Positions 1-64,000 of a DNA stretch of 64,000 nt are shown here, piece after piece. The notes under the pieces were generated by a model that was not told the DNA's origin, ran no database searches, and saw only the letters and a program-made list of their open reading frames with translations. This stretch comes from an uncultured Burkholderiales bacterium. Lineage in GTDB: Bacteria > Pseudomonadota > Gammaproteobacteria > Burkholderiales > Burkholderiaceae_C. The stretch covers positions 24,017 to 88,016 of the forward strand of contig CAIVLE010000088.1 in NCBI GenBank assembly GCA_903906635.1, written 5' to 3'. The position numbers were made by a program, and so were the translations under genes. The number at the start of each line of letters is the position of its first letter. Positions within the stretch are counted from its first letter, which is position 1.

Positions 1-1663
1 TGCCAACTTCGAGCGTGCCCTTTTTGTTTTCCTCGTTGGACATCCAAGCGCCGCCAGAGGTGAACAGGCGCAAGGCCTCGGTGCGCTCCAGCAGGTTGTG
101 GTCGCCTTGGAGCTTGGCACCGCCTAGTGTCTTGCCTGTGATCAACCAGTGCACGCCCACCCAGGGGTTGTAGCTGGTGGCGCGGTTGCCATCCGTGCCT
201 GCGGCCAGGGGGATGCCCATGTCGCGAATGCGCTGGATCGGAGGGGCATTGGCCGAGACTTGTGGGCCATAGCGCTTGAGGAAGGCCTCGCCGTCCAAGG
301 ACATGCGGTTTTGGATGTTGATGCTGCCGCCCAGGGCCGCCACACGCTCCAAGGTTTGGGGGGAGAGCGTTTCGCAGTGGTCCAATCCCCAGCGCAAGCC
401 CGTGAGGGGCACTTCGCGGTGCACTTGTTCCAGCACGCCCAAGATGCGCTGCGCCGTGGCGTCAAAGCTCGCGTGCATGCGAAACGGCCAGCGTTGAGCG
501 GCCAAGAATTTGCCCACCGCCGTGAGTTGGCTCTCCATCACCGCCGGAATGGTGGGCGGCGCCTTGTCAAAGTTGGTCACGTCACCCGCAGCCCAGACGA
601 TGTACTCACCCGCGCCCAGCATGCGGAAGTAGTCGTCGCCTTGGCCCACTTGGACCATCTTGCTCCAGGCCTGGTAGTTGTCAATTTCTTTGCCGCCGGC
701 TTGCGCAAACAGCTCGTAGCCGATGCGCATGGTCATTTTTTTGTCGCGTGCCAGCTGGGCAATGGCAGCGTAGTTGTCGGGGTAGTTTTGACCCCCACCA
801 CCCGCGTCGATCACGCTGGTCAGACCCAGTCGGTTGTTCTCGCGCATGAAATGCTGGGTCGACAAAATTTGGTCATCGGGGGACAAGCGTGGAATCTTCA
901 GCCACGTGTTGACCAAAGCGGGCAGACCGATGGTGGCCACCAGCAAGCCGGTGGGGTTGCCCGCACCATCGCGCTCAATTTGGCCGCCAAAGGGGTTGGG
1001 CGTGTCTTTGTTCCAGCCCAGCACGCGCAAGCCGGCGCGGTTGATCCAGGCGCGGTCGTACAAGTGCATGATCATGGCCGGCGTGTCGCCGGTGGCGGCG
1101 TTGATTTCGTCCAGGGTGGGAAAGCGTTTTTCGGCAAACTGCGCCCAGGTCCAGCCACCAATCACCTGCACCCAATGGGGTGAGGGCGTGCGTTGCGCTT
1201 GGATGCGCAAGATTTCTAAGCCATGGCTGAGCGAGGACAACCCGTCCCAGCGCACCTCCATCGAGTAGGTCAAGCCGCCGCGAATGAAGTGGGTGTGGGC
1301 GTCGTTCAAGCCCGGCACGATGGTGCGTTTTTGGGCATCGATGATGCGGGTGTTGGGGCCTTTGTGGCGCATCACCTCGTCATCGCTGCCAATGGCCAAA
1401 ATTTTGCCCTCGGCAACAGCGATGGCGCTGGCCGAAGCTTGTTTGGGGTTGAGGGTGGCGATGCGTGCGTTGAAGATGAGGGTCTCAGCCTCGGGTGCAG
1501 GCGCCCACAAGGTGGCGCACCCGCTGATCGAGGACAAACTGCCCACTGCCACGCCCCCGCCAATCAGGTCGCGTAAAAACTGGCGTCGTCCGAAGTAGCT
1601 TTGCGCGTTCTCTGAAGGGGTTTGGCAGGCGAGGTCGGTGCAGTCGGGTTGCAAGCAAATCAT
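1..1663 (-). CDS. Amidohydrolase family 3 (YtcJ-like) protein with Tat/lipobox-like N-terminus; C-terminus runs off the window
   Basis: Reverse-strand translation from ATG at 1663: MICLQPDCTDLACQTPSENAQSYFGRRQFLRDLIGGGVAVGSLSSISGC...VPGLNDAHTHF...; open to the window edge (ends ...KGTLEVG). Not in the ORF track because it has no stop inside the window. Confidence 0.85.
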   Translation of the reverse strand, partial: MICLQPDCTDLACQTPSENAQSYFGRRQFLRDLIGGGVAVGSLSSISGCATLWAPAPEAETLIFNARIATLNPKQASASAIAVAEGKILAIGSDDEVMRHKGPNTRIIDAQKRTIVPGLNDAHTHFIRGGLTYSMEVRWDGLSSLSHGLEILRIQAQRTPSPHWVQVIGGWTWAQFAEKRFPTLDEINAATGDTPAMIMHLYDRAWINRAGLRVLGWNKDTPNPFGGQIERDGAGNPTGLLVATIGLPALVNTWLKIPRLSPDDQILSTQHFMRENNRLGLTSVIDAGGGGQNYPDNYAAIAQLARDKKMTMRIGYELFAQAGGKEIDNYQAWSKMVQVGQGDDYFRMLGAGEYIVWAAGDVTNFDKAPPTIPAVMESQLTAVGKFLAAQRWPFRMHASFDATAQRILGVLEQVHREVPLTGLRWGLDHCETLSPQTLERVAALGGSINIQNRMSLDGEAFLKRYGPQVSANAPPIQRIRDMGIPLAAGTDGNRATSYNPWVGVHWLITGKTLGGAKLQGDHNLLERTEALRLFTSGGAWMSNEENKKGTLEVG

Positions 1664-1848
1664 GAGGCGTCTCCAAGTTTTGCCGCGCATCATGGCTGGC
1701 CGTGCGCCATGAGCCTGACACGTTGGTGACTGGTTTGGGGCTGTCACCTAGGTACATACCCAAAGGGAAAACGCTGAGGTGCTAGCGCGCGATCGTCATT
1801 AGCATGGCAGAAGTTTTTGTAGAAACCTCATTCCTCCCAGGAGACGCC

Positions 1849-2328
1849 ATGCCCAATTACTCCCTCAATGTCGACGGAGCCTCACACACGGTTCAAGCTG
1901 AGGCGGACGAACCGTTGCTGTACGCATTGACCGACAAACTCAAACTCAAAGGCCCCAAGTTCGGTTGTGGTTTGGCGCAGTGCGGCACCTGCACCGTGTT
2001 GGTAGACGGCAAACCCACGCGTTCGTGTGTCACGCCCACCAGCGTGGCGGTGGGCAAGTCCATTCGCACCCTGGACGGTTTGTCGAAAAACGGTCAATTG
2101 CACCCAGTGCAAGAGGCCTTTGTGCATGAGCAAGCGGCCCAGTGCGGCTATTGCTCCAATGGCTGGATCATGAACAGCGTGGCTTTGCTGGAGAAAACAC
2201 CCAAGCCCACCCAGGCCCAGATCAAACAAGCCTTTGCCAATGTGCAATGCCGCTGTGGTACCCAAATTGCCATCATGCGTGCGGTCAAACGCGCCAGCGA
2301 CACCATGACCCCTAACGCCAAAGCCTGA
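1849..2328 (+). CDS. (2Fe-2S)-binding protein, isoquinoline 1-oxidoreductase alpha-like subunit
   Basis: Two 2Fe-2S cysteine motif sets (GCGLAQCGTC; CGYCSNGW...CRCGT); GGAG RBS upstream of ATG 1849; followed by the Mo-binding subunit. Confidence 0.92.
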   Translation: MPNYSLNVDGASHTVQAEADEPLLYALTDKLKLKGPKFGCGLAQCGTCTVLVDGKPTRSCVTPTSVAVGKSIRTLDGLSKNGQLHPVQEAFVHEQAAQCGYCSNGWIMNSVALLEKTPKPTQAQIKQAFANVQCRCGTQIAIMRAVKRASDTMTPNAKA

Positions 2329-2338
2329 AGGAGCCACC

Positions 2339-4633
2339 ATGAACACACCCAAGCTTTCTCGTCGTGAATTCATCCAAACTCAAGGCGCTCTCATCGTGGG
2401 CGCCAGTGGATCTGTCTTTGTGGGCGATGCCCTGGCTCAAGCCGCAGCCCCGGTGGTGATTGGTCCACAACCCACCGCCCTGGACACCTGGATTCGCATT
2501 GCCACCAACGGGCATGTGACGGCCAACTTTGGCAAGATGGATTGCGGCCAAGGCCTTGACACCGCCATCGCGCAGATCGTGGCCGAAGAGCTCGATGTCT
2601 CGATGGACTCGGTCACCGTGGTGATGGGCGACACCCGACTCACGCCCAACCAAGGCGGGGGCAGCGGCAGCACGGGTTTGCGCATGGGCTCGAACCCGCT
2701 GCGCAATGCGGCTGCTGAAGCCCGTCGCCTATTGGTTGAAGCCGCGTCGGCCCGTTTGGGTGTGGCTGCCAGCGAACTGGCCACCGACAACGGGCGCGTG
2801 TTCGTCAAAACCAACCCCTCGCAAAGCGTGAGCTACGCCGACTTGATTGGCGGCAAAGACTTTGGCGCTTCCATGAAATGGAACAACGCCATTGGCAACG
2901 GCATGAACGCCCAAGGCATGGCCAAGCCCAAAGACGTTTCACAGTACAAAGTCGTAGGTCAAGGCATCAAGCGCAAAGACATTGCGGACAAGGTTGGCGC
3001 GAAAGAGCACTACACCGCTCACATCCGCCCCGAGAACCTCTTGCACGCCCGTGCGGTTCGTCCTCCCGTGGCCGGCGCAGTCCCCGTGTCGGTGGATGCC
3101 GCCTCGATTGCAGATATTCCCGGCGCCAAGCACTTTGTCAAAGGCGGCTTTGTGGCCGTGTTGGCTGAGACCGAGTGGAATGCCGTGCGTGCATCGCGCC
3201 AACTCAAGGTCACCTGGTCAGATGTGAAAGGCCCCTTGGGGGCAGGAGAAACCAACGTGTTCGAGCACATCCGCTCGGCTCCTGTCACCGCGTCCAATGC
3301 CATTCCCATCTTTGGCGGTAAAAAAGACTACGACCCCAAACCGACTTTGGCCGCTTTGGCTGCATCCAAGCGCGTGATTGAGGCTGAGTATGAGTGCTCT
3401 TTTCAATCACATGCGCGTATTTCACCCTCCTGTGGCGTGGTCGATGTCAAAGGCGACCAAGTGCAAATTTGGGCCGATGTGCAAAAGCCGCATTACTTGC
3501 GTGAAGGCATTGCCAAGTTCTTAGGCTTGCCCGAGGCCAATGTGCAAGTCAAGTGGATGCACGGCGCTGGCTCCTATGGACGCAGCGACGCGGATGAGGC
3601 GCCTTATGAGGCCGCGCTCTTGTCCAAAGAGTTTGGTCGCCCCGTGCGCATGCAATGGTCGCGCGCCGAGGGCATGGCCTGGGACCCCAAGGCGCCAGCT
3701 GCGGTGGTCACTTTGAAAGCGGGGTTGGACGACGCCAACAACGTCACCGGCTGGTTGTTCAAAGTCAAGGGCTTCAACGGCTGGGATGTCAAGTTCAACG
3801 CCGAGAGCCCAGAGCACACTCTGGTGGGCATGCAAACCGGGCATAAAAAATGGTCGGCCTACAACTTCAACGTACCTGAGGAAAGCTACAAGTTCAACAA
3901 CCATGTGCACTGGTGGGAAACCATCCCGCCCTACATGGAGCAGGCCTCGCCCATGCGCACCGCCCACATGCGTGCGCCCCAAGAAATGCAAACCCGTTTT
4001 GGTCAAGAGTGTTTCATGGACGAAGTGGCACACGCCACAGGCATGGATCCGGTGGCATTTCGCTTAAAGCACATGCAAGACCCACGTGAGGCCGATGTGG
4101 TCAAAGCGGCCACCGAGAAGCTGGGCTGGGCGCCCCGCACCCAGCCTCGTGGCAAGTCCAACGCCAAGGTCATGACTGGTCGAGGCATGGCTTTGCATGC
4201 CGGTTATGGCTCGTATGCAGCTGTGGCGTGCGAAGTGGAGGTGCACCGCGACACCGGCCGTGTGTGGGTCAAGCGCTTGGTGATTGCCAACGATTGCGGC
4301 TTGATCGTCAACCCGATTGGCGTGCGCGCAGCGATGGAGGGGCAAATCATGCAAGGCATCAGCCGTGCGTTGTACGAAGAAGTGCACTTTGACGCCGAGC
4401 GCGTCAACAGCGTGGACTGGAACAGCTACCGCATTGCCAACCTAGATGACATTCCGGGTCAGGTGGAGATCGTGTTGCTCAACCGTCCCGACAAGCCGAT
4501 TGGGGGTGCCGGAGAGCCTGCCATCGTGTGCTTCCCAGCAGCCATCGCCAATGCCGTGTTTGATGCCACGGGCGTGCGCATTCGCCGCTACCCCTTGGCG
4601 CCCGCTCGCGTCAAGCAAGCACTGACCACCTGA
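2339..4633 (+). CDS. Xanthine dehydrogenase family molybdopterin-binding subunit (IorB-like), Tat signal
   Basis: SRREFIQTQGALIVGAS Tat motif; Mo-hydroxylase motifs (QGGGSGSTGLRMG, GGAGEPAIVCFPAAIANAVFDATG). Confidence 0.92.
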   Translation: MNTPKLSRREFIQTQGALIVGASGSVFVGDALAQAAAPVVIGPQPTALDTWIRIATNGHVTANFGKMDCGQGLDTAIAQIVAEELDVSMDSVTVVMGDTRLTPNQGGGSGSTGLRMGSNPLRNAAAEARRLLVEAASARLGVAASELATDNGRVFVKTNPSQSVSYADLIGGKDFGASMKWNNAIGNGMNAQGMAKPKDVSQYKVVGQGIKRKDIADKVGAKEHYTAHIRPENLLHARAVRPPVAGAVPVSVDAASIADIPGAKHFVKGGFVAVLAETEWNAVRASRQLKVTWSDVKGPLGAGETNVFEHIRSAPVTASNAIPIFGGKKDYDPKPTLAALAASKRVIEAEYECSFQSHARISPSCGVVDVKGDQVQIWADVQKPHYLREGIAKFLGLPEANVQVKWMHGAGSYGRSDADEAPYEAALLSKEFGRPVRMQWSRAEGMAWDPKAPAAVVTLKAGLDDANNVTGWLFKVKGFNGWDVKFNAESPEHTLVGMQTGHKKWSAYNFNVPEESYKFNNHVHWWETIPPYMEQASPMRTAHMRAPQEMQTRFGQECFMDEVAHATGMDPVAFRLKHMQDPREADVVKAATEKLGWAPRTQPRGKSNAKVMTGRGMALHAGYGSYAAVACEVEVHRDTGRVWVKRLVIANDCGLIVNPIGVRAAMEGQIMQGISRALYEEVHFDAERVNSVDWNSYRIANLDDIPGQVEIVLLNRPDKPIGGAGEPAIVCFPAAIANAVFDATGVRIRRYPLAPARVKQALTT

Positions 4634-4646
4634 GGGGCGGGCCACC

Positions 4647-5630
4647 ATGTTCACCTCGATGCTTCGTCGCAGCTGGTGGCTCACTTGTCTGTGCCTGGCT
4701 TGGTGCGCCCCCTGGGCAGCCCAAGCGCAAGACAGATACCCTAGTAAGACAGTGACCTTGGTGGTGCCACAAACCGCGGGCGGCGCCAACGACGCCATTG
4801 CCCGCGTGTTGGCGCAAAAGCTCAGCGAGCAATGGGGTCAGCCCGTTGTGGTGGAAAACCGCCCGGGCGCGGGCGGCAACGTAGGCACGGCCTGGGTTGC
4901 CAAAGCCAAAAACGACGGCTACACCTTGCTGGTCAATGCTGACAGTGCCCAAGTCATCAACCCGTTTCTGTATCAGCGCACCGGTTTTGACCCGGTGAAG
5001 GACTTCGACCCCGTGGCCCCTTTGGCCAAGGCCGGTTATGTGTTGGTGGCCAACCCAGCACTGCCTGCCAACAACGTGGCCGAACTGATTGCCTTGTCCA
5101 AGTCCAAGCCCGAGCCCCTGGCCATCGCGTCAGCGGGCAACGGCACTTTGAACCACTTGATTGGCGAGATGCTGCAAAAAGCCACCGCCATCCAGTTGCA
5201 GCACATCCCCTACAAAGGCGCTGCCATGGCCGCCACCGATGTGGTGGGCGGTCAAGTGCCCTTGTCGGTGCAAAGCATGCCCTCATCCATTGCCTTCATC
5301 CGTTCGGGCAAGCTCAAGGTGTTGGGAGTTGTCAATGAAAAGCGCTTGGCTGCATTGCCCGACGCCCCCACGATTGGAGAGACCGTCAAGGGTTTTGGTG
5401 CCACGCCCTGGTACGGCATGTTTGCACCCGCGGGCACGCCCAAACACATCCTGGCGCAAATTCAAGATGAGGTGGGCAAAGCCCTTGACACCAAGGAAAC
5501 CCAAGACAAGTTGGCGACTCTGGGCTGTGAGCCTTTCAAAGGCACGGCCGATCAACTGGCTATCATCGTGCGCGACGACTTGCAGCGCTGGTCGCGCATC
5601 GTCAAAGATTCGGGTGCGAAGGTTGATTAG
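4647..5630 (+). CDS. Tripartite tricarboxylate transporter substrate-binding protein (Bug/TctC family)
   Basis: Signal peptide plus YPSKTVTLVVPQTAGGANDAIAR...VVENRPGAGGNVGT. Confidence 0.93.
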   Translation: MFTSMLRRSWWLTCLCLAWCAPWAAQAQDRYPSKTVTLVVPQTAGGANDAIARVLAQKLSEQWGQPVVVENRPGAGGNVGTAWVAKAKNDGYTLLVNADSAQVINPFLYQRTGFDPVKDFDPVAPLAKAGYVLVANPALPANNVAELIALSKSKPEPLAIASAGNGTLNHLIGEMLQKATAIQLQHIPYKGAAMAATDVVGGQVPLSVQSMPSSIAFIRSGKLKVLGVVNEKRLAALPDAPTIGETVKGFGATPWYGMFAPAGTPKHILAQIQDEVGKALDTKETQDKLATLGCEPFKGTADQLAIIVRDDLQRWSRIVKDSGAKVD

Positions 5631-5646
5631 CCACTTGCGAGAACAC

Positions 5647-6621
5647 ATGAACACACGACAGTTTTTGGCGGCACTTTTGGGTGCCGCTTCTTTTTGGGGG
5701 GGCTGGGTTGCATCAGCGGCCGAGCCTTTTGCGACGCGCCCCGTCAAGTTATTGATCGGCTTTGCGCCGGGCGGCAGCTCCGACACGGTGGCACGCATCA
5801 TGGCGCCTCGCATGGGCGAGTTGCTCAAGCAGTCGGTGGTGATTGAAAACCGCCCAGGTGCAGGCGGCAACATCGCCTCGGAGCAATTGGTCAAGGCCCC
5901 CGCTGACGGTTACACCATCATGCTGGGCACCATTGGTTCATTGGCGGTGAACCAGCACATCAACAAGCTCAGCTACAACCCCGTCACTGACATGCAGGCT
6001 TTGAGCATGGCCATCGTGTTTCCTAACGTTTTGGTGGTCAATGCCAACAGCGACATTCGCTCGCTTGACGACTATGTGCGCCAAGGCAAAGCCGAGCGCT
6101 CGCGCGTGTCCTTTGGCTCTTCGGGCATTGGCAGTGCAGGGCACTTGGCCGGTGAGTTGTTCAAGGCCACGGCCAACCTCAACAACCAGCATGTGGCTTA
6201 CAGGGGGGGCGCACCTGCCATGAATGATTTGTTAGGCGGGGTGCTGCCCTCGATCTTCTCCAGCCCCACCGATGCCATGCAGTTCATCCAAAACGGCAAG
6301 CTGCGCCCGCTGGCCGTGACCAGTGCCAAACGCATGGACGTGTTGCCCAATGTGCCCACCATTGCCGAGTTGGGCTATGCTGGGTTTGAGGCCGTTAACT
6401 GGTACGCCTTCACCGCACCTTTGCGCACCCCCCCAGAGGTGGTCAAGCGTTTGAACGAGGTGATCACCGCCACCTTGAACGATCCGCATGTGGCCGCGCA
6501 GCTGCGCAAAATGGGATTGGTTCCTACACCCACCTCCCCCGAAGACGCAGCGCGCTACATGCGCTTGGAGAGCGAGAAGTGGGGCGCAATTGTGCGCAGT
6601 GCAGGCATTCACGGAGATTGA
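5647..6621 (+). CDS. Tripartite tricarboxylate transporter substrate-binding protein (Bug/TctC family)
   Basis: RPVKLLIGFAPGGSSDTVAR...VVIENRPGAGGNIASE; ATG at 5647 in frame with listed ORF 5161..6621. Confidence 0.92.
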   Translation: MNTRQFLAALLGAASFWGGWVASAAEPFATRPVKLLIGFAPGGSSDTVARIMAPRMGELLKQSVVIENRPGAGGNIASEQLVKAPADGYTIMLGTIGSLAVNQHINKLSYNPVTDMQALSMAIVFPNVLVVNANSDIRSLDDYVRQGKAERSRVSFGSSGIGSAGHLAGELFKATANLNNQHVAYRGGAPAMNDLLGGVLPSIFSSPTDAMQFIQNGKLRPLAVTSAKRMDVLPNVPTIAELGYAGFEAVNWYAFTAPLRTPPEVVKRLNEVITATLNDPHVAAQLRKMGLVPTPTSPEDAARYMRLESEKWGAIVRSAGIHGD

Positions 6622-6622
6622 T

Positions 6623-7906
6623 ATGAGCGCCACGATGGCTGAAAAAATACTGGCCCAACGTTCGGGCCAAACCCAGGTGCACGCGGGCGACATCGTCGTG
6701 GCGCACGTGGATTACGCGATGGTGCACGACGCCCGCGCGCCCAACGCCATTCGCATGGTTGAGAAGATGCACGCCAAGTTGCCCTTTGCCTCCAAGACCG
6801 CATGGGTGCTGGACCATTACTCTCCACCGCCAACGTTAGAGGCAGCGCAAGGCCACAGTGCCATGCGCCGTTTTGCCAAAGAGCACGGCAGCCAGCTCTA
6901 CGACATTGGTGAGGGCATATGCCACCAGGTGTTGCCCGAAGGTGGCCACCTGACCTGTGGTGACTTGGTGGTGGGCACCGACACCCACTCGGTCACCTAT
7001 GGCGCATTCAACGCGTTTGGCACCGGCATTGAAGGCACCGACGTGAGCGCTGTGATGGCCACCGGCAAAGTGTGGCTGCGTGTGCCCGAGTCGGTGCGCG
7101 TCACCCTCAACGGGCGTTTGCAACCCGGTGTCTGGGCCAAAGACCTCACGCTGTACATGTTGGGTCGCTTTGGAGCGGAGGGCTTGAACTACCGCGCCAT
7201 CGAGTACGTGGGCTCGGCCGTGAGCGCGATGGAAATTGACGACCGCATGACCCTGGCCAACCACGCCGCCGAACTCGGCGCCAAGGCTGCGCTTCTTGAA
7301 GCCGATGACAAAACCTTCGCTTGGTTGGCGGCGCACGGTGCGCGTGCACCTCAGCCTGTGTTGGCCGATGCCGACGCGGTGTATGCCGATCGCTTGGACA
7401 TTGACGCCTCGCAGCTCGCGCCGCAAGTAGCGCGCAAGCATGCGGTGGACGACGTGGTGGCGGCCCAAGAGGTGATTGGTCAAAAAATCAACTTCGCCTT
7501 GATTGGCACCTGCACCAACGGACGCTTGGATGACATGCGCCAAGCCGCTGCCATTTTGAAAGGCCGTCGTTTGGCCTCGGGCGTGCGCATGATCATCACC
7601 CCAGCATCGCGCCAAATCTACTTGGCAGCTTTGCGTGAAGGCCTGATCGAAACTTTGACCGAAGCCGGCGCGTCCGTAGAGGCCGCAGGCTGTGGCACCT
7701 GCGTGGGCATCACCAACCATTTGATCCCGGGCGACCGCGAGGTGGTGATCTCCACGGCCAACCGTAACTTCCAAGGCCGCTTGGGTAATCACGAGGCCGA
7801 GATCTGGCTGGGCTCGGCGGCCACCGTGGCCGCATCTGCCTTGACCGGGCGCATCACCGATCCGCGCACCGTCGAAGGCGGGCAATGGGAGGCCAGCCAT
7901 GTCTGA
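6623..7906 (+). CDS. 3-isopropylmalate dehydratase large subunit-like (aconitase superfamily) hydratase
   Basis: GTDTHSVTYGAFNAFGTGIEGTDVSAVMATGKVWLRVPES; Fe-S cysteines GTCTNGR and GCGTCVG; followed by LeuD-like subunit. Confidence 0.9.
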   Translation: MSATMAEKILAQRSGQTQVHAGDIVVAHVDYAMVHDARAPNAIRMVEKMHAKLPFASKTAWVLDHYSPPPTLEAAQGHSAMRRFAKEHGSQLYDIGEGICHQVLPEGGHLTCGDLVVGTDTHSVTYGAFNAFGTGIEGTDVSAVMATGKVWLRVPESVRVTLNGRLQPGVWAKDLTLYMLGRFGAEGLNYRAIEYVGSAVSAMEIDDRMTLANHAAELGAKAALLEADDKTFAWLAAHGARAPQPVLADADAVYADRLDIDASQLAPQVARKHAVDDVVAAQEVIGQKINFALIGTCTNGRLDDMRQAAAILKGRRLASGVRMIITPASRQIYLAALREGLIETLTEAGASVEAAGCGTCVGITNHLIPGDREVVISTANRNFQGRLGNHEAEIWLGSAATVAASALTGRITDPRTVEGGQWEASHV

Positions 7907-8423
7907 GCAGTTGATTCAAACCACCGCCTGGGTGCTGGGAGATGATGTCAACACCGACCTCAATTGCTCGGGCAAATACCTGCCAGGCAAAGACGAGGCC
8001 TACATCGCGGCCCACGCCTTTGAAGCCCTCGATCCGAGTTTTGTGCAACGCTTCAAGTCGGGCGACATCATCGTGGCGGGCACCCACTTTGGCATCAACT
8101 CCTCACGCGAGCAGGCGGTGCACATCTTGCGTCGCATGGGCGTGGCGGCCATCGTGGCACCGTCCTTTGGGCGTCAGTTTTTCCGCAACGCCATCAACAA
8201 CGGACTGTTGGTGTTGGAGTGCGACACCCGCGGTTGGCCCAACGGCTCCTCAGTGCGCTTGGACCTGCAAGTCCACACCTTTGAAGTCCTCTCCAGCGAC
8301 GCCTCTCAGGCGCCTATCGTGCGTAGTTTCAGGGCATTACCCGACGCCATCTTGGCCATCTTGCGCGAGGGCGGCTTGATTCCATTCTTGAAAAAATACC
8401 CCAATTGGGAAGTCCCCGCATGA
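7899..8423 (+). CDS. 3-isopropylmalate dehydratase small subunit-like (LeuD-like) hydratase
   Basis: LGDDVNTDLNCSGKYL...GTHFGINSSREQAVHILRRMGVAAIVAPSFGRQFFRNAINNGLLVLE. Confidence 0.9.
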   Translation: MSEQLIQTTAWVLGDDVNTDLNCSGKYLPGKDEAYIAAHAFEALDPSFVQRFKSGDIIVAGTHFGINSSREQAVHILRRMGVAAIVAPSFGRQFFRNAINNGLLVLECDTRGWPNGSSVRLDLQVHTFEVLSSDASQAPIVRSFRALPDAILAILREGGLIPFLKKYPNWEVPA

Positions 8424-9334
8424 GCAGCACCTCTCGCACCTTAGGCCGCGTTGCGCGCATTCGACAAGCCTTTCAAGAGCGCTTAGGCAGCGTCAAACAG
8501 CGCGCTTTGGTCGCCCCCGGCATCTACGACGGCTATGGCGCGCGACTGGTGGCCCAAGCCGGATTTGAAGCCGCTTATATGACGGGCAACGGCGTGTCGG
8601 CCTGTTTGCTGGGGCGCCCCGATGTGGGGCTGATTGATTTGACACAAATGGCCAACCACGCCCGCAACGTCGCGGCTTGCATGGATTTGCCGCTGATTTG
8701 TGACGCCGACACCGGCTATGGCGGTATCGTGGCTTTGCAGCGCACGGTGGCCGAGTTTGAGGCCGCAGGTGTGGCGGCTATTCACATCGAAGACCAATGC
8801 TCGCCCAAGCGTTGCGCCCAGTTGCCTGGCGCGCGCACGGTGCTGCCGTTTGACGAGGCTGTGGCCAAAATTGCCGCCGCCGTTGCCGCGCGCCATGACC
8901 CTGACTTCATGGTGATTGGGCGCACCGACAGCGCAGCCTCGATGGGCTTGGACGAGGCCATTCGCCGCGCCCAAGCTTTTGCACAGGCAGGAGCCGGGGC
9001 CGTGTTTGTCGAGCTCAAAGGGCACGCGGGCATCTTGGCCGACATTGGCCGCGTTGCAGATCTCGTGCCCGTGCCCTGTGTGGTCAACATCGACGCCGGG
9101 GGCGCACTGGCCGACCTGAGGTCCGAGCACTTGCACACCCACGGCATTGGCGTGGCGATCTACCCTGGCATGATTCGCAACGCCGTGGGTTTTGCCATGC
9201 GCGAAGCCTTGGGGCTCCTCCAGCGCGACGGCAGCACCGCCCAGGTGCGCCCTCGCATGCTGTCTTCGCGCGAGTACAACGACGTGTTGGGCTTGCCCGA
9301 TGTAGAGGCGTGGGAACAGCGCTTCGACCTTTAA
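8420..9334 (+). CDS. PEP mutase/isocitrate lyase superfamily C-C lyase (2-methylisocitrate/2,3-dimethylmalate lyase-like)
   Basis: CDADTGYGG and EDQCSPKRCA motifs; ATGA overlap with preceding stop. Confidence 0.88.
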   Translation: MSSTSRTLGRVARIRQAFQERLGSVKQRALVAPGIYDGYGARLVAQAGFEAAYMTGNGVSACLLGRPDVGLIDLTQMANHARNVAACMDLPLICDADTGYGGIVALQRTVAEFEAAGVAAIHIEDQCSPKRCAQLPGARTVLPFDEAVAKIAAAVAARHDPDFMVIGRTDSAASMGLDEAIRRAQAFAQAGAGAVFVELKGHAGILADIGRVADLVPVPCVVNIDAGGALADLRSEHLHTHGIGVAIYPGMIRNAVGFAMREALGLLQRDGSTAQVRPRMLSSREYNDVLGLPDVEAWEQRFDL

Positions 9335-9435
9335 TGCGAAAGGTTGTTGCACAACTTCACTTGAAATTAACGTTCAAGCCCCACAATTAACCCTCCTGCA
9401 GCCCAAGGCTGTGTTGATATTGAGAGGGTCAATCC

Positions 9436-10323
9436 ATGAAGTTGAATGTTCCTAGTTTCTTAAAACCCGTTTTGATGGGGCTTTTGTTGACAGTCTCGGC
9501 CTTGGCCATGGCATTGCCAACCCCCAAAGACATTGAAGCGGCCGTGCGTGAGGGCCACATGGCGCAAGCCGAGTCGATGCTGCGCGAAGTGATCCAAGAA
9601 AAGCCCCAAAGCGCCAAAGCCCACTACGAGCTCGGCCAAGTGCTGGCGCGCGAGGCCCGCTACCCGGAGGCCTTGACTGAACTCAAGCAAGCCAAAACCA
9701 TCGACCCCACGTTGAAGTTTGCTGGCAGTGACGCCCAGTTCAATTCGGTCTTTGACAAGGTGAGCGCCGCAGCAACGCCAGCCGTCACGCACAGTGCCCC
9801 GGCACACACCTCGGTGCAAGCCGCGCCGGCGCCACAAGCCCCAGCAACCAGTGGCAGTTCTTCCATGAGCTACATCTGGATTGCCATCGCCTTGGTGGTG
9901 GTGGTGGCTTGGCTGGCCCGCCGCTTCGTGGCCAACAACCCGCCCAATGGTGGCGTCATGCAAGCCCCCATGCAGCCCGCCATGCAGCCTGCCCGCGGCT
10001 TTGGTGCGCAATTCACGCCCAACCAGCCCGGCTACGCGCCCCAAGCTTATGCACCTCAAGCGCCCAGCGGCGGCTCCACCATGACCGGTGCAGTGGTGGG
10101 GGGATTGGCCGGCGTAGCGGCGGGCTATGCCTTGTCCAAAGCCTTGGAAGGTGAACACCACAGTACCAATTCGCCGGCAGTCGAGCCCAACAACGCCAAC
10201 GGCGGCTATGTGCCTTTTGATGCGCCTGCGCGCCCTGATTTGGGCAGTTTTGACGCTGGCTCTGGCAGTGGTTGGGATGACAACGGCAGCAGCGACTCTG
10301 GCGGTGGAGACGACAGCTGGTAA
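9436..10323 (+). CDS. TPR-containing membrane protein with glycine-zipper and acidic Gly/Ser/Asp tail
   Basis: Signal peptide, TPR-like AKAHYELGQVLAREARYPEALTELKQAKTIDP, TM segment YIWIAIALVVVVAWLA, GGLAGVAAGYAL, tail SGWDDNGSSDSGGGDDSW. Confidence 0.8.
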   Translation: MKLNVPSFLKPVLMGLLLTVSALAMALPTPKDIEAAVREGHMAQAESMLREVIQEKPQSAKAHYELGQVLAREARYPEALTELKQAKTIDPTLKFAGSDAQFNSVFDKVSAAATPAVTHSAPAHTSVQAAPAPQAPATSGSSSMSYIWIAIALVVVVAWLARRFVANNPPNGGVMQAPMQPAMQPARGFGAQFTPNQPGYAPQAYAPQAPSGGSTMTGAVVGGLAGVAAGYALSKALEGEHHSTNSPAVEPNNANGGYVPFDAPARPDLGSFDAGSGSGWDDNGSSDSGGGDDSW

Positions 10324-11753
10324 TGGCGGTCAATGCTTTGAGGCGTGGCCGCCTGTTGTGCATCACGCTGGTGCTGATGTGCTTGACCGCGTGTGCCAGC
10401 TTTGGCCCTGAGCGACAAGCGTCGATTCCCGCCGCTGTCCAAACTTTGGGGCTCAAAGACACTGCCACCCCAGAGGTGGCCACCGATTGGTGGCGCGCGA
10501 TGGGCGACCCGGTGTTGAACCAAATCGTCACCCAAACTCTGCAAGGGCAGCCCAGCTTGGTTGTGGCGCGTGCACGCCTGGAGCGCATGCTGGCCATGGC
10601 CGATGCGAGCCGCGCCAACGGCGTGGTGCAAACCTCGGCAGCCGTGGACCTGTCGCGACAGCGCTTCACCGAAAACGGCCTCTACCCCAAGCCGATTGCA
10701 GGGGGTGTGTACAACAGCGGCAACGTGCAGCTGGGGCTGACATGGGCACCGGATCTGTTTGGCCAACACACGGCCGAATTGGCGTCGGCCCTGGGACAAG
10801 TGCAAGCGGCCCGTGCCGACGCGGCCGCCGCTGCGGTGACTTTGGCTTCGCAGGTGAGTCGCACCTACATTGCCCTGGCGCGCGTGGTGGCGCAGCACGC
10901 GTTGGCGCAAGACACGCTCACGCAACGCAGCCAACTGCAAGGTGTGACCCAAATGCGTGTGGCGGCGGGCATTGACACCCAATTGGAGTTGCACCAATCA
11001 GACGTCGGGGTGCGGGAGGCCCGCACCCAGGTGCAGGCGCTGGACGAACAAATGGTTTTGCTGCGTCATCAGCTGGCGGCTTTGAGCGGGCAGGGACCCC
11101 AGGCGTATGACGGTTTGACGCCTCAACTCAGTGCCTTGCAAATGCAGGCCTTGCCTTTGAGCTTGGGGGCCGATTTGCTCGGCCGACGTGCAGATGTGGT
11201 GGCCGCGCGTTGGCGCGTGGAGGCGGCCTCGCAGGACGTCGCGTTCGCTAAAACTCAGTTCTACCCGAACGTGAATTTGGGTGCTTTTGTGGGGGTCAAC
11301 GCCATTGGCTTGGACAACTTGTTTGACAACGGCAGCCGCCAAGTGGGCATCAGCCCGGCTTTGCGCTTGCCTTTGTTTGATGGCGGGCGTTTGCGTGCCC
11401 AACTGCGTGGCCGCGAGGGCGATTTGGACGTGGCCATTGCCAGCTACAACGCCACCTTGCTGGATGCGGTGAAAGAGGCCAGCGACGCCATCAACAGCAG
11501 CTTGTCTTTGCGCATGCAGCTGAGTGACCAACAGCAGGCTTATGTGTCCGCCCAAGCGGCGTTTGCCACCCACCGTGCGCGCTTTGCCGCGGGCTTGGTC
11601 AACCAGGGCGAGGTGCTCAATGCGCAAAGCCAATTGCTGGCGCAACAACGCGCACTCGTCGAAGTGCAAGCGCGCGCCTTAGACAACCAAGTGGCCTTGA
11701 TGAAGGCCTTGGGCGGAGGGTGGCGCGAGTTGCCACAAGAACAAAGAAATTGA
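10323..11753 (+). CDS. Efflux transporter outer membrane lipoprotein (NodT/TolC-like OMF)
   Basis: Lipobox LTAC; WWRAMGDPVLNQIVTQTLQGQPSLVVARARLE; RRADVVAARWRVEAASQDVAFAKTQFYPNVNL. Confidence 0.92.
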   Translation: MAVNALRRGRLLCITLVLMCLTACASFGPERQASIPAAVQTLGLKDTATPEVATDWWRAMGDPVLNQIVTQTLQGQPSLVVARARLERMLAMADASRANGVVQTSAAVDLSRQRFTENGLYPKPIAGGVYNSGNVQLGLTWAPDLFGQHTAELASALGQVQAARADAAAAAVTLASQVSRTYIALARVVAQHALAQDTLTQRSQLQGVTQMRVAAGIDTQLELHQSDVGVREARTQVQALDEQMVLLRHQLAALSGQGPQAYDGLTPQLSALQMQALPLSLGADLLGRRADVVAARWRVEAASQDVAFAKTQFYPNVNLGAFVGVNAIGLDNLFDNGSRQVGISPALRLPLFDGGRLRAQLRGREGDLDVAIASYNATLLDAVKEASDAINSSLSLRMQLSDQQQAYVSAQAAFATHRARFAAGLVNQGEVLNAQSQLLAQQRALVEVQARALDNQVALMKALGGGWRELPQEQRN

Positions 11754-11763
11754 AAGAAATTGC

Positions 11764-12975
11764 ATGAGCCAGATGTCCGCCAATGAAAAAGCCAACACCC
11801 GTCGCCAAGGCCTGCAAGCCATTGCGGCAGCCATTGCCGTGTCGGGGCTGGCTTGGGGGGGATGGCATTGGCTGTTGGGCCGACACCATGTCAGCACCGA
11901 CAACGCCTATGTGATGGGCCAAGTGTTGCAAATCACGCCACAAATCACCGGCACGGTGGTGGCCATCCAAGCTGAGGAAACCGATTTTGTGCGTACGGGC
12001 CAGGTGCTGGTCAATCTTGACGCGTCGGATGCTCGAGTGGCCTTAGAGCAAGCCCAGGCGCAATTGGCTCAGACGGTGCGTGAGGCCCGCGCTTTGTTTG
12101 CCAACACAGGGGCCTTGGAGGCCCAAGTCAAGCTGCGCGAGGCAGATCTGCAACGCGTCCAAACCGATGTGCTGCGCACTCAAGACGATGTGAACCGCCG
12201 TGCCCCGTTGGTGCCCAGCGGTGCCGTGAGCCAAGAAGAGTTTCAGCACATGAGCGCCCAACTGAGCGCGGCCAAGAGCGGCCTCAAAGTGGCCCAGGCG
12301 GCACTCGACGCTGCCAAAGAGCAACTCAATGCCGCTCAAACGCAAACCCAAGGCACCCGCATCGAGAACCACCCAAGCGTGGCGCGTGCTGCCGCCAAGA
12401 TGCGTGAAGCCTATTTGGGCCTGCAGCGCGTGAGCTTGTTGGCACCCATCGATGGGCACATAGCCAAGCGCAGCGTTCAGGTGGGGCAGCGCGTGCAAGC
12501 GGGTGCGACTTTGATGACCTTGGTGGCTTTGAACCAGTTGTGGGTTGACGCCAACTTCAAAGAAAGCCAGCTCAGTGAGCTGCACATCGGCCAAAGCGCC
12601 GAGATGCAAGCCGATGTGTACGGCAATAAGGTGATTTTCCATGGCAAGGTGGCGGGCTTGGGTGCGGGCACGGGCTCGGCTTTCTCGTTGCTGCCAGCAC
12701 AAAACGCCACGGGCAATTGGATCAAGGTGGTGCAGCGGGTGCCGGTTCGCATTGTGTTGGACCCCCAAGAGCTGTCCGAGCATCCGTTGCGGGTGGGCTT
12801 ATCGATGGACGTGACGGTGGACACCGCTGATCAGAGTGGTAAAAACCTGGCCGACACGCGACGCGAAGGTGCGGTGTCGTCGACCCCAATTTACGACACC
12901 TTGCAAGCCGCAGCCGATGCCCAAGTGCAACGCACCATTGCTGCCAACTTGGGCGCACCCGGCGCCAAGCCATGA
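11764..12975 (+). CDS. HlyD/EmrA family membrane fusion protein
   Basis: RHHVSTDNAYVMGQVLQITPQITGTVVAI; biotinyl-lipoyl-like and coiled-coil regions. Confidence 0.92.
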   Translation: MSQMSANEKANTRRQGLQAIAAAIAVSGLAWGGWHWLLGRHHVSTDNAYVMGQVLQITPQITGTVVAIQAEETDFVRTGQVLVNLDASDARVALEQAQAQLAQTVREARALFANTGALEAQVKLREADLQRVQTDVLRTQDDVNRRAPLVPSGAVSQEEFQHMSAQLSAAKSGLKVAQAALDAAKEQLNAAQTQTQGTRIENHPSVARAAAKMREAYLGLQRVSLLAPIDGHIAKRSVQVGQRVQAGATLMTLVALNQLWVDANFKESQLSELHIGQSAEMQADVYGNKVIFHGKVAGLGAGTGSAFSLLPAQNATGNWIKVVQRVPVRIVLDPQELSEHPLRVGLSMDVTVDTADQSGKNLADTRREGAVSSTPIYDTLQAAADAQVQRTIAANLGAPGAKP

Positions 12976-14570
12976 GCGACAAGCCTGCCGCAGACACGGG
13001 GCCCAGCGCAGCGTCTCCAGCCCCTGCCAGGCCTGAGCCGCTGAACGGCTTGATGCTCCTGCTGGGCACGCTTTCTTTGTCCTTGGCGACGTTCATGAAT
13101 GTGCTCGACTCGTCGATTGCCAATGTGTCCATTCCAGCTATTTCGGGCGATTTGGGTGTGAGCCCAGGGCAGGGCACTTGGGTCATCACCAGTTTTGGAG
13201 TGGCCAACGCCATTTCGGTGCCGCTCACCGGCTGGCTCACGCAACGCTTTGGCGCGGTGCGCTTGATCACCATGAGCATTGTGTTGTTTGTGCTGGCCAG
13301 CTGGCTGTGCGGCTTTGCTCCTTCGCTGGAATGGCTGGTGGTGTTTCGCGTGCTGCAGGGCTTGGTGGCCGGTCCCATGATCCCACTCTCGCAAACGCTG
13401 CTGCTCTCGAGTTACCCGGCTGCCAAGGCCGGCACGGCCCTGGCCTTGTGGGGCGTGACCACGCTGGTGGCACCCGTGGTAGGTCCGTTGCTGGGGGGCT
13501 GGATCACCGACAACGTGTCGTGGCCCTGGATTTTTTACATCAACGTGCCAGTGGGGCTGGCCTCGGCGGCGCTGACCTGGGGCATTTACCGCAAGCGTGA
13601 AACGCCCACACGCAAGCTGCCCATCGACCGTGTGGGACTGACCTTGTTGGTGCTGTGGGTCGGGGCCTTGCAGTTGATGCTCGACAAGGGCAAAGAGTTG
13701 GACTGGTTTGCCTCCAGCGAGATCGTGGTGCTGGGGCTGGTCGCCTTGGTTGGTTTTGCCATTTTTGTGGTCTGGGAGCTCACCGATGAACACCCGGTGG
13801 TGGACCTGCGTTTGTTCAAAGGGCGCAACTTTGCGTTTGGCGCGATGGCCTTGTCGATAGCCTATGGTTTGTTCTTCGGTAACGTGGTGCTGCTGCCTTT
13901 GTGGTTGCAGCAGTGGATGGGCTACACCGCTACCTCGGCCGGCATGGCGCTGGCACCTGTAGGTATTTTGGCCATCCTCTTCACACCGCTGGTGGGCAAG
14001 AAGGTCAACGCTTGGGACCCACGCTGGATGGCCACTGGGGCCTTCATCATTTTCTCTATCTTGCTGGTGCTGCGTTCGAAATACAACACGCAAACCGACT
14101 TTGCTCACATTTTGTGGCCCACGTTGATGCAGGGTGCGGCCATGGCGTTCTTTTTCATTCCCCTGACCACTCTGACACTGTCGGGCTTGTCGCCAGAGCG
14201 CATTCCGGCAGCTGCAGGCCTGAGCAACTTTGTACGCATCATGGCCGGTGCCATGGGCACCTCGATTGCCACCACGCTGTGGGAAAACCGGGCCGCCTTG
14301 CACCACGCCCACCTGAGCGAGCCCTTGAGCCAGACCCATGGGGTTTTCTTGGCCACGCTTGAGGGCCTGAAGTCTGCGGGCTTGAGCACCGAGCAAGCCA
14401 TGGCACAGATCAACCGCTTGATCGATCAGCAGGCATTCACGCGCGCCGCCGACGATATTTTCTTGGCCTCAGCGGGTTTGTTCATCGCCTTGATTGGCTT
14501 GATCTGGCTCACCCGTCGGCCCGCTCGCCATGTTGCAGCCTCGCCAGCGGATGCGGGTGGTGCGCACTGA
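12972..14570 (+). CDS. DHA2 family MFS multidrug transporter (EmrB/QacA type)
   Basis: FMNVLDSSIANVSIPAISGDLGVSPGQGTWVITSFGVANAISVPLTGWL; 14-TM-like hydrophobicity; ATGA overlap with EmrA-like gene. Confidence 0.93.
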   Translation: MSDKPAADTGPSAASPAPARPEPLNGLMLLLGTLSLSLATFMNVLDSSIANVSIPAISGDLGVSPGQGTWVITSFGVANAISVPLTGWLTQRFGAVRLITMSIVLFVLASWLCGFAPSLEWLVVFRVLQGLVAGPMIPLSQTLLLSSYPAAKAGTALALWGVTTLVAPVVGPLLGGWITDNVSWPWIFYINVPVGLASAALTWGIYRKRETPTRKLPIDRVGLTLLVLWVGALQLMLDKGKELDWFASSEIVVLGLVALVGFAIFVVWELTDEHPVVDLRLFKGRNFAFGAMALSIAYGLFFGNVVLLPLWLQQWMGYTATSAGMALAPVGILAILFTPLVGKKVNAWDPRWMATGAFIIFSILLVLRSKYNTQTDFAHILWPTLMQGAAMAFFFIPLTTLTLSGLSPERIPAAAGLSNFVRIMAGAMGTSIATTLWENRAALHHAHLSEPLSQTHGVFLATLEGLKSAGLSTEQAMAQINRLIDQQAFTRAADDIFLASAGLFIALIGLIWLTRRPARHVAASPADAGGAH

Positions 14571-14587
14571 GCCTGTGTGTTGAGGTG

Positions 14588-15505
14588 TCATCGCGTCTGA
14601 GCCAACAAGGCCTGGCTCACCACCTCTTGCGTGACCCGCTGTGCGGCTTTGTGGGTGGTGGTCATGGGACGCCGAGCCGACCACACCAGCATGAGTTGAC
14701 TCAACAACTGAGGGCGCTCGATGCGGTGGGTGCTGAAGTCTTTGGGCTGGGCAAAGTTGCTCAGGGTGTAAGCGGGCAGCACGGCATAGCCCAAGCCCTC
14801 TTTGACCAACTCCAAGATCGCATTCAAGCCATCGATCTCCAGCACGATGTGGGGCTTGCGGTTGAGGCGTTGCATTTCGGTGTCGATCAGCAAACGAAAA
14901 GCGTTGGGGCGGCTGGGCAAGATCAGCGGTAAATCAAACAGCGCTGACAAGGCCACCTTGGGCCGCAGCACGGCACCCTCGAGCTTGGCTTTTTTGCCCG
15001 CAATCAAAATCAAGGCGTCTTCGTGGAGCACCTTCATCTCCAAATCGGGTGCCGGTGGCGGGTTGTAGAGCACGGCCATGTCCAACTGGCCAGCGCGCAA
15101 GCTCTCCAACATGGGCACAGAAAATCCTTCGGTCAGCGACAACTGCGACTGCGGCAATTGGTCACGAAACGACAACGTCAAGGGCACGGTGATGAGCTTG
15201 GACAGACTGGGCGGCAGCCCAATCGATACACGCCCTGTGAGGGCACCTCGCACCGAGGCCAACTCTTCTTGTGCCACTGTGACTTGGTGCAAGATGCCGC
15301 GCCCGTGCTCGAGCATCACTTGGCCAGCCTGCGTCACCGTGACGCCACGCCCATTGCGCAGCAGCAGGTTTTGGCGCAACTGCACCTCCAGCTGGCGCAC
15401 ATGGCGGCTCAACAAGGGCTGCGGCAGCCCCAGCGCAATGGCGGCTTTGGTGAAACTGCCGAGCTCGGCCACACGGACAAAGGATTCGATTTGCTTGAGT
15501 TCCAT
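14588..15505 (-). CDS. LysR family transcriptional regulator
   Basis: MELKQIESFVRVAELGSFTKAAIALGLPQPLLSRHVRQLE winged HTH; divergent from the next cluster. Confidence 0.92.
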   Translation of the reverse strand: MELKQIESFVRVAELGSFTKAAIALGLPQPLLSRHVRQLEVQLRQNLLLRNGRGVTVTQAGQVMLEHGRGILHQVTVAQEELASVRGALTGRVSIGLPPSLSKLITVPLTLSFRDQLPQSQLSLTEGFSVPMLESLRAGQLDMAVLYNPPPAPDLEMKVLHEDALILIAGKKAKLEGAVLRPKVALSALFDLPLILPSRPNAFRLLIDTEMQRLNRKPHIVLEIDGLNAILELVKEGLGYAVLPAYTLSNFAQPKDFSTHRIERPQLLSQLMLVWSARRPMTTTHKAAQRVTQEVVSQALLAQTR

Positions 15506-15626
15506 GAATTTTTAGAAAAATGAATATCCTATTGTCTGTTATCTAAATTCGTTATATCAGCTAGTTCTCCCCAAGACCTTTGACATGACGGCCCAAACAG
15601 GGGGGAGGTCTCTAGAATCCAACCCC

Positions 15627-16343
15627 ATGCAAACCCAAACCTCCCCCTTTGTGCTGCGTGGTATTTCTTCCATGGCCACCAAAGCCATCTTGGCCGATTT
15701 GACCCAGGCCTACCAAGACCAAACTGGCGTGCAGGTTCAGATCGAGTCGCTGGGTGGGGTGGACGCGGCCAAGCGTGTGCAAGCTGGCGAAGCCTTGGAT
15801 GTGGTGTTGTTGGCCTCGGACGCGATAGAGCGCTTGATGGCCTCCGGGCATTTGCTGGCCAACAGCCGCTGTGACTGGGTGCGCTCACCCGTGGCCATCG
15901 CGGTGCGTGCTGGCGCTGCGCATCCAGACGTCACCACAGAGGCGGCGCTCAAAGCCGCTGTGCTGGCCAGCTCAAGCCTGGGGTTTTCTACCGGACCAAG
16001 CGGCACCTATCTGAACCAATTGCTGGCGCGTTGGGGCATCGCCGAGCAGGTCCAGCCGCGCATGGTGGTCCCGCCTCCTGGCACCCCCGTGGGCACTTTG
16101 GTGGCTCGCGGTGAGGTGGCTCTTGGTTTTCAGCAGCTCAGCGAATTGATCGCCTTGCCCGGCATTGAGGTGCTGGGGACTTTGCCACAGGAGGTGGCCT
16201 ACATCACCACGTTCTCAGGCGCTATTGCGCAAGTGATTGGCCACGACGCGACACGCGTCAAAGCGGTGCAGGCGTTTTTGTCGTTTTTGGCGTCTGGCGA
16301 TGTCTTAGACGTCAAGCGTCGCCAAGGCATGGACTGGAACTGA
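15627..16343 (+). CDS. ModA-like periplasmic-binding-fold protein without a recognisable signal peptide
   Basis: ATKAILADLTQAYQDQTGVQVQIESLGGVDAAKRVQAGEALDVVLLASDAIERL; no hydrophobic leader at any in-frame start. Confidence 0.75.
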   Translation: MQTQTSPFVLRGISSMATKAILADLTQAYQDQTGVQVQIESLGGVDAAKRVQAGEALDVVLLASDAIERLMASGHLLANSRCDWVRSPVAIAVRAGAAHPDVTTEAALKAAVLASSSLGFSTGPSGTYLNQLLARWGIAEQVQPRMVVPPPGTPVGTLVARGEVALGFQQLSELIALPGIEVLGTLPQEVAYITTFSGAIAQVIGHDATRVKAVQAFLSFLASGDVLDVKRRQGMDWN

Positions 16344-16391
16344 TCATCTCCCAACTCCTCTTTCTCTAACTTTTTGCTCTGAAGGTTTTAC

Positions 16392-17426
16392 ATGTCCCTC
16401 ATCATCGACGTCCACGGTCACTACACCACCGCGCCCAAGGCGCTCGAGGAGTGGCGCAACCGCCAAATTGCAGGGATCAAAGACCCTGCCTCCAAGCCCA
16501 AGGTGTCTGAGCTGAAAATCAGCGACGATGAACTGCGCGAGTCCATTGAGACCAACCAACTCGCCAAGATGAAAGAGCGCGGCTCAGACATCACCATCTT
16601 CAGTCCACGTGCGAGCTTCATGGCGCATCACATCGGTGACTTTGAGGTGTCTTCCACCTGGGCCGCCATTTGCAATGAGCTGTGCTTTCGCGTCTCGCAA
16701 CTCTTTCCAAATAACTTTGTGCCTGCAGCCATGTTGCCCCAGTCGCCCGGTGTGGACCCTGCCACTTGCATTCCTGAGTTGGTCAAGTGTGTCGAGCAGT
16801 ATGGCAACGTGGGCATCAACCTCAACCCCGATCCTTCGGGTGGTCACTGGACCTCACCGCCTTTGAGCGACAAGTCGTGGTACCCCATTTATGAAAAGAT
16901 GGTCGAGTACGACATTCCCGCCATGATCCACGTCTCCACCAGTTGCAACAACTGTTTCCACACCACCGGTGCGCATTACCTGAACGCGGACACCACCGCC
17001 TTCATGCAGTGCCTGACCAGCGACTTGTTCAAAGACTTTCCTACCTTGAAGTTTTTGATTCCCCATGGCGGTGGCGCCGTGCCCTACCACTGGGGACGTT
17101 TCCGTGGCCTGGCGCAAGAGTTGAAGAAGCCCTTGCTGTCCGAGCACTTGCTCAACAACATCTTTTTCGACACCTGCGTCTACCACCAACCCGGCATAGA
17201 CTTGTTGACCAAGGTGATTCCCGTCAAAAACATCATGTTCGCCTCAGAAATGATCGGTGCGGTGCGTGGCATCGACCCCGAAACCGGCCACTATTTTGAC
17301 GACACCAAGCGCTACATCGAGTCCACCGTCAACTTGAATGCCGAAGAACGCCACCAAGTCTACGAAGGCAACGCACGCCGGGTGTTTTCGCGCTTAGACA
17401 GCCAACTCAAGGCCCAAGGCCGTTGA
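16392..17426 (+). CDS. ligJ: 4-oxalomesaconate hydratase (amidohydrolase family, LigJ/PmdE-like)
   Basis: MSLIIDVHGHYTTAPKALEEWRNRQIAGIKDP; PCA 4,5-cleavage context. Confidence 0.9.
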   Translation: MSLIIDVHGHYTTAPKALEEWRNRQIAGIKDPASKPKVSELKISDDELRESIETNQLAKMKERGSDITIFSPRASFMAHHIGDFEVSSTWAAICNELCFRVSQLFPNNFVPAAMLPQSPGVDPATCIPELVKCVEQYGNVGINLNPDPSGGHWTSPPLSDKSWYPIYEKMVEYDIPAMIHVSTSCNNCFHTTGAHYLNADTTAFMQCLTSDLFKDFPTLKFLIPHGGGAVPYHWGRFRGLAQELKKPLLSEHLLNNIFFDTCVYHQPGIDLLTKVIPVKNIMFASEMIGAVRGIDPETGHYFDDTKRYIESTVNLNAEERHQVYEGNARRVFSRLDSQLKAQGR

Positions 17427-17447
17427 TATATTTTTTGGAGAAGCACC

Positions 17448-18131
17448 ATGTACGAACTCGGCGTTGTTTACCGCAACATCTCACGCGCTGATCGCGCCAC
17501 CACAGACAGCTTGGCCTCCTTGGGCTCTGCCACGGTTCACGAAGCCATGGGCCGTGTGGGTTTGATGAAACCCTACATGCGCCCCATTTACCCGGGTGCA
17601 CAGGTCTCGGGCACCGCAGTGACGGTCTTGTTGCACCCCGGTGACAACTGGATGATGCACGTGGTGGCCGAGCAAATTCAGCCAGGCGACATCGTGGTCG
17701 CGGCCATCACGGCCGAATGCACCGATGGTTACTTTGGTGACCTGTTGGCTACCTCCTTCATGGCCCGTGGTGCACGCGCTTTGGTGATCGACGCGGGTGT
17801 GCGCGATGTGAAAGAACTCACCAAAATGGGTTTTCCGGCCTGGAGCAAAGCCATCAGCAGCAAGGGCACCATCAAGGCCACCATTGGCTCGGTCAACATC
17901 CCCTTGGTATGCGCTGGCATGATCGTGCACCCTGGTGACGTGATCGTGGCTGATGATGACGGCGTGGTGTGTGTGCCTCAAGCGCTGGCCGCCAAAACAC
18001 TCGCCACGGCACAAGCGCGTGAGGCCAACGAAGGAGAAAAACGCGCCAAACTCGCTTCGGGCGTGTTGGGCTTGGACATGTACAAAATGCGCGAACCCCT
18101 GGCGGCGGCTGGTTTGAAATACATCGACTGA
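17448..18131 (+). CDS. ligK: 4-carboxy-4-hydroxy-2-oxoadipate aldolase (LigK/PmdF-like, RraA fold)
   Basis: [18 protein letters not shown]...[25 protein letters not shown]...CVPQ. Confidence 0.92.
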
Positions 18132-18143
18132 TTGGCCAGGCCC

Positions 18144-18986
18144 ATGCGCACACTTCACCTTATGTCATGGCCCTGGTTGCTGGCAGTCTTGATGGCTTTG
18201 GGTGGGTGCGTGCGCACCTGGGAAACGGGGGGGGCGTCCTCCAGAGTTGCCCCCGCGTTTTCGCAAGTCGCACCCGAGGTGCAACAGGCCTTGGCCCCCA
18301 CCGGCGTGCTGCGAGTGGGGGTGTATTCGGGCAGTCCCACCTCTTGGGTTCGAGACACACACTCCGGGGCGACCTATGGGGTGGCGTTCGAATTAGGCCA
18401 TGCTTTGGGGCAGGCGCTGGGTGTGCCGGTTCAGGTGGTGACGTATCCGCGCGTGGCCGAAGTGATTGAGGGGCTCAAACGTTTTGAGGTGGACATGACG
18501 TTCACCAATGCCACCGCCGCGCGCGCCAAAGTCGTGGACTTTACCCCCGTCATGGTTCAACTCGAGCTCGGCGTGCTGGTGCCAGCCCACAGCGCGATCA
18601 CCCGTTTTGCCGATGTCGACCGCGCAGGCGTGCGTTTGGGCGTGAGCCAGGGTAGTTCATCTCAAGGCGTGTTGGGTGAACGCATAAAGCTTGCCCGCTT
18701 GCTGCCCATCCCCTCGTTGGATGTGGCGCAGCAAATGCTGCAGCGCGGTGAATTGGATGCCTTCGCCACCAACAAGGGCATCTTGTTTGAACTGTCTGAA
18801 ACAGTGCCTGGATCGCAAGTTCTCAAGGACCGCTGGGGGGTGGAGAATTTGGCCATTGCGATTCCCAAAGGGCGCGAGGCGGGCCGAGCCTATCTGAACG
18901 ACTTTGCCCAAGCGCGGGTGCGCGAGGGCGATGTCAAACGCATGTCCGAGCGCGCAGGTTTGCGTGGTTTGGCACAAACCCCATGA
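18144..18986 (+). CDS. Extracellular solute-binding protein family 3, predicted lipoprotein
   Basis: Lipobox LGGC; LRVGVYSGSPTSWVRD...YGVAFELGHALGQALGVPVQVV...DVDMTFTNATAARA. Confidence 0.85.
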   Translation: MRTLHLMSWPWLLAVLMALGGCVRTWETGGASSRVAPAFSQVAPEVQQALAPTGVLRVGVYSGSPTSWVRDTHSGATYGVAFELGHALGQALGVPVQVVTYPRVAEVIEGLKRFEVDMTFTNATAARAKVVDFTPVMVQLELGVLVPAHSAITRFADVDRAGVRLGVSQGSSSQGVLGERIKLARLLPIPSLDVAQQMLQRGELDAFATNKGILFELSETVPGSQVLKDRWGVENLAIAIPKGREAGRAYLNDFAQARVREGDVKRMSERAGLRGLAQTP

Positions 18987-19002
18987 CAACACAAGGACAA
19001 CT

Positions 19003-19968
19003 ATGAAATACGTCACCCGTTGGAGCTCACTGCTTTGGATGTGCCTTGCCGCAGGTCAGGTTTTTGCGCAGTCCTACCCCAGCAAACCCATCAAAGTGGT
19101 GGTGGGCTATGCCGCAGGCGGAGCGGTCGATGTGGTGGCGCGCACCATCGGGCAGAGCCTGTCCTCGAGTATGGGTCAACCCGTGTTGGTGGAAAACAAA
19201 CCTGGTGCGGGCACCAACATTGCCGTCAAGTCGGTGATCGGTGCCGAACCCGATGGCTACACCTTGATGATGGCCGCCAACGCCTTGGCCGCCAACATGG
19301 CGCTGTACCAACCCATGCCCTTTGATGCCGAGCGCGACTTGGTGCCCGTGTCTTTGATCGGTCGCGTGCCCGTGGTCATTGCAGCCAACCCGAACGTGGC
19401 GTACGCCACGGTGAAGCAACTGATTGACGCGGCCAAGGGCAAGCCCAATAGCATTGCCTTTGGCTCGCCGGGCAATGGCTCGACCCCGCACATGGCGATT
19501 GAGTTGTTTGCACGCGCCGCAGGCATAGACTTGCAGCATGTGCCTTATCGGGGGGGATCGCCCGCCATCACCGACGCCATTGGCGGACAAATTCCCTTGG
19601 TGGCCGTTAACGCCTTGGAGGTGTTGCCCCATGCCAAGAGCGGCAAGCTCAAGGTGCTGGCAGTGCTCAGCCCCAACCGCAGTCCGATTTTTCCGGACGT
19701 GCCCACCATTGCAGAGTCTGGCTTTGCTGGCTTTGAAGCCTCGGTGTGGTACGGATTGGTGGCCCCCATTGCCACGCCCAAACCCATCGTGGCCAAGTTG
19801 CACGACGAGGTGCAAAAAGCCCTGCAAACCAAAGAGGTGCGCGATCGCATGAACGCCGTGGGCGGCGAAGTTGTGCCCGGCAGCGCTGAAATGTTTGCCA
19901 ACCTCATCCACTCTGAGCGTCAGCGCTACACCAAGCTGGTGAGAGAAGCCAACATACAACCTGATTGA
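19003..19968 (+). CDS. Tripartite tricarboxylate transporter substrate-binding protein (Bug/TctC family)
   Basis: YPSKPIKVVVGYAAGGAVDVVAR...VLVENKPGAGTNIA; ATG 19003 in frame with ORF 18904..19968. Confidence 0.92.
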   Translation: MKYVTRWSSLLWMCLAAGQVFAQSYPSKPIKVVVGYAAGGAVDVVARTIGQSLSSSMGQPVLVENKPGAGTNIAVKSVIGAEPDGYTLMMAANALAANMALYQPMPFDAERDLVPVSLIGRVPVVIAANPNVAYATVKQLIDAAKGKPNSIAFGSPGNGSTPHMAIELFARAAGIDLQHVPYRGGSPAITDAIGGQIPLVAVNALEVLPHAKSGKLKVLAVLSPNRSPIFPDVPTIAESGFAGFEASVWYGLVAPIATPKPIVAKLHDEVQKALQTKEVRDRMNAVGGEVVPGSAEMFANLIHSERQRYTKLVREANIQPD

Positions 19969-19985
19969 CAAGAAAGAGAACTGAG

Positions 19986-20903
19986 ATGGAATTTCAAAAG
20001 ACCCCCGGCTGGCTCGACTGGTACAACGGCCCCAGCCAACCCACTTTCAAATTGCCCGCAGGCGCTGTGGATGCCCATTGCCACGTGTTTGGTCCCGGCG
20101 CTGAGTTCCCGTATGCGCCCGAGCGCAAATACACCCCTTGCGATGCATCGAAAGACCAGTTGTATGCGCTGCGCGACCACCTGGGGTTTGCGCGCAACGT
20201 GGTGGTGCAAGCCACTTGTCACGGTGCAGACAATCGCGCCATGCTCGATGCCTTGGTCCACTCGGGTGGCAAAGCGCGTGGCGTGGCCACGGTCAAGCGC
20301 AGTGTGAGCGACGCCGAGTTGCAAGCCATGCACGATGTGGGGGTGCGTGGTGTGCGCTTTAACTTTGTCAAACGGTTGGTCGACTTCACACCCAAAGACG
20401 AGTTGCTCGAAATTGCCGCTCGTGTTGCCAAATGGGGTTGGCATGTCGTGATTTATTTTGAAGCGGTGGACCTGCCTGAGTTGTGGGACTTCTTCACCGC
20501 ATTGCCCACCACCGTGGTGGTCGACCACATGGGTCGACCCGATGTGACCAAGCCCGTGGATGGGCCTGAGTTTGAGTTGTTTGTGAAGTACATGCGAGAG
20601 CACCCCAACGTGTGGTGCAAGGTGACATGCCCCGAGCGTCTGACGGCAGCCGGTCCAAAAGCCTTGAATGGCGAGCAAAACGCCTACCAAGATGTGGTGC
20701 CGTTTGCCAAACGCATCGTAGACACCTTCCCCGATCGCGTGATTTGGGGTACCGACTGGCCCCACCCCAACTTGAAAGACCACATGCCCGATGACGGTTT
20801 GTTGGTGGATTTCATTCCGCACATCGCCCCCACACCAGCCCAACAAAAACAGCTGCTGGTGGACAACCCGATGCGCTTGTACTGGCCTGAAGAGGTGGCA
20901 TAA
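19986..20903 (+). CDS. ligI: 2-pyrone-4,6-dicarboxylate lactonase (LigI/PmdD-like)
   Basis: AGAVDAHCHVFGPGAEFPYAPERKYTPCDASKDQL; HMGRPDV; WGTDWPHPN. Confidence 0.93.
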   Translation: MEFQKTPGWLDWYNGPSQPTFKLPAGAVDAHCHVFGPGAEFPYAPERKYTPCDASKDQLYALRDHLGFARNVVVQATCHGADNRAMLDALVHSGGKARGVATVKRSVSDAELQAMHDVGVRGVRFNFVKRLVDFTPKDELLEIAARVAKWGWHVVIYFEAVDLPELWDFFTALPTTVVVDHMGRPDVTKPVDGPEFELFVKYMREHPNVWCKVTCPERLTAAGPKALNGEQNAYQDVVPFAKRIVDTFPDRVIWGTDWPHPNLKDHMPDDGLLVDFIPHIAPTPAQQKQLLVDNPMRLYWPEEVA

Positions 20904-22224
<1,321 letters not shown>

Positions 22225-22241
22225 CCTCCCGGAGTAAATAC

Positions 22242-23198
22242 ATGAGCAAAACCATCAAAGTCGCCTTGGCGGGCGCAGGTGCATTTGGCATCAAACATTT
22301 GGACGGCATCAAAAACATCGATGGCGTGGAAGTGGTCTCGTTGATCGGTCGTGAGCTGGACAAAACCAAAGAAGTGGCCAGCAAATATGGCATCGGCCAT
22401 GTCACCACCGATTTGGCCGACAGCTTGGCCTTGCCCGAAGTGGACGCAGTGATTTTGTGCACACCCACCCAAATGCACGCTTCACAAAGCCTGGCTTGCT
22501 TGAAAGCTGGCAAGCATGTACAAGTGGAAATTCCCATGGCTGACAGCTGGAAAGATGCGGACGAGGTGGTGCGCGTGGCCAAAGAAACAGGCTTGGTGGC
22601 CATGTGTGGCCACACCCGTCGCTTCAACCCCAGCCACCAGTGGGTCCACCACAAAATCAAGGCCGGTGAATTCAACATCCAGCAAATGGATGTGCAAACG
22701 TATTTCTTTCGCCGCACCAACATGAATGCGCTGGGCCAAGCCCGCAGCTGGACCGACCACTTGCTGTGGCACCACGCTGCCCACACCGTGGACTTGTTCG
22801 CCTATCAAGCAGGCAGTCCAATTGTCAAAGCCAATGCAGTGCAAGGCCCGATTCACCCGACCCTGGGGATTGCCATGGACATGAGCATTCAGCTCCAAGC
22901 CGCCAACGGTGCCATCTGTACCTTGAGCTTGTCGTTCAACAACGACGGCCCTTTGGGGACTTACTTTCGCTACATCGGTGACACGGGCACTTACTTGGCA
23001 CGTTATGACGATTTGTTCACGGGCAAAGAAGAGCAGATCGACGTGTCCCAAGTGGCCGTGTCGATGAACGGCATTGAGTTGCAAGACCGCGAGTTTTTCT
23101 CTGCCATCCAAGAAGGCCGTGAGCCCAACAGCAGCGTGGCCCAGGTGTTGCCTTGCTACAAGGTGCTGCACGAGCTTGAATTGCAACTGAACGCTTGA
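22242..23198 (+). CDS. ligC: 4-carboxy-2-hydroxymuconate-6-semialdehyde dehydrogenase (LigC/PmdC-like, Gfo/Idh/MocA)
   Basis: KVALAGAGAFGIKHLDGIKNIDGVEVVSLIGRE...CTPTQMHA...CGHTRRFNPSHQWVH. Confidence 0.92.
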   Translation: MSKTIKVALAGAGAFGIKHLDGIKNIDGVEVVSLIGRELDKTKEVASKYGIGHVTTDLADSLALPEVDAVILCTPTQMHASQSLACLKAGKHVQVEIPMADSWKDADEVVRVAKETGLVAMCGHTRRFNPSHQWVHHKIKAGEFNIQQMDVQTYFFRRTNMNALGQARSWTDHLLWHHAAHTVDLFAYQAGSPIVKANAVQGPIHPTLGIAMDMSIQLQAANGAICTLSLSFNNDGPLGTYFRYIGDTGTYLARYDDLFTGKEEQIDVSQVAVSMNGIELQDREFFSAIQEGREPNSSVAQVLPCYKVLHELELQLNA

Positions 23199-23218
23199 AT
23201 CCACCCCACACAACTGCT

Positions 23219-24226
23219 ATGCAACAACGCCAGATTGGACCTTTCTCCGTTTCAGCCATTGGCCTGGGCTGCATGAACCTGAGCCACGCCTACGCTGCGC
23301 CGCCGACCCCCGAGGTGGCCAGCGCAGTTTTGCACCGTGCGCTGGACTTGGGGTGCACGCTGTTTGACACGGCTGCCCTGTATGGGTTTGGCGCCAACGA
23401 AACGCTGGTGGGCAAGGTGCTCAAGGCGCACCGCCAGCAGATCACGCTGTGCAGCAAAGGCGGCATGGCGGGCGTCACGTTCCCTGATGGCGTCAAGCGT
23501 GTGATTGATGGACGGCCTGAAGCCATCCGACAAAACTGTGAAGACAGTTTGACTCGCTTGGGCACCGATGTGATCGATGTGTACTACCTGCACCGCTGGG
23601 ATAAAAAGGTACCCATTGAAGACAGCGTAGGCGCCATGAGCGACTTGGTGCGTGCTGGCAAGGTGCGCAGCATTGGGTTGAGCGAGGTGTCAGCCACCAC
23701 ACTGCGCAAAGCACACGCGGTGCACCCCATCGCGGCGGTGCAAACCGAGTATTCGCTGTGGACACGCAACCCTGAAATTGCGGTGCTGCAAACGTGTCGT
23801 GAACTGGGCGTTACCTTTGTGCCTTTTAGTCCCGTGGCGCGTGGTTTTATATGCGGCGAATTGCGCGAAGAAAGCGGCTTGGCCGCCAACGACATTCGCC
23901 GTGCCATGCCCCGTTTTGCGCCTGAGACGTATGCCGCCAATGTGAAGCTGCTGGACGCTTACCTAGCTTTGGCGCGTGAGCTGGGATGCACGCCCGCGCA
24001 ACTGGCACTGGCGTGGTTGTTGCACAAAGACAGCACCTTGATTCCTATTCCCGGCACACAAAATATGGGTCATTTGCAAGACAACCTGGCGGCCTCAGCG
24101 GTGGTGCTCTCACCACAACACATGCACCGGCTGGAGGCTTTGATCAACACCCAGACCGTCAAAGGTTTGCGCTACAACGCGCAGAACATGACGGAAGTCG
24201 ACACCGAAGAATTTTTCACGGCCTAA
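23219..24226 (+). CDS. Aldo/keto reductase
   Basis: SVSAIGLGCMNLSHAYA...LGCTLFDTAALYGFGANETLVGK...DVYYLHRWD. Confidence 0.92.
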   Translation: MQQRQIGPFSVSAIGLGCMNLSHAYAAPPTPEVASAVLHRALDLGCTLFDTAALYGFGANETLVGKVLKAHRQQITLCSKGGMAGVTFPDGVKRVIDGRPEAIRQNCEDSLTRLGTDVIDVYYLHRWDKKVPIEDSVGAMSDLVRAGKVRSIGLSEVSATTLRKAHAVHPIAAVQTEYSLWTRNPEIAVLQTCRELGVTFVPFSPVARGFICGELREESGLAANDIRRAMPRFAPETYAANVKLLDAYLALARELGCTPAQLALAWLLHKDSTLIPIPGTQNMGHLQDNLAASAVVLSPQHMHRLEALINTQTVKGLRYNAQNMTEVDTEEFFTA

Positions 24227-24244
24227 TCTTGGCTCGGGCCTGAC

Positions 24245-25234
24245 TCAGTCAATGGTGACGCCGCCGTTTTTGATGACTTGACGCCAGCGCTCGGTGTCTT
24301 CTCGCATCCATTGCGCCATCTCCTCAGGGGTATTGCCCACAGGCTCTGCGCCGGCTTCTGCAAAGCGGCGTGCAACATCGGGGCTGCGCAAAACTTCGGC
24401 CAGGGCGGTCGATAACTTTTGTGCAATGGCGGTGGGTGTTTTGGGTGGGGCGACCACGGCAAACCAAGTCACCGCAATGACTCCTGGCACGATTTCTTGC
24501 ATAGCAGGAATCTGGGGCAACTGGCTTTGACGCTTGCTGCTGGTGACGGCCAACATCTTGAGCTTGCCGCTGCGCAGGTGAGAGCTCGCTTGTGAGACGT
24601 TGCCAAACATGAGGTGCACATGACCGGCCAATAAGTCGGCCATCGCAGGTGCGTCGCCTTTGTAGGGCACGTGCACCATGCGCACGCCTGTTTTTTGTCT
24701 GAACATCTCCGCCGTCAAATGCGAGGTCGAGCCATTGCCTTGGGAGGCGTAGCTCAGCTTGTCAGGATTGGCCTTGGCGTATTGGATCAACTCTTGCACG
24801 GTGTTGACGGGGACCGAAGGGTGAACCATCAGCGCGTTGGGCACCATGCACAAGATGGTGATGGGCGTGAACTTGGCCGGGTCGTAATTGATTTTCGGGT
24901 ACAGGCTCACGTTGATAGACAAGGAGGGCGGGGGGGCCGCCATCAAGGTGTAGCCATCGGGTTCTGCGTTGTAGAGGTACTCCGCTGCGATGTTGCCTGC
25001 AGCGCCGGGCTTGTTGTCAACCACGACGACTTGTCCGAGCTTGGCTCCCAAGCCCTCTGCGACCCAGCGCGGAAACATGTCTGCCGAGCCCCCCGCTGGG
25101 TTGGGGACCCAGAGTTTGATGCTCTTGCTCGGCCATACAGCAGCCGTTTGCGCCGCTGCGGGCTGGGCTGCCATGGGCAGCGCCAATGCCAGTGTGTAAC
25201 TCAGAAAATCGCGTCGTTGCGGTCTGTTGGCCAT
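24245..25234 (-). CDS. Tripartite tricarboxylate transporter substrate-binding protein (Bug/TctC family)
   Basis: WPSKSIKLWVPNPAGGSADMFPR...VVVDNKPGAAGNIAAEY; signal peptide. Confidence 0.92.
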   Translation of the reverse strand: MANRPQRRDFLSYTLALALPMAAQPAAAQTAAVWPSKSIKLWVPNPAGGSADMFPRWVAEGLGAKLGQVVVVDNKPGAAGNIAAEYLYNAEPDGYTLMAAPPPSLSINVSLYPKINYDPAKFTPITILCMVPNALMVHPSVPVNTVQELIQYAKANPDKLSYASQGNGSTSHLTAEMFRQKTGVRMVHVPYKGDAPAMADLLAGHVHLMFGNVSQASSHLRSGKLKMLAVTSSKRQSQLPQIPAMQEIVPGVIAVTWFAVVAPPKTPTAIAQKLSTALAEVLRSPDVARRFAEAGAEPVGNTPEEMAQWMREDTERWRQVIKNGGVTID

Positions 25235-25253
25235 GGTGGAGTTCTTCTACACA

Positions 25254-25736
25254 TCAAAGGGGGATGACAAGCAAGGTTTCCACGATGCGCGAATCGTAGA
25301 CAAATCTGCGGCTTTTGAATTTGGGGCCCTCGGGCGTGATGACCACCTCATCTTGGCATTGCCCCGTTGAGAAGACTTTCATGTCGCCGTCCAACTCCAT
25401 GGTGCGTATCACCAAAAAGTTCGAGCGCACCTGCAGCACGTCGCCATCTTGCCCCACGATTTGCACACCCGAGATGATGTGTCGGTAATGATGGGGTTGG
25501 TAAATGTTGGCAATGCGCATGGACAAGATGCGGTCTCTCAGCTGCGCTGCGCTGTGGGCGTCAATGATGGCCATAGGCAGCTGCCGGTCACGGTTGAACT
25601 TGGACTGCACGGTGTAGCGCCCATCGTCTAGCAGCAACTGGGTGACGGCCTCGACCTGATCTTCATCAATCAGACGCGCCCACTCGTAGATCAGGTTTTC
25701 AACGGCGCGATGGTGTGATTCAGCGTACATCTTCAT
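25254..25736 (-). CDS. Aromatic-ring-hydroxylating dioxygenase beta subunit (TphA3/AndAd-like)
   Basis: DRILSMRIANIYQPHHYRHIISG...DSRIVETLLVIPL; ATGA overlap with alpha subunit stop. Confidence 0.85.
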   Translation of the reverse strand: MKMYAESHHRAVENLIYEWARLIDEDQVEAVTQLLLDDGRYTVQSKFNRDRQLPMAIIDAHSAAQLRDRILSMRIANIYQPHHYRHIISGVQIVGQDGDVLQVRSNFLVIRTMELDGDMKVFSTGQCQDEVVITPEGPKFKSRRFVYDSRIVETLLVIPL

Positions 25737-27034
25737 GCCAGCCCCATGTCGTTGCGGTAGTTGTGCCAAAAGTTTCGGATGGCTCTTTCCGAGAGTTTGC
25801 TGCTGCCGCCACTGACCAAGTCTTTGCCACCCATTTCAATGAATGACTCGCCACTTTCGCCATCGGCCATGGCCTTTTGCATCATCTCGCACACGGCGGC
25901 GTCTTCAACCGAAATCATGCCCGCAGAGCCTGCCAGGTTGGCTTGAGTCAGACGCACTTGGGTGGTGGCCTCGTCGTCGTCTTCAAATCCAAAATAAGTC
26001 CATACCAAATCGCATTGACCAGGTCCTTTGGGCAAGAGTTGTCGGGTGGCCAAGCTGTTGGCAATTTGGTGCAACACAAAGGAGGGGTAGGCGGTCAAAA
26101 TTTGAACGCTGACTCCGTCCCCATATTCATCTCGCCACTTCAAGATGCTGGGGTCTTCCAGCTTCAAACCGTCGTTGTGCGAGCGCAGGTCGGAGGCTGT
26201 TTTATCAAAGTCTGTGGAGGTTTTTTCAGTGCCGGCCTTGGTATAAAAGTACACATGTCGCCCGCTCGCGTCCAAGGTCATGCCGGACTCTTGGGATTGC
26301 CGAGACAAGCCAAACGTGCCGTAGAAGGTGTGCAAGATGTTGGCGTGGTAGGAGTCTCGTGGGTTCTCGTGGTAAGCCTTCCAGTTGGCATGGATGCGTT
26401 GTGTGTCATAGCCCAACACTTTGAGCGGCTTGTGGAGCACGCGGCGAATGCCATGTGCTACGTCGCCCAACCAGTCTTGCAGAGCAGGCGTGTCGTCGCT
26501 GAAGCTTGCGAAAACCAAGCCACAAATTGTCTCGACCCGCAATTTGCGCAAGCCGTGCTCACTGTTTTTGAAATCTTTGGGCAGGCCGCCTTCTCCGCGA
26601 AGGCCGTGGGCAAATGCGGCGTGCGTCAAGTCGCCTTTGAGGTTGTAGTTCCAGGCGTGGTAGACGCAGTAGAGTTTTTTGGCTTTGCCAAAGGCCTCGC
26701 GACACACCATGTTGCCGCGGTGAGCGCAGCGGTTAAGCACAGCATGCAAAGAGCCGTCCTCCGCGCGGGTCAGCACCACCGATTGCTCACCAATGTAGGT
26801 GGTTTTGAAGCTGCCGGCTTCGGGTACCTCGGCTTCTAAGCCAAGATAGTTCCAAGTTTTCCCTTGGAAAATGCGGACCTGCTCTTGGGCATAAATGTCT
26901 GGGTCGGTGTAGATCCAGTAGGGGGCACGGCTGCTGCCCTCGGCGGGCCACTTGCGCTCATGCTTGGGTGCCGGGGAGGGGGAGGGGGAGGCGGGCACGA
27001 TGGGAATGGTGGTCTTGGCGTCTTGAGGGCACAT
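25733..27034 (-). CDS. Rieske-type aromatic-ring-hydroxylating dioxygenase alpha subunit (TphA2/AndAc-like clade)
   Basis: Rieske CAHRG...CVYHAW; mononuclear iron region NPRDSYHANILHTFYG; N-terminal start uncertain (27034 or 27103). Confidence 0.88.
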   Translation of the reverse strand: MCPQDAKTTIPIVPASPSPSPAPKHERKWPAEGSSRAPYWIYTDPDIYAQEQVRIFQGKTWNYLGLEAEVPEAGSFKTTYIGEQSVVLTRAEDGSLHAVLNRCAHRGNMVCREAFGKAKKLYCVYHAWNYNLKGDLTHAAFAHGLRGEGGLPKDFKNSEHGLRKLRVETICGLVFASFSDDTPALQDWLGDVAHGIRRVLHKPLKVLGYDTQRIHANWKAYHENPRDSYHANILHTFYGTFGLSRQSQESGMTLDASGRHVYFYTKAGTEKTSTDFDKTASDLRSHNDGLKLEDPSILKWRDEYGDGVSVQILTAYPSFVLHQIANSLATRQLLPKGPGQCDLVWTYFGFEDDDEATTQVRLTQANLAGSAGMISVEDAAVCEMMQKAMADGESGESFIEMGGKDLVSGGSSKLSERAIRNFWHNYRNDMGLA

Positions 27035-27210
27035 GCTGCGTTGCGTCAGAAATAAAGTTGACAAAAGATACACGCCACGCTGCAGCTCATGTGTCTTGCA
27101 CACGACTTTGAACGCACTGGGGATGTCAGAAAAGTCACAGCTGCGGTCGCTTAAGATTGGGTGTTGTGAATTTCACTTCTTTACCCGTCAACCAACGTAA
27201 CAAAGACACC

Positions 27211-29442
<2,232 letters not shown>

Positions 29443-29469
29443 CGCTGAACGCGACTGAGGTCGTACCGG

Positions 29470-29503
29470 GCCACCGCTGACTTGATTGGCGGTGGCTTTT
29501 TTA
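29470..29503 (+). terminator. Intrinsic terminator downstream of icd
   Basis: GCCACCGC-N11-GCGGTGGC followed by TTTTTT. Confidence 0.85.
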
Positions 29504-29529
29504 ATCTTTGGAAAGAAAGTTCGTTGACC

Positions 29530-30141
29530 ATGAAAATTTTGTTTTCTCCCACCTCGCCCTATGTGCGCAAATGCATGGTGATGGCCATGGAGTTGGGATT
29601 GGATGCTCAGATCACCTTGCTGCCATCCAGTGCCCATCCGGTCAACCGCGATCGCAACATCATTGCGGCCAATCCTTTGGGCAAAGTCCCCACCTTCTTC
29701 ACCGACGACGGACAAGTGTTGTACGACAGTCGAGTGATTTGTGAATACCTCAACGACTTGGGGCAAGGCCAGTTTTTTCCTGCGCAAGGGCCTGAGCGCT
29801 GGACGTCTTTGACTTTGCAGTCTTTGGGCGACGGCATGTTGGATGCAGCGTTGCTGGCCCGCTACGAAGATGTAGCGCGTCCTGAGGCATTGAAGTGGGC
29901 CGACTGGCGTGCAGGTCAAATCGACAAGATCAACACATCGCTTCAAGCCCTGGAGGTTGCACCCCAGACCTTGGCGAATCGGCTCGACATTGGCAGCCTC
30001 ACCATCGGTTGTGCGTTGTGGTACGTGGACTTGCGGTTTCCAGAGCTGAACTGGCGCGAGCGCCACCCCCACGTAGCCGCTTGGTATGCCATCTACAGCC
30101 AGCGCCCAGCCATGTTGGCCAACTGGGCTTTACCTGCTTGA
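29530..30141 (+). CDS. Glutathione S-transferase family protein
   Basis: MKILFSPTSPYVRKCMVMAMELGL...NPLGKVPTFFTDDGQVLYDSRVICEYL. Confidence 0.92.
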   Translation: MKILFSPTSPYVRKCMVMAMELGLDAQITLLPSSAHPVNRDRNIIAANPLGKVPTFFTDDGQVLYDSRVICEYLNDLGQGQFFPAQGPERWTSLTLQSLGDGMLDAALLARYEDVARPEALKWADWRAGQIDKINTSLQALEVAPQTLANRLDIGSLTIGCALWYVDLRFPELNWRERHPHVAAWYAIYSQRPAMLANWALPA

Positions 30142-30176
30142 ACCTGGCAAGGCCCGCGGGTTCACGCTTGATGGCC

Positions 30177-31064
30177 TCAGATCGAGGCAAACAGTTGTCC
30201 CCGTAGCCAAGCGTGCACGGGATCGTCTTGATGTCGCAAGTGCCAGATGGCATACATGGGCATGGACGGGGTCTCAAACGGCAATGCTTCATCGGCTAAG
30301 CCATGCAGCAAACCTTCACGCAACAAGCCAGGAAGGGTCGTCAAACGGGGCGTACCCCGTACAAAGGCGGCAATGCCTGCAAAACTGCTGAGGGTGACGG
30401 CAAAGTGTCGCTGGATGCCGCGTTGTCGCAGCACGTCGTCAATGTCCAATGCCCGTTTGGGTTGGTAAACCACGCTCACGTGCTCTGCGGCCACATAGGC
30501 TTTGAGGGAGCGGGGCGCTTGGCGAACTTGCGGGTCGTAAAACACCCGGTAGCTGTCGCTGAACAATCTTTTGTGCTTGATGTCGGTGGCGTCAGGCGGG
30601 CGCGGGCTGATGACCAATTGGCACTCTTGGTCACGCAGCATCTGCGCGCTGGGAATGTCAGAGGCAAGCACCCGCAAGGTGACCCCTGGTGCTTGGGCGC
30701 GTAGGCGGTTCAACAAACCAGGCAGCAGCAAATCGCGTTGCATGTCATTGGCTGCAATGGTGATGCACTGGTTCAGACGCGAGGGTTCAAACGCCCCGAC
30801 ATGCACAAATCCTTGCATCTGGTTGAGCAGGGTTTGGGCTTGCTGGGCCAAGGCCTCGGCGCGCGCAGTCGGCACAATGCCGCGCCCAGACTTGACAAAC
30901 AAGTTGTCGCCCACGATGGCCCGCAAACGATCGAGTTGATGGCTGACGGCCGATTGGGTGACACCCAGGGTGAGGGCTGCTCGGGTGACCGAACCGTGTT
31001 CGATGACCGTGCTCAAGAGCTTGAGCAAATGCCCGTCCAAATCCAAATGATCAAATTTTTTCAT
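30177..31064 (-). CDS. LysR family transcriptional regulator
   Basis: MKKFDHLDLDGHLLKLLSTVIEHGSVTRAALTLGVTQSAVSHQLDRLRAIVGDNLFVKSGRGIVPT. Confidence 0.92.
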   Translation of the reverse strand: MKKFDHLDLDGHLLKLLSTVIEHGSVTRAALTLGVTQSAVSHQLDRLRAIVGDNLFVKSGRGIVPTARAEALAQQAQTLLNQMQGFVHVGAFEPSRLNQCITIAANDMQRDLLLPGLLNRLRAQAPGVTLRVLASDIPSAQMLRDQECQLVISPRPPDATDIKHKRLFSDSYRVFYDPQVRQAPRSLKAYVAAEHVSVVYQPKRALDIDDVLRQRGIQRHFAVTLSSFAGIAAFVRGTPRLTTLPGLLREGLLHGLADEALPFETPSMPMYAIWHLRHQDDPVHAWLRGQLFASI

Positions 31065-31152
31065 GGAATAGATGAGTTCTAAGCTATTTATTTTATGAGT
31101 ACGGCGCCACATACTTGAACCCATAGACACGATTTGTGTTTCAGGAGACTCC

Positions 31153-31503
31153 ATGCAACCCGTCCATACGCCTATTCCAGGTACCACCTTGTTTGACGGT
31201 GAGCAAGCCCAAAAGGGCTACTCGCTCAACAAGATGTGTTTTTCTTTCAACAGCGCCGATCAACGCCAAGCCTTCAAAGCCGACGAAGAGGCCTACATGC
31301 GCAGCTACGGTTTGAATGCGCAACAAGCCCATGCGATTCGCTCGCGTGATGTGCTGGGCTTGATTGCTGCGGGAGGCAATGTGTATTACTTGGCCAAGTT
31401 TGCAGGCATCTTGGGCCTCGATGTCCAAGACTTGGGGGCTGCACAAACAGGCATGACCAAAGAGGCCTTTAAAGCCAAGCTGCGCGCAGCGGCCAACTCA
31501 TAA
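31153..31503 (+). CDS. Second LigA-type extradiol dioxygenase alpha subunit
   Basis: IPGTTLFDGEQAQKGYSLNKMCFSFNSADQRQAFKADEEAYM...GLIAAGGNVYYLAKFAG. Confidence 0.9.
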   Translation: MQPVHTPIPGTTLFDGEQAQKGYSLNKMCFSFNSADQRQAFKADEEAYMRSYGLNAQQAHAIRSRDVLGLIAAGGNVYYLAKFAGILGLDVQDLGAAQTGMTKEAFKAKLRAAANS

Positions 31504-31522
31504 ACCCACAGGAGCACACAAC

Positions 31523-32359
31523 ATGGCACACATCGTTGGCGGTCTCGCCACCTCACACATCCCCTCGATTGGCGGCGCCATTGCCAAAGGCTTGCAACAA
31601 GACCCCTACTGGAAGCCGTTTTTCGATGGCTTTCCTGCCATCCGTGAGTGGTTGGGTCATGCCAAGCCTGATGTGGCGGTGGTGTTCTACAACGACCATG
31701 GCTTGAACTTCTTTCTCGACAAGATGCCCACCTTTGCGGTAGGAGCTGCGGCGCAATACAACAACGCTGACGAAGGCTGGGGTATTCCCACCTTGCCCCC
31801 CTTCAAAGGCGCGCCTGACTTGTCATGGCACATCATCAACCAATTGGTGGACAACGAGTTTGATGTGGTCACCTGCCAAGAAATGTTGGTCGACCACGCC
31901 TTCACCTTGCCCTTGAAGTTGTTTTGGCCTGACAACGTGTGCCCGGTGCTGACGGTACCCATTTGCATCAACACCGTGCAGTTTCCGCTGCCCTCGGCCA
32001 AGCGTTGTTACAAACTGGGACAAGCCGTGGGGGACGCCATTCGCAGCTGGGGCAGTGATTTGAATGTGGTGGTGTTGGGCACCGGTGGCTTGAGCCATCA
32101 GCTCGATGGTGAGCGTGCGGGGCACATCAACAAAGCGTTTGATTTGGAGTTCTTGGAGAGTTTGAAGCACAACCCAGAATGGGCGACGCAGTTCAGCATC
32201 CATGAGTTGGTGGAAAAAGCTGGGACCCAAGGCATTGAGCTCTTGAATTGGTTGGCCATGCGAGCTGCCTTGGGCCAAACTGTGTCGACGGTGCATCAGA
32301 ACTACCACATACCCATTTCCAACACGGCCACAGGCGTGCTGGCGTTGCAGGCGGGTTGA
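31523..32359 (+). CDS. Second LigB-type extradiol dioxygenase beta subunit
   Basis: TSHIPSIGGAIAKGLQQDPYWKPFFDGF...YNDHGLNFF...VDHAFTLPLKL...GTGGLSHQLDGERAG. Confidence 0.92.
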   Translation: MAHIVGGLATSHIPSIGGAIAKGLQQDPYWKPFFDGFPAIREWLGHAKPDVAVVFYNDHGLNFFLDKMPTFAVGAAAQYNNADEGWGIPTLPPFKGAPDLSWHIINQLVDNEFDVVTCQEMLVDHAFTLPLKLFWPDNVCPVLTVPICINTVQFPLPSAKRCYKLGQAVGDAIRSWGSDLNVVVLGTGGLSHQLDGERAGHINKAFDLEFLESLKHNPEWATQFSIHELVEKAGTQGIELLNWLAMRAALGQTVSTVHQNYHIPISNTATGVLALQAG

Positions 32360-32373
32360 ACGAGTGAGCCCAT

Positions 32374-32408
32374 AAAAAACCCCCGCCAAGCGTTGCCACT
32401 TGCGGGGG
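32374..32408 (-). terminator. Intrinsic terminator downstream of rpoD
   Basis: Minus strand CCCCCGCAAG...CTTGGCGGGGG followed by TTTTTT. Confidence 0.8.
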
Positions 32409-32443
32409 AGGGGGCACCCAACGCTTGGTTGGGTACGGCCAGC

Positions 32444-34816
32444 TTAGATGGTGTCGATGAAGCTGCGCAGTTTGTCGCTGCGGCTGGGGTGCTTCAGTTT
32501 GCGCAACGCCTTGGCTTCTATTTGACGGATGCGCTCACGCGTGACGTCAAACTGCTTACCCACTTCTTCCAGAGTGTGGTCGCTGGTCATCTCGATGCCA
32601 AAGCGCATGCGCAGCACTTTGGCCTCGCGTGGGGTGAGGCCATCCAGAATGTCTTTGACCACGTCGCGCAAGCCCGCTTGCATGGCAGCCTCGATGGGAG
32701 CGGTGTTGACGCTGTCTTCAATGAAGTCGCCCAAGTGGCTGTCGTCGTCGTCGCCGATAGGCGTCTCCATCGAGATCGGCTCTTTGGCGATCTTCATGAT
32801 CTTGCGGATCTTGTCTTCTGGAATTTCCATCTTCTCAGCCAAGACGCTGGCATCGGGCTCAAAGCCAAACTCTTGCAAGTGTTGGCGGCTGATGCGGTTC
32901 ATCTTGTTGATGGTCTCAATCATGTGGACCGGGATGCGAATGGTGCGTGCCTGGTCGGCGATAGAGCGGGTGATGGCCTGGCGGATCCACCAAGTGGCAT
33001 AGGTAGAGAACTTATAACCACGGCGGTATTCGAACTTGTCGACGGCTTTCATCAAACCGATGTTGCCTTCTTGGATCAGGTCCAAGAACTGCAAGCCACG
33101 GTTGGTGTATTTCTTGGCGATAGAGATCACAAGGCGCAAATTGGCCTCGATCATTTCTTTCTTGGCGTTGCGCGAGTTGCGCTCGCCTTCGTTCATGCGC
33201 TTGTTGATGTCTTTGAGACGCTCCAAGGGCACAACCACGCGGAACTGCAAGTCCATTAGTTTTTGTTGCAGTTCTTGTATCGGGGGAATGTTGCGCCCCA
33301 TGGTGGCTGACCAGGGCTTGCCGGCAGCAGCTTGTTTTTCAACCCACTTCAAGTTGAGTAAGTTGGGAGGGAAGTCTTTGACGAAAGTGGCCTGTGGCAT
33401 GCCACATTTGTCCACGATGATGCGGCGCAGTTCGCGTTCTTTTTTACGCACTTCGTCGACTTGACCGCGCACCATTTCACACAATTTTTCAATGGTTTTG
33501 GCGGTGAAGCGGATGGTCATCAGCTCTTCAGTCAATGCCGTTTGGGCTTTTTGATAAGCGGGTGTTCCGTAGCCTTCTTTGTCGTAGGTCTTGCGCAGTT
33601 TTTCAAACAGCGAAGACATGCGGTCAAAGTGTTCCAGGGCTTGGTTTTTCAGTTCTTCAAGCTTTTTGGTCAGCGCTTTAGATCCGCCTTTGCCATCGTC
33701 GTCATCGGCTTCGTCGAACTCGTCAAAGTCTTCCTCGGCCACATAGTCGTCGGCTTCGTTGAGGTTGTTGAATCCGTCCACTACGGTGGAGATCACCACC
33801 TTGTTTTCGCGGATGTCGTTGGCCATTTCTAAAATGGCGGAGATGGTCGCGGGTGAACCGCTGATGGCTTGCATCATGTCCATCAAACCGCCTTCGATAC
33901 GCTTGGCGATTTCGATCTCGCCTTCACGCGTGAGCAACTCCACCGTGCCCATCTCACGCATGTACATGCGAACGGGGTCTGTGGTGCGGCCGAACTCACT
34001 GTCCACCGTGGACAGGGCCGCTTCGGCCTCTTCTTCGGCTTCTTCTTCAGTGGCTGCTGTGGGCGTGTTGTTGTTGAGCAGCAGGGTTTCTGCGTCAGGG
34101 GTGTGTTCGTAGACGGCCACACCCATGTCGTTCAACATGGAGATCACCACTTCCAGGGTTTCGGCGTCCACCAACTTGTCGGGCAAGTGGTCGGAGATTT
34201 CACCGTGGGTCAGGTAGCCACGGGTTTTGCCCAGCTTGATCAGGGTTTTGAGCCGTTGACGGCGCTTTTGCATGTCTTCTTCAGACAGCACGGTCTCGTC
34301 AAGACCGAATTCTTTCATCAAGGCGCGTTCTTTGGCCTTGCTGATTTTCATGCGCAGGGGTTTGACTTTTTCAGTCGTGGCCACTTCTTCGACTTCGAGC
34401 TCAGACTCGATGTCGCTCAAGTCTTCGTCCAGCGCCATTTTGCTGGCTTTGGCTTTGGTGTCTTTCTTGGCAGGCGCTTTCGCAGCCTTGCCTTCAACAG
34501 CTGCGGCTTTCTTCTTGGGTTCTTCGACTTTGGCCTTGGCTACTTTGGGGATGGACTTCACGACGACAGGTTTGGCGTCAGCTTTGGCTTTGGATGCAGG
34601 CACTGGTTTGGCTTTCGTAGCGGGCTGTTTTGCTGCTTTGGCAGCAGATGTCGCAACGGGTTTTTTGGAGGCCTGGGTAACTGCCTTGGCAGGGGCTTTC
34701 ACGCCAGGCTTTGCACCAGCTTTGACGACAGATTTGGCTGTCGTTTTGGCTGCGGCTTGAGCTGTCGTTTTGGCCGCTTTCGGGGCAGGCTTCTTGGACT
34801 TTTGGTCAGTGGGCAT
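32444..34816 (-). CDS. rpoD: RNA polymerase sigma factor RpoD (sigma-70) with long Ala/Lys-rich N-terminal extension
   Basis: [75 protein letters not shown]-terminal [20 protein letters not shown]. Confidence 0.97.
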
Positions 34817-35066
34817 GAAAACTCCTAGACATCAAAGAAACAAATACTCAGCACCAAATCACCCGGTGCAGGTAAAAAAAAGGGTTGTGGGCTTCAGTGG
34901 CAAGGGGGATGGGCGAACATTTGGAGTGCAATCCTTGCGGTAATTGGCGGGTCGTGCGCTGTGTGTCACGTTTGGCCGGTCCGGAGGTGTTGCTGTCGCT
35001 CTTGCCGTAAAGATGTGGATTATACCTAACGATCAGTGCTGTGGCGCGCCAGCAGGCACTTTCAAC

Positions 35067-36965
35067 TCAAGTTTCTTGGGCCGCAAGGTGAGCCGATTCG
35101 AGCTGACGACGACGCGTTTGCAAGCTGCGGTAGCGCTGTAATGCCAAGGGATCGCTCTTGGCGGCTTCAATGGCTTCGGTTTCTTGCGCCTTGAGGCTTT
35201 CGATCAGCATGCGGTTGAGCATGCCACGCAGCTCTAATTGGGCTTCTTGGGCCAAGGCTTGCGGCGTAGGCGCATCTTTGGGTAAGTTGCCGTTTTCGCC
35301 GATCACGGGGCTAAACGCGCTGGCCATGACCCGAACGGCCAAGTCTTCACTTTCGTGTCCACGCAAGCCTTCTCGCAAAGCGCCCCAGGGCTGGGGCCCG
35401 TGTTCGTGATGTTGATGGTCAAGCCAGGCAAATAAGGGGCCGTGAGGGGGCGCCAAGTCACACAGCAAGTTGTGGTCTTCGCTAGAGAGGTCCTCCCAGA
35501 TGGCCATGTCAGACAACAACACCCGAGCCGCATGGTCGGCCCGTCCTGCGGGTATTTGACGCGTGTTGCTGCGCTTCCAGTTTTGCGGGGTGCGTTCACG
35601 TGGGCGGTAATCTTTGGATTTTTGAAAAGTGCCTGAGCGCGCTGCTGGCAAAGCCGCTTGTGGTGGGAGCCAAAGTTCTTGCAGTTCATGCGTTCCCAAA
35701 TCGGCCAAGCTCGCAATTTCAGCGAGCAGCTGGCGTTTGAGTGCACCCTCGGGCATGGCCATCCACAAAGGCTTGGCGTTGCTGGCCATGTGCGCGCGGC
35801 CCTCGGCTGTGTGCAAGTCGCAGCCATCGCGGGCCACCTCAATCAAAAACCGGCTCAGCGGCATGGCCTCGCTCACGCAGTGGGCAAAGCCCTCTTTGCC
35901 AAATTCACGGATGTAACTGTCTGGGTCATGCTCTGCGGGCAAAAACAAAAACTTCACACTGCGCACGTCGCTGGCGTAGGGCAGGGCGCCATCCAGGGCT
36001 TTGCGGGCTGCACGCCGACCCGCCCCGTCGCCGTCAAAGCTGAACACCACGGCATCGGTGAAGCGAAAAAGTTTTTGAACATGGTCGCTGGTGCAGGCTG
36101 TACCCAGGGTGGCCACTGCATTGGGAAAGCCCAGTTGAGCCAGGGCGACCACGTCCATGTAACCTTCGGTCACGAGCACGTAGCCTGCCTCGCGTAACGC
36201 GTTGCGGGCTTCAAATAGACCGTACAGCTCTCGGCCTTTGCTGAAAACGGGCGTTTCGGGGGAGTTGAGGTACTTGGGCGTGCCCTCACCCAGCACACGC
36301 CCGCCAAAGCCAATGCACTCACCTTTGACGTTGCGAATCGGAAACATCACGCGGTCTCGGAAGCGGTCGTAGCGTTTTTCGTCTTGACCTTCTTCTTGGT
36401 TGACGATGACCAAGCCACTTTCTGCCAGTAAAGGGTCTTGGTAGTCTGGGAACACGCTGGCCAAGCTGCGCCAACCTTCGGGTGCGTAGCCCAAGCCGAA
36501 TTGCTTGGCAATTTCACCACTCAAGCCCCGCCCTTTGAGATAGTCCACGGCTTTGGTCGATGATTTGAGGTGTTTGCGGTAGGCCTCGCCCGCTTTTTCT
36601 AGCACGTCGGTGAGGGTGGCCTGCTTTTCACGCTGCTGGGCTGCGCGCTCTCGGTCTTGGGGCGAGATGTCTTCTTCGGGCACTTGCAGACCCACACCTT
36701 GGGCCAGATCTTTGACGGCCTCGACAAAGTTCATGCCGGCATGCTCCATCAAAAAGCCAATGGCGTTGCCGTTCTTGCCGCAGCCAAAGCAGTGGAAAAA
36801 CTGTTTGGCTGGACTGACCGAGAATGAGGGGGATTTTTCGCCGTGGAAAGGGCACAAGCCCATGAAGTTGGCGCCGCCCTTTTTGAGCTGAACATAGCGG
36901 CCCACCACCTCCACCACGTCAACACGGGCGAGAAGTTCTTGGATGAAGGATTGAGGGATGGCCAT
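35067..36965 (-). CDS. dnaG: DNA primase DnaG
   Basis: CPFHGEKSPSFSVSPAKQFFHCFGCGKNGNAIGFLMEH; EGYMDVVALAQLG; FDGDGAGRRAA. Confidence 0.96.
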   Translation of the reverse strand: MAIPQSFIQELLARVDVVEVVGRYVQLKKGGANFMGLCPFHGEKSPSFSVSPAKQFFHCFGCGKNGNAIGFLMEHAGMNFVEAVKDLAQGVGLQVPEEDISPQDRERAAQQREKQATLTDVLEKAGEAYRKHLKSSTKAVDYLKGRGLSGEIAKQFGLGYAPEGWRSLASVFPDYQDPLLAESGLVIVNQEEGQDEKRYDRFRDRVMFPIRNVKGECIGFGGRVLGEGTPKYLNSPETPVFSKGRELYGLFEARNALREAGYVLVTEGYMDVVALAQLGFPNAVATLGTACTSDHVQKLFRFTDAVVFSFDGDGAGRRAARKALDGALPYASDVRSVKFLFLPAEHDPDSYIREFGKEGFAHCVSEAMPLSRFLIEVARDGCDLHTAEGRAHMASNAKPLWMAMPEGALKRQLLAEIASLADLGTHELQELWLPPQAALPAARSGTFQKSKDYRPRERTPQNWKRSNTRQIPAGRADHAARVLLSDMAIWEDLSSEDHNLLCDLAPPHGPLFAWLDHQHHEHGPQPWGALREGLRGHESEDLAVRVMASAFSPVIGENGNLPKDAPTPQALAQEAQLELRGMLNRMLIESLKAQETEAIEAAKSDPLALQRYRSLQTRRRQLESAHLAAQET

Positions 36966-36968
36966 GTG

Positions 36969-37005
36969 AAAAAAGGGTGAAGCCCGATTTTAGGCTTCAC
37001 CCTTT
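36969..37005 (-). terminator. Intrinsic terminator-like hairpin immediately upstream of dnaG start codon
   Basis: Perfect 13-bp arms AAAGGGTGAAGCC (36972-36984)/GGCTTCACCCTTT (36993-37005); T6 tract on minus strand; then CAC-ATG of dnaG. Confidence 0.85.
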
Positions 37006-37022
37006 GTTCAGCGCGCTGGATC

Positions 37023-37781
37023 TTATTTCGGGGCGAGGCGAATGGCGCCATCCAAACGAATGACTTCGCCGTTGAGCATGTCGTTTTCAAAAATATGAAG
37101 CGCCAGCTTGGCGTAGTCCTGAGGGGTTCCCAGGCGGGAAGGGAAGGGAACACCAGCCGCCAAGGCGTCTTGCACTTCTTGGGGCATGCCAAACAGCATA
37201 GGGGTGCCAAAGATGCCGGGCGCGATAGTCATGTTGCGAATGCCATTACGGGACAAGTCGCGAGCAATGGGCAGGGTCATGCCGACAATGCCGCCCTTGG
37301 ATGCGCTGTAAGCGGCTTGGCCAATTTGCCCGTCATAAGCGGCGACCGAGGCGGTGGAGATCAGCACACCACGCTCACCCGTGGCTTCAGCTTCGTTCTT
37401 GCACATGGCTTCGGCGGCCAAGCGGATCATGTTGAAGCTACCCACCAAATTGACCATGATGGTTTTTGTGTAGACGCTCAAATTGTGTGCCCCATTTTTG
37501 CCCACGGTCTTTTCTGCCGGGGCAATGCCAGCGCAGTTGACCAAGCCCATCAACTTGCCCATGCTGAGCGCTTGGTCAACTGCGGCTTGTCCATCGGCCT
37601 GGCTGCTGACATCGCATAGGACAAAAGCGCCGCCAATGTCTTTGGCCACGGCCTGGCCTTTGTCTGCTTGCATGTCGGCAATGACCACTTTGCCCCCCCT
37701 CGCAGCCAAGGCGCGGGCTGTCCCCTCGCCTAAGCCTGAAGCGCCGCCTGTCACGATGAATACCTTGCCATGGATGTCCAT
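37023..37781 (-). CDS. SDR family NAD(P)-dependent oxidoreductase (3-hydroxyacyl-CoA dehydrogenase type II-like)
   Basis: [65 protein letters not shown]. Confidence 0.9.
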
Positions 37782-37886
37782 ATAAAACCTTTTACGTTGA
37801 GTGGTTGACGTTTACGTTAACGTCAATTATCAGCCAAGCGCAGCATCCCGGACAATTGCACTTGAATGCTTGCCAAACTGAATGTG

Positions 37887-38834
37887 ATGACCTTTTTTTC
37901 CAACCTCTTTGACCACCCACGCCATAAGCTGCGCTTTGCTTTGCTGTCGTTGTGGGTGGTCGCGCTGACTGCTTGCACTTCACCCGGGCCTGTGGCACCT
38001 GTGACGGACACCAAGATACCACCCGTTGCGTCCGCGCCGGATCTGCCCACGCCCAAGCGCTCGCCGCGTCTGGGCTTGGCTTTGGGGGGAGGGGCTGCAC
38101 GCGGGTTTGCTCACGTTGGCGTGTTGCAAGTGTTGGAAGAGGCAGGCATCAAGGCTGATTTGGTGGTGGGAACGTCTGCGGGCAGCGTTGTGGCGGCACT
38201 TTATGCCAGTGGCAAGTCTGGTGCTCAGCTTCAAGTGGTTGCTGAAAGCATGGAGGAGGCCTCGATCACCGACTGGACGGTGCCACTGTTGGGGCGAGGC
38301 ATGATGCGTGGGGACGCCTTGGCGCGCTATGTCAGCGCCCAGACGGGCGGGCGGCGCATAGAAGAGCTGAGAATTCCGTTGGGGATCGTTGCCACCGATT
38401 TGCATTCCGGCCAAGGTGTGTTGTTCCAACGCGGCGATGTGGGCACGGCGGTGCGTGCCTCTAGTTCGGTGCCATCGGTGTTTGAGCCGGTTCGTATTGG
38501 AACGCGCGAATACGTAGATGGTGGTCTGGTCTCTCCTGTGCCCGTGCGCTATGCCCGCCAGATGGGGGCTGAGTTTGTGCTGGCAGTCGATATTTCAAGT
38601 GCTCCCGAGGCTGGCAAAACAGGTGATATCTTTCAAATCTTGATGCAAACCTTCACCATCATGGGTAAAAGCATCAATGCCTTTGAACTGCGAGACGCTG
38701 ACTTGGTGGTGCGCCCTGCCTTGGCACATGTGGGCAGCGCGGAGTTCAGTGCTCGCACCCGCTCCATTGAGGCGGGGCGAGTTGCCATGCTGCAGGCGCT
38801 TCCTAAGTTACGTGCCGCTCTAGCCGCTCAATAA
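37887..38834 (+). CDS. Patatin-like phospholipase family protein, predicted lipoprotein
   Basis: Lipobox LTAC; GGGAARGFAHVGVL, GTSAGS, DGG motifs. Confidence 0.9.
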   Translation: MTFFSNLFDHPRHKLRFALLSLWVVALTACTSPGPVAPVTDTKIPPVASAPDLPTPKRSPRLGLALGGGAARGFAHVGVLQVLEEAGIKADLVVGTSAGSVVAALYASGKSGAQLQVVAESMEEASITDWTVPLLGRGMMRGDALARYVSAQTGGRRIEELRIPLGIVATDLHSGQGVLFQRGDVGTAVRASSSVPSVFEPVRIGTREYVDGGLVSPVPVRYARQMGAEFVLAVDISSAPEAGKTGDIFQILMQTFTIMGKSINAFELRDADLVVRPALAHVGSAEFSARTRSIEAGRVAMLQALPKLRAALAAQ

Positions 38835-38844
38835 GCGCGTGTAA

Positions 38845-38875
38845 AAAAAAGGGGCCCACCAAGCGGTGGGCCCTT
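38845..38875 (-). terminator. Intrinsic terminator downstream of the phasin gene
   Basis: GGGCCCACC-AAGC-GGTGGGCCC; minus strand followed by a T8 run. Confidence 0.8.
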
Positions 38876-38933
38876 GAAGGGATCCCTGCACCCGATGGTG
38901 ACCACAGGACCCGAGGAGACAATCGTTGACGAA

Positions 38934-39476
38934 TTAACGCTTTTTCGCAGCGGTTTTCGTGGCCTTGACAGCGGTGTCGGTGACAGCTTGCAGGTTCGTT
39001 TCAGCCAAGTCAGCGGCTTGCTTGACTGCTTTTTGAACCGATTCCACAGCGTTGTTGCCAGCGGTCACAGCTTGCTTGAAGAATGCAACAGCAGACTCAG
39101 AGCCGGCAGGCGCGTTCTTCAATGCTGTGTCGACGAAACCCAAAACGGCTTGGTGGCTTTCGGTGGCTTTGGCTTCAATGGCTTTGCCCAAATCAGCACC
39201 TGTGCTCGAGGCGATGTCATAGATGTGGCGGCTGTAAGCAGCGGTTTTTTCAGCCAAAGGCTGCAACAGACCTGCTTGCAGAGCCAGGAGCTCTTGGGCG
39301 TCTTTTGCGCTCAAAACGGCCTTGGCATGATCGGCTGACTCAGACAGTGCGGCACGAGCAGCTGTCAGGTTGAGTTCAACCAGTTTTTCCACGCCTGAGA
39401 AGGCTTGGTTGGTCAGGCTGAACAGGTTGTTCAGGTTGGCTTTGTTGGTAGCGATGACTTGTTCGGCGTTTAGCAT
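38934..39476 (-). CDS. Phasin family protein
   Basis: [66 protein letters not shown]. Confidence 0.92.
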
Positions 39477-39651
39477 GGTGAAGCTCCAGAATTTAAGTTT
39501 GAAAACATGTTGCAGTGCAGCATGGGTCTGAGTTTAGGGTTATCCCTGTGGTTTGCAAGTGGGTTGGGCTTGTTTAGAGGCGAACTTCTAAATCTGAGGG
39601 ATCCAAGGGCTTGGTCACAATCTGGACATTACCCACTTGGCCATTCATTTC

Positions 39652-40587
39652 ATGCGCGCCTTCTACTCGGACCAATTTGTCCTGACCTTGCCTCCTGGGC
39701 ATCGTTTTCCGATGGCCAAGTACGCCTTGTTGCGGGAGCGTTTGGTGAGTGAGCTGCCAGAGATTGCGCTGCAGGTGGCCGAGCCTGCCAGCAACGGCGA
39801 GTTGGCTTTGGTGCACTCCCCAGGCTACATCCAGTCGGTGACCGAGGGCACTCTGAGTGAAGCGGCCCAGCGCGAGATTGGCTTTCCTTGGACACCCTCC
39901 ATGCTGGAGCGTTCGCGCCGCTCGGCCGGGGCAACCGTGATGGCAGCGCGAGTAAGTTTGTTGGGGGGGGAGGGGGTGGCCGCCAACTTGGCAGGCGGGA
40001 CACACCACGCCTATGCGGATCACGGCAGTGGCTTTTGTGTCTTCAACGATGCCGCGGTCGCTGCCCGGTTGATGCAGGTGGAATGGGCGCGCAGCCATCT
40101 GCAGCCATTGCGCGTGGCGATCATTGATTTGGACGTGCATCAGGGCAACGGCACGGCGGCTATTTTTGCCAATGACCCGGATGTTTTTACCCTCTCGATG
40201 CATGGAGCACGTAATTTTCCATTTGCCAAGGAGCGCAGCGATTTGGATGTGGAGTTGCCAGATGGCTGCGGGGACGACGAGTACTTGGATGCCTTGGATC
40301 AGGCTTTGTTGGACTTGAGCGCACGGTTCGATCCTGGCTTGGTGATTTACTTGGCGGGCGCTGATCCCCACGAGGGGGACCGGCTGGGCAGACTGCGGCT
40401 GAGCTACGACGGCCTGGAGGCACGTGATCGGCGTGTTTTTGATTGGGCTTTTCAGCGCCGTGTGCCCTTGGCCTTTGCCATGGCGGGCGGGTATGGACGT
40501 GTGATCGAGGACACAGTTCAGGTGCAAGTCAATACCTACCGTGTCGCCCAGGCGTACTGGCAGGGCTGGCAAAATCGGGCGCGATGA
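39652..40587 (+). CDS. Histone deacetylase family protein
   Basis: HHAYADHGSGFCVFNDAAVAAR; DLDVHQGNGTAAIF; GYGR. Confidence 0.93.
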   Translation: MRAFYSDQFVLTLPPGHRFPMAKYALLRERLVSELPEIALQVAEPASNGELALVHSPGYIQSVTEGTLSEAAQREIGFPWTPSMLERSRRSAGATVMAARVSLLGGEGVAANLAGGTHHAYADHGSGFCVFNDAAVAARLMQVEWARSHLQPLRVAIIDLDVHQGNGTAAIFANDPDVFTLSMHGARNFPFAKERSDLDVELPDGCGDDEYLDALDQALLDLSARFDPGLVIYLAGADPHEGDRLGRLRLSYDGLEARDRRVFDWAFQRRVPLAFAMAGGYGRVIEDTVQVQVNTYRVAQAYWQGWQNRAR

Positions 40588-41033
40588 CACAAATATCTCA
40601 TGACCGAATTCAAGCCCAGTCGCGAAGCACCTTCAAAGTCTTTCGCCGCATTGATACGCGGTGGATGGACAACGATGTGTACGGGCATGTCAACAATGTG
40701 GTCTATTACAGCTGGTTTGACACCGCAGTGAATGCACACCTGATTGAACAAGGTGCCCTGGACATTCACCATGGCGAGACGATTGGTTTGGTGATTGAAA
40801 CCCAATGCAACTACTTTTCACCGCTGGCATTTCCGCAAGTGGTGGAGGCCGGAATCCGCGTGGCGCGCATCGGTGCATCGAGTGTTCGCTACGAAGTGGG
40901 TTTGTTTGCGCAGGGCGAAGATCTTTGCGCAGCCCGGGGACATTTTGTGCACGTCTATGTTGACAAGAAAGACCGCCGCCCCGTGAAGGTATTGCCTTCG
41001 GATTTGAAAACAGTTTTGGAGAAACTTGTATGA
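40584..41033 (+). CDS. Acyl-CoA thioesterase (hotdog fold, YbgC/4HBT-like)
   Basis: TRWMDNDVYGHVNNVVYYSWFDTAVNAHL; ATGA overlap with preceding gene. Confidence 0.9.
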   Translation: MTQISHDRIQAQSRSTFKVFRRIDTRWMDNDVYGHVNNVVYYSWFDTAVNAHLIEQGALDIHHGETIGLVIETQCNYFSPLAFPQVVEAGIRVARIGASSVRYEVGLFAQGEDLCAARGHFVHVYVDKKDRRPVKVLPSDLKTVLEKLV

Positions 41034-41746
41034 GTGCTATGCAAACCCCCAGCGACGCCAGCGCCGTCGACCATGCCATCACGTCTCGCATGTCAGCGCG
41101 CGCCTTCACCTCTGAACCTGTGGCACGCGCCTTGATCACAGAAATTTTGCAAGTGGCCAGCCGTGCACCATCGGGTACCAACACACAGCCTTGGAAAGTC
41201 TATGTGCTGCAAGGTGCCAGCCGCGACAGCTTGGTTGACAAGGTCTGTGCCGAGCATGATGCCCTGCGTGCCAACCCTGAGCTGGCTAAAAATTACCAAG
41301 AGCAGTATGACTATTACCCGACGCAATGGGTCAGTCCTTACATTGATCGACGCCGTGAGAACGGCTGGAGTTTGTACGGTTTGCTGGGTATTGGTCGGGG
41401 CGACAAGGACAAGATGCACCTGCAGCAGCAGCGCAATTTCCGATTCTTTGATGCACCCGTGGGCCTGATGTTCACCATCGACCCCATCATGGGGCGAGGC
41501 TCATTGCTGGATTACGGCATGTTTTTGCAAAACATCATGCTGGCTGCGCGAGCGCGTGGTCTGCACACCTGTCCACAGGCGGCATGGAATGCGTTTCACA
41601 ACATCATCTTGCCGCACATCGGTGCCGGTGAAGGGGAGCGCATGGTGTGCGGCATGTCCTTGGGTTGGGCCGATGAAGGCGACAAAGTCAACACTTTCGC
41701 CACCCCGCGTGTACCGGTGGAAGAGTTCACCCATTGGGTGGACTGA
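41030..41746 (+). CDS. Nitroreductase family protein
   Basis: [41 protein letters not shown]. Confidence 0.93.
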
Positions 41747-41751
41747 GCGTC

Positions 41752-42936
41752 ATGATCATCACGAGCCTGCTCGACACCGACTTGTACAAGTTCACCATGA
41801 TGCAAGCGGTGTTGCATCAGTTTCCCAGTGCGCAGGTCTCTTATAAATTCAAGTGCCGCAACCCCGGTGTGCAACTTGCCCCCTACGTGCAAGAAATCCG
41901 CGATGAAATTCGCTCGCTGTGCAGTTTGCATTTTCAAGACGCAGAGCTTTTGTGGCTGCGCTCATTGCGTTTCATCAAGAGCGACTTTGTGGATTTTTTG
42001 GGGCTTTTTCGTTTGAACGAAAAATACATTCAAGTCACAGCCTTAGCAGACGGTGAGATTGACATCAGCATCCAAGGTCCTTGGCTACACACGATCTTGT
42101 TTGAAATTCCGGTGTTGGCCATTGTCAATGAGGTGTATTTCCGAAACACGCAAAAAGTGCCAGATTTTGTAGAAGGGCGTAAACGCCTAGATCAAAAAAT
42201 TGAAGCCTTGTATGCGGAGCGCTTGAGCGACTTGAAAATTGCCGACTACGGCACACGCCGGCGCTTTTCTAAAGCTTGGCATGAAGAGCTGTTGCGGGTG
42301 CTCAGTGCCAAACTCGGGACCGCGGGGCAAGGGCAGTTTGCGGGCACCAGCAACGCATTGTTTGCGATGAAACTCAACCTCACGCCCTTGGGCACCATGG
42401 CGCACGAGTACTTGCAAGCTTGTCAGGCCTTGGGGCCTCGTCTGCGTGACAGCCAGGTGTTTGGCTTTGAAACTTGGGCGCGTGAGTACCGCGGGGACTT
42501 AGGAATTGCGCTGAGCGATGTCTACGGTATTGAGCCATTCTTGCGCGACTTTGACATGTACTTTTGCAAGTTATTTGATGGCGCGCGTCATGACAGCGGG
42601 GACCCCTTTACTTGGGGTGAGCGCATGATTGAGCACTACCGCAAGAACCGCGTGGACCCACTCACCAAGACCTTGATCTTCAGTGATGGCTTGACGGTGG
42701 AGCGCATCATCGCTTTGTACCAACAGTTCCGTGGTCGATGCCAGTTGGCGTTTGGTATCGGCACCAACTTGACCAACGACCTGGGGTACGAGCCGCTGCA
42801 AATTGTCATCAAAATGGTCCAGTGCAATGGTCAGCCCGTGGCCAAGTTGTCGGATACGCCCTCTAAAAACATGTGCGAAGACCAGAAGTATTTGGCTTAC
42901 TTACGGCAAGTTTTTGACATCGACCCCCCGGTCTGA
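41752..42936 (+). CDS. pncB: Nicotinate phosphoribosyltransferase
   Basis: [49 protein letters not shown]. Confidence 0.95.
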
Positions 42937-42946
42937 ACACACCTGC

Positions 42947-44311
42947 ATGAACTATTTCAAAGTCGCTGTGCTCTTTGGGTTGGCGTGGGGCCTCAATCAT
43001 GGGGCGCCTGGGGTGCTCAATCATTTGCAACATTTGGCCGGTGTTGAATCCGCCATGGCTTTGTCTCTTTGGTGTATCAGTGTTTTTTTGCTGTTCGGAT
43101 GGGCCAGTAGCAAAGCCGCAGAAGGTACGGTGTTGCCAAGTTTCACGCTCCAATTGTTGGTCGGCATTGTTTTGCACGATGCGCTTGCTCCCCTGTCCAC
43201 GCAGCTGACGCTGTCTGTCGTGGTGTGTACGGCGATGGCCGCGATCATTCTCAAATCTGGGGGTGATGAGATTGAACGCCGGGTCTTTTTGAAAATTGCT
43301 TTTCCCACGCTGATGCTGGCCATACCGGGCTATCTGGTGACTTTTTTTGTGATGTTTGGGTTGCTGAGCGCACTGGGCTTAGATGGTCGAACCGCTGCGT
43401 TGTTGTCGGCCATTGTGGGGTCTACCGATCCGGCTGCCTTGATTCCAACGCTCAAACTCTTGGTGTTTAAAAAGCACCACCAGCAGCTGACGCATTTGGC
43501 GGTTGCTGAAAGTGCTTTGAACGACGCCGTGGGGGCCATTTTCACTGGGGCGGTTTGCTTATTGGTTTATTCTGGCGCTGAGCCCACTGGGATGGCGCAG
43601 CTGAGTTCTGACTTGTTCAGTGGCGACAATTTGAACCACCTGGGCCAGCAATTGATCTTTGGCGTGCTCGCCGGGGCGGCCGGTTGGTTGGGCATGTTTG
43701 TTTTTGAACGCTACAAGTCTGACCCCGTGCGTCACGGTGAAAACGACAAACCCTATGACTTTGCCATTGTGTTGGCTGTTCCCTTGGGCTCCTTTGCCTT
43801 GGCACAAGCCATCGATGGCAATGGTTTTTTAGCAGCCTTCGTGGCGGGTTTGTTGGCCAATTTCAACCACGGCTCTCACCACTTTCATGGATTGCTGCGC
43901 AGCATGGAAGTGAAGATTGAAAGTGTGGCCAAGCCCACTGTCTTCATGATGATGGGACCCTTTGTTGCGATCGATGCTTTGCTTGATACCGCATGGCTTG
44001 GATTGTGTGTGTCATTGCTGTTGATGTTCGTGGCACGCCCAATGGCTGTTTGGTTGTCTTTATGGCCCACACACATCACGTGGCGAGAAAAACTTTTTGT
44101 CTGTGCTGTACGCGAGACGGGCGTTATTCCGGTGGTTTTGGCTGTCATCACGCTGGCGCAGCTTCCCGACTTGTCACTTTTATTACCCCTGACAGCTTGG
44201 GTTGTAGTTTGGACTTTGACTTTGTTGCCCGCGATCACCCCATGGTGGGCTCAAAAACTCAATTTGCTTGGCGACGACCTTCCACTAGTTCATTCACTGA
44301 GAAAGACCTGA
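42947..44311 (+). CDS. Cation:proton antiporter (Na+/H+ exchanger, CPA1-like)
   Basis: Polytopic; AIVGSTDPAALIPTLK...LAVAESALNDAVGAIFTGAV. Confidence 0.88.
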   Translation: MNYFKVAVLFGLAWGLNHGAPGVLNHLQHLAGVESAMALSLWCISVFLLFGWASSKAAEGTVLPSFTLQLLVGIVLHDALAPLSTQLTLSVVVCTAMAAIILKSGGDEIERRVFLKIAFPTLMLAIPGYLVTFFVMFGLLSALGLDGRTAALLSAIVGSTDPAALIPTLKLLVFKKHHQQLTHLAVAESALNDAVGAIFTGAVCLLVYSGAEPTGMAQLSSDLFSGDNLNHLGQQLIFGVLAGAAGWLGMFVFERYKSDPVRHGENDKPYDFAIVLAVPLGSFALAQAIDGNGFLAAFVAGLLANFNHGSHHFHGLLRSMEVKIESVAKPTVFMMMGPFVAIDALLDTAWLGLCVSLLLMFVARPMAVWLSLWPTHITWREKLFVCAVRETGVIPVVLAVITLAQLPDLSLLLPLTAWVVVWTLTLLPAITPWWAQKLNLLGDDLPLVHSLRKT

Positions 44312-44312
44312 T

Positions 44313-45284
44313 ATGAAACCCAAAATCATTGTTGCGCGCCCCGTTTTTGACAGCGTCATCCAGCGCTTAGAGGCGCATTTTGATGTCACCCACAACCAAT
44401 CCGATCATCCCTGGACCAAGGCCACTTGGACCGCTGCGCTGGCTCAACATGCAGGTGCTTTCACCACTGGAACAGATCCAGTGGATGCCGAGGTCTTATC
44501 GGCCTGCCAGAGCCTCAAGATGTGCGCCAACATGGCGGTAGGGTTCAATAACTTTGACGTGCCCGCCATGACTGCTCGGGGTGTTTTGGCGTCCAACACA
44601 CCCGATGTGCTGACAGAGACAACGGCAGACTTCGGCTTTGCCTTGCTGATGGCCACTGCGCGACGCATGACCGAGAGCGAACACTATCTGCGCCGTGGCG
44701 AATGGAAGCAATGGCGTTACGACATGTTTGCGGGCGCCGAAGTGCACGGCAGCACGATGGGTATTTTGGGCATGGGCCGCATTGGTCAGGCCATTGCGCG
44801 CAGAGGAGCACACGGCTTTGGGATGAAAGTCATCTATCACAACCGCTCACGCTTGTCGCCCGAGTTGGAAGCCCAATGCAAGGCCAGTTATGTCAGCAAA
44901 GAAGAGCTGCTTCGAAGTGCCGACCATGTGATGTTGGTCGTGCCTTATTCGGCCGCCTCTCATCACACCATCGGCGCGCCAGAGCTGGCTCAAATGAAGC
45001 CGACCGCGACCTTGGTGAACATTGCGCGCGGAGGCATCGTGGACGATGCGGCCCTGGCAGCGGCTTTGCGCGCGGGTCAAATCGCGGCTGCGGGGTTGGA
45101 TGTGTTCGAGGGAGAACCCACGGTACACCCCGACTTGTTGACTGTGCCCAATGTGGTGCTGACACCGCACATTGCCAGTTCCTCGATTCAAACCCGCTTG
45201 GCGATGGCCAATTTGGCTGCCGACAACTTGATTTCGTTTTTTACCAAAGGCAAAGCTTTGACGCCTTTGAACACGCTGCCATGA
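44313..45284 (+). CDS. D-2-hydroxyacid dehydrogenase (glyoxylate/hydroxypyruvate reductase-like)
   Basis: GSTMGILGMGRIGQAIARRG; VNIARGGIVDDAALAAAL; DVFEGEP. Confidence 0.92.
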   Translation: MKPKIIVARPVFDSVIQRLEAHFDVTHNQSDHPWTKATWTAALAQHAGAFTTGTDPVDAEVLSACQSLKMCANMAVGFNNFDVPAMTARGVLASNTPDVLTETTADFGFALLMATARRMTESEHYLRRGEWKQWRYDMFAGAEVHGSTMGILGMGRIGQAIARRGAHGFGMKVIYHNRSRLSPELEAQCKASYVSKEELLRSADHVMLVVPYSAASHHTIGAPELAQMKPTATLVNIARGGIVDDAALAAALRAGQIAAAGLDVFEGEPTVHPDLLTVPNVVLTPHIASSSIQTRLAMANLAADNLISFFTKGKALTPLNTLP

Positions 45285-46534
45285 GTTTGGATCTTGGTGT
45301 ATTGCTGGCGTTCGGGCTGTTCAACACCGTTTTGCTGCTGGTGTTGCTGCGGCGTTCCGGACTGAAGGACAACCCCGAAGCACAAGCGGCGTGGGTGCTG
45401 AGTTTTCAGAGCCTGCAAGACAAGCTCGAACGCATGGAGCGCGAACTGCGTCATGACATTGGCGAAGCCTCCAGAGGCGGGCGTCAAGAGATGTCGCAAA
45501 GCTTGGGTACTTTTCAGCAAAGCCAAATCCAGCAATTGACCTTGATGCAAACGTCCATCAGCGACACCTTGAACCAGCAGTTGCAGCAATTGCAGCGCAG
45601 TAATGCGGAAAAGCTCGATGAAATGCGCCGCACGGTGGACGAAAAACTTCAAACCACACTTGAAAAACGCTTGTCAGAGAGCTTCAAGCAGGTGGCCGAG
45701 CGACTCGAGCAGGTACACAACGGCTTAGGCCAAATGCAAAAACTGGCCGATGGTGTGGGCAGTTTGCAGCGGGTGCTGACCAATGTCAAAACGCGTGGCA
45801 TGTTCGGCGAGGTGCAACTCGAAGCTTTGCTGGAGCAAGTGCTCACCGTGGAGCAATATGCCAAGCAAGTAGAAACCAAGCCGCGCAGCAATCAACGGGT
45901 AGATTTCGCAATTCGTTTTCCGGGCCGAGGCGGAATCGACGGTGACCCTGTTTGGTTGCCTATCGACGCCAAATTTCCCCGCGACGATTACGAGCGTTTG
46001 TTGGATGCCCATGATCGCGCCGATGCCCTGGCCGCTGAATTGGCAGCCAAGGCCTTGGAGGCTCGTATTCGCACAGAAGCCAAGAGCATTGCTGAGAGCT
46101 ACCTGGCCCCACCGCACACCACAGATTTTGCAATCTTGTTTTTACCGGTAGAGGGTTTGTATGCCGAGGTGCTGCGTCGACCGGGCTTGATGGACAGCTT
46201 GCAACGTGATTACAGAGTCACTTTGGCTGGCCCCACCACGCTGTTGGCCATGCTCAACAGCTTGCACATGGGCTTTAGGACACTGGCCTTGGAGCAACAA
46301 GCCTCTGAGGTTTGGAAGGTCCTTGGAGCTGTCAAAACCGAGTTTGAGCGCTATGGAGATTGGGTGGAGAAAGTACGAGAACAGGTTCAAAAAGCCGCTG
46401 ACACGCTAGACCGTGCTGACACCCGGAGTCGACAAATGCGCCGCGCGCTCAAGAATGTAGAGGCCTTGCCAGAAGGGCAAGCACAGGCCTTGCTGCCCAA
46501 GTTGGACGAGTCTGAGGACGCGGACGCACTGTGA
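45281..46534 (+). CDS. rmuC: DNA recombination protein RmuC
   Basis: N-terminal TM plus coiled coil; LTNVKTRGMFGEVQLEALLEQVL; PIDAKFPRDDYERL; FLPVEGLYAEVLRRPGL. Confidence 0.94.
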   Translation: MSLDLGVLLAFGLFNTVLLLVLLRRSGLKDNPEAQAAWVLSFQSLQDKLERMERELRHDIGEASRGGRQEMSQSLGTFQQSQIQQLTLMQTSISDTLNQQLQQLQRSNAEKLDEMRRTVDEKLQTTLEKRLSESFKQVAERLEQVHNGLGQMQKLADGVGSLQRVLTNVKTRGMFGEVQLEALLEQVLTVEQYAKQVETKPRSNQRVDFAIRFPGRGGIDGDPVWLPIDAKFPRDDYERLLDAHDRADALAAELAAKALEARIRTEAKSIAESYLAPPHTTDFAILFLPVEGLYAEVLRRPGLMDSLQRDYRVTLAGPTTLLAMLNSLHMGFRTLALEQQASEVWKVLGAVKTEFERYGDWVEKVREQVQKAADTLDRADTRSRQMRRALKNVEALPEGQAQALLPKLDESEDADAL

Positions 46535-47682
46535 AGCGTGAACTGGCCAAGTTGATTGCAGGTCAAGTTTGCCTGCACGCCTGCATGACCGGCATGCGCA
46601 TGGCGGCCCCCTTGATGGCCTTGCGAAGCGGGCAAAGTGAGGCTGCGGTGGGCGTCTTGTTGGCGTTGTTTGCTTTGACTCAGGTTTTTTTGGCCCTACC
46701 AGCAGGACGCTATGCCGACCGGCATGGGTTAAAACGCCCCGTGATGTGGAGCGTCTTGACATCTTTTGTGGGGGCTGGCATAGCAGCGCTTTGGCCGATC
46801 TTTCCTGTGCTGTGCGTCAGTGCTTTGATGACGGGTGGGGCGACGGGAGCTGCAGTCATTGCGTTACAGCGCCACGTGGGTCGTGCGGCTGAAGATCTGA
46901 CACAACTCAAACAAGCCTTCAGTTGGTTGGCGATTGGGCCCGCCATTTCCAACTTCATTGGCCCTTTCACGGCTGGTTTGTTGATTGACCATGCCGGGTT
47001 CCAATGGGCCTATGGCGCCATGGCGGTGATGCCTGTCTTGGCTTGGTGTTGGGTGCGTAAAACACGCGAACTGCCTAGCTATGTCAAGCCAGAGGGGCAC
47101 GAAAAAAATAGCGCCTGGGATTTGTTAAACGCGCCGATGTTTCGTCGGCTGATGTTGGTGAATTGGTTTTTATCTGCCTGTTGGGATGTGCACACGTTTG
47201 TGGTGCCCATCATGGGGCATGAGCGAGGGCTGAGTGCTTCTGCGATTGGTTCGATTTTGGGCGCCTTTGCCATTGCTGCGGCCTTGATTCGCATTGGCTT
47301 GCCTTTTTTGGTGGCTCACTTGAAAGAGTGGCAGGTGCTGACCGGCGCGATGTTGATCACCTCGGTGTTTTTAGCGCTTTATCCGTTCATGAACACCGCT
47401 TTGAGCATGGGGTGTTGCTCCGTGCTGCTGGGATTCTCATTGGGCTCGGTGCAGCCCATGGTGATGAGTACTTTGCATCAAATCACTCCCGAGTCGCGAC
47501 ACGGCGAAGCGATTGGTTTGCGCTTGATGGGCATCAATGCATCGAGTGTGTTGATGCCGATCGTGTTTGGTGCCGCAGGTGCGGTGATCGGTATCGGAGG
47601 GGTTTTTTGGTCTGTATCCGCCCTGGTGGGGCTGGGTTCGCGAAGCGCTTATTTACTCAGAATTGGTAAAAAGAACGGATGA
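46531..47682 (+). CDS. MFS transporter
   Basis: Polytopic; ALPAGRYADRHGLKRPVMWSVLTSFVGAGIAALWP; ATGA overlap with rmuC. Confidence 0.9.
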   Translation: MKRELAKLIAGQVCLHACMTGMRMAAPLMALRSGQSEAAVGVLLALFALTQVFLALPAGRYADRHGLKRPVMWSVLTSFVGAGIAALWPIFPVLCVSALMTGGATGAAVIALQRHVGRAAEDLTQLKQAFSWLAIGPAISNFIGPFTAGLLIDHAGFQWAYGAMAVMPVLAWCWVRKTRELPSYVKPEGHEKNSAWDLLNAPMFRRLMLVNWFLSACWDVHTFVVPIMGHERGLSASAIGSILGAFAIAAALIRIGLPFLVAHLKEWQVLTGAMLITSVFLALYPFMNTALSMGCCSVLLGFSLGSVQPMVMSTLHQITPESRHGEAIGLRLMGINASSVLMPIVFGAAGAVIGIGGVFWSVSALVGLGSRSAYLLRIGKKNG

Positions 47683-48520
47683 CTTGCCATGCTTCATTCA
47701 CGCTGTCGACGTATTGAAAAAGTTCCAAATCCTCAACAGAGATCGCACCTTCTTCGACCAAAACTTGGGGGTTGAACAAGCGCTTCCAGTAATCGGTACC
47801 AAATAGAACGACCGGCACAGGTTTGGCTTTCTTACACTGAATCAAAGTCAGCGTTTCAAACAACTCATCCATGGTGCCAAATCCACCCGGAAATGCCACC
47901 AGGGCTTTGGCTCGCATCATGAAATGCATTTTTCGCAGCGCAAAGTAGTGAAATTTGAAACTCAATCCTGGCGTGATGTAGGGGTTGGGTGATTGTTCAT
48001 GGGGAAGGGCGATGTTGAGACCCACGCTGAGCCCCCCCGCCTCATGGGCTCCGCGGTTGGCAGCTTCCATGATGCCGGGGCCGCCTCCCGTGCAAATGAA
48101 CATTTTTTGTGATTGAGGTTGCGCCAAGGTGTACTGCGTGATGACTTTTCCAAGCTCACGCGCTTGCTCGTAAAAGTGCGCGTTACGCACCAAAGTGTGC
48201 GCACGCGACAACGCATCCGGTGAACCCTCAGCTTGAGCCAAAGTCAGTTGTTGTGCTGCAGCCTCCGCACTGCGAAAACGGGCACTGCCAAACACCACCA
48301 CGGTATGTTCTATGCCGAGCGCCTGCTGCGCCAGGTCTGGCTTGAGCATTTCAAGTTGGAAGCGAATACCGCGCGTTTCGCGGCGCAGCAAAAATTCAGG
48401 ATCTGCAAAGGCCAGTCGGTTGGATTCGGGAACCAAGGGATCGGTTCCTTCATGCTGGGCTTTGAGAACTTCCCAAGCTTCAGCCAAGCGTCTGTCGTGA
48501 GGGTCAAGCATTCCATCCAT
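47657..48520 (-). CDS. LOG/TIGR00730-type Rossmann-fold protein (nucleotide 5'-monophosphate phosphoribohydrolase family)
   Basis: VVFGSARF; CTGGGPGIMEAANRGAHEAGG; AFPGGFGTMDELFETLTLIQ. Confidence 0.92.
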   Translation of the reverse strand: MDGMLDPHDRRLAEAWEVLKAQHEGTDPLVPESNRLAFADPEFLLRRETRGIRFQLEMLKPDLAQQALGIEHTVVVFGSARFRSAEAAAQQLTLAQAEGSPDALSRAHTLVRNAHFYEQARELGKVITQYTLAQPQSQKMFICTGGGPGIMEAANRGAHEAGGLSVGLNIALPHEQSPNPYITPGLSFKFHYFALRKMHFMMRAKALVAFPGGFGTMDELFETLTLIQCKKAKPVPVVLFGTDYWKRLFNPQVLVEEGAISVEDLELFQYVDSVNEAWQVIRSFYQF

Positions 48521-48550
48521 ATTGAGATGTTACTGTCGTTCAGATGTGAG

Positions 48551-48578
48551 AAAGGCTCCCAGGGGAGCCTTTATTTTT
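48551..48578. terminator. Intrinsic terminator-like hairpin between efp and the LOG-family gene
   Basis: AAAGGCTCC-CAGG-GGAGCCTTT, 9-bp arms; T-rich flank stronger on plus strand. Confidence 0.6.
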
Positions 48579-48593
48579 CAAGGTGTTGGGGAT

Positions 48594-49148
48594 TTAGACA
48601 CGCTTGCGGTATTCGCCAGTGCGCGTGTCAATCTCCACTTTATCGCCTTGAGCCACGAAGATTGGCACGCCAATTTCAAAGCCTGTAGCGATCTTGGCTG
48701 GTTTGAGTACTTTGCCGGATGTGTCACCTTTAACAGCAGGCTCGGTCCAGGTGATCTCGCGGACCACGTTGGTTGGCAGTTCAACTGAGATGGCCTTTTC
48801 GTCATAGAACACCACTTCCAAAGACATACCGTCTTCGAGGTAGTTCAGTGCGTCACCCATGTTGCTGGCTTCAACTTCGTATTGGTTGAACTCAGTGTCC
48901 ATGCAAACATACATTGGGTCTGCAAAGTACGAATAGGTGCATTCTTTTTTGTCCAAGATGACTTGATCCATCTTGTCGTCGGCGCGAAACACCACTTCGG
49001 TGCCGAAGTTGGCGATCAAGCTTTTGAGTTTCATGCGCACGGTGGAGGAGCCGCGCCCGCCACGTTGGTACTCGGTACGAAGGACAACCATGGGGTCTTT
49101 GCCGTGCATGATGACGTTGCCAGCGCGGATTTCTTGAGCGGTTTTCAT
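48594..49148 (-). CDS. efp: Elongation factor P, Arg32 type
   Basis: [45 protein letters not shown]...; Arg at residue 32; C-terminal [14 protein letters not shown]. Confidence 0.95.
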
Positions 49149-49235
49149 AAGGTGTAGGGGTAGTTGAGTGAAATAGGGCCCCAAAGCAACTCAAGCTGAG
49201 CAGGGCTAACCAAACCCGGTATTTTAGCCGTTTTC

Positions 49236-50327
49236 TCAGCGCACACGCCGTTGCATCACCCAGTTGACCAACTGGGTGCACAAATCTGCTTGAGCCGTCA
49301 ATTCATTGCGGCAGGTTTGGCCCCATGCTGGCCAATCCGTGGGTTCTGTGTCAGGCCAATCCAACATGGAAGTTGGGGAGATGCCATTCCAGACCTCATG
49401 CACGCGACGCAGGCTTTGGGGCATGTGGGTGGTGTTCATGAAAGCTTGCAGTTTGTCGTGGTGTGCCAAATCATCCTGTGGGTAGATGTGCCAGACCAAG
49501 GGTTTGCCTGCCCACAGGGCGCGAATCAAAGAGTCTTCACCCCGCACAAAGTTCAGATCACACGCCCACAGCAAATGGTCGAACTCGGTTTGGCTCAAGT
49601 AGGTCAATTGGGTGATGTGCAGACGATCGGCGCCAAATAAGGGCCATCCCAGTGCCTGGCAAGCCTGAGTTGTCGCCGATTGAGCTCGGCCCGCTGTGAC
49701 GCACAAGCGCGTGGTTTGGTTGCCGCGACTGAGCGTGAGCATCAACTCTGCCAAGCCTTGGGGTTCGTAACAAAACAAAGAGATCCAGCGCTCCTGGTCA
49801 TGGCTTACATTTTGGCCAATCAGTGCTGATCGCCAGGCGGCAGCATCGAATTGAAGCAGCCGCGCTGCCAAGTTGGATTCACGTAGCAATCCACCCGTGC
49901 CGGGTGTGAACCCAGGGTAAAAAAACCATTTTGTACAACCTCTGGCCGGGCCCTGCATCACAGGAGAGGGCAAGCCATGCGAGCGTGTGACGTAGTTTTC
50001 TGCGCTGAGGTATTCAAGGTTGATCCACACAGTGTGGGGTTGTTGCGCAATGGCGCGCTCGACCGCCTCGGGCAAGAAACAACCAAAGGCTTCGATGACC
50101 ACATGCCCCACCTCGGTGATATGTGATGCCGATTGCCAAGTGCGAACTTCCACACCTGTGCTGCCTGAAGGCGCCATCCAAATCAGGGCTGAACCATCAT
50201 CGACCCACAGGCGTACGCGCTGCCCGCGCGCAGCAAGTTCGGCGCACAAACGCCAGCAAACGCCCAAGTCGCCATGGTTATCGATGACGCGGCAAAAAAT
50301 ATCCCAAGTCCAGTTGGTATGTTCCAC
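49236..50327 (-). CDS. earP: EF-P arginine rhamnosyltransferase EarP
   Basis: [62 protein letters not shown]; probable GTG start at 50327 (track start 50345 is TTG). Confidence 0.93.
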
Positions 50328-50352
50328 GTGTGGGATTGTCCACAATACGGGG

Positions 50353-52257
50353 ATGCAAGAAGAACCCGTTTCCCTTCACTCCCCTGAATTGTTGCAACAA
50401 GTGGCCGCTTTGCCTGCCTTGCCAGGTGTGTACCGTTATTTCGATGCACAGGATCAGCTGTTGTATGTGGGTAAGGCCAACAGTTTGAAAAAACGGGTTG
50501 CCAGCTATTTCCAAAAAGACCATGGTGGCTCGCGCATCGGGCACATGGTGAGCAAGATCGTTCGCCTTGAGACGACCGTGGTTCGCTCTGAGGCGGAGGC
50601 TTTGCTGCTTGAAAACAACCTCATCAAGTCCCTCAAACCCAAGTACAACATTTTGTTTCGGGATGACAAAAGTTATCCCTATTTGAAGCTCACCCGGGCT
50701 GTGCCAATCAAGGCGCTTACCAATGAGACACAGCCTAGCTCGGCTCCAAGCGCAGCCCAAGTGCCACGGGTGGTCTATTACCGAGGGGCTGTGGACAAAC
50801 GACATGACTACTTTGGTCCATATCCCAGCGTGTGGGCCGTGCGTGAGGCAATTCAGTTGCTGCAAAAAGTGTTTCGCCTTCGCACCTGTGAAGACACGGT
50901 GTTTAGCAACCGAACGCGACCTTGTTTGCTGTTTCAAATCAAGCGTTGTTCAGGCCCCTGCGTGGGACATATTACTGTTGACGACTACCAACGCGATGTG
51001 GACAGTGCCATGCGTTTGTTGCGCGGTGAGACGCAAGAGGTGATGACTTCGATCGAGCAGCGGATGATGGCGCACGCTCAGAAGCTGGAATTTGAGCAGG
51101 CGGCTGAGTTGCGCAACCAAATGAGTGCCCTCTCCAAAGTGCTGCACAGCCAGGCCATGGACACGGTCGGAGACCAAGACGTGGACATCTTGGCCGTTAA
51201 GGTTCAAGGAGGCAAGGCCTGCGTGAATTTGGCGATGGTGCGCGGGGGCAGACATTTGGGGGATCGACCTTACTTCCCTGGTCACGTCGAAGATGCTGAG
51301 CCCGTTGAGGTTTTGGAAGCGTTTTTGAGTCAGCACTACCTAGATGTGCCCGTACCACCTGCGCTGATCACCAGTCACCAAGTGGACCCCGAGTTGATTC
51401 ATGCGCTGATTGAACAAACAGGCGTGAAGATATCTGCGGTGCACAACCCGCGCGAGCAGCGTCGTGTGTGGTTGGAAATGGCCCAGCAAAACGCCGACAT
51501 TCAACTCGCGCGTTTGTTGGCGGAAGAGGGGTCCCAACAAGCGCGAACGCGTGCCTTGGTGGACGCACTGGATTTAGCTCCCGAAGACTTAGAGAGTTTT
51601 CGCATGGAGTGTTTTGATATTTCGCACACGGCGGGTGAGTCGACTCAAGCCTCTTGCGTGGTGTTTCATCACCACAAGATGCAAGGCAGTGAGTACCGCC
51701 GCTACAACATCGATGGCATCACGCCAGGCGACGATTACGCCGCAATGCGTCAAGTGCTGACTCGACGCTACAGCAAATTGGCCGAGGCCGTGCGTGCAGG
51801 TGAAGGTAAGTTACCAGATTTAGTGCTGATCGACGGCGGCAAAGGTCAGGTATCAATGGCACGCGAGGTCTTTGAGTCATTGGGGTTGGACTTGTCTCGC
51901 ATTGTGGGTGTTGAAAAGGGGGAGGGTCGCAAGGTAGGCTTGGAAGAATTGGTGTTTGCCGATGGCCGTGAAAAGGTGTATTTAGGTCGGGACTCTGCCG
52001 CCTTGATGTTGGTGGCCCAGGTGCGCGATGAAGCTCATCGATTTGCCATTACAGGCATGCGTGCCGCGCGCGCCAAAGTCCGCGTAGGCGGCAGCAAACT
52101 TGAAGAGATCGCGGGAATTGGTCCTAAGAAACGGGCGAAGTTGTTGCAACGATTTGGTGGCGCTCGCGGCGTGGCCGACGCCAGTGTGCAGGACTTGATG
52201 TCAGTTGACGGGATTTCTGCAGATCTTGCGCAAACGATTTATCAGGCTTTGCGATGA
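50353..52257 (+). CDS. uvrC: Excinuclease ABC subunit UvrC
   Basis: [55 protein letters not shown]-terminal HhH. Confidence 0.96.
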
Positions 52258-52299
52258 AAGTTTTTCAGTCCGATGGCATGCGCCCATCGAGGCGTCGGT

Positions 52300-53016
52300 T
52301 CAGGTGTGGAGCACTTCAAGCAAGCGATCTAAGCCGCCAGCATTGATCGCCACCATGGCCTGCTCGCGAACTTTGGGCTTGGCTTGGTAGGCTACTGATA
52401 AACCTGCTGCGCCCATCATCAACAAGTCGTTGGCACCATCACCCATGGCGATGGCTTGCTGAGGAGGGATGCCAAGCTCGGTGCAGGTTTGGAGCAACAT
52501 CTTTCGCTTCTCTGCCCCGTCGCAAATGTCCCCCCAGGTTTGATCAACCAACTTGCCAGTGAGGTGACCGTCTTCGATCTCAAGCACATTACTGCGAGCG
52601 AAGTCGATGTTGAGAAGACCGCACACTCTATCTGCAAAAAAGGTAAAGCCGCCACTGACTAGCAATACGCTCATGCCATGGGCCTTGCAGGTATCGATCA
52701 AATTTTTTGCGCCAGGGTTCAAGCGCAAGCGGTGTTCAAACACTTCGTTCAACGCAGTCTCAGGTACTCCCTTGAGCAATTGAACCCGGCGACGCAAGCT
52801 GTCTTTGAAGTCTGTGATTTCGCCACGCATGGCGGCTTCGGTGATGGCGGAAACCTCAGCTTTTCGACCCGCGGCATCTGCCACTTCATCGATACATTCA
52901 ATGTTGATCAAAGTGGAGTCCATGTCAAAGGCGATGAGCTTGAAAGCATCTAACCGCAGCGGTGGGGTGAAACCTTGGACCATCAAGTCAGGAGAGAATT
53001 CGTAGGGCATGTGCAT
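52300..53016 (-). CDS. serB: Phosphoserine phosphatase SerB
   Basis: AFDMDSTLINIECIDEVADAAGRKAEVSAITEAAMRGEITDF; MGDGANDLLMMGAAGLSVAYQAKP. Confidence 0.95.
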   Translation of the reverse strand: MHMPYEFSPDLMVQGFTPPLRLDAFKLIAFDMDSTLINIECIDEVADAAGRKAEVSAITEAAMRGEITDFKDSLRRRVQLLKGVPETALNEVFEHRLRLNPGAKNLIDTCKAHGMSVLLVSGGFTFFADRVCGLLNIDFARSNVLEIEDGHLTGKLVDQTWGDICDGAEKRKMLLQTCTELGIPPQQAIAMGDGANDLLMMGAAGLSVAYQAKPKVREQAMVAINAGGLDRLLEVLHT

Positions 53017-53017
53017 G

Positions 53018-56000
53018 TCAGTGAATGGCGGATTGCGGGGCAGGTGGCGTCTGTTTGGATGGGGTGCCCAGAGTACGCAGCACATCGCGAATCATTTGGG
53101 CTCTTGCCTTGGGTTCAGGCAACTCTCGTTCAATGCGCAAGCGGTCATTGCCCGCTAGTTTGATGTGTTTGTTTTTTTGCACCAACTCGATGATGCGCAT
53201 GGCATCAAAGGGTGGGTTGGCTTTGAAGCTGATGTGGATGACGCCAGGGGCTGCATCGACTTTTGTGACGCCATAGCTGCTGGCCAAGACGCGCAAGCGG
53301 TGTACATCGATCAGTGTTTGCGCCTGGGTGGGCAGCTTGCCGAATCGATCAACAATTTCCTCCAGTAAGGCATCAATCTGATCTGAGGTTTTGGAGGTGG
53401 CCAATTTTTTGTAAAAAGACAAACGCAGGTGTACATCCCCACAGTAGTCGTCTGGCAGCAGCGCGGGGGCGTGCAGGTTGATGTCTGTGGTCGCGCTCAA
53501 AGGACTTAGGAGGTCGGGCTCCTCGCCGTTCTTGAGGGCGCGAACAGCTTCGTTGAGCATCTCGTTGTAGAGCTGGAAGCCGACTTCGAGCATGTTGCCG
53601 CTTTGGTTTTCCCCTAACACTTCACCCGCGCCACGAATCTCCAAGTCGTGCATGGCGAGGTAAAAACCGGAACCCAGCTCTTCCATTTGTTGGATGGCTT
53701 CCAGGCGCTGCGAGGCTTGTTTGGTCAGCCCTTGTGTGTCGGGCACCATGAGGTAGGCGTAGGCTTGGTGGTGGCTTCGCCCGACACGACCGCGCAATTG
53801 GTGCAGTTGAGCCAAACCAAACTTGTCTGCGCGACTCATGATGATGGTGTTGGCGCTTGGAACGTCAATTCCTGTTTCAATGATGGTGGAGCAGAGCAGC
53901 AAATTGAAACGCTGTGCGACAAAGTCACGCATGACGCGTTCAAGTTCCCGCTCGGGCATTTGTCCGTGTGCGACGGCAATGCGTGCTTCAGGGAGCAGTT
54001 CTTCAAGGCGTGCACGGCGGTTTTCGATGGTGTCGACTTCGTTGTGTAAAAAGTAGCATTGGCCGCCACGCTTGAGTTCACGCAAGACTGCTTCTCGTAT
54101 CACGCCATTGCCCTCGTTGCGAACAAAGGTTTTGATGGCCAGTCGGCGCTGAGGCGCGGTGGCGATGACGCTCAAGTCGCGCAAGCCTTCGAGTGCCATG
54201 CCCAAGGTGCGGGGTATGGGCGTGGCGGTCAGAGTGAGTACATCTACTTCGGCGCGCATGGCTTTCATGGCTTCTTTGTGCCGCACACCAAATCGGTGTT
54301 CTTCATCGATGATCAGCAGACCTAAATTTTTGAACTTGACAGACTCACTCAACAGCTTGTGGGTGCCGACCACAATGTCGACTTGGCCCTCAGCCAAGCC
54401 TTTAGCTGCCGCAGTGATTTCTTTGGCGGAGCGAAATCGGCTCATCTCAGCGATCTTGACTGGCCATTTGCTAAAGCGATCGGTCAGCGTTTGATAATGT
54501 TGTTCGGCCAGCAAGGTGGTTGGCGCCAGCAGGGCGACTTGTTTTCCGCCGGTGACTGCCACAAAGGCAGCACGTAACGCCACTTCTGTTTTGCCAAAGC
54601 CCACATCTCCGCAAACCAAGCGGTCCATGGGGCGTGGGCTGATCATGTCTTGTATGACGGCGTGGATGGCCGCACGTTGGTCCGCAGTTTCGTCAAAGCC
54701 AAAGTCGTTAGCGAACGTTTCGTAGTCTTGGGGTGAGTAGCGGAAAGGGTGGCCTTGGCGCGCAGCACGACGCGCGTAAATGTTGAGCAACTCCGCGGCC
54801 GCATCGCGCACCTGCTCGGCGGCTCGGCGCTTGGCTTTGTCCCACTGTGCTGAGCCGAGTTTGTGCAGGGGTGCTTCGTCAGCGCTGACCCCCGTGTAAC
54901 GGCCGATCAAGTGCAACTGGCTCACAGGCACATAGAGAACCGCTTGGTCGGCGTATTCAAGGTGCAAGAACTCTTGGAGGGCTGGCGTCCCATCGGCATT
55001 CTTTTCTCCCAAGTCCATGTTGACCAGGCCTCGGTAGCGTCCAATGCCATGTGCGTTGTGTACTACAGGGTCGCCAAGGTTGAGCTCTGATAAGTCTTTG
55101 ATGAGTGACTCGACATCGCTCACTTGCTCTTGTTTTTTGCGGCGACGCGTGGTGGTCCCCGCGGAAAACAGCTCGGTCTCAGTGATCAGATCGATGCCAG
55201 CTTCGGTCCAGCTGAAACCCACATTCAGTGGTGCAGTGGCGATGCCAATCTTCTCCTCGCTGGCTTGAAATTCAACCAACGAGTCAAACGATGGTGGGCT
55301 GAACTGAGAGGCCCGCAAAAAGTCTAACAAGCTTTCTCGTCTGCCATCGCTCTCGGCCAATACCAGCAGGCGGTGCGTGCTGTTTTTGGCGTGTTCTTTC
55401 AAGCGCTGCAAAGGTTCCGCCGCTCCCCGCACGACCGTGAGATCGGGCAGCGTTTGAGCAAAAGCATTGTCTTGAATGTCGGTGACTTGAGGTCGCAGAG
55501 AAAACTGCGCGTAAGCGTTGGCGGCCGCGTAAAACTGCTCTGCGGATAAGAACAAACTGTGAGGTGGCAACGCTGGCCGCTCAGGGTCGCCACGCACCAA
55601 GCGGAATCTGTCTTGGGTGTCTTGCCAGAATTGTTGGATCGTCGGCTCCAAGTCACCATGCAGCACCACCGTGGCATGAGAGCCAAGATAGTCAAAGACA
55701 GTGGACGTTTCTTCAAAGAACAATGGCAGGTAGTACTCAATCCCAGCAGTCGCCACACCATTGCCGATGTCTTTGTAGATCCGGCTTTTGGTGGGGTCAC
55801 CTTCTAGCAGTTCACGCCAACGACCTCTGAATTGCGAACGAGCGGCCTCGTCCATTGGAAACTCACGACCTGGCAGCAGGCGCACTTCTGGCACAGGGTA
55901 CAAGCTGCGCTGGCTGTCAGGGTCAAACGTTCTGATCGAGTCGATCTCGTTGTCAAAAAGATCGACCCGGTAAGGCACCAAGGAGCCCATGGGAAAGAGG

Positions 56001-56506
56001 TCAATCAAGCCTCCTCGAACTGCGTATTCGCCTGGACTGACCACTTGAGACACGTGGCTGTAACCGGCAAGTGTCAGCTGAGCTTTGAGTTTGGCTTCAT
56101 CCAGGGATTGATGTACCTTGAAATGAAAGGTGTAGCCGGCTAAAAAGGAAGGCGGGGCCAACCTGTAAAGAGCGGTGGTCGCCGGAATCAGCACCACATC
56201 GGCCTCGCCTTGCGATATTCCCCACAGAGTGGCCAGGCGTTCGCTGATCAGGTCTTGGTGTGGCGAAAAACTGTCGTAAGGCAGAGTTTCCCAATCTGGG
56301 AATAAAACGCAGCGAAGATCTGGCGAAAAAAACGCCATTTCCTCCTGTAGTCGATGCGCATCGCTCGCGTTTGCAGTGACGATGGCGACCCGTTGATGGC
56401 GGTTTTTTTCCCTGACACTGAGCTGCGTCAGCAGCAAAGCGTCCGCAGACCCAACAGGGCGGGGTATGGCAAACCGTTTGCCGGGACTCAATGAGGGCAG
56501 ATGCAT
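53018..56506 (-). CDS. mfd: Transcription-repair coupling factor Mfd
   Basis: DRLVCGDVGFGKTEVALRAAFVAVTGGKQVALLAPTTLLAEQHY; DEEHRFGVRHKE; LHQLRGRVGRSHHQAYAYLM; start at 56506, not 56788. Confidence 0.96.
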   Translation of the reverse strand: MHLPSLSPGKRFAIPRPVGSADALLLTQLSVREKNRHQRVAIVTANASDAHRLQEEMAFFSPDLRCVLFPDWETLPYDSFSPHQDLISERLATLWGISQGEADVVLIPATTALYRLAPPSFLAGYTFHFKVHQSLDEAKLKAQLTLAGYSHVSQVVSPGEYAVRGGLIDLFPMGSLVPYRVDLFDNEIDSIRTFDPDSQRSLYPVPEVRLLPGREFPMDEAARSQFRGRWRELLEGDPTKSRIYKDIGNGVATAGIEYYLPLFFEETSTVFDYLGSHATVVLHGDLEPTIQQFWQDTQDRFRLVRGDPERPALPPHSLFLSAEQFYAAANAYAQFSLRPQVTDIQDNAFAQTLPDLTVVRGAAEPLQRLKEHAKNSTHRLLVLAESDGRRESLLDFLRASQFSPPSFDSLVEFQASEEKIGIATAPLNVGFSWTEAGIDLITETELFSAGTTTRRRKKQEQVSDVESLIKDLSELNLGDPVVHNAHGIGRYRGLVNMDLGEKNADGTPALQEFLHLEYADQAVLYVPVSQLHLIGRYTGVSADEAPLHKLGSAQWDKAKRRAAEQVRDAAAELLNIYARRAARQGHPFRYSPQDYETFANDFGFDETADQRAAIHAVIQDMISPRPMDRLVCGDVGFGKTEVALRAAFVAVTGGKQVALLAPTTLLAEQHYQTLTDRFSKWPVKIAEMSRFRSAKEITAAAKGLAEGQVDIVVGTHKLLSESVKFKNLGLLIIDEEHRFGVRHKEAMKAMRAEVDVLTLTATPIPRTLGMALEGLRDLSVIATAPQRRLAIKTFVRNEGNGVIREAVLRELKRGGQCYFLHNEVDTIENRRARLEELLPEARIAVAHGQMPERELERVMRDFVAQRFNLLLCSTIIETGIDVPSANTIIMSRADKFGLAQLHQLRGRVGRSHHQAYAYLMVPDTQGLTKQASQRLEAIQQMEELGSGFYLAMHDLEIRGAGEVLGENQSGNMLEVGFQLYNEMLNEAVRALKNGEEPDLLSPLSATTDINLHAPALLPDDYCGDVHLRLSFYKKLATSKTSDQIDALLEEIVDRFGKLPTQAQTLIDVHRLRVLASSYGVTKVDAAPGVIHISFKANPPFDAMRIIELVQKNKHIKLAGNDRLRIERELPEPKARAQMIRDVLRTLGTPSKQTPPAPQSAIH

Positions 56507-56521
56507 TGATGCAATTCTAGA

Positions 56522-57274
56522 ATGGAGCCCCGGACCATGATCCGCACCACTTGGCTTATGACTCTCAACCCTTTGTCCGATGACCGCATCTTTGCATTGA
56601 TTCCCTGCGCAGGCAAAGGCAATCGTGCTGGAGCCTCTGTACCCAAGCAGTACCAATTGATTGGCGATGTCCCCTTGGTGGTTCATACGCTGAGGGCATT
56701 CGCAGCAATTCCGAGATTGACCCATGGGGTGCTGGTCGTAGCCCCTGACGATCAGCAGATCCAAGACCTTATGTCTGCTCACCCCCAACCGCTATTTTCC
56801 GTGGCCCATGTCGGGGGTGCTAGTCGAGCCGACAGTGTGCTAGCGGGCTTGTCTGCGCTGGTTGAGCACGGCGCTTGCAGCCGTGATTGGGTGATGGTGC
56901 ATGACGCAGCACGTTGTTTGGTAACCCCAACGCAAATTAATCTTTTGATCGATGCATGCCAAGCTGATGGCGTGGGCGGCTTACTGGCTTTCCCCGTCCC
57001 TGACACCTTAAAGCAAGAAACCGCAGGACGTGCGAGCGCCACCATCAATCGAGAAAGTAAGTGGCTTGCCCAAACCCCCCAAATGTTTCGTTTGGGCGCG
57101 CTGACGGAGGCCTTGAGCAATGGTCATGAATCGGTGACCGACGAGGCCAGTGCCATGGAAGCCATGGGCTTTGCACCGTTATTGGTTGCAGGCAGTTCGC
57201 ATAATTTCAAGGTCACCTACCCTGAAGATTTTGTTTTGGCTCAGGCAGTTCTTAAGCTGCGAGCAGAAAGTTAA
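56522..57274 (+). CDS. ispD: 2-C-methyl-D-erythritol 4-phosphate cytidylyltransferase
   Basis: FALIPCAGKGNRAGASVPKQYQLIGDVPLVVHTLRAF; VMVHDAARCLVT; start could be 56558. Confidence 0.94.
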   Translation: MEPRTMIRTTWLMTLNPLSDDRIFALIPCAGKGNRAGASVPKQYQLIGDVPLVVHTLRAFAAIPRLTHGVLVVAPDDQQIQDLMSAHPQPLFSVAHVGGASRADSVLAGLSALVEHGACSRDWVMVHDAARCLVTPTQINLLIDACQADGVGGLLAFPVPDTLKQETAGRASATINRESKWLAQTPQMFRLGALTEALSNGHESVTDEASAMEAMGFAPLLVAGSSHNFKVTYPEDFVLAQAVLKLRAES

Positions 57275-57278
57275 GAAG

Positions 57279-57767
57279 ATGACTAGACCTCAGTTTCGTA
57301 TTGGCGAGGGATGGGATGTGCATGCCTTGGTCAAGGACCGTCCACTGCTATTGGGCGGTGTGCGAATAGAGCATACCCATGGTTTGTTGGGACACTCGGA
57401 CGCGGATGTGTTGTTGCATGCAATCACCGACTCTTTGCTTGGCGCAGCAGCTTTGGGGGATATTGGAAGACATTTCCCCGACACAAGTGACGAGTTCAAG
57501 GGGGCAGATTCGTGGGTGCTACTTCAACGTACGGGACATCTTTTATCAGACCTAGGTTGGCGCATTGGCAACATCGATTGCACCGTGATTGCTCAAGCGC
57601 CCAAGTTGTCAGCCTATATTCCGCTCATGTGCACAAGTATTTCAAAGGCTTTGGAAATAGAAGCAGGTCAAGTCAATGTAAAGGCCAAGACAGCTGAAAA
57701 AATGGGTCACGTCGGTCATGGCCAAAGCATGGAGGCACGGGCCGTCGCTTTGATTTACTCAGCATGA
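57279..57767 (+). CDS. ispF: 2-C-methyl-D-erythritol 2,4-cyclodiphosphate synthase
   Basis: FRIGEGWDVHALVKDRPLLLGGVRIEHTHGLLGHSDADVLLHAITDSLLGAAALGDIGRHFPD. Confidence 0.96.
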   Translation: MTRPQFRIGEGWDVHALVKDRPLLLGGVRIEHTHGLLGHSDADVLLHAITDSLLGAAALGDIGRHFPDTSDEFKGADSWVLLQRTGHLLSDLGWRIGNIDCTVIAQAPKLSAYIPLMCTSISKALEIEAGQVNVKAKTAEKMGHVGHGQSMEARAVALIYSA

Positions 57768-58156
57768 GTTGGTGATTTAGACAAAGCTAAAAATGCATCC
57801 ACGATTTCTCGAACTATTCGACGGTGGTCCACAGTCAGAGAAACGTAATTGACCATGAGTTGCTTATCGACCAATGAAAAATTTTCTTCTTGGTCGGTGA
57901 ATAAGCCCGCTTTGACGGGGGGCGTGCCAAAAAGTAAACCTTCCGGAGAGATCTTCAACCAATTGCACAGAACGAACAATTTGTCTTGTTTGGGAATAGA
58001 GACTCCCATCAGCCAATTTCTAGCAGCATGCGATGAGATCCCATCACCCCAATATCGCAGGTTGAACTGTGTAGCCACAACAGTGGCAGATCTTTCAACA
58101 CCTGCGTCTTTGAGTGCCTGATGTAGACGCTTTGCAAACTGATCATTGACTGCCAT
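57755..58156 (-). CDS. Phage-repressor-like helix-turn-helix transcriptional regulator
   Basis: FAKRLHQALKDAGVERSATVVATQFNLRYWGDGISSHAARNWLMGVSIPKQDKLFVLCNWLKISPEGLLFG. Confidence 0.75.
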   Translation of the reverse strand: MAVNDQFAKRLHQALKDAGVERSATVVATQFNLRYWGDGISSHAARNWLMGVSIPKQDKLFVLCNWLKISPEGLLFGTPPVKAGLFTDQEENFSLVDKQLMVNYVSLTVDHRRIVREIVDAFLALSKSPTHAE

Positions 58157-58165
58157 ATGCCTTAC

Positions 58166-58199
58166 TCAAATAGAGTTAACTCAATTTGAATAAATTATA
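58166..58199 (-). promoter_or_regulatory. Putative autoregulatory operator/promoter of the HTH regulator
   Basis: Dyad TCAAATaGAGTTAACTCaATTTGA (58166-58189) plus TATAAT on the minus strand (58199-58194), just upstream of ATG 58156. Confidence 0.55.
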
Positions 58200-58253
58200 A
58201 GCAGTAAAAATCCTTTAAATAATACCAATATATTATTATTTTTGGGATTAAGG

Positions 58254-59036
58254 TTACTGTGCTGTCCACCCGCCGTCCATATTCCACGCCACACCACGCA
58301 CATTGTTGCCGGCATCTGAGCATAGAAAGACCGCCAATTCACCCAGTTCATGAGGTGTCGTGAAGGCCATGGAGGGTTCCTTTTCGCCCAGCAGCAGTTT
58401 GGTCGCCTCCTCGTTGGAGAGTTGCAGTTCTTGTGCTTTTGCATCAACTTGCTTTTGCACCAAAGGTGTTAGCACCCACCCAGGACAAATGGCGTTGCAG
58501 GTCACGCCTGAAGTAGCGTTCTCCAGTGCAATGACTTTTGTCAGACCCACAATGCCATGCTTGGCAGCAACATAAGCAGACTTTTGAGCCGAACCAACCA
58601 AGCCATGCACCGATGCAATGTTGATGATGCGTCCCCAGTTTTTTTGTTTCATGTGTGGCAAGGCCAAGCGCGAGGTATGAAAGGCGCTGCTGAGATTGAT
58701 GGCGATGATGGCATCCCAGCGGTCAATAGGAAAGTCTTCTAGGGATGCTACGTACTGAATCCCCGCGTTGTTGATCAATATATCTACACCAGCGCATGTA
58801 TCTGTTGCAAATTGCATCATGGCTTCGATCTCAGCGACTTTGCTCATGTCCGCCCCGTGGAAGTGGACTTGAACTCCATAGGCTTCTAGCTCGGTCTTGG
58901 CTGGTTGGTAGTCACCAAATCCATTCAAGATGATGTTGGCGCCTTGACTTGCCAAGCTTTTGGCAATCCCCAGCCCGATGCCGCTGGTAGAACCTGTGAC
59001 CAATGCTGTTTTACCTGCGAGAGTGCGTTGCGACAT
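58254..59036 (-). CDS. bdhA: 3-hydroxybutyrate dehydrogenase (SDR)
   Basis: KTALVTGSTSGIGLGIAKSLASQGANIILNGFG; GSAQKSAYVAAKHGIVGLTKVIALE; NVRGVAWNMDGGWTAQ. Confidence 0.92.
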   Translation of the reverse strand: MSQRTLAGKTALVTGSTSGIGLGIAKSLASQGANIILNGFGDYQPAKTELEAYGVQVHFHGADMSKVAEIEAMMQFATDTCAGVDILINNAGIQYVASLEDFPIDRWDAIIAINLSSAFHTSRLALPHMKQKNWGRIINIASVHGLVGSAQKSAYVAAKHGIVGLTKVIALENATSGVTCNAICPGWVLTPLVQKQVDAKAQELQLSNEEATKLLLGEKEPSMAFTTPHELGELAVFLCSDAGNNVRGVAWNMDGGWTAQ

Positions 59037-59124
59037 GAGAGATCTCCATATGAATTACGATGGGAATTAACCGACATTATGGAGTTTTCTGTCGTCATTT
59101 CTCCGAATCCATTGCCCGCCGCTT

Positions 59125-61341
59125 ATGAAACACGCCTCAGACACCTCATCACGCCCAATGATGTTGGACTCGACATTGCAGGACTTACCTGATCAACCCG
59201 ATGCTTTGGCGCGAGCGCGTGCATTTGTCGTGCCATTGTTCATCGGTGCATCGTTGGATACAGGGGAGGATGTATTGGAGCATGCAGATGCTGTTGCATC
59301 CATTCTCAGTCACATCGGTGGCTCCCAAGCAATGCAGGCTGCCTGCTATTTGGTCTACGCCACAGAGTTTCTCAACAAGCCGCAAGAAGTCATTGCCAAA
59401 GCTTTTGGCACCAGTTATGCAGAGCTGGCGATGGAGACGGTGAATTTGATTCGTGTTCAAAGGCAAGCGCGTACTGTTGCATCCGATCGACCTTTTGCGC
59501 AAATGCAAACTGAAAACGTACGAAAAATGCTTCTGGCATTTTCACGTGACTTGCGCGTTGTCTTGTTGCGATTGGCATCCCGCTTACAAACACTTCGCTA
59601 TCACGCGGCCAGCAAAAAATCTTTGCCTGTGGGCTTAGCTCATGAGTCTTTGCATGTATTCGCGCCACTTGCCAATCGGCTTGGTATTTGGCAAATCAAA
59701 TGGGAAATTGAAGATTTATCGCTGAGGTTTCTTGAGCCTGAGACTTACCGCGAAGTCGCTGGGTGGTTGGATGAAAAGCGTATCGAGCGTGAAAAGTACA
59801 TGGTTGAGTTGCAGAACCAACTCGAGCGCGCTTTGAAAGAGCAGGGCATTGAGGCAAATGTTCAAGGTAGACCAAAGCACATCTACAGCATTGTCAAAAA
59901 AATGCGAGGTAAATCTTTGGGTTTTGATCGGGTATTTGATGTGCGCGCTTTGCGAGTCATTGTTGACTCAGTGCCCGATTGCTATGCTGTTTTGAGTTGG
60001 GTTCATACGCACTTCAACCCCATCGTTGAAGAGTTTGATGACTACATTGCGCGACCTAAGTCAAATGGATACCAGTCCTTGCACACGGTTGTTCGAGATG
60101 AAAAATCTCGACCAATCGAAGTCCAAATTAGAACCCGTGCGATGCACGAGCACGCAGAGCAAGGGGTCGCAGCACATTGGGCTTACAAAGAGGCGGGCAC
60201 GAAAGGTTATGCCGGTGTATCAGCCTCTGGGGCTTACGACGCCAAAATAGCCGTGCTTCGTCAGTTGTTGGCATGGGAGCGAGATTTGGTCTCTGCTTCG
60301 CAGCAGTCTACTCAGGCAAACGTGACGACCAAGACAGACGCTTTGAGCGATCGTATTTATGTCTTGACTCCAGAGGCTTCGGTCGTTGACTTGCCACAAG
60401 GTGCGACGCCGATTGACTTTGCGTATGCCCTGCACACCAATTTGGGACACCGCTGCCGTGGTGCTCGGGTGGACGGCGTCATGGTGCCGCTGCATACTGT
60501 TTTGAAAAACGGTCAGACAGTGGAGGTCACCGCAGTCAAAGAGGGCGGCCCCTCACGTGATTGGTTGAACACAGAGCTGGGATTTCTTGCCAGCCCCAGG
60601 GCAAGGGCTAAGGTGCGCGCATGGTTCAATGCGCAAGCGATGCAAGAAACTGCTGCCAAAGGCCGTGAAGCAGTTGAAAAGCTACTTCAGCGGGAAGGTA
60701 AAACAGCCATCAAATTAGACGACCTGGCTTTTCAGTTGGGTTTTAAGTCTGCAGAGGCTTTGTTTGAGGTGGTTGGCAAGGACGAGTTCTCTTTACGCAA
60801 TATTGAAACACTGCTCAAGCCGCCGCAGCCCCCGGTTTCTGTGGATGACCATGTGCTCTTGAAAAAAGCACGACATGCCGAACAAGCTTCCAAAGGCGGC
60901 GTATTGGTTGTCGGCATTGATTCTTTACTGACGCAATTGGCCAAGTGCTGCAAACCTGCTCCTCCTGACGCCATCAGAGGGTTTGTGACGCGTGGCAAGG
61001 GGGTCAGCATTCATCGGGCTGATTGCAGCAACTTTCACCAAATGGCACTTCGTAATGCTGAACGCGTGATTGATGTGGATTGGGGAAAGTCCAAGAAATC
61101 GCAAGAACAGGTCTACCCAGTGGATGTCTACATTGAGGCCTTTGACCGCCAAGGATTGCTGCGCGATATTTCCGAAGTTTTTTCGAAGGAAAAAATGAAC
61201 GTGATCGGTGTGCAGACACAATCCATCAAAGAGTTGGCTTTGATGACTTTCACGGTCGAGGTGAGCGATTCTGGTCGTTTGCAAAAAGTTTTGACTGCTT
61301 TGCGCGAAGTTTCTGGCGTCAAGTCCGCACGACGACGTTGA
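59125..61341 (+). CDS. relA: RelA-type (p)ppGpp synthetase with degenerate HD hydrolase domain
   Basis: RelA/SpoT synthetase (RPKHIYSIVKKM...FDRVFDVRALRVIVD...PKSNGYQSLHTVV), TGS (DRIYVLTPEASVVDLPQGATPIDFAYALHTNLGHRC), ACT; HD pocket motif absent. Confidence 0.92.
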   Translation: MKHASDTSSRPMMLDSTLQDLPDQPDALARARAFVVPLFIGASLDTGEDVLEHADAVASILSHIGGSQAMQAACYLVYATEFLNKPQEVIAKAFGTSYAELAMETVNLIRVQRQARTVASDRPFAQMQTENVRKMLLAFSRDLRVVLLRLASRLQTLRYHAASKKSLPVGLAHESLHVFAPLANRLGIWQIKWEIEDLSLRFLEPETYREVAGWLDEKRIEREKYMVELQNQLERALKEQGIEANVQGRPKHIYSIVKKMRGKSLGFDRVFDVRALRVIVDSVPDCYAVLSWVHTHFNPIVEEFDDYIARPKSNGYQSLHTVVRDEKSRPIEVQIRTRAMHEHAEQGVAAHWAYKEAGTKGYAGVSASGAYDAKIAVLRQLLAWERDLVSASQQSTQANVTTKTDALSDRIYVLTPEASVVDLPQGATPIDFAYALHTNLGHRCRGARVDGVMVPLHTVLKNGQTVEVTAVKEGGPSRDWLNTELGFLASPRARAKVRAWFNAQAMQETAAKGREAVEKLLQREGKTAIKLDDLAFQLGFKSAEALFEVVGKDEFSLRNIETLLKPPQPPVSVDDHVLLKKARHAEQASKGGVLVVGIDSLLTQLAKCCKPAPPDAIRGFVTRGKGVSIHRADCSNFHQMALRNAERVIDVDWGKSKKSQEQVYPVDVYIEAFDRQGLLRDISEVFSKEKMNVIGVQTQSIKELALMTFTVEVSDSGRLQKVLTALREVSGVKSARRR

Positions 61342-61370
61342 GTCTGTTACAATTTGCGCTTCGGACAATT

Positions 61371-61447
61371 AGGCGCGTAGCTCAGCTGGTTAGAGCACCA
61401 CCTTGACATGGTGGGGGTCGTTGGTTCGAGTCCAATCGCGCCTACCA
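61371..61447 (+). tRNA. tRNA-Val (anticodon GAC)
   Basis: Cloverleaf: acceptor AGGCGCG/CGCGCCT, anticodon stem CCACC-TTGACAT-GGTGG, TTCGAGT T-loop, encoded CCA. Confidence 0.95.
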
Positions 61448-61461
61448 ATTGTTCCCCGTCC

Positions 61462-61498
61462 AGCCCGGCACTGTCCAAGCAGTGACGGGCTTTTGTTT
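61462..61498 (+). terminator. Intrinsic terminator downstream of tRNA-Val
   Basis: AGCCCGgCACTG-N6-CAGTGaCGGGCT followed by TTTTGTTT. Confidence 0.8.
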
Positions 61499-61515
61499 AC
61501 AGCGGGAGCTGACTG

Positions 61516-62034
61516 ATGAGCAGCAAGAAACACATGTCCCCTGACGAAGTCGATCGACGCATCATCAAAAAATACCCCAACCGTCGCCTCTACGACACCC
61601 ACTTGTCTAGTTACATCTCCCTGAGCGATATCAAACGCTTGGTCATGGATCACCTGCTTTTTGTGGTGGTGGATGCAAAAACAGGGGACGACCTGACCCG
61701 CAGCATCTTGTTGCAAATCATTTTGGAAGAAGAGAATGATGGGGCGCCTATTTTGACCGAGCGAATGTTGGCCAACATCATTCGTTTCTATGGGCATGCC
61801 ATGCAGGGTTTCATGGGTTCATATTTGGAAAAAAATGTACAAACGTTCATGGATTTCCAAAGCCAGTTGACCAGAACCACCCAAGACCAAGCCCCGTTGA
61901 ACCTGATGCAGGGAATGGTGGGAAGATACGTGGACCAATCGACGCAAGCGTTGACAGAAATGCAAGTTCAAATGCAAGAGCAATTTAAAAAGCAAACTGA
62001 CCAGATGATGGATGTGATGAGGCTGAAACGCTGA
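61516..62034 (+). CDS. phaR: Polyhydroxyalkanoate synthesis repressor PhaR
   Basis: [59 protein letters not shown]. Confidence 0.95.
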
Positions 62035-63413
62035 TGAGTGATGTGATGACACCCAAAGTGGGGTTTGTTAGCCTGGGCTGTCCCAAGGCCTTGACCGACT
62101 CTGAATTAATTCTGACCCAACTCAGCGCAGAGGGATATCAAACTTCCAAAACCTTTGCCGGTGCGGATTTGGTGATTGTCAACACCTGTGGATTCATTGA
62201 TGATGCCGTCAAGGAGAGTCTTGACACGATTGGCGAGGCTTTGGCCGAGAACGGAAAAGTCATCGTCACAGGTTGTTTGGGCGCAAGAAGCGGTGAGGGG
62301 GGCGCCAATTTAGTCCAACAAATCCATCCCAGGGTTTTGGCCGTCACCGGACCCCATGCGACACAAGAGGTGATGGATGCTGTCCATGCGCACCTACCCA
62401 AGCCCCACGACCCTTTTTTAGACTTGGTGCCACATGCTTTTGGTGAAGCGGGTGTCAAGCTCACGCCAAAGCACTACGCCTATTTGAAAATCAGTGAAGG
62501 TTGCAATCACCGCTGTACGTTTTGCATCATTCCGTCCATGCGAGGCGATTTGGTCAGCCGCCCCATTGGAGACATCCTCAAAGAGGCGCGCGCTTTGTTT
62601 GAGGGCGGTGTTAAGGAGTTATTGGTCATCAGCCAAGACACCTCAGCGTATGGCGTAGATGTGAAATACCGAACCGGTTTTTGGGACGGACAACCGATCA
62701 AAACTCGCACATTGGAGCTCGCGCAAGCTTTGGCCCAGTTGGCACAAGGTTACGGTGCTTGGATCCGACTTCATTATGTTTATCCATATCCCAGTGTGGA
62801 TGACATCATTCCTTTGATGGCCACTGGTCATGTCTTGCCTTATTTGGATGTGCCCTTTCAGCACAGTCATCCCGACGTGCTCAAGCGCATGAAAAGACCT
62901 GCGAGCGGAGAAAAGAATCTCGAACGTATTGCTCGCTGGCGGGAGTTGTGTCCACAGATTGTGATTCGAAGCACTTTCATCGCCGGTTTTCCTGGCGAAA
63001 CCGAATCAGAGTTTGAGCATTTGTTGGCATTTGTGCAAGAAGCACAGATCGATCGCGCAGGTTGTTTTGCCTATAGCCCGGTTGATGGTGCAACGGCCAA
63101 TGAGTTGCCTGGCATGTTGCCTCAATCGGTCCGCGAAGAGCGGCAAGCCCGTTTCATGGCGGTGGCGGAAGAGGTATCCATTCAAAAACTCAAACAACGC
63201 ATTGGTTCCACTCTTCAGGTCTTGGTTGACCAAGCGCCTGGCAACGGTCGCAAGGGGGGGGTAGGGCGCAGTTACGCTGATGCTCCCGAAATAGATGGTG
63301 TGGTGAAGTTGTTGCCGTCTGAAAAAATCAGCAAAGTGCTCAAGGTGGGCGAGTTCACGCGTGCTCGTGTGGTCGCTACAGAAGGCCATGACCTTGTTGC
63401 CTTGCCTATTTAA
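62034..63413 (+). CDS. rimO: Ribosomal protein S12 methylthiotransferase RimO
   Basis: [22 protein letters not shown]; radical [40 protein letters not shown]. Confidence 0.96.
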
Positions 63414-63962
63414 GGCCAAAGACACACAAGCCATCTTGAGTACGTGGATTTAACTTTATTGATGACGAGTTTGATCTTAAGACTCGTTGATGCTTGTGCG
63501 TCGAGGTGAGAGACTTTCTTGTTCACCGACCTGCAAGAGATGAACTTGGGTTTGGATAAAACCATATTGTCCAAGACGTCTGTGGGGCAATTTTCAGATT
63601 TTTGGATGAGCTCAAAGGCATGGGGCAGCTGCCTTGCAAGATGATGTGAATATGTCACAACTCCAGACATGTTTTGACGTCATAAGCCCGTATCATGTGG
63701 GCTGGAATTAAGAGTAAATTCTTTGAAGGAGACCTTCAGAATTTACGTTGGGCTACACAAGTAATTGGAACTCTTACATGCTCTGAGTTTTGAATTACGT
63801 GCGTAGTTGTCACGTAACAATGTTCAGTTGTTGTGGTTTTGGAGGTGTGGGTTTGTGTGTAATTTGTGCGTGTCAAAAATGTCACTTACGCACATTGGGA
63901 GTAATCCGTTGTGATGTGAGCCGTTTGTTTGTAACGGCTCCTACATTCAGACTATCCCTCGT

Positions 63963-64000
63963 TGGTGCCCAGGAAGGGACTCGAACCCCCACGAAGTTAC
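63963..64000 (-). tRNA. 3' part of a tRNA, probably tRNA-Leu (long variable arm), cut by the window end
   Basis: Minus strand ...GTAACTTCGTGGGGGTTCGAGTCCCTTCCTGGGCACCA: variable arm, T-arm, acceptor 3' strand and CCA. Confidence 0.8.

Follow-up and report, generated by a model that had tools for sequence, protein, structure and literature searches.

The open reading frame at positions 15627–16343 of the window, which is the whole 64,000-nucleotide stretch of Burkholderiales DNA analysed here, probably encodes a non-orthologous 4-oxalomesaconate (OMA) isomerase/tautomerase that evolved from a periplasmic binding protein. We put the probability of this reading, which was reached by sequence comparison, at roughly three in four. 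The protein encoded there and its orthologues are called X throughout. X heads a lig cluster for protocatechuate (PCA) 4,5-cleavage in which, with the pathway steps taken as in PMC12314914, the tautomerase/isomerase is the sole step on the route from OMA to pyruvate/oxaloacetate without an enzyme. Since X occupies the slot of the tautomerase and never shares a cluster with one, it is most likely a second form of this enzyme. We found no prior assignment of X as an enzyme in the open literature.

The genes are arranged in the order X-LigJ-LigK-SBP3-TctC-LigI-LigA-LigB-LigC-aldo/keto reductase, with a LysR gene upstream on the other strand; the identities of LigI, LigC and the aldo/keto reductase are based on gene order and Pfam family. 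X is separated from LigJ by 48 bp, in agreement with the original prediction, which had placed it just upstream of ligJ/ligK at the head of the cluster.

14588–15505, minus strand: LysR-type regulator, divergent; flanks most clusters headed by X and most of those headed by an OMA tautomerase
15627–16343, plus strand: X, signal-less SBP_bac_11 protein (predicted ModA fold), 238 aa; candidate 4-oxalomesaconate isomerase/tautomerase
16392–17426, plus strand: LigJ/PmdE-type OMA (KCH) hydratase, amidohydrolase family (PF04909)
17448–18131, plus strand: LigK (TIGR02798, 405.8 bits, cut-off 304.5)
18132–18986, plus strand: SBP_bac_3 family binding protein, variable operon insert (PF00497)
18994–19968, plus strand: TctC-type binding protein, tripartite tricarboxylate transporter family (PF03401)
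19986–20903, plus strand: LigI/PmdD-type 2-pyrone-4,6-dicarboxylate hydrolase (PF04909, cluster position)
20904–21344, plus strand: LigA, protocatechuate 4,5-dioxygenase alpha (TIGR02792, 235 bits, cut-off 108.6)
21346–22224, plus strand: LigB (NF009903, 575 bits, cut-off 317)
22242–23198, plus strand: LigC/PmdC-type CHMS dehydrogenase, Gfo/Idh/MocA (PF19858, PF01408)
23222–24226, plus strand: aldo/keto reductase, often last in the cluster (PF00248; same position in relatives)

The SBP_bac_3 insert is often missing in relatives or swapped for TctC, and LigJ is 70% identical to the protein at the pcmD position of Arthrobacter keyseri 12B.

The X reading frame is real and comprises 238 codons followed by the stop; the length of 239 aa given earlier resulted from counting the stop. 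A second in-frame ATG is found upstream at 15585, and comparison with orthologues supports 15627 as the probable start. In every orthologue read the SSMAT motif (strand 1/helix 1) is located only 4–24 residues past the chosen start, leaving no space for a signal peptide, as had been proposed for the window protein. X matches PF13531 (SBP_bac_11) over residues 13–235 with 137.5 bits (Pfam gathering score 25), and profile scans yielded no match to PF04303 or NF033377. The AF2 model has a mean pLDDT of 96.2; in the PDB it matches ModA proteins best (1AMF, 4KD5 and 8K8L, TM 0.74–0.81), and the predicted fold is the ModA fold of the type II periplasmic-binding group.

We searched a family sample of 151 genomes with X, LigJ and PF04303, accepting X at a score of at least 165 bits and LigJ at an identity of at least 70%. 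X was detected in 75 of the 89 genomes with LigJ and in 2 of the 62 without it (Fisher p = 1.4e-25). As to the conservation of the ModA-like/ligJ adjacency, which had been suggested as a check, X directly precedes LigJ on the same strand in 59 genomes, with a median gap of 58 bp. A PF04303 gene takes this place in 8 of the 151 genomes, and X is absent from all eight (X versus slot tautomerase within LigJ genomes, p = 4e-8); X and an OMA tautomerase were found together at the head position in none of the 151. The neighborhoods are otherwise alike, with LysR, head gene, LigJ, LigK and mostly also LigI, LigA, LigB and LigC. Among the eight tautomerase-headed clusters, one is cut by a contig end and in that of G140 nothing but LigJ, LigK and a LigB-like gene is seen. 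Four of the eight displacing proteins were scanned and all passed NF033377 ('4-oxalomesaconate tautomerase', cut-off 440) with 508–529 bits, including that of G008 with 528.8 bits. LigU, GalD, PmdU and FldA (NF033377, PF04303, PrpF family) thus resemble X in operon slot, in co-occurrence with LigJ-LigK and presumably in reaction, whereas their fold and sequence are unrelated to those of X. A putative LigU/GalD-like working of X is supported by this replacement.

The same metabolite pool offers a different, unlikely role. X might catalyze the neighboring step, the keto/enol tautomerisation of 4-carboxy-2-hydroxymuconate to OMA, or assist LigJ, with no LigU-type allylic isomerisation. A keto/enol step before the allylic shift has been proposed for DesD and MgaD. 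Extra tautomerases of this kind exist, such as the SnoaL-like MgaD of Pseudomonas NGC7 (PMC12314914), and genomics is unable to separate such a step from the one proposed here. However, X stands exactly where the NF033377 OMA tautomerase stands in other clusters, and none of the X clusters retains such a gene; moreover the extra-step genes of NGC7 were described as non-essential (PMC12314914), whereas X is found almost throughout its group.

Six LigJ genomes were scored as having neither head gene. Five of them contain an X that is divergent, beside LigJ/LigK (G017, G021), or broken by contig ends (G052, G108, G110); the sixth, G148, shows only TctC-LigJ-LigK. Stand-alone X genes in G020 and G111, where LigJ was not detected, speak against the isomerase reading. 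In some genomes, such as G088, an unlinked X lies next to unrelated genes and the lig cluster is headless, as would be expected of a diffusible enzyme. In G019 X accompanies LigI-LigA-LigB-LigC with LigJK elsewhere, and in G030 it accompanies LigK-LigI-LigA-LigB. OMA is the common denominator of these split and unlinked contexts and of the gallate clusters described below.

The absence of a LigU/GalD-type tautomerase from the cluster, noted before from the window, extends to the whole source genome (G000; 262 contigs, 92.2% complete): a sequence search for a ligU/PrpF gene elsewhere in it revealed no PF04303 (PrpF/LigU/GalD) member. The same is true of a congener, G081 (single contig, 100% complete), which has the same X-headed cluster. 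In total 47 of the 75 X-genomes are devoid of any PF04303 protein, including the source genome and the single-contig genomes G081 and G092. The other 28 of the 75 hold some PF04303 member, and genome-wide exclusivity of X towards all PrpF proteins, which we had considered, is therefore not absolute; we limit the claim to the cluster slot and those 55 X-genomes that have no stand-alone OMA-tautomerase-like gene. A gene of this kind, which belongs to the PrpF family and typically adjoins TctC genes, is present in 20 of the 75 X-genomes, a point against the isomerase reading, and also in 4 of the 62 family genomes without LigJ. These genes (L101, L103, L104, L107 and those in 20 other family genomes) are unlinked to lig genes. 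Of five scanned, four passed the NF033377 cut-off, namely L101, L103, L104 and L107, which belong to the closest subgroup. The NF033377 equivalog may be too wide, and the stand-alone genes may act on a different substrate or be redundant.

In an order sample of 240 genomes, 13 further clusters have a tautomerase at or near LigJ and are devoid of X, and 8 more X genomes were found outside the family. Exceptions are G201, with X cut at a contig end, and G246 and G356, with LigJ and no other lig genes nearby. One genome also counts against X as the isomerase: the LigJ-K-I-A-B-C cluster of G160 is complete, yet contains no X and no OMA tautomerase. Between LigJ and LysR this cluster (L122) encodes a binding protein of the TAXI type, a probable TRAP permease, a member of the dienelactone hydrolase family and a homologue of 4,5-dihydroxyphthalate decarboxylase (9JP7). 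About 20 kb from its lig cluster, G160 also encodes a distant SBP_bac_11 protein without a signal peptide (L249), beside a molybdopterin-binding oxidoreductase. Outside the order, the LigJ genomes of the phylum mostly carry a tautomerase and not X. One of the genomes from outside the order, G569, has a LigJ-LigI-LigA-LigB cluster (L250) with 80–87% identity to the window, which suggests horizontal transfer; on another contig it carries an OMA-tautomerase-like gene (50%), and no X was found in it. Among 80 named GTDB loci, X is part of a lig cluster in 67, contig-cut beside LysR in 3 and stand-alone in 10, and the flanks read contain no tautomerase gene. A Comamonadaceae-type lig cluster was also seen on a MAG contig titled 'Cytophagales bacterium' (L209, JASGCK010000002.1), a title that is probably a mislabel.

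The gallate pathway narrows the step further. The gallate cluster of Burkholderia multivorans consists of gallate dioxygenase-MFS-LigJ-LigK-X-tannase with neither LigI nor LigC, and the replicon carrying it has no PF04303 gene. G300 shows the same core, ring-cleavage enzyme-LigJ-LigK-X. A PCA- or PDC-specific role for X was rejected because X occurs in these clusters without LigC or LigI; the steps common to gallate and PCA clusters with X are those from OMA onward (OMA, LigJ, LigK). X is also found in actinobacteria, where it is the last gene of the pcm cluster on plasmid pRE1 of Arthrobacter keyseri 12B and of the pca cluster of Pseudarthrobacter Sphe3, where it overlaps its upstream neighbor by 4 bp; neither cluster contains ligU. 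Both proteins belong to the orthologous clade of X and are located in a pca/pcm cluster, although they come last and the window X comes first. The Sphe3 gene was published as pcaT (Asphe3_42410), an 'ABC-type molybdate transport system', in a cluster for which no ligU was named (PMC8431788). RT-PCR is reported to show the Sphe3 pathway genes as one transcriptional unit, which may extend to pcaT (PMC8431788).

Only slightly less probable than the general assignment is a more detailed one: X would be a true enzyme, a 1,3-allylic OMA isomerase/tautomerase that arose via signal-peptide loss and is the principal OMA isomerase in Comamonadaceae and their relatives, in gallate clusters of Burkholderia and on phthalate plasmids of Arthrobacter. 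A periplasmic SBP_bac_11 ancestor would have lost its signal peptide and been co-opted for PCA 4,5-cleavage and gallate breakdown. Cytosolic X would convert OMA, the product of ring cleavage or PDC hydrolysis, into the tautomer or double-bond isomer that is taken by LigJ, and would thereby be a non-orthologous replacement for LigU/GalD/PmdU. The cleft between the two lobes, which helix N-termini line, could hold the tricarboxylate, with S14-S15-M16-A17-T18, G43-G44-V45-D46, S121-T122-G123-P124-S125, V155 and Q169-Q170-E173 as putative cleft residues. Transfer of one proton would fall to a conserved acid/base, for which D46, as an X-specific candidate, is our guess. For X, the missing signal peptide, clade structure, co-occurrence, replacement in the slot and fold come from the data, whereas we infer that it is catalytic, which isomerisation it performs and which residues take part. 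S14, M16, T18, G43, G44, V45, D46, T122, P124, W136 and K230 are fixed in X and not in its paralogues, and several X-specific positions belong to the cleft-lining helix N-termini of the ModA-type fold. R50, D58, S125, Q169 and E173 are fixed in both.

In a maximum likelihood tree of 143 proteins, all X form one clade with support of 100/99, which takes in the divergent Arthrobacter, Methylobacterium and G017/G021 members. The clade is nested among mostly signal-peptide-bearing proteins, and its closest outgroups are mostly periplasmic. The periplasmic SBP_bac_11 paralogues (e.g. L091 and L263 of the source genome) are closest by sequence (33–43% identity) and have the R50/D58/S125/Q169/E173 core in common with X, yet most of them carry signal peptides and they possess neither SSMAT nor GGVD, W136 or K230. 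No lig linkage was seen in the paralogue loci read. On contig C211 of the source genome (L091, L092) a 48% LigJ paralogue lies about 16 kb from a signal-peptide-bearing X relative, together with several TctC genes. We rejected signal-lessness by itself as evidence of catalysis, because other signal-less SBP_bac_11 proteins adjoin unrelated genes (L243–L247, L249). L243–L247 (G418, G592, G577, G491 and G538) come from large genomes of a single genus in another part of the phylum, form a separate signal-less clade and adjoin a glutamine-synthetase-looking gene and small conserved proteins; they are possibly another cytosolic recruit of the SBP_bac_11 fold. MqnA, Thi5 and 4,5-dihydroxyphthalate decarboxylase are enzymes that evolved from solute-binding proteins, and we know of none from the ModA/SBP_bac_11 group. 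Cyclohexadienyl dehydratase is another precedent (PMC7683729). The known enzymes of such origin differ from X in binding-protein subfamily and in reaction.

Two options had been put forward in the original prediction, a recruited isomerase and a cytosolic sensor. The former is favored by slot replacement, by the gallate clusters and by action in trans. The latter, in which X would sense a metabolite or act as a regulatory partner, for instance of LysR or LigJ, and be no enzyme, seems distinctly improbable. It would account for a ModA binding-protein fold without a signal peptide, and X diverges about as fast as LysR (median identity to orthologues 57% and 50%, compared with 81–85% for LigI/J/K/A/B/C), which is also a point against the isomerase reading. 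However, the divergent LysR is present with X and with the OMA tautomerase alike, so that X is no stand-in for the regulator; where X is absent an enzyme is present, and a Pfam scan found no DNA-binding or partner domain in X.

Uptake of molybdate or another oxyanion, as annotated in current databases and literature ('pcaT, ABC-type molybdate transport'), has the ModA fold and distant ModA homology in its favor and is nevertheless barely credible, and we discarded it: by sequence, X lacks three tested ModA features, namely the equivalog cut-off (23.8 bits against 62.5 for TIGR01256, 23.2 against 253 for NF007958), a signal peptide (present in no X orthologue read) and transporter genes nearby (no ABC permease/ATPase, modBC, adjacent in the window cluster or in annotated homologous clusters). 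No molybdenum enzyme was identified in the window lig cluster by Pfam scan. ModA proteins (TIGR01256; 1AMF, 4KD5, 8K8L) have the fold of X but only 14–22% identity to it, and Ser39 and Tyr170, molybdate ligands of E. coli ModA, align with Gly and Gln of X.

The tautomerase step looks missing in many PCA 4,5-cleavage clusters of Comamonadaceae and Arthrobacter, where a 'molybdate transport' gene stands instead. Should X be the enzyme, this would close a pathway gap in major environmental degraders of lignin and plasticisers and correct the annotation of many genomes. X would then also be of use in PDC/lignin engineering as a short, soluble enzyme, and would be a clear natural example of a transport protein turned isomerase, with living signal-peptide-bearing relatives for comparison.

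Two further regions of the window were noted. On the minus strand at 24245–27103, convergent with the lig cluster, a TctC protein is encoded together with a ring-hydroxylating dioxygenase pair that is AndAc/AndAd-like, yet far below the AndAc/AndAd cut-offs; the pair may feed an aromatic acid into the lig cluster. At 6488–9334 on the plus strand, homoaconitase/isopropylmalate-dehydratase-like large and small subunits are followed by a PrpB-like lyase, which scores below its equivalog cut-off, and are preceded by a TctC-like gene; the region looks like a tricarboxylate breakdown cluster.
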